Below, one piece after another: positions 1 through 21,629 of a stretch of 21,629 nt of DNA; within the stretch, counting starts at the first letter, position 1, and the number at the start of each line of letters is the position of its first letter. The translations under genes and the position numbers were made by a program. The stretch spans positions 1 to 21,629 of IMG/VR virus record IMGVR_UViG_3300030102_003985. One strand, given 5' to 3'. Origin of the DNA: a virus. The notes beneath the pieces were generated by a model. The model was not told the DNA's origin. It made no database searches and saw nothing but the letters and a program-made list of their open reading frames with translations.

Positions 1-1
1 G

Positions 2-1663
2 GGTTCTGCAGAAACAGTTAACTTAGCTACAATATCGAGTGATGCTAGATATGGAATACTATCAAAAAGTGGAGCTGATGCTAAAAAAATGTTTACCGAC
101 AAAGTGGTACCAATATCTATCAACTATCCGTTCTTTTTCAAGCCGATTCAAGACGGTATGGATAGACCTAAAAGTGAGCTTGCTTATCGTGTTCCTGCAA
201 GTAAGTTTACGCGTAGAAAAATTACGGCGAACGAAGCGCAGGAAGAGCTGGTTGGACTTGACACTACTATTGATTGGAAAAACACAGGTGATAACAGCTA
301 CGATGGTGAAAAGCTTAACTTGTTAGTACACGATGAAAGCGGTAAGTGGGAAAGGCCTGATAATATTCTAAACAACTGGCGAGTAACTAAAACTTGTTTA
401 AGGCTAGGTGCTCGTGTAGTTGGTAAATGTATGATGGGATCTACGAGTAACTCGTTAGACAAAGGTGGTAATAACTTTAAAAAGTTATACCAAGATAGTG
501 ATGTAACAAAAAGAAATAGAAATGGTCAAACCCGCTCTGGTTTATATTCTTTGTTTATCCCAATGGAATGGAACTATGAAGGATTTATTGATGAGTTTGG
601 AAGACCAGTGTTTGATTCTCCAACACAAGACGTTAATGGACCTCACGGTGAACTAATAGATATAGGCGTTATATCGCATTGGGAAAACGAAGCGGAAGGA
701 TTAAAAGGAGATCAAGATGCTTTAAACGAATTTTATCGACAGTTTCCAAGAACTGAAGAGCATGCGTTTAGAGATGAAACAAAAAACAGCTTGTTTAATC
801 TTGCTAAGATATACGAGCAAATAGATTATAATGAAGGAATAAGAAACTCTTCAGTAATAACTACTGGAAGTTTTCAATGGCAAAACGGCGTTAAAGATAC
901 TAAAGTAATATTTACACCAGATCCTAACGGCAGGTTTAAAGTAAGTTGGGTTCCATCATATAATCTACAAAATAGAGTGATAATAAAAAATGGAACTAAA
1001 TATCCAGGCAATGAACACGTTGGTGCTTTTGGCTGTGATAGTTATGATATTAGCGGTACAGTAGATGGTAAAGGATCTAATGGCTCGCTTCATGGATTAA
1101 CAAAGTTTTCAATGGAAGAAGCTCCTGCTAGTGAGTTTTTTCTTGAATATATCGCTAGACCACAAACCGCTGAAATATTTTTTGAAGATGTACTAATGGC
1201 TTGTATATTTTATGGCATGCCAATACTTGCAGAAAATAATAAACCAAGATTACTATATTATTTTAAACGCAGAGGCTATAGAGGTTTTAGCATGAATAGA
1301 CCAGATAAAACTTGGAACAATCTTTCTAAAGCTGAAAAAGAAATAGGTGGTATACCTAACTCTAGTGAAGATATAAAACAAGCACATGCCGCTGCAATTG
1401 AAATGTACATTAACGATCATGTAGGTAATCTTGAAAATGGAGAGTACGGTAATATGTACTTTAATGAAACCTTGCTTGACTGGAGTAAATTTGATATTAA
1501 CAAAAGAACAAAGCACGATGCCTCGATAAGTAGCGGGTTAGCTATAATGGCTTGCAACAGACATTTATACTATCCTGTTCCAGAAAGACCAAAGCCAAAA
1601 CTAAATATAAACATTGCTAGATATTCTAACAAAGGTAGTACCTCAAGAATAATAAAAGATTAA
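2..1663 (+). CDS. terL: Terminase large subunit, 5'-partial (C-terminal 553 residues)
   Basis: Packaging motor subunit that pumps DNA through the portal and cuts concatemers. The frame is open from base 2, so the gene begins before the window and the first internal ATG (base 89) is not the start. The Walker A and B part of the ATPase lies outside; the first visible residues (GSAETVNLA) may directly follow the ATPase coupling motif. The C-terminal half fits an RNase H-like terminase nuclease. Counting from the first visible codon, candidate metal-binding acids are D346 in GCDSYDISG, E411 in LAENNKPRLLYYF and D506 in HDASISSG. Spacing and the Arg-rich strand after E411 fit the family. The stop is followed by TAATATG, leading straight into the portal gene. 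Family assignment is confident; catalytic residues are read by eye. Confidence 0.88.
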   Translation, partial: GSAETVNLATISSDARYGILSKSGADAKKMFTDKVVPISINYPFFFKPIQDGMDRPKSELAYRVPASKFTRRKITANEAQEELVGLDTTIDWKNTGDNSYDGEKLNLLVHDESGKWERPDNILNNWRVTKTCLRLGARVVGKCMMGSTSNSLDKGGNNFKKLYQDSDVTKRNRNGQTRSGLYSLFIPMEWNYEGFIDEFGRPVFDSPTQDVNGPHGELIDIGVISHWENEAEGLKGDQDALNEFYRQFPRTEEHAFRDETKNSLFNLAKIYEQIDYNEGIRNSSVITTGSFQWQNGVKDTKVIFTPDPNGRFKVSWVPSYNLQNRVIIKNGTKYPGNEHVGAFGCDSYDISGTVDGKGSNGSLHGLTKFSMEEAPASEFFLEYIARPQTAEIFFEDVLMACIFYGMPILAENNKPRLLYYFKRRGYRGFSMNRPDKTWNNLSKAEKEIGGIPNSSEDIKQAHAAAIEMYINDHVGNLENGEYGNMYFNETLLDWSKFDINKRTKHDASISSGLAIMACNRHLYYPVPERPKPKLNINIARYSNKGSTSRIIKD

Positions 1664-1664
1664 T

Positions 1665-4040
1665 ATGGCATACAGAGACATTAAAAATTTTCCAAGTCAA
1701 GTAGTACCTGACGCAGAAAAAATAAGCTATGAGTACGGATTAAAAATAGCTAAAGCTATAGAGTCAGAATGGTTTGACGATACACAAGCAACAGGTCATA
1801 CAGGTTACTCAAGATATAATGGTAATCAAAGAGAGTTTCATAGATTAAGGTTATACGCTAGAGGAGAACAATCAATACAAAAATACAAAGATGAGTTATC
1901 TATTAATGGTGATTTATCTTATTTAAACTTAGACTGGAAGCCAGTTCCTATTATTCCAAAGTTTGTAGACATAGTCGTCAATGGTATGTCTGAGAGAAAC
2001 TACGATATAAAAGCTTTTTCACAAGATCCTTTTGGCATAAAGAAAAGAACTGAGTACATGGAAAGTGTACTTAGAGACATGAGAACAAAAGAATTTAAAG
2101 AAGCCGCTAAACAAGATCTTAATATAAACTTGTTTAACAACGATCCTCAAAAACTACCTGAGTCTGAAGAAGAGCTAGAGCTGCACATGCAGCTTACTTA
2201 CAAGCAAGCAACAGAACTAGCAGAAGAGCAAGCTATAAACGTGTTAATGAATGGTAATAACTATGATTTAATAAGAAAAAGATTATACTATGATTTAACA
2301 GTATTAGGTATGGCATGCGTTAAAACATGCTTCAATACTTCTGAAGGTGTTACTGTAGACTATGTAGATCCAGCAAATATTGTTTATTCATATACTGAGT
2401 CACCATACTTTGATGATTTGTATTATATAGGTGAAGTAAAAAGAATACCTATTAACGAGTTAGTAAAACAATTTCCATTTTTAGAGCACGAAGACTTAGA
2501 AGAAATAAGAAAGAAAAACTATAGCAATTCTGTAGGTACTTACGATAACTATAGGAAAAAAGATTACGATCAAAACAAAATAGACGTATTATATTTTAAC
2601 TACAAAACTTATATGAACGAAGTTTACAAGTTAAAAGAAACAAATACAGGAGCTGATAAGGCTATAGAAAAAGATGATACGTTTGATCCACCTGCAGATT
2701 TACAAGGCGAATATTTTAGCATGAGACGATCTGTAGAGTGTTTATACGAAGGCGCTTTAATACTAGGTACTGATAAGCTTTTAAAGTGGCAGATGTCTAA
2801 AAATATGATGCGACCTAAAAGCGATTTTACTAAAGTTAAAATGAATTATTCTTTAGTTGCACCTAGATTATACAATGGTAAAGTAGAAAGTTTAGTAAGT
2901 CGTATAACTGGTTTTGCAGATATGATACAGCTAACACATTTAAAAATACAACAAGTGTTAGCACGTATAGTACCTGACGGTGTTTATTTAGACGCAGATG
3001 GTTTAGCTGAAATAGATTTAGGTAATGGTACAAACTATAATCCGCAAGAAGCTTTAAACATGTTCTTTCAAACGGGTAGTGTTATTGGTAGATCATATAC
3101 TGTAGATGGTGATCCTAATCCAGGTAAAGTGCCTATACAAGAAATAACTAGTGGTAGTGGTGGTAGCAAAATGCAAGCTTTAATAGGTAATTACAATTAC
3201 TACTTGCAAATGATACGTGATGTAACCGGGCTTAATGAAGCTAGAGATGGTAGTACGCCTGATAGAAACTCTTTAGTAGGTGTTCAAAAGCTAGCAGCCG
3301 CAAATAGTAATACAGCTACTAGACATATACTTCAAGCTGGTTTATTTTTAACGGCTGAAACTGCAGAAAAATTATCACTTAGAATATCAGATATATTAGA
3401 ATATTCGCCAACTAGAGAGGCGTTTATACAAAGTATAGGTGTACATAATGTAGCTACGTTAGAAGAGTTATCAGAGTTGCACTTATACGACTTTGGTATA
3501 TTTATAGAGCTAGCTCCAGATGAAGAAGAAAAGCAAATGCTTGAAAACAATATACAGCAAGCACTAGCTCAAAAGATAATAGCTCTGTCTGACGCTATAG
3601 ATATTAGAGGTACTAAAAACATAAAGCTAGCTAATCAATTATTAAAAATAAAAGAGAAAAAGAAAAAACAATTAGAACAGCAAGCGCAACAACAAAACAT
3701 ACAAGCGCAAGCTCAGGCTAACGCTAAGTCTCAGCAAGTAGCGGCTCAAGCAGAAGTTCAAAAGCAACAGTCATTAATAGACATGCAGATAAAATTAGAG
3801 CAAGCTAAAGCAGAGTTTAAAGCTAAACAGCTAGAACAAGAAGTTGCAGCTAAAGAAAGATTAATGGAAAAAGAGTTTCAAATTAATCAACAGCTTCAAG
3901 GCATGAAACTAAAAGCAGATGCCGAAGGTACTATGTTCAAAGAAGGTCGTAAAGACGCAAGAGAAGATAAAAAATTCGAGTCGTCAGGTAATGATATAGT
4001 AAGTGGACGAGTGAATATGGAAGGCTTCGAGCCTAGATAA
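1665..4040 (+). CDS. Portal protein
   Basis: Forms the dodecameric ring at the unique capsid vertex, the channel for DNA entry and exit. Its place directly after TerL (one base between stop and start, TAATATG) and its 791-residue length fit long portals with a C-terminal barrel (P22 type). Residues about 30-480 hold the mixed alpha/beta body. Around residue 525 the VTGLNEARDGSTPDRNSLVG stretch resembles the conserved 'TGxxxxR(D/E)G...R..VGG' pattern of portals from Bacteroidota phages. Residues about 655-775 are a long Gln/Ala/Lys/Glu-rich helix, predicted coiled coil or barrel. No signal peptide or membrane segment is seen. The tail after residue 770 (KEGRKDAREDKKFESSG) is charged and probably disordered. 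The portal call rests on position, size and architecture. Confidence 0.82.
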   Translation: MAYRDIKNFPSQVVPDAEKISYEYGLKIAKAIESEWFDDTQATGHTGYSRYNGNQREFHRLRLYARGEQSIQKYKDELSINGDLSYLNLDWKPVPIIPKFVDIVVNGMSERNYDIKAFSQDPFGIKKRTEYMESVLRDMRTKEFKEAAKQDLNINLFNNDPQKLPESEEELELHMQLTYKQATELAEEQAINVLMNGNNYDLIRKRLYYDLTVLGMACVKTCFNTSEGVTVDYVDPANIVYSYTESPYFDDLYYIGEVKRIPINELVKQFPFLEHEDLEEIRKKNYSNSVGTYDNYRKKDYDQNKIDVLYFNYKTYMNEVYKLKETNTGADKAIEKDDTFDPPADLQGEYFSMRRSVECLYEGALILGTDKLLKWQMSKNMMRPKSDFTKVKMNYSLVAPRLYNGKVESLVSRITGFADMIQLTHLKIQQVLARIVPDGVYLDADGLAEIDLGNGTNYNPQEALNMFFQTGSVIGRSYTVDGDPNPGKVPIQEITSGSGGSKMQALIGNYNYYLQMIRDVTGLNEARDGSTPDRNSLVGVQKLAAANSNTATRHILQAGLFLTAETAEKLSLRISDILEYSPTREAFIQSIGVHNVATLEELSELHLYDFGIFIELAPDEEEKQMLENNIQQALAQKIIALSDAIDIRGTKNIKLANQLLKIKEKKKKQLEQQAQQQNIQAQAQANAKSQQVAAQAEVQKQQSLIDMQIKLEQAKAEFKAKQLEQEVAAKERLMEKEFQINQQLQGMKLKADAEGTMFKEGRKDAREDKKFESSGNDIVSGRVNMEGFEPR

Positions 4041-4041
4041 T

Positions 4042-4058
4042 AATTTATATTTTATATT
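4042..4058 (+). promoter_or_regulatory. A/T-only translation leader of the scaffold gene
   Basis: The 17 bases before the scaffold ATG contain only A and T. They begin with aatttatatt and run into tatattATGG. The same start and end recur before the gene at 6821. There is no Shine-Dalgarno sequence. It may be a Bacteroidota-type A/T-rich translation initiation region; a promoter role cannot be excluded. Confidence 0.4.
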
Positions 4059-5225
4059 ATGGAAGAAAACAAAGAAAACATTGTTGAAGAAGTTCAGCAA
4101 GAACAAACAGTTGAAGAGACAAAAGATCAAGATACTGTTAAAGTAAAAATGAAAAGCTTTGATACGTCTACTCAAGATGTTTACAAAGTTGATTTAAGTA
4201 AAACTAACGAAGATGCCAATACGGAGCAAAGCACAGATGAGGTTCCTGTTCGCGACGAATCCGAAACTAGCGAAGAAGTTCGTGATGAAAACGTCGAAGA
4301 ACCAATTGAAGAGGTTACCGAACAAAGTGAAGAAGAAAAAAAGTTAGTTGAAGAAGTAAAAGAAGAACCTAAAGTAGAGGTTACTAAAAACGAAAAAGGT
4401 AATATAGAAATAAAAATACCTGACAGCGTAGAAAAATTAGTAAGCTTTATGGAAGAAACTGGTGGGACGTTAGAAGACTACGTGTCTTTAAATAAAGATT
4501 ATTCAGAGATGGATAATCAAGACGCGCTCTACGAGTACTATAAAAAAACAAAGCCGCATTTAACGGCTGAAGAAATAAACTTCTTAATGGAAGATCAGTT
4601 TAGTTATGACGAAGAAACTGATGACGAACGAGACATTAGAAGAAAAAAGCTAGCGTTAAAAGAGCAAGTTGCAAACGCTAAGTCCTTTTTAGACGGGCAA
4701 AAGTCTAAGTATTATGAGGAAGTTAAGTCTAGTGCTAAGCTTACTCAAGAACAACAACAAGCTGTTGAGTTTTTCAATAGCTATAAACAACAAGCTGAAA
4801 CGACTCAGCAGGCTAAAAAAGTTTTTGACGAAAAAACTAATAACGTATTTAACCAAGACTTCAAAGGTTTTGATTTCAATGTAGGTGAAAAAACGTTTAG
4901 GTACAAAGTCAATAACGCAGATGAGATTAAAAATAACCAAAGTGATATTACTAACTTTGTCAAGAAGTTTTTGAATGAAGATGGTACTATGAAAGACGCT
5001 GCAGGTTATCACAAATCTTTATTTACAGCCAGTAATGCTGATGCTATAGCTAGACATTTTTACGAGCAAGGTCGTGCTGATGCTTTAAAAAACTCTTTTG
5101 AGAAAAGCAAAAACATAGACATGCAGCCTAGACAATCTCACCAAGAGGTTGAAGTCGAAGGTACAAAGTACAAAGTGTTAAGTGGCGATAGCTCGTCTAA
5201 GCTTAAATTTAAAATAAAAAATTAA
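4059..5225 (+). CDS. Putative capsid scaffolding protein
   Basis: Probably an internal scaffold that guides capsid assembly. It lies between portal and major capsid genes, the usual place for a scaffold. It is 388 residues long. Residues 1-110 are extremely Glu/Asp/Val-rich and low complexity, likely disordered. Residues about 120-200 (ETGGTLEDYVSLNKDYSEMD and following) form a conserved-looking helical block seen in marine phage proteins at this locus. Residues about 200-275 are Gln/Lys/Glu-rich helix. The C-terminus ends in a Lys-rich strand (KLKFKIKN), which fits a basic capsid-binding tail on an otherwise acidic scaffold. No protease motif was recognised. Scaffold function is inferred from position and composition, not from a diagnostic motif; a minor head protein is the main alternative. 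Confidence 0.65.
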   Translation: MEENKENIVEEVQQEQTVEETKDQDTVKVKMKSFDTSTQDVYKVDLSKTNEDANTEQSTDEVPVRDESETSEEVRDENVEEPIEEVTEQSEEEKKLVEEVKEEPKVEVTKNEKGNIEIKIPDSVEKLVSFMEETGGTLEDYVSLNKDYSEMDNQDALYEYYKKTKPHLTAEEINFLMEDQFSYDEETDDERDIRRKKLALKEQVANAKSFLDGQKSKYYEEVKSSAKLTQEQQQAVEFFNSYKQQAETTQQAKKVFDEKTNNVFNQDFKGFDFNVGEKTFRYKVNNADEIKNNQSDITNFVKKFLNEDGTMKDAAGYHKSLFTASNADAIARHFYEQGRADALKNSFEKSKNIDMQPRQSHQEVEVEGTKYKVLSGDSSSKLKFKIKN

Positions 5226-5247
5226 TTAACGCTTAAAACTTAAAATT

Positions 5248-6762
5248 ATGTCAATTGTAAATGGTGGTTTGTTAAATAGCGTACCTGCTCCACAACAGCA
5301 GACGTTATCTACAAACTATATTGATTTCACAAGTTCAACCACGCAAGGTTGGGCACAACAATACCTGCCAGACTTGATGGAAGCTGAAGCTGAGGTTTTT
5401 GGACCTCGTACAATTTCAGGTTTCTTATCTCAAGTTAGCGCAGAAGAGCCTATGACTTCTGATCAGGTTATCTGGTCTGAGCAAGGTCGTTTACACCTTT
5501 CTTACAAAGGTACTATCGCTAGTTTAACTGGTGGTACTCTGCTAGGTGGTCGATTAACTATTCAAGGTGATATTGATGGCACTGAAACTAACGCTTCAGG
5601 TCCAGCCTTCGTAGCTAACAACCACGGTATTAGAGTAGGTGATACACTTATTATTGCTAGCTCTGAAGCTGTTTGTAAAGCTAGAGTTGAAGCTGTAAGT
5701 ACTGCTACTGTCGATGTAACTCCTTACGGTTTTCAAGATTTATCAACTGCTGGCTTTGCTGCTACTGGCGGAACTAAAGATGTTACTATCTTAGTTTACG
5801 GTTCTGAGTTCAAAAAAGGTGATGACTACCAAGGAACTGCTCAAAGAACTGCTAACGAGCCTGACTTTAAAACTTTCACTAACAAGCCTATCATATTGAA
5901 AGACTACTACGAGATCTCTGGATCTGACGCTTCTCAAGTTGGTTGGGTTGAAGTTTCTGGTGAAGAAGGACAAAGCGGTTACTTATGGTACTTAAAAGCT
6001 GAAGGAGACACAAGAGCTCGTTTTGCTGATTACCTAGAGATCGCTATGATGGAAGCTGAGCTTGGTGTACCTGCTACTGACTTTGTAGATAACGCTTTAG
6101 GATTAACTGGAGCTAACACAGCTGTCGCTGCTACTGGTACTGAAGGTTTATTTGCTGCTATTGAAAGCAGAGGTAATGTTACTACTGGTGTAACTGGTAT
6201 TAACCCTTCAACTGATTTCGACGAGTTCGATTTAATCTTAGCTGAGTTTGACAAGCAAGGTGCTATCGAAGAGAACATGCTATTTGTTAATAGAAGTGTA
6301 TCTTTAGCTATCGATGATATGTTAGCTTCTGTAAACAGATCTAGCAACACTGGTAGTTCTTACGGCGTGTTTAATAACTCTGAGTCTATGGCTTTAAACT
6401 TAGGATTTGAAGGATTCCGTAGAGGATCTTACGACTTCTATAAGTCTGACTTCCGTTATCTAAACGATAAAGCTACTCGTGGATCTATCAACGATGCTAA
6501 CGCAGCTGAAGCAATCAGAGGTGTTATTATCCCTGCTGGTGTATCTACAGTTTACGATCAAACTTTAGGTAGAAACTTAAAGCGTCCGTTCTTACACGTA
6601 CGTTATAGAGCTTCTCAAATGGAAGATCGTAGAATGAAGACATTCGTTACAGGATCTGTTGGTGGAAACATCACTAGCTCTTTAGATGCTATGCAAATTC
6701 ACTTCTTATCTGAAAGATGTTTGATCACTCAAGGTGCTAACAACTTTATGTTAATGAAGTAA
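5248..6762 (+). CDS. Major capsid protein (HK97-fold expected)
   Basis: The most likely main head shell subunit: 504 residues, directly after the scaffold gene and before a strong terminator. The N-terminal part (residues about 20-90, with a QYLPDLMEAEAEVFGPRTI stretch) matches the N-arm/E-loop region of capsid proteins from marine and Bacteroidota phages. Residues about 90-190 look like an inserted beta domain (HGIRVGDTLIIASSEA). Residues about 300-504 form the alpha/beta core with the FLHVRYRASQ and ITQGANNF segments near the end. Codon use differs from its neighbours: CGT arginine and GCT, GGT, ACT and TCT codons are frequent, as expected for the most abundant virion protein. The HK97 fold is established for tailed-phage capsids; assignment here is by position and sequence pattern. 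Confidence 0.83.
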   Translation: MSIVNGGLLNSVPAPQQQTLSTNYIDFTSSTTQGWAQQYLPDLMEAEAEVFGPRTISGFLSQVSAEEPMTSDQVIWSEQGRLHLSYKGTIASLTGGTLLGGRLTIQGDIDGTETNASGPAFVANNHGIRVGDTLIIASSEAVCKARVEAVSTATVDVTPYGFQDLSTAGFAATGGTKDVTILVYGSEFKKGDDYQGTAQRTANEPDFKTFTNKPIILKDYYEISGSDASQVGWVEVSGEEGQSGYLWYLKAEGDTRARFADYLEIAMMEAELGVPATDFVDNALGLTGANTAVAATGTEGLFAAIESRGNVTTGVTGINPSTDFDEFDLILAEFDKQGAIEENMLFVNRSVSLAIDDMLASVNRSSNTGSSYGVFNNSESMALNLGFEGFRRGSYDFYKSDFRYLNDKATRGSINDANAAEAIRGVIIPAGVSTVYDQTLGRNLKRPFLHVRYRASQMEDRRMKTFVTGSVGGNITSSLDAMQIHFLSERCLITQGANNFMLMK

Positions 6763-6770
6763 TTCATATT

Positions 6771-6800
6771 GGTCGGGGCTTCGGCCCCGATCTTTTTTTT
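6771..6800 (+). terminator. Rho-independent terminator with UUCG tetraloop after the capsid gene
   Basis: Eight bases after the capsid stop, 6771-6779 pairs with 6784-6792 (core tcggggc / gccccga) around a TTCG loop closed by C-G, the very stable cUUCGg type. It is followed by an eight-T run (6793-6800). GC-rich stem plus T tract is the classic intrinsic terminator. Since the downstream genes belong to the same structural module, it probably works as a partial terminator that keeps capsid transcripts in excess. Confidence 0.9.
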
Positions 6801-6820
6801 AATTTATATTATATTATATT
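6801..6820 (+). promoter_or_regulatory. A/T-only leader with ATATT repeats
   Basis: Twenty A/T bases between the terminator T tract and the next ATG: aatttatatt followed by repeated atatt. It shares its first ten bases and its tatattATGG end with the leader at 4042-4058. There is no Shine-Dalgarno sequence. It could be an initiation enhancer or contain a -10-like element that restarts transcription after the terminator; the sequence alone does not decide. Confidence 0.35.
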
Positions 6821-7663
6821 ATGGCAAAGAAAAAAACTGCAGCAAAAGCTGCGCCTGAGGTTGAAGTAGCACAGCCAGAAATTAAAGCTACAAACGAAAT
6901 GGTTGAGGTTGTTATTGAAAAGCCAAAGCCAAAAAAACCTGAGTGGGAAATAAAAGATAGAGTGTATTATTTAAAAGGTAGAAAAAAACCTTTAACATAC
7001 GCTATGAGATCTTCTGGCATATACTACTTTGATGAAAAACTAGGATATGAAAGAGAACTTAAGTACACTTCAAATCAAAAAACTCCTTTTGTAGATGAAA
7101 TGAAAGGTGATCAAAGGCTAGAGCATATTGTTTTTGAAAATGGAGCTTTGTTTGTTCCAAGAAATAAAACAGTGTTGCAAAAGCTTTTATCATTATATCA
7201 CCCACACAGAGATCAACTGTTCTATGAATACAAACCTGTTGAAGAAGCTGTTGATGAAATAGCATATCTTGAAATGGAAGTTGAAGCATTAGACTTAGCA
7301 AGATCTATTGATATTGATATGGCTGAAGCTATAATGCGTGTAGAGTTAGGCTCTAGAGTTAGTAAGATGAGTTCTAAGGAACTTAAAAGAGATTTACTAC
7401 TATATGCTCGAAGAAATCCTGCTTTGTTCTTAGAATTAGTTAATGATGATAATGTTCAGCTTAGAAACTTTGCTATTAAGTCTGTTGAGTCAGAACTTAT
7501 AAGTTTATCTAACGATCAAAGAACTTTTAATTGGACTAGCACTGGTAGAAAATTAATGACAGTTCCTTTTGATGAACACCCTTACTCAGCTTTAGCCTCT
7601 TGGTTTAAAACTGACGAAGGTATGGAGGTATACAAAAACGTTGAAAAGCGTTTAAATATGTAA
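6821..7663 (+). CDS. Conserved phage structural-module protein of unknown function
   Basis: A 280-residue protein whose pattern I associate with hypothetical proteins next to capsid genes in uncultured marine phages. Residues 1-45 are Lys/Ala/Pro/Glu-rich and likely disordered (MAKKKTAAKAAP). Residues about 45-125 form a small beta-rich domain (WEIKDRVYYLKGRKKPLTY, then FENGALFVPRNK). Residues about 140-235 are helical, including DIDMAEAIMRVELGSRVSKM and LKRDLLLYARRNP. The end (MTVPFDEHPYSALASWFKTD) looks strongly conserved. No enzyme motif or membrane segment is visible. It is bracketed by two UUCG hairpins, so it may be expressed separately from capsid and connectors. Head decoration, head completion or DNA-end protection are possible roles, none demonstrated. 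Confidence 0.7.
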   Translation: MAKKKTAAKAAPEVEVAQPEIKATNEMVEVVIEKPKPKKPEWEIKDRVYYLKGRKKPLTYAMRSSGIYYFDEKLGYERELKYTSNQKTPFVDEMKGDQRLEHIVFENGALFVPRNKTVLQKLLSLYHPHRDQLFYEYKPVEEAVDEIAYLEMEVEALDLARSIDIDMAEAIMRVELGSRVSKMSSKELKRDLLLYARRNPALFLELVNDDNVQLRNFAIKSVESELISLSNDQRTFNWTSTGRKLMTVPFDEHPYSALASWFKTDEGMEVYKNVEKRLNM

Positions 7664-7668
7664 TTACC

Positions 7669-7712
7669 TTATAGAAGAGTAGCCGCTCTTCGGGGTGGTT
7701 ACTCAACTATAA
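7669..7712 (+). other. Long imperfect RNA hairpin with UUCG loop in the intergenic leader
   Basis: Bases 7669-7674 pair with 7707-7712, then an AA/AA internal loop, then 12 pairs (7677-7688 with 7693-7704, two of them G-U) closing on TTCG at 7689-7692. It is followed by A/T-rich sequence, not a T run, and ends ten bases before the next ATG. It is thus unlikely to be a standard intrinsic terminator on either strand and more likely an mRNA-stability, processing or initiation element. Confidence 0.75.
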
Positions 7713-7722
7713 AAAATTTATT

Positions 7723-8523
7723 ATGCCAATAAATGTAGACACAGTATATCAAAGAGTATTGGCTATAGCTAACAAAGAGCAAAGAGGTTATATTACGCCT
7801 CAAGAATTTAACTTGTTTGCTAATCAAGCTCAACTATATATATTTGAAGAATATTTTCACGATTTAAACCAGTATCTGATGGAGTTAGGTAACGACTCTT
7901 CTTACTCAGATTCTGTAGACTACATAGAAGACAAGCTTTCCTTTTTTAGCGTATACGATGAACCTATATTTTTCTCGCCAAAAGAAGGTTACGTGCCTGG
8001 TGGTAACGCAGATTACGAAATATATAGAATAATAAACGTAAAGCTAAACGGCGTAGACTGCCAACAAAAAACATTTAAAGATCTTGACGCTATGCGAAAA
8101 GGTGTGTTTGCTGTAAAGCCGCACCCAAACAACCCTGTATACATACGTACTTCAAGAGTTTCTGATGAAGTTGCGCCACCACAAACTATAAACAATATTA
8201 AGCTTAGGTTATATACAGCTAGAAATAGTGACGGTGCTATAATGGAAGTGTTAGATCAAGCGTTTTTTCCTACTAATCCAGGCGGTGTTGTAACTATGGA
8301 CTACTTTAAAAAACCTAAAAAAGTAGAGTGGGATTATATTTTAGTTAATGAAAAAGCTTTATATAATGCTAACGGCTCTGTAAACTTTGAACTGCATCCG
8401 TCTGAAGAAACAACTCTTGTATACAGAATATTAGAGTACGCTGGAATAATTATTAACAAGCCAGGTTTAGCTAGCTACGCTAAAGGCGAACTAGCAGAAC
8501 AATCAAATAACGAGAAACGATAA
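7723..8523 (+). CDS. Putative head-tail connector (ring) protein 1
   Basis: A 266-residue protein with an N-terminal helical segment (VYQRVLAIANKEQRGYITPQ and following, residues about 8-55) that I associate with a virion protein widespread in marine and Bacteroidota phages. Residues about 70-200 are beta-rich (YEIYRIINVKLNGV, YIRTSRVSDEVAPP). The C-terminal helix (EETTLVYRILEYAGIIINKP) is typical of small adaptor proteins. It follows the head genes and overlaps the next gene by one base (TAATG), implying coupled translation and a shared assembly step. A ring or adaptor between portal and nozzle is the best fit; this is inference from position, size and fold-like pattern. No catalytic motif is seen. 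Confidence 0.55.
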   Translation: MPINVDTVYQRVLAIANKEQRGYITPQEFNLFANQAQLYIFEEYFHDLNQYLMELGNDSSYSDSVDYIEDKLSFFSVYDEPIFFSPKEGYVPGGNADYEIYRIINVKLNGVDCQQKTFKDLDAMRKGVFAVKPHPNNPVYIRTSRVSDEVAPPQTINNIKLRLYTARNSDGAIMEVLDQAFFPTNPGGVVTMDYFKKPKKVEWDYILVNEKALYNANGSVNFELHPSEETTLVYRILEYAGIIINKPGLASYAKGELAEQSNNEKR

Positions 8524-9461
8524 TGTCAAGAGGATTTTACGATTATAACGGCGAAGGTCAGTACTACACTGATCCACATGGTTTTGGAGACTATCAATAC
8601 CAAAAGATCAGCGATCTTATAGAAACATTTATGACCGTATATGTAGGTGAAAACAAAATAATATCTAAAGCAGACAGATCTGATGTAGCTTTTTTTGCTA
8701 AAAGAGCTTTACAAGAATTAAACTACGATACGTTAAGATCTAAAAAATCTATAGAGTTTGTGGTTGATAACAGGCTTTATGTACCTATGCCGCATGACTT
8801 TGTAGGTTATACAGGCATAAGCAGAATAGATGGCAGCGGTATTAAAAGACCTTTGTACCCAGCTAGACATAGTGGTAATCCTTTAAAAACTAAAGTTAGT
8901 GAAAATCCTAGAAACCCTTGGTTTCACTCTCATACTAACGCTATGAACGGAGAGCTAACAGATTTAGACTACAACGACAATGCTGATGGAACACCAGGCG
9001 ATTCAACTGCTGTAAGCAACTTTCAAAGCATGGGTAATAACGAAATAGATTTAGATTCGCTAGACTACAACGACAATTACTACGATTTTAGCACAGGTAG
9101 AAGATACGGCTTAGAGCCTGAAAACTCTCAAGTAAACGGTAGTTATTTTATGGATTACCAAAGAGGTCATATTTATTTTGGCTCAGACATAGTAGACGAA
9201 ACAGTTTGTTTAGATTACGTGACAGATGGTCTTGGTAAATACGACGACGCTGTCATACACAAGTTTGCTGAAGAAGCTTTTTATAAATGTGTTTCTTACT
9301 ACATTGTTTCTACTGGAGCTAACTATAATCCTGGCATAGTACAAATGATTAAAAAAGAAAAGTTTGCAGCTGTTAGAAACGCTAAGCTAAGACTTTCAAA
9401 TTATAAAACAAAAGAGTTAGAACAAGTTATTAGAAATAAATCTAAAATAATTAAGAGATAA
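8523..9461 (+). CDS. Putative head-tail connector / tail tubular protein A-like
   Basis: A 312-residue protein. Residues about 20-75 are helical (SDLIETFMTVYVGENKI, then SDVAFFAKRALQELNYDTLR), followed by a beta segment (IEFVVDNRLYVPMPHDFVGY) and a long C-terminal helix bundle (KYDDAVIHKFAEEAFYKCVS). This order resembles T7 gp11-type adaptors that join portal to nozzle. Between residues about 145 and 190 lies an Asp/Asn/Gly-rich loop that contains LDYNDN twice and looks like a surface insertion. The start shares its A with the previous stop, and the gene ends one base before the nozzle gene (TAATATG). The neck role is inferred from neighbours; homology to T7 gp11 needs a profile search. Confidence 0.55.
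   Translation: MSRGFYDYNGEGQYYTDPHGFGDYQYQKISDLIETFMTVYVGENKIISKADRSDVAFFAKRALQELNYDTLRSKKSIEFVVDNRLYVPMPHDFVGYTGISRIDGSGIKRPLYPARHSGNPLKTKVSENPRNPWFHSHTNAMNGELTDLDYNDNADGTPGDSTAVSNFQSMGNNEIDLDSLDYNDNYYDFSTGRRYGLEPENSQVNGSYFMDYQRGHIYFGSDIVDETVCLDYVTDGLGKYDDAVIHKFAEEAFYKCVSYYIVSTGANYNPGIVQMIKKEKFAAVRNAKLRLSNYKTKELEQVIRNKSKIIKR
8965..9077 (+). repeat. 17-base direct repeat inside the connector gene
   Basis: Bases 8965-8981 and 9061-9077 are identical (tagactacaacgacaat), 96 bases (32 codons) apart and in the same frame. Both encode LDYNDN, and both are preceded by gattta-rich sequence. This suggests an in-frame segment duplication or conserved acidic loops. Confidence 0.8.
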
Positions 9462-9462
9462 T

Positions 9463-12400
9463 ATGCCTTTATTCAACAGGAACTTTACTAAAGGCAAGAT
9501 GAACAAAGATCTCGACGAGAGACTTGTACCTGCCGGAGAATATAGAGACGCTTTAAACGTAGAAGTATCTACATCTGAAGCTAGCAATGTTGGAGCTTTA
9601 CAAACAGTAAGAGGTAACGTAGAGCTTACTTCTGGCGCTGTGCCTGACGGAAGCTATTGTGTTGGATCTATAATTAACAACGAAGAAAATGCTATATACT
9701 ATTTAGTAGCTGGTGCAGATAGAGTTTTTCCAAACGGAGATTATACTAGAAGCGATTATATAATAAGATACAATATAGATACTTCTAGCATACAATATGT
9801 TTTTGTAGACACCTACGAAGGCTCATTAAGTATAGTTAACTCAGCTCAGGCAGGCGAAGATATTTATTACGAACTTACTAGTAGAAAAGGTTTAAAAACT
9901 AGAGACAGAGTAAGTATATACGACGCTGCTGGTAACTTTATATATAATTCTATTATCAAAGTGTACCTTAACGACTTTGACGAAAATAATCCTAATGGTG
10001 TTATAGTAGAAGGCACTGTAAACAATGCTGTTCCTCAAGGAGCTACTTTAGATTTTACTTCTGATAGACTGTTAAAATTTCAACAAGGAAGATTAATAAC
10101 AGGTATAAACATAATAGACGATATGTTGTTCTTTACGGACAACGCTAACGAGCCTAAAAAAATAAATATAACTAGATCGCTTTTAGGTACTGGAGGTCCA
10201 CTAGCTAGAGTTATGGGTAATGGTGAACACGCTGATTTACCTACTAGATTAGTTTCTGAAAAACCAGAAAGTAGTGTTAATGTTGAAGGCTTGCAAATAT
10301 ATGGCGAGCCTCATTTGTTTGCTAAAGAGCAAGACATAACAGTTATACGTAAAAATCCTAACGCTCCGCCAACTTTAAAAATGTCTGCAACAGCTGTTGA
10401 AAGACTAGACGAAGAAGGCAATGTTAATCCTACGCAGTCAACAGACACTTATACTAACGGCGCTGGATTTAATATATTTGGAGGCGATGAGACAGCTAGC
10501 ACACCTATTGATACGCAAACTGTAATGGCTTTTACAACCAACACAGCTGTAGACTGGAGAGTTGGTGATATAATAATAGGTAAGATACAAGAAGATAATG
10601 AGTTTGATTTTGAAACTCAAGACGCAGATATAAGGCTTCAAATAGTAGAGCCTCAATTAGGTAGCGCTGGTCTACCACCTTATGGGCCTACTGGTAACGG
10701 CTTGCCAAATCCAGAGAATGCTTGGTACGCTACTGTGCTCTCTAGAATAGACGAGTGGCCAACTGATTTTACTATTTTGTTAAAGCTTGAGCTTGAAGAT
10801 CCTTTGTTTGAGTTTAAGTTTCCAAGGTTTGCTTATAGATATAAATACATAGACGGTGAGTACTCTGCGTTTTCACCTTTTTCAGAAGTAGCTTTTTTAC
10901 CTGGCGCTTTTAGGTACAATGCTAAGCAAGGCTACAACTTAGGTATGGCTAACAGAATTAGAAAGCTTACTATAGAAAATTATTTACCTAAGCAAGAAAA
11001 TAGATGCGGCGATATTGTAGAAGTAGATATATTATACAAAGAAGAAGGCTCTACAACTGTTTACACTGTAGAAACTATAAAGCCTACATACGCGTCTCCT
11101 CAATGGAGTAGAGACGGTAGAGGAGCTTATGAAATTAACTCAGAACTTATACACGCTGTAGTTCCTTCTAATCAACTAATAAGACCTTACGATAATGTTC
11201 CTAGAGTAGCATTAGCACAAGAAGTTACAGCTAACAGAGTTGTATATGGTAATTACTTAAATAATTACGACATAAGACGTAATTTAGTAGAAGATCCTTT
11301 TCCAGTTAGAGCTTCACTAAATATAAACTCTAAAGATATAGAAAATGAAGAAGGCGTTTATTTTCCACAGCCTTCAGTTAAAACAATGCGCAAGTATCAG
11401 CTTGGTGTAGTTTATAGAGATGAGTACGGTAGAGAAACACCTGTGCTTACAGCAAATGATATAGGTACTTTAGATGTCCCTAAGCGTTTATGTACTAAAC
11501 AAAACTATTTTCAAGCAGAAGTTTTAAGTCCTGCTCCTTATTGGGCTAAGTCATTTAAGTTTTTTATAAAAGAAACTTCAAATGAATATTACAACTTAGC
11601 TATGGACCGTTGGTATAATGCTCAAGATGGTAACGTTTGGATTTCGTTTCCTTCATCTGAAAGAAACAAAGTAGATATTGATACGTTTTTAGAGCTTAAA
11701 AAAGGTCACGATGTAGATGACGCTGTAATAGATCCTGCTAGATACAAAATACTAGCTATAGAAAACGAAGCGCCTGAGTATATAAAAATAACTAGAAGGC
11801 CTAGAGGTAAAATACTTAATAACGCCACTGGAACACACACTAATGCGCAAAATGAATCTGCTAACTCTTTAATTGGTAGCATAATAGATTTTCCAACAGA
11901 AGGCGGTAATACTGTTTCTATACAACAATCTGTATTTGAGCAAGCTTTTGGAGCTACGGGAGACACAGGTCCATCAGCTCAAGAAATACTAGAAGCTGGG
12001 CCTGATGCTAGTATTAGATTTACTAACTTAATGGGTGAGCGAAGCAACTACTACAGAATTAGAAATATAAATCAAGATCCAGAAGATCAAGTAGGTTTTT
12101 ATCAAATAACTATAGAAGGTCAGTTTAAAGAAGATGTTATAGACATAATGGGTGATCCTAGCGGCGATGGCGCTGCTTTTTGGGCTGGAGTAAAACCTTT
12201 TACTCAGCTAGAAATAGTTGTAAATGTAAAAGAAGACAGACCAGAGTTTGATGGTAGATTTTTTGTAAAAATATATAAAGACTTACTTTTAGAACAATAT
12301 ATATTAAACTCTAACGAAGACGATTTAATACCTGTTTTTTCAATGGGTGTTTCTTATTTGGCAACTTATAAATCAGCCAGCGGTGGTGGTTTAATTAGAG

Positions 12401-15400
12401 GCGGAGGATATGATTATGTAGCTGGTAGAAGTGAAACTACAGGTATTACAGACTTCCTTGAATCAACTGGTATGTTTAATACTGACAATACTTATTATCA
12501 CCCTTGGGGTTATGATCCTAACAACGATGGAGTAGCTTACAAATGGGGAGATAATGCTTTAGTTGGTTCTGACGTGTACGGCCACGACTTTGCTTATACG
12601 CCTATACTATGGCAGCAAGCTGGAATAAGTAATGATTTTACTACCGGAGAGTTTAACAGTATATACATATCTGGTAATGGTACTGTTGAATACGATGAAA
12701 CAAGTGAAGAAGACGATCCAGAAAACGAGACAGAAGCTCTTTCAAGTTTTCTTGGTCCACTTTTTCAAGTTTTTTCGCTAGGTAATATACCTGGTTTAAT
12801 TCTCGCTCCAATTACATTACTTGCTAGCCAAAACCCTGGAATATTCTTTTGGAATGGTGGAGCATCAGGTGGTAAAGGAAGAGAGTGGTGGCATAAACAT
12901 TTTCACGGTCCTTTTGGTGAATATCCTAGAGTTTTTATAGATGATGCTTGGGCTTCTGACTGGAACGTTATAGCAGATAGTTTACCAGATAGCTTAGAAT
13001 ATGGTGACAATGATAGTGTGTCTTCAAAAAATAAAAACGTTTGGAGCAACGGTCACAAAAGTAATGTTCAAGTTGGCTTTGTTGGTGACAACAGCCCTAT
13101 ACTTGGAGGACTTATTCAAGCGCTTGCCGGGGCTTTTGGCGTAGGTGAAAGAGAACATGACGACGCTAGTTGGGGAGCAAGTACTCAAGGCTCGCCTCTT
13201 AATATGCCTGCTTGGGCTTCAAACGGATCTCAAGGTATACGAGGTAACAGAATAGATATAAGTGTTACAAATTTAGGGCCTGGTTGGCCAGATAAAAATG
13301 ATGGATACGAAGAGTCAAGTTCGATGAAGCTTTTTGGCGGTCCTGATGAACCTTCACCAGGAGCACACATGACAGTAAAAGAATTATTAAGAACTTTCTT
13401 TACGTACATGCAATCACCTGGTATTAAATTTAGATTTAGAAGTGATCCAGACAGAGAAGTTTACACTGTCAAAAGATCAGCTAGCCACTGGGGTATAACT
13501 AACTCAAGGCCTTACAAAGGTAATAATAGCTTTGGATTTAACACAGCTGACCAACGAGCTCAATACGCTACAAACAGAAGAAATAAATTTACAATAGAAG
13601 TTAATAAGCAGTTTGGTATGGGGCCTTCTGGTTGGCTACCTACGGCTAACATGGCTCACGATGGTAGCGAAGATACAGTTATACAAGTACTAGGCGCACC
13701 AACAGGTGATTTTGCAGACTTTAGCACGGATAATCCTGGTATATTTGAGACATATCCTAAAGAAGACATTGGCTTAGATATATACTATGAAATTAGTAGA
13801 GCTTATCCAGTGACTTTATCTTATGATAATGACGAGACTTTAGCACTAAAAAACTCTTTAATACTAGCTGTTAACGGAGTTGAAGGGGCTGTAAACTGTA
13901 CTATAACTAAATTTAACTTTAACGATCATAACGCTACTGCTACTGTTTCTGCTACGCTTTCTAATAACGCACCGCCGCTTAATGGAGGCAGTGAAATTTT
14001 AATAGAAGATAACTACGGAGGTCAAGTAGAAATATCAACGAGTGGTAACATTTACAACTATCAAGGGGAACTTAGAATAGCTGTAGATCCAAGGATTAAC
14101 AAAAGCAAGTTTATACTACCTTGGTTTAACTGTTATGCTTTTGGTAATGGCGTAGAATCTGATAGAATTAGAGACGATTTTAATCAGCCAACAATACAAA
14201 ACGGTGTTAAAGCTTCTACTGTTCTAGCAGAGCAATATAAAGAAGAAAGAAGAGGATCAGGTTTAATATACTCTGGTATATACAACTCAAGGTCTGGTGT
14301 AAATAGATTAAATCAATTTATAGCTGGAGAAAAAATAACTAAAGACTTAAATCCTGATAATGGAACAATACAAAAGCTGTTTAGCAGGTATACAAACCTT
14401 TTAGCTTTTTGTGAAGATAAAGTGTTAAAAATATTATCTAACAAAGACGCATTATTTAATGCTGATGGTAATAGTAATGTAACTGCTACAGAAAGAGTGT
14501 TAGGCGCGGTAACTCCTTTTGAGGGTGAGTATGGTATATCTAAAAACCCTGAGTCTTTTGCTGCTGATAACTATAGATGTTACTTTGCAGACAAGCAAAG
14601 AGGCGCTGTACTTAGACTGTCTGGTAACGGCATAACAGCTATATCAGATTATGGTATGAAAGATTATTTTACAGATCTATTTAAAATTTATACTAGTGAT
14701 GGCGCGACACTGTATGGTAGCTTTGATGGTAAAAAAGACGAGTATAATTTAAGTGTTACAGGTATTAATAGTACTGCTTCACTATTAGGGCCTCTTGCTA
14801 ATAAAGGAGCTTATAAAGACACAAGCACTACAATAAGTTTTTGCGAACCTTCAAATGGTTGGGTAAGCTTTAAGTCTTTTATACCTGAAAGTGCTGTAGA
14901 TATAAATAATGAATACTATACGTTTAATAACGGTAGTCTTTATATTCACCATAAAAATCCTAGTACAGCTTTATTTTACGGTAATCCTGTAAATACTAAT
15001 ACAGAGCCTTACGTAAGCGTAATTATCAACGATGCTCCTAGCTCTGACAAAGGTTTTCAAACCATAAAATACGAAGGTAGTCAAGCTAAGGTTGTTAGAG
15101 ATTTAAACTTAAACGATCCTTATTATGCGTTTAGCAAAACAGGCTGGTATTTGGACGATGTAAAGACTGATCTTCAGCAAGGTAGCGCTTATTGGTTTAA
15201 GAAAAAAGAAAGTTTTTGGTTTAGCTATTTAAGAGGTGAAGAAACTACAGAGTCTAACGTAGACACTTGCGAGTTTTCAGTACAAGGTATAGGTAATCCT
15301 TTTTCAGTAGAGCACTCTAGCCCTGATGAAAGACCACCAAGGCCTATAAGAGTAACTGTTAGAGAAGCTGGCGGTGATATAGATGGAACTAATTGGGAAG

Positions 15401-15405
15401 TATAA
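9463..15405 (+). CDS. Giant tail nozzle / tail stabilisation protein (1980 residues)
   Basis: Probably the nozzle of a short tail (functional analogue of T7 gp12 or P22 gp10). Residues 8-55 carry the hallmark FTKGKMNKDLDERLVPAGEY, then RDALNVEV and SNVGALQ, common to stabilisation proteins of crAss-like and many marine phages. A second conserved block spans residues about 1600-1740 (GLIYSGIYNSRSGVNRLNQF, later GEYGISKNPESF and SDYGMKDYF). Between them are beta-rich domains, for example around 455-490 (YRYKYIDGEYSAFSPF). Residues about 1093-1122 are unusually hydrophobic, followed by WWHKHFH at 1142-1148. At 1980 residues it is long for the family as I know it, the extra length lying in the middle. 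It starts at TAATATG after the connector gene. A fused receptor-binding or channel-gating function in the middle region is possible but unproven. Confidence 0.8.
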   Translation: MPLFNRNFTKGKMNKDLDERLVPAGEYRDALNVEVSTSEASNVGALQTVRGNVELTSGAVPDGSYCVGSIINNEENAIYYLVAGADRVFPNGDYTRSDYIIRYNIDTSSIQYVFVDTYEGSLSIVNSAQAGEDIYYELTSRKGLKTRDRVSIYDAAGNFIYNSIIKVYLNDFDENNPNGVIVEGTVNNAVPQGATLDFTSDRLLKFQQGRLITGINIIDDMLFFTDNANEPKKINITRSLLGTGGPLARVMGNGEHADLPTRLVSEKPESSVNVEGLQIYGEPHLFAKEQDITVIRKNPNAPPTLKMSATAVERLDEEGNVNPTQSTDTYTNGAGFNIFGGDETASTPIDTQTVMAFTTNTAVDWRVGDIIIGKIQEDNEFDFETQDADIRLQIVEPQLGSAGLPPYGPTGNGLPNPENAWYATVLSRIDEWPTDFTILLKLELEDPLFEFKFPRFAYRYKYIDGEYSAFSPFSEVAFLPGAFRYNAKQGYNLGMANRIRKLTIENYLPKQENRCGDIVEVDILYKEEGSTTVYTVETIKPTYASPQWSRDGRGAYEINSELIHAVVPSNQLIRPYDNVPRVALAQEVTANRVVYGNYLNNYDIRRNLVEDPFPVRASLNINSKDIENEEGVYFPQPSVKTMRKYQLGVVYRDEYGRETPVLTANDIGTLDVPKRLCTKQNYFQAEVLSPAPYWAKSFKFFIKETSNEYYNLAMDRWYNAQDGNVWISFPSSERNKVDIDTFLELKKGHDVDDAVIDPARYKILAIENEAPEYIKITRRPRGKILNNATGTHTNAQNESANSLIGSIIDFPTEGGNTVSIQQSVFEQAFGATGDTGPSAQEILEAGPDASIRFTNLMGERSNYYRIRNINQDPEDQVGFYQITIEGQFKEDVIDIMGDPSGDGAAFWAGVKPFTQLEIVVNVKEDRPEFDGRFFVKIYKDLLLEQYILNSNEDDLIPVFSMGVSYLATYKSASGGGLIRGGGYDYVAGRSETTGITDFLESTGMFNTDNTYYHPWGYDPNNDGVAYKWGDNALVGSDVYGHDFAYTPILWQQAGISNDFTTGEFNSIYISGNGTVEYDETSEEDDPENETEALSSFLGPLFQVFSLGNIPGLILAPITLLASQNPGIFFWNGGASGGKGREWWHKHFHGPFGEYPRVFIDDAWASDWNVIADSLPDSLEYGDNDSVSSKNKNVWSNGHKSNVQVGFVGDNSPILGGLIQALAGAFGVGEREHDDASWGASTQGSPLNMPAWASNGSQGIRGNRIDISVTNLGPGWPDKNDGYEESSSMKLFGGPDEPSPGAHMTVKELLRTFFTYMQSPGIKFRFRSDPDREVYTVKRSASHWGITNSRPYKGNNSFGFNTADQRAQYATNRRNKFTIEVNKQFGMGPSGWLPTANMAHDGSEDTVIQVLGAPTGDFADFSTDNPGIFETYPKEDIGLDIYYEISRAYPVTLSYDNDETLALKNSLILAVNGVEGAVNCTITKFNFNDHNATATVSATLSNNAPPLNGGSEILIEDNYGGQVEISTSGNIYNYQGELRIAVDPRINKSKFILPWFNCYAFGNGVESDRIRDDFNQPTIQNGVKASTVLAEQYKEERRGSGLIYSGIYNSRSGVNRLNQFIAGEKITKDLNPDNGTIQKLFSRYTNLLAFCEDKVLKILSNKDALFNADGNSNVTATERVLGAVTPFEGEYGISKNPESFAADNYRCYFADKQRGAVLRLSGNGITAISDYGMKDYFTDLFKIYTSDGATLYGSFDGKKDEYNLSVTGINSTASLLGPLANKGAYKDTSTTISFCEPSNGWVSFKSFIPESAVDINNEYYTFNNGSLYIHHKNPSTALFYGNPVNTNTEPYVSVIINDAPSSDKGFQTIKYEGSQAKVVRDLNLNDPYYAFSKTGWYLDDVKTDLQQGSAYWFKKKESFWFSYLRGEETTESNVDTCEFSVQGIGNPFSVEHSSPDERPPRPIRVTVREAGGDIDGTNWEV

Positions 15406-15411
15406 TATAAT

Positions 15412-17844
15412 ATGGCATTAGAAAATTGTAATGTAAGTCAAGTTCAAATTGAAGGAACTGAAGGTGAAACTCAACTATCAGGTTATGTTGATTTATTAAT
15501 TCAACCTTTAAATGGTACTACTGTATCGGCTAGCGAGTTATTTGTTGGAGATGGCGTAGCTCAAGGCGGAAATATATATGTTGGTGGTAATGTTACAAAC
15601 GGTGTAACACAAGTTCAATTTATAGATAATCCTGACGGTACTGTTACGGCTAGAGTTTCGTACGATACTTTTATCTTTGGTCAACTTAATAATGTAAACG
15701 AACTTAGAATAGACATTGATAGAGAAAGAAAGAAAGATCCACCACCACCACCTCCACCGCCACCTCCACCACCGCCACCTCCACCACCGCCTCAAGAAGA
15801 CGTGATACATGCTAAAATTTGGGACGTGTTTGTTGTAGATGAAGATCACGAAGATATTATAGATGTAGAAGATGTTTATAGTAGCTATAATCCTGAAGTG
15901 TTTGATGATGGTTTTGTGATTAATAGAAATGTAACTACAGATTATCCGCAGTACAATCAAGTTTCTACTATACCAGGTTTAGCAGAACAATTAGATGAGG
16001 TTAACGCTGAAAATGATTACATGATTACTAAAAGACATCATGTAAACAAAGTTCCGTATAACGGTTTTAGTTGGAAAGATCCGCAGAGAAGAAATAGATT
16101 TTTAGAAAGAACTGTAAAAATAAGTCAACAAGGTTTAGAGCAAGACAGATATTTTGAAGATGCTTTTGCTGTTGGTGTTCCTTTTTTAAATAATCCTTAT
16201 ATTACTAATCCTAGCGCGTCTTATTACGGCGATGAGTATAGTGAACTTCCAATATGGGAAATATCAAAGCTATACCCTCCGTACAACATTGGAACAAACA
16301 ATATGCAAAAGTTTGCTAACGTAAACTATGCTGTTGTAAACGAGCAAAGTAAAGTGTTTGACGATAGAGGAAATTTAATTGAGTTTAAAGTTGAATACTT
16401 TTTTATATCACCTAGGTTAGGCCAGCAAGTTTCACAGTACTTTACTAACGTTGGTCAATTTTACAATACTTATGCTTTAGCTCAAATCAATGGTGAAGAG
16501 TTTAATATAAACGACCAGATATACAGTACGCTAGTTGGAGCATCAGAAGAAGTACAACAAGCATTTCTTAACGGCACATATAGTGCGGATCATAACAACA
16601 ATGAACCTATTATATTTCCTAACTGGTTTAGTACAAACTTTCTTCAAGTACCTTTAACTATTCCTGATGATTATGCTTTACATCCATTTCCAAATAACTT
16701 ACAAAACCCTACAATTAATATGGGCGGCGGATTACTTTGTTTGCTTGCTTATAAGCTAGACGCTAAAAAAACAAAAAGCCCAGTACCTCACGGTAATGGA
16801 ACTTTTACTATTGCTCTTACTAACGCTCCTAAAAAGGTTCGCGATGCTAGATGGAAGTTTGAAAAAGCTCATTACTTAGGCGGTTCTAACGATATTGTTA
16901 TAAAGTCTGATTTAAGATCAGAGTTTGAAGTTGAAGTTATTGAAAACAATACTAAGTCGTATTACAACTTTGAAGAAAAAGTTTTTAAAAGTGAAAGAAG
17001 TTCTAAGGTTGTTGAGTCAACAGCGGCTGTAACTGAACTAGAAGTAATAATACCTTCTAGATCAAAAACTACAGAGACTTGCGCTACAGTTGCCGGACAA
17101 ACATCTTTAACTTTAGCTACAGCTAACGACAATATAAAAGCTGGTATGCGTGTAATTGGAACTGGTATACCAAACAACACGGTTGTTAAAAAAGAGCGAT
17201 TTATAGATGGTAGACTTTCTACCAATAATATAGAGATAAGTAAAGCCGCTACTGCTACTTCAGGAGCTGTTGCACTAGAGTTTGAGGGTGAAGATACTTA
17301 TACTTTTAATATACGACCTCTTGCTAACAACGTGTCAAATACCACTGTAGAAGACAAAGCTATTAGTGATACTTTTGGCATATCAAACCTTGTTTCTGTT
17401 GGTATTAAATTTACTAGCACTAACTCGGCTTACACTTTGCCAGCTTCTACCACTTTATTAACAGCAATGCCAGGCGCTGAGTATAAAAAGTTTAGTAGTC
17501 AATACGTTAACTCAGACTTTTCTTTACTAACTAGTATAGCTAATAACTATAAAACATATACTATAGAAGCTGTTGTTACTGGAAAAACTGCTGTATCACT
17601 AGGCACAGCAACAGCTAATGTTAACAGGCTACAATCTGAAGATTATATTCAGTTAAGAGATAATCCTATATCAAGCGATCATAAGAAAAATTACAACGTA
17701 GATTTTACTAACAATATAAAGTCTGTAACTTACGACGCTGGAAATACTAAAGTAATAGTTACTGGAGAAATAATCATACACAAGATGCCTAACAAAAGCA
17801 CAGACTTATTAATAGATTTAGATAACTTATTTACACTATCATAA
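15412..17844 (+). CDS. Large virion (tail-associated) protein with an 18-proline hinge
   Basis: An 810-residue protein of unrecognised family, placed between nozzle and internal protein genes and therefore probably a tail or tail-fibre-like component. Residues 1-109 form a Gly/Val/Thr-rich beta domain (GYVDLLIQPLNGTTV, NIYVGGNVTNGV). Residues 110-127 are 18 consecutive prolines between a basic DRERKKD and an acidic QEDV. Residues about 150-480 form a mixed domain rich in Tyr/Asn/Pro (DAFAVGVPFLNNPYITNP). Residues about 490-810 look beta-rich and repetitive, Thr/Ala/Asn-rich, ending in EIIIHKMPNKSTD. The architecture is virion-binding head, rigid proline rod, distal domains, which suits a fibre or spike. 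No lyase or hydrolase motif was identified. The start follows TAATATAATATG with no Shine-Dalgarno. Confidence 0.65.
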   Translation: MALENCNVSQVQIEGTEGETQLSGYVDLLIQPLNGTTVSASELFVGDGVAQGGNIYVGGNVTNGVTQVQFIDNPDGTVTARVSYDTFIFGQLNNVNELRIDIDRERKKDPPPPPPPPPPPPPPPPPPQEDVIHAKIWDVFVVDEDHEDIIDVEDVYSSYNPEVFDDGFVINRNVTTDYPQYNQVSTIPGLAEQLDEVNAENDYMITKRHHVNKVPYNGFSWKDPQRRNRFLERTVKISQQGLEQDRYFEDAFAVGVPFLNNPYITNPSASYYGDEYSELPIWEISKLYPPYNIGTNNMQKFANVNYAVVNEQSKVFDDRGNLIEFKVEYFFISPRLGQQVSQYFTNVGQFYNTYALAQINGEEFNINDQIYSTLVGASEEVQQAFLNGTYSADHNNNEPIIFPNWFSTNFLQVPLTIPDDYALHPFPNNLQNPTINMGGGLLCLLAYKLDAKKTKSPVPHGNGTFTIALTNAPKKVRDARWKFEKAHYLGGSNDIVIKSDLRSEFEVEVIENNTKSYYNFEEKVFKSERSSKVVESTAAVTELEVIIPSRSKTTETCATVAGQTSLTLATANDNIKAGMRVIGTGIPNNTVVKKERFIDGRLSTNNIEISKAATATSGAVALEFEGEDTYTFNIRPLANNVSNTTVEDKAISDTFGISNLVSVGIKFTSTNSAYTLPASTTLLTAMPGAEYKKFSSQYVNSDFSLLTSIANNYKTYTIEAVVTGKTAVSLGTATANVNRLQSEDYIQLRDNPISSDHKKNYNVDFTNNIKSVTYDAGNTKVIVTGEIIIHKMPNKSTDLLIDLDNLFTLS
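15739..15792 (+). repeat. Proline-codon tract with 15-base tandem units
   Basis: Eighteen proline codons in a row, made of CCA, CCT and CCG. A 15-base unit, cca ccg cca cct cca, is repeated exactly at 15754-15768 and 15769-15783, with a partial third copy. It is a GC-rich island in AT-rich DNA and is prone to slippage. Confidence 0.95.
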
Positions 17845-17845
17845 T

Positions 17846-18241
17846 ATGCCTCCTCCATTTACACTAACATTAACATTTGCTATACCTATAAACGTTTCAG
17901 TTTCTGTAGGTGATACTGTTTATTTTGTAAACACAGCTAACCTAGGTAATAACGTTATAAACTCTAACAACTTAGACGAAATAGGAGAAATAACTTCTAT
18001 AACTACTAATCAACAGATCATAAACAATGTTAATACAACAGTGACCACAATGCTAGTAACAACTAATTTGTTTAATGTTGAAGCGCCTACTAATAGTTCT
18101 TTTATATTTTTTAGTAAAAACAACCTAAATAATTTATCATCTATACTAGGGTATTATGGTGAGTTTAAATTTAAAAACGATTCACCAGAAGAAGGAGAAT
18201 TGTTTAGTGTAACTGTAGATGCTTTTGAAAGTAGCAAATAA
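17846..18241 (+). CDS. Small beta-rich virion protein
   Basis: A 131-residue protein starting MPPPFTLTLTF. Residues about 5-70 read as alternating beta strands with a VSVGDTVYFVN turn, like a small SH3-like barrel. The C-terminus (GYYGEFKFKNDSPEEGELFS, then ESSK) matches a pattern I associate with small structural proteins in marine tailed phages, roughly GYYxExKxxN.S.E.aELFsV....SSK. The gene begins one base after the previous stop (TAATATG), so it is probably translated with the 810-residue protein and may be its partner at the tail. Three consecutive prolines at residues 2-4 are unusual this close to a start. The virion role is inferred; the precise function is unknown. Confidence 0.6.
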   Translation: MPPPFTLTLTFAIPINVSVSVGDTVYFVNTANLGNNVINSNNLDEIGEITSITTNQQIINNVNTTVTTMLVTTNLFNVEAPTNSSFIFFSKNNLNNLSSILGYYGEFKFKNDSPEEGELFSVTVDAFESSK

Positions 18242-18246
18242 AGTGT

Positions 18247-18263
18247 AACTATACTATATAGTT
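18247..18263. other. AT-rich inverted repeat between the beta protein and cupin genes
   Basis: AACTATA, a CTA spacer and TATAGTT form a perfect 7-base inverted repeat in the 34-base gap. As RNA the stem would be weak, and no T run follows. It could be a protein-binding site or chance in AT-rich DNA. Confidence 0.3.
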
Positions 18264-18275
18264 AAATTTAATGAA

Positions 18276-18746
18276 ATGAGTAATAAAATCGAAAAGCGTA
18301 AAGATAATCAAGTATCTACGCCTCGAGAAATAATATTAGAACTTCAGCAATATCTAGTAGATAGGGCCGATGGGGTAAATATTGTAAAGGGAAGAGTAAC
18401 GGATTTGTTCCCGCTAAAGCATACATTTGCAGATAATATATATGTTAGGCAAATGTCAATGCAGCAAAACTCTTTTCTTGTTGGAGCAATACACAAACAC
18501 GAACATGTTTGGTTTTTACTTACCGGCCACATAACGGTCGTTACAGAAGACACAGTTCAAGAATACATAGCTCCTTGTTATACAGTATCAAACCCAGGAA
18601 GTAAAAGAGTAATCTTTGCTAATGAAGATTCTATATTCGTAAACGTACATAAAAATCCTGACAACACAAAAAATATAGACGTTTTGGATAAACAAATAGT
18701 TTGCGATACATGGGAAGAATATAACGAATATATTAAAAATAAATAA
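18276..18746 (+). CDS. Cupin-fold protein
   Basis: A 156-residue single-domain protein. Cupin motif 1 is visible as HKHEHVWFLLTG: H73, H75 and H77 with G84. Motif 2 follows as SNPGSKRVIFANEDSIFVNVH, shown here as P107, G108 and H125. The usual glutamate of motif 1 is not in the standard place, so metal binding could use H73, H75, H77 and H125, or be lost. Residues 1-40 are charged and helical (PREIILELQQYLVDRADG). The substrate is unknown; cupins include epimerases, dioxygenases and pure binding proteins. It lies among virion genes, and the next gene starts one base after its stop (TAATATG). It may be a structural beta barrel, a sugar- or metal-handling virion component, or an auxiliary metabolic gene; the sequence does not decide. 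Confidence 0.72.
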   Translation: MSNKIEKRKDNQVSTPREIILELQQYLVDRADGVNIVKGRVTDLFPLKHTFADNIYVRQMSMQQNSFLVGAIHKHEHVWFLLTGHITVVTEDTVQEYIAPCYTVSNPGSKRVIFANEDSIFVNVHKNPDNTKNIDVLDKQIVCDTWEEYNEYIKNK

Positions 18747-18747
18747 T

Positions 18748-19584
18748 ATGTCATTTGCAGTAGTAGGAGCGGTAAGCGCAGGACTTAGTTTAGCTGGTGG
18801 TATATCTAACATAGTTGGAGGTGCTAAAGAAAAGAAAAAAGCTAAAGCAGAAGCAGCTGCAGCTCAAGCAGAATTAGACGCTCAAAAAAAAGCTTTAGAA
18901 AACTTAGACACTTCTAATCCTTACAAAAATATGGAAAACGTCTATGAAGATCTAACTGTTAATCAAGAAGAAGCTCAATTTATTAGAGAGCAACAAGAAC
19001 AACAAAGAGCTAATATACTTCAAGATTTAAGAGGCGCAGCCGGTGGGTCTGGTATTGCAGCGCTAGCTCAAACACTAGCTAACCAAGGATCTCAAGACGC
19101 TAGAAAAGCAGCTATATCTATAGGCAAGCAAGAGCAGCAAAATCAAATGAAAGAAAGAGCTGAGGCTGGTAGACTTCAAGATAAGTTTAGAGAAGGTGAA
19201 ATTAAGTCTAGAAAAATGCAAAGTGAAAAGATAGACGCTTTAATGGGTCTAGCTAGCGCAGACTTGCAAGCAGCTAAGAAAAGAGAAGCTGATGCTAAAA
19301 AACAAATGTCAGAAGGTATATCACAAAGTGTAGGAGCTGTAGCAGACTTTGCTATGCCGGGCGGTATAGGTAGTCAGCTAGGTTTAGGCGGAGGCGGAGG
19401 CGCTCCTGATTTAGGCAATTTAACAATGTCAGGAGGTTTTGAAGGCGGCTTACCTGAGGGTATGGCTTTTTCTTACGCTAACGAACAGTTTATGCCAGGT
19501 GGTGGCACAGGTTTATATACCGCAGATCCTAACGATCCTAACACTTTTTTCACAGGACCACCTACAATTACTGGAACTTTTTAA
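18748..19584 (+). CDS. Putative internal virion protein (T7 gp14-like)
   Basis: A 278-residue protein with an N-terminal Gly/Ala-rich hydrophobic segment (FAVVGAVSAGLSLAGGISNI, residues 3-22), a glycine-zipper type membrane-inserting helix, followed by Lys-rich sequence and a long helical, coiled-coil region (residues about 28-195). Residues about 105-120 (GSGIAALAQTLANQGSQDAR) match a motif I associate with small internal core proteins of marine podoviruses. The C-terminus from about 205 is Gly/Pro-rich with GLGGGGGAPDLG and probably flexible. The architecture and position before two further putative core proteins fit the smallest ejection protein, which would enter the outer membrane and start the channel for DNA. 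T7 gp14 function is established; equivalence here is inferred. Confidence 0.7.
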   Translation: MSFAVVGAVSAGLSLAGGISNIVGGAKEKKKAKAEAAAAQAELDAQKKALENLDTSNPYKNMENVYEDLTVNQEEAQFIREQQEQQRANILQDLRGAAGGSGIAALAQTLANQGSQDARKAAISIGKQEQQNQMKERAEAGRLQDKFREGEIKSRKMQSEKIDALMGLASADLQAAKKREADAKKQMSEGISQSVGAVADFAMPGGIGSQLGLGGGGGAPDLGNLTMSGGFEGGLPEGMAFSYANEQFMPGGGTGLYTADPNDPNTFFTGPPTITGTF

Positions 19585-19593
19585 ATAATAACG

Positions 19594-20673
19594 ATGGCTA
19601 TACTATCAAAAGGAACACTAAGTGCATATAGCGCGGCTCAACAGCAATCAACAGGCAACAATACTTTGCTAGGCGATATTGCTAGCGCTGTATCAGGAGA
19701 GCTTGAAGAAGTTAAAAAAGAACAAGAGCAAAAGTCAGAAGAAGAAAAAAAAGCTAGAGAAAAAAAATTAGCTGATCTTAAAAAAACTTCTGACGAAGTA
19801 GTACAAATAGGTGGTAGCTTAGGTAATAATGTTTTCGACGCTACATTTAGTGAAGTTGAAGGTTTAGAAGAAAGATATAATCAAGCTTTAATAGACGGAG
19901 ATGAAAGAGAAGCTGCAAGAATTAGAGCAGAACTAAACAATATTAAGCTAAATATGAACACTCAAAAAGAGCAGAAGAATACTATAGCTAGTATTGTTAG
20001 CGACGATCTACTTAGCGATGCTGTTAATGATGATGATATAGATTTTTTAACAGCTTATAACTCTGGAAAAACTGAATATAGCAAAGACGCTGATGGTAAT
20101 GTAACACATACGTTTAATGGTAGATCTTTAACTACAGAAGAAATAAATAATTTAGCTGTAATAAAACCTAAAGAGCAAGAAAACTTTTTAACAAAGCTAT
20201 ATTCTAATCAAGAAGTATTAGCATTAGAAGGTGGACAGTTTGATCAAGAAAAAGTTTCAAATTCTATAAGGCAACAAATAACTTCTAAAAATATACAACC
20301 ACTACTTAAAGATAAAATGTTTGGTAACAAAACTTCTATATACGAAGAATTAAGCCAGCCTGGCGGCATGGGCGCTATTAGTATTAGAGATTTAAAAACT
20401 TTAGCTGGTGATGAAAACATTGATAAAGACGGTGATGGTGTATTAGACTCTGATATTAGCGAAGAGCTTAAAGCTAAGTTGTTAGACGGTTTAACAAATC
20501 CTAACAATGAAAACTATACACCTGAAGTAACACAAGAGTTTTTAGTAAATTACTTTACGCAACAAGCAAGTAAAAACTACAGTAAAGGCGCTTTTACGCC
20601 TGCTACAGGACAGTTTGGAGACCTTAGAACAAACTTAGGCGCAGATAGTTTAATTGATAATCTTATTGGATAA
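19594..20673 (+). CDS. Putative internal virion / ejection protein with Asp-loop motif
   Basis: A 359-residue protein of unrecognised family. Residues about 35-70 are a Lys/Glu-rich coiled coil (SGELEEVKKEQEQKSEEEKK). Residues about 85-125 are helical with EERYNQALIDGDEREAARIR. Residues 277-288 read DKDGDGVLDSDI, a DxDxDGxxDxD loop of the EF-hand/dockerin calcium type, lacking the position-12 glutamate. The C-terminal part (VTQEFLVNYFTQQASKNYSK) is helical. It lies between the gp14-like gene and a longer partial gene overlapping its stop by one base (TAATG), the same order as T7 internal core proteins 14, 15 and 16, hence the tentative role. No transglycosylase motif is seen. A tail-associated role is an alternative. 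Confidence 0.5.
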   Translation: MAILSKGTLSAYSAAQQQSTGNNTLLGDIASAVSGELEEVKKEQEQKSEEEKKAREKKLADLKKTSDEVVQIGGSLGNNVFDATFSEVEGLEERYNQALIDGDEREAARIRAELNNIKLNMNTQKEQKNTIASIVSDDLLSDAVNDDDIDFLTAYNSGKTEYSKDADGNVTHTFNGRSLTTEEINNLAVIKPKEQENFLTKLYSNQEVLALEGGQFDQEKVSNSIRQQITSKNIQPLLKDKMFGNKTSIYEELSQPGGMGAISIRDLKTLAGDENIDKDGDGVLDSDISEELKAKLLDGLTNPNNENYTPEVTQEFLVNYFTQQASKNYSKGAFTPATGQFGDLRTNLGADSLIDNLIG

Positions 20674-21629
20674 TGCAGCAAGAGTATAAAGATAAGTTAA
20701 GAGAAGTCGTTAAGTCAATGGCTGAGCAAGGTTACGAGCAAAGCGAAATTGAAAGAATAATAAAGCGATATAACAAAAGATACAACGAGTACGATTTACC
20801 TGGACAGGTTAAACCTCAAAAACAAAAACCTGTTAGTACTGAAACAACTACCACGGACCCGGGAAAAGAGGATGCTCAGCAGCAAACTTCGGGGGATGCG
20901 GCTGCGGGGCAAGACAATACGGCATCCACTTCGGAAACTACTTCTTCGGAATCACAAGAAAATAATCAAGAGCCAGAAGTTAGCAAAGCTGAAGAGCTAG
21001 CAGGACTTACTGATAAAGACTTTATATCTCAAATAAAAGAGCTTAATCCATCATTAGGTGCAGCTGAGTTTACGACAACTGGATTTATTGCTGGCAATGC
21101 TGTTAGAGTTAGATTCCCAGAAGGAAATAGTATTACAATAAATTTAAAAGCTTTTTCAGATAAAGGCAATGAAGAAGCTCAAGCTCAAATACAGCAATTA
21201 TTAGATTATGAAAACGAAAAAGCTGGAGCCTTAAACGTAGCTAACTTAGATAGAGATTTTAACATAGATGTTCCAGCTTTTAACGATGCTTATAAAGGAA
21301 CTGGTTTTACTTTAAGTACAATACCAAAGATTGAGCAAGTTAAAGAGCTTTCAGACTTAACAAAACAAGAGAGGTTTGCCAATGATTTATATAAAGCTCA
21401 AGTAAGCGCTGGTTATGGTAGTGGTGAAATCATGGAAATACTGAACGATAATGGAGAGAGAGTTTGGGTTGGTAATGCTAATCGTTTAAATGACTGGTTA
21501 AACAATAATTTATCTGAAGATCAACTTAATGTTGTAAACTCTAATTTAACATCGTTTGCTTCTAGTGAGATAAATGAAAGAAATAAAATGATGGACGATA
21601 GACAAAAGAACGAAGAGTTCTCAAGAAAG
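20673..21629 (+). CDS. Large putative internal virion protein, 3'-partial
   Basis: Open from ATG 20673 to the last base (319 codons), so the gene continues beyond the window. The ATG shares its A with the preceding TAA, implying coupled translation. Residues 1-40 are helical and charged (EYKDKLREVVKSMAEQGYEQ, then SEIERIIKRYNKRY). Residues about 45-105 are a Thr/Ser/Gln/Glu/Pro linker; inside it residues 60-94 are encoded by markedly GC-richer DNA. From about residue 110 a folded domain begins (LTDKDFISQIKELNPSLGAA), with beta strands near AGNAVRVRFPEGNSITINL and helices beyond. Position as the last of three putative core genes suggests a large ejection protein, which often carries a lytic transglycosylase further on; none is visible here. 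This is inference from context only. Confidence 0.6.
   Translation, partial: MQQEYKDKLREVVKSMAEQGYEQSEIERIIKRYNKRYNEYDLPGQVKPQKQKPVSTETTTTDPGKEDAQQQTSGDAAAGQDNTASTSETTSSESQENNQEPEVSKAEELAGLTDKDFISQIKELNPSLGAAEFTTTGFIAGNAVRVRFPEGNSITINLKAFSDKGNEEAQAQIQQLLDYENEKAGALNVANLDRDFNIDVPAFNDAYKGTGFTLSTIPKIEQVKELSDLTKQERFANDLYKAQVSAGYGSGEIMEILNDNGERVWVGNANRLNDWLNNNLSEDQLNVVNSNLTSFASSEINERNKMMDDRQKNEEFSRK

Follow-up and report, generated by a model that had tools for sequence, protein, structure and literature searches.

The muzzle of phage PhicrAss001, gp44 (1371 aa; PDB 7QOK), is hexameric and carries its gate in a loop of propeller blade 4, according to the portions of the published account used here (PMC10172136). 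A large crass-domain insertion with variable tip loops stands between the parts of the gp44 propeller, the IG2/crass borders being given as residues 318-1021, and the same portions describe the crass domain as containing a small barrel and as lying at the tail tip, where it has exposed loops and insertions of varying length and likely contacts the cell. At the tail tip of phi29, the protein gp9 is likewise a hexamer, and its long hydrophobic distal loop is reported to be membrane-active; in the excerpted account (PMC6542822), the L-loops are bundled as helices within the knob tube until ejection, after which they make up a hydrophobic helix barrel. T7 gp12 is a seven-bladed propeller in which the tip extends from a blade-3 loop and faces the outer membrane (PMC6702177); this tip is a small barrel, and the excerpted T7 account describes no hydrophobic membrane loop. 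Alternating histidines in phage tail proteins are known from T4 gp37 and from Alteromonas phage R22Y gp12, where repeated, conserved HxH motifs bind iron on trimeric fibres with octahedral coordination, as given in the part of the source consulted (PMC11705849).

Here we analyzed a viral stretch of 21,629 nucleotides (IMG/VR record IMGVR_UViG_3300030102_003985; the window), in which an earlier note, made from the sequence, had drawn attention to a hydrophobic segment followed by WWHKHFH inside a giant nozzle protein.

Results

A crAss-type muzzle gene and its neighbors

The assignment as a giant nozzle protein held, and by its profile matches the 1980-residue product of the ORF at 9463-15405 is a crAss-type muzzle. 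A Pfam search returned crAss_MUZ and crAss_MUZ_C (PF25731, 1.1e-9, and PF25729, 1.9e-8), both passing the curated cut-offs, and the protein matched phrog_14478 at 3.9e-132. When a 55-row profile was compared with crAss001 gp44 by hhalign, the C-terminal propeller (residues 1624-1872) aligned with gp44 residues 1053-1279 (E 3.4e-7, probability 93, 211 columns), placing both proteins in the same family. Searching the AlphaFold model of residues 618-1582 (model 1) with Foldseek against BFVD gave a protein annotated as a crassvirus muzzle at 9.3e-38; against the PDB no match fell below an E of 0.001 and gp44 was not among the matches listed. PDB sequence searches with the 1980-aa protein and with alignment A1 retrieved no muzzle, though gp44 is present in that set. 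By tblastn, the muzzle found 87 phage records, every one below 60% identity and annotated as structural proteins; 68 of these were Flavobacterium phages and 15 Cellulophaga phages. The record of phi38:1 (L170) places this phage in Pervagoviridae, outside Crassvirales, though the muzzle of the window scores above the Pfam cut-offs for crassviruses.

In crAss001, the tail tubular gene gp43 is followed by gp44. The two genes 5' of the muzzle gene in the window match phrog_14543 and phrog_13977, both of which are named merely as virion structural proteins. Directly 3' of the muzzle gene, positions 15412-17844 encode an 810-aa protein in which about 18 prolines follow one another near residue 110; neither Pfam nor PHROG gave a match below 0.1 for this protein. 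Next comes a 131-aa ORF (17846-18241) that weakly resembles positions 142-238 of phrog_18548 (0.0011). Residues 1789-1945 at the muzzle C-terminus match this family too, at positions 3-136 (4.1e-12), which gives the impression of a single protein elsewhere that the 810-aa gene divides here. Farther 3' (18276-18746) lies a 156-aa protein of the short tail fibre family phrog_12032 (6.9e-27).

Table 1. Features of the muzzle gene, with residues of the 1980-aa protein and positions in the window.
Feature	Residues	Positions	Strand	Basis
Muzzle (tail nozzle) protein gene		9463..15405	+	1980 aa; Pfam, phrog_14478, gp44 propeller match
Region matching gp44 IG2 + crass domain (gp44 332-1008)	618-1577	11314..14193	+	AlphaFold model; weak VIA match 7qok_A
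Conserved strand PEFDGRFFVKIYKD preceding loop A	927-940	12241..12282	+	G931, F933, F934 in 55/55 rows
Loop A, hypervariable inserted loop	975-1141	12385..12885	+	Length variation in 55 rows; pLDDT 30-40 in model 1
Acidic stretch VEYDETSEEDDPENETE just N-terminal of the hydrophobic segment	1075-1091	12685..12735	+	Sequence
Hydrophobic, charge-free segment of loop A	1092-1137	12736..12873	+	Sequence, shuffles, alignment; low-confidence helix 1087-1104 (model 2)
Short helix with near-invariant W1143 and non-conserved H1144, H1146, H1148	1138-1148	12874..12906	+	Helix in both models; 55-row alignment
Conserved FID strand RVFIDDAWA, past loop A	1156-1164	12928..12954	+	D1160 49/55, F1158 42/55; strand in model 1
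Second, milder hydrophobic insert (NSPILGGLIQALAGAFGVG)	1210-1228	13090..13146	+	KD 1.13; low-confidence helix 1212-1224 (model 2)

The hydrophobic segment is an insertion in a hypervariable loop

Residues 1093-1122 (LSSFLGPLFQVFSLGNIPGLILAPITLLAS) had been described as nearly all hydrophobic, Gly or Pro. The segment is there, and the wording was slightly strong, as 23 of the 30 residues are of these kinds and the other seven are S, Q, N or T. The best 19-residue Kyte-Doolittle (KD) window, residues 1103-1121, has a mean of 1.79, the maximum of the whole protein; 1499 of 5000 whole-protein shuffles reached this value, so the hydropathy peak alone is not unusual for the protein. Within loop A the same value was reached in only 36 of 5000 shuffles, which makes it unusual for the loop. 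The segment is also a run of 46 residues free of D, E, K and R, matched in 18 of 5000 shuffles; as a marker this property was dropped because charge-free runs are common in the loops of the family, among which the 1980-aa protein ranks fourth of 102. The GC content of the insert (0.391) is close to that of the whole gene (0.366), so that composition shows no sign of foreign DNA. Ten of the 18 residues from residue 1075 on are acidic, and this adjoining acidic stretch could serve as a pH or cation switch.

Across 55 aligned muzzles, the order is the conserved PEFDGRFFVKI (927-937), a loop that differs greatly in length, the near-invariant W1143 and the FID strand. The spacing from F934 to W1143 is 208 residues here; the shortest relatives have 42-44, and the longest of the 55 rows has 219. 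The columns of the hydrophobic core are occupied in about two of the rows, the 1980-aa protein and L002, so the block is nearly unique, is absent from the shorter relatives and is a lineage-specific insertion, not a conserved domain present in all family members. A scan with residues 1001-1300 retrieved no relative, tblastn of residues 1001-1400 against phages matched nothing, and a 63-residue block searched against the L001 and L002 contigs gave no match. The second insert of Table 1 is missing from L001-L003.

Model 1 (mean pLDDT 67.6) resolved the core of the region and left residues 971-1136 unresolved (pLDDT 30-40), while model 2 had a mean pLDDT of 53.3, with the helices of low confidence given in Table 1. 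VIA-align matched model 1 to chain 7qok_A at residues 332-1008 of gp44 (Z 4.5, rmsd 5.3, 234 aligned), a weak match that many unrelated small domains exceed in score; translation-factor-like barrels were also among the matches, in loose agreement with the published small barrel of the crass domain. With model 2, VIA found no muzzle, gp44 included, among the matches listed, which excludes nothing. Because the VIA range fits the published borders of the IG2/crass region (PMC10172136) and the protein is colinear with the propeller, loop A probably lies in the distal IG2/crass domain and not in the blade-4 gate. By colinearity, the hydrophobic segment would fall in the insertion of blade 3, with blade 4 C-terminal to the region; the tip of T7 gp12 likewise arises from blade 3 (PMC6702177).

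Hydrophobic and amphipathic inserts recur among the nearest phages

The subclade around the 1980-aa protein was enlarged by scans with its nearest relatives, and a tree of 29 muzzles was built without the variable middle that holds the loops. The tree contained an 11-row subclade (support 100/100) in which the 1980-aa protein is the first branch and the other ten rows are grouped at 93/94; within it stand L025 with L098; L081 with L083 and L162; and a set made up of L084, L088, L002 and the pair L001 with L003. Inserts of hydrophobic or amphipathic character and unrelated sequence recur in these nearest phages, either in loop A or in the second loop, past the HYGI strand. In loop A, L084 has ALLLLTPALLIQYGVALTI, whose best 19-residue KD window (1.95) is above that of the 1980-aa protein (1.79), and L002 and L088 have an LLLLPIY segment (1.59 in both). 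L083 and L162 have amphipathic helices in loop A, with moments of 0.69 and 0.66 that rank first and second of the 29 proteins once helices are limited to those with a mean hydrophobicity over 0.4 and without an inner proline. In the second loop, L081 has NFILPPFSLVAAQAAVL (1.69), and the inserts of L001 and L003 are weakly hydrophobic (segment maxima 0.90 and 0.73). No hydrophobic or amphipathic insert was visible on inspection of L025 and L098. The stricter pattern of exactly one insert in every subclade member thus fails, given the weak inserts of L001/L003 and their absence from L025/L098.

For comparison with the family, 102 crass segments dereplicated from 110 distinct ones were used (L088 was removed by dereplication). 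Windows with a KD of at least 1.4 were found in 4 of 10 subclade rows and in 1 of 92 others (L058), giving a Fisher p-value of 2.3e-4 and a rank-test p-value of 1e-5, which are guides, since the data that suggested the pattern also served to test it and the related rows are not independent. The count covers segments with motif anchors; those without, cultured phages included, stand outside it. Whole-protein hydrophobicity of the cultured or complete relatives phi38:1, elemoC, Panino and ctfjg026 and of gp44 gave no window above 1.47; gp44, unlike the 1980-aa protein, lacks such a loop segment and has a best window of 1.07. Across the family, long inserted loops usually lack hydrophobic segments. 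The inserts form five groups, and no cross-group pair reached 50 or fewer of 1000 shuffles; since no similarity is detectable between groups, the inserts must have been gained repeatedly or have diverged very fast. The crass segment of the L031 muzzle has a Cys-rich, charge-free insert of 59 residues.

The histidines beside W1143 are not conserved

The WWHKHFH motif with H1144, H1146 and H1148 was found as described, within REWWHKHFHGP, and the earlier note had considered it a possible metal site. In favor of an HxH-type site as in trimeric tail fibres, HxHxH is uncommon for the composition of the protein (7 of 5000 shuffles, with 19 His). Against this, His stands at 1144, 1146 and 1148 in only 4, 2 and 1 of the 55 rows, respectively, no HxHxH was found in the remaining rows, and residues 1138-1148 are helical in both models (pLDDT near 70 in model 1 and near 49 in model 2), a geometry that, unlike a strand, would not place the three side chains in alternation along a single face. 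Moreover, the fibre sites are repeated, conserved motifs on trimers with octahedral coordination (PMC11705849, in part), whereas here a single non-conserved motif on a predicted helix belongs to a protein whose crAss001 counterpart is hexameric. A fibre-type metal site is not supported, and we regard it as highly improbable; the three histidines look like a coincidence. By the alignment, W1143, kept in 50 of 55 rows, is the conserved element there and a putative anchor beside the following strand.

Discussion

With only slightly more confidence than doubt, we favor the reading that the hydrophobic segment is a membrane-contacting loop of the tail tip, which would work like the phi29 gp9 loop. 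Inserted in a hypervariable loop of the crass domain, which would be the distal end of a presumably hexameric tail muzzle, the segment would be present in six copies, one per subunit, which could form a greasy patch or a set of helical hairpins. When the tail lands, the patch or hairpins would touch or enter the host outer membrane, and this contact would help to anchor the tail and to trigger the change by which the propeller gate opens; W1143 would be the conserved anchor adjoining the following strand, with the His residues on its helix incidental. The earlier note had left the choice between a membrane-contacting tip and a gate in the nozzle lumen, and the tip is the better of the two, being consistent with a distal IG2/crass position (from colinearity and a weak structural match), with the insertion and with the recurrence in the subclade. 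Of the two observations with which the note would have refuted its idea, a buried domain shared by all family members and histidines that are not conserved, the second was made, while the block proved nearly unique. Recurring, unrelated hydrophobic or amphipathic segments in a hypervariable tip loop are in keeping with selection on a physical property, the simplest candidate being membrane contact. The likeness to phi29 gp9 is one of mechanism, not of kinship: the phi29 loops are luminal before ejection, whereas for the muzzle loop we infer the site and the function, be it touching the membrane, forming a pore or triggering the gate.

A gate proper is not supported: in the published structure (PMC10172136, in the portions used), it is blade 4 of the gp44 propeller that supplies the gating loop, C-terminal to the region and apart from the blade 3 insertion where colinearity puts the segment. 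The same placement weighs against a luminal hydrophobic plug that leaves on ejection, so that the segment would be both plug and membrane probe; the phi29 L-loops, passing from a bundle in the knob tube to a barrel after ejection (PMC6542822, in part), give a precedent for such behavior, and we still judge it quite improbable. A role without any membrane, in which the segment forms the interior of a small inserted domain or an interface with a neighboring muzzle subunit, a tail fibre or another tip protein, is a possibility that we take seriously while doubting it. Loop A, at 167 residues, could fold alone, the models offer low-confidence helices at most, and long inserted muzzle loops usually do without hydrophobic segments; what recurs in the subclade, however, is hydrophobicity or amphipathicity and not a shared sequence, and contact with a fixed partner should keep an interface conserved in sequence.

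Beyond the proposed membrane-contacting loop of this one protein, a wider proposal, which we think unlikely as it stands, concerns the subclade of uncultured crAss-like phages. On several independent occasions these phages would have acquired helical loops, hydrophobic or amphipathic, at the tip of the muzzle, and the loops would enter the outer membrane and make up the wall of a transient entry pore, a mechanism resembling that of phi29 that would have evolved separately on the crass fold. Our search of the literature on hydrophobic, amphipathic or membrane-insertion loops of crassvirus muzzles and on podophage nozzle or tip loops found no title on such a feature. Contact of the muzzle crass domain with the cell is so far a proposal, made in the portions of the structural account used here (PMC10172136). 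The tip loops of the subclade, with segments that look membrane-active, provide specific peptides for membrane-binding tests and would let one ask whether short-tailed phages have evolved membrane-touching tip loops more than once.
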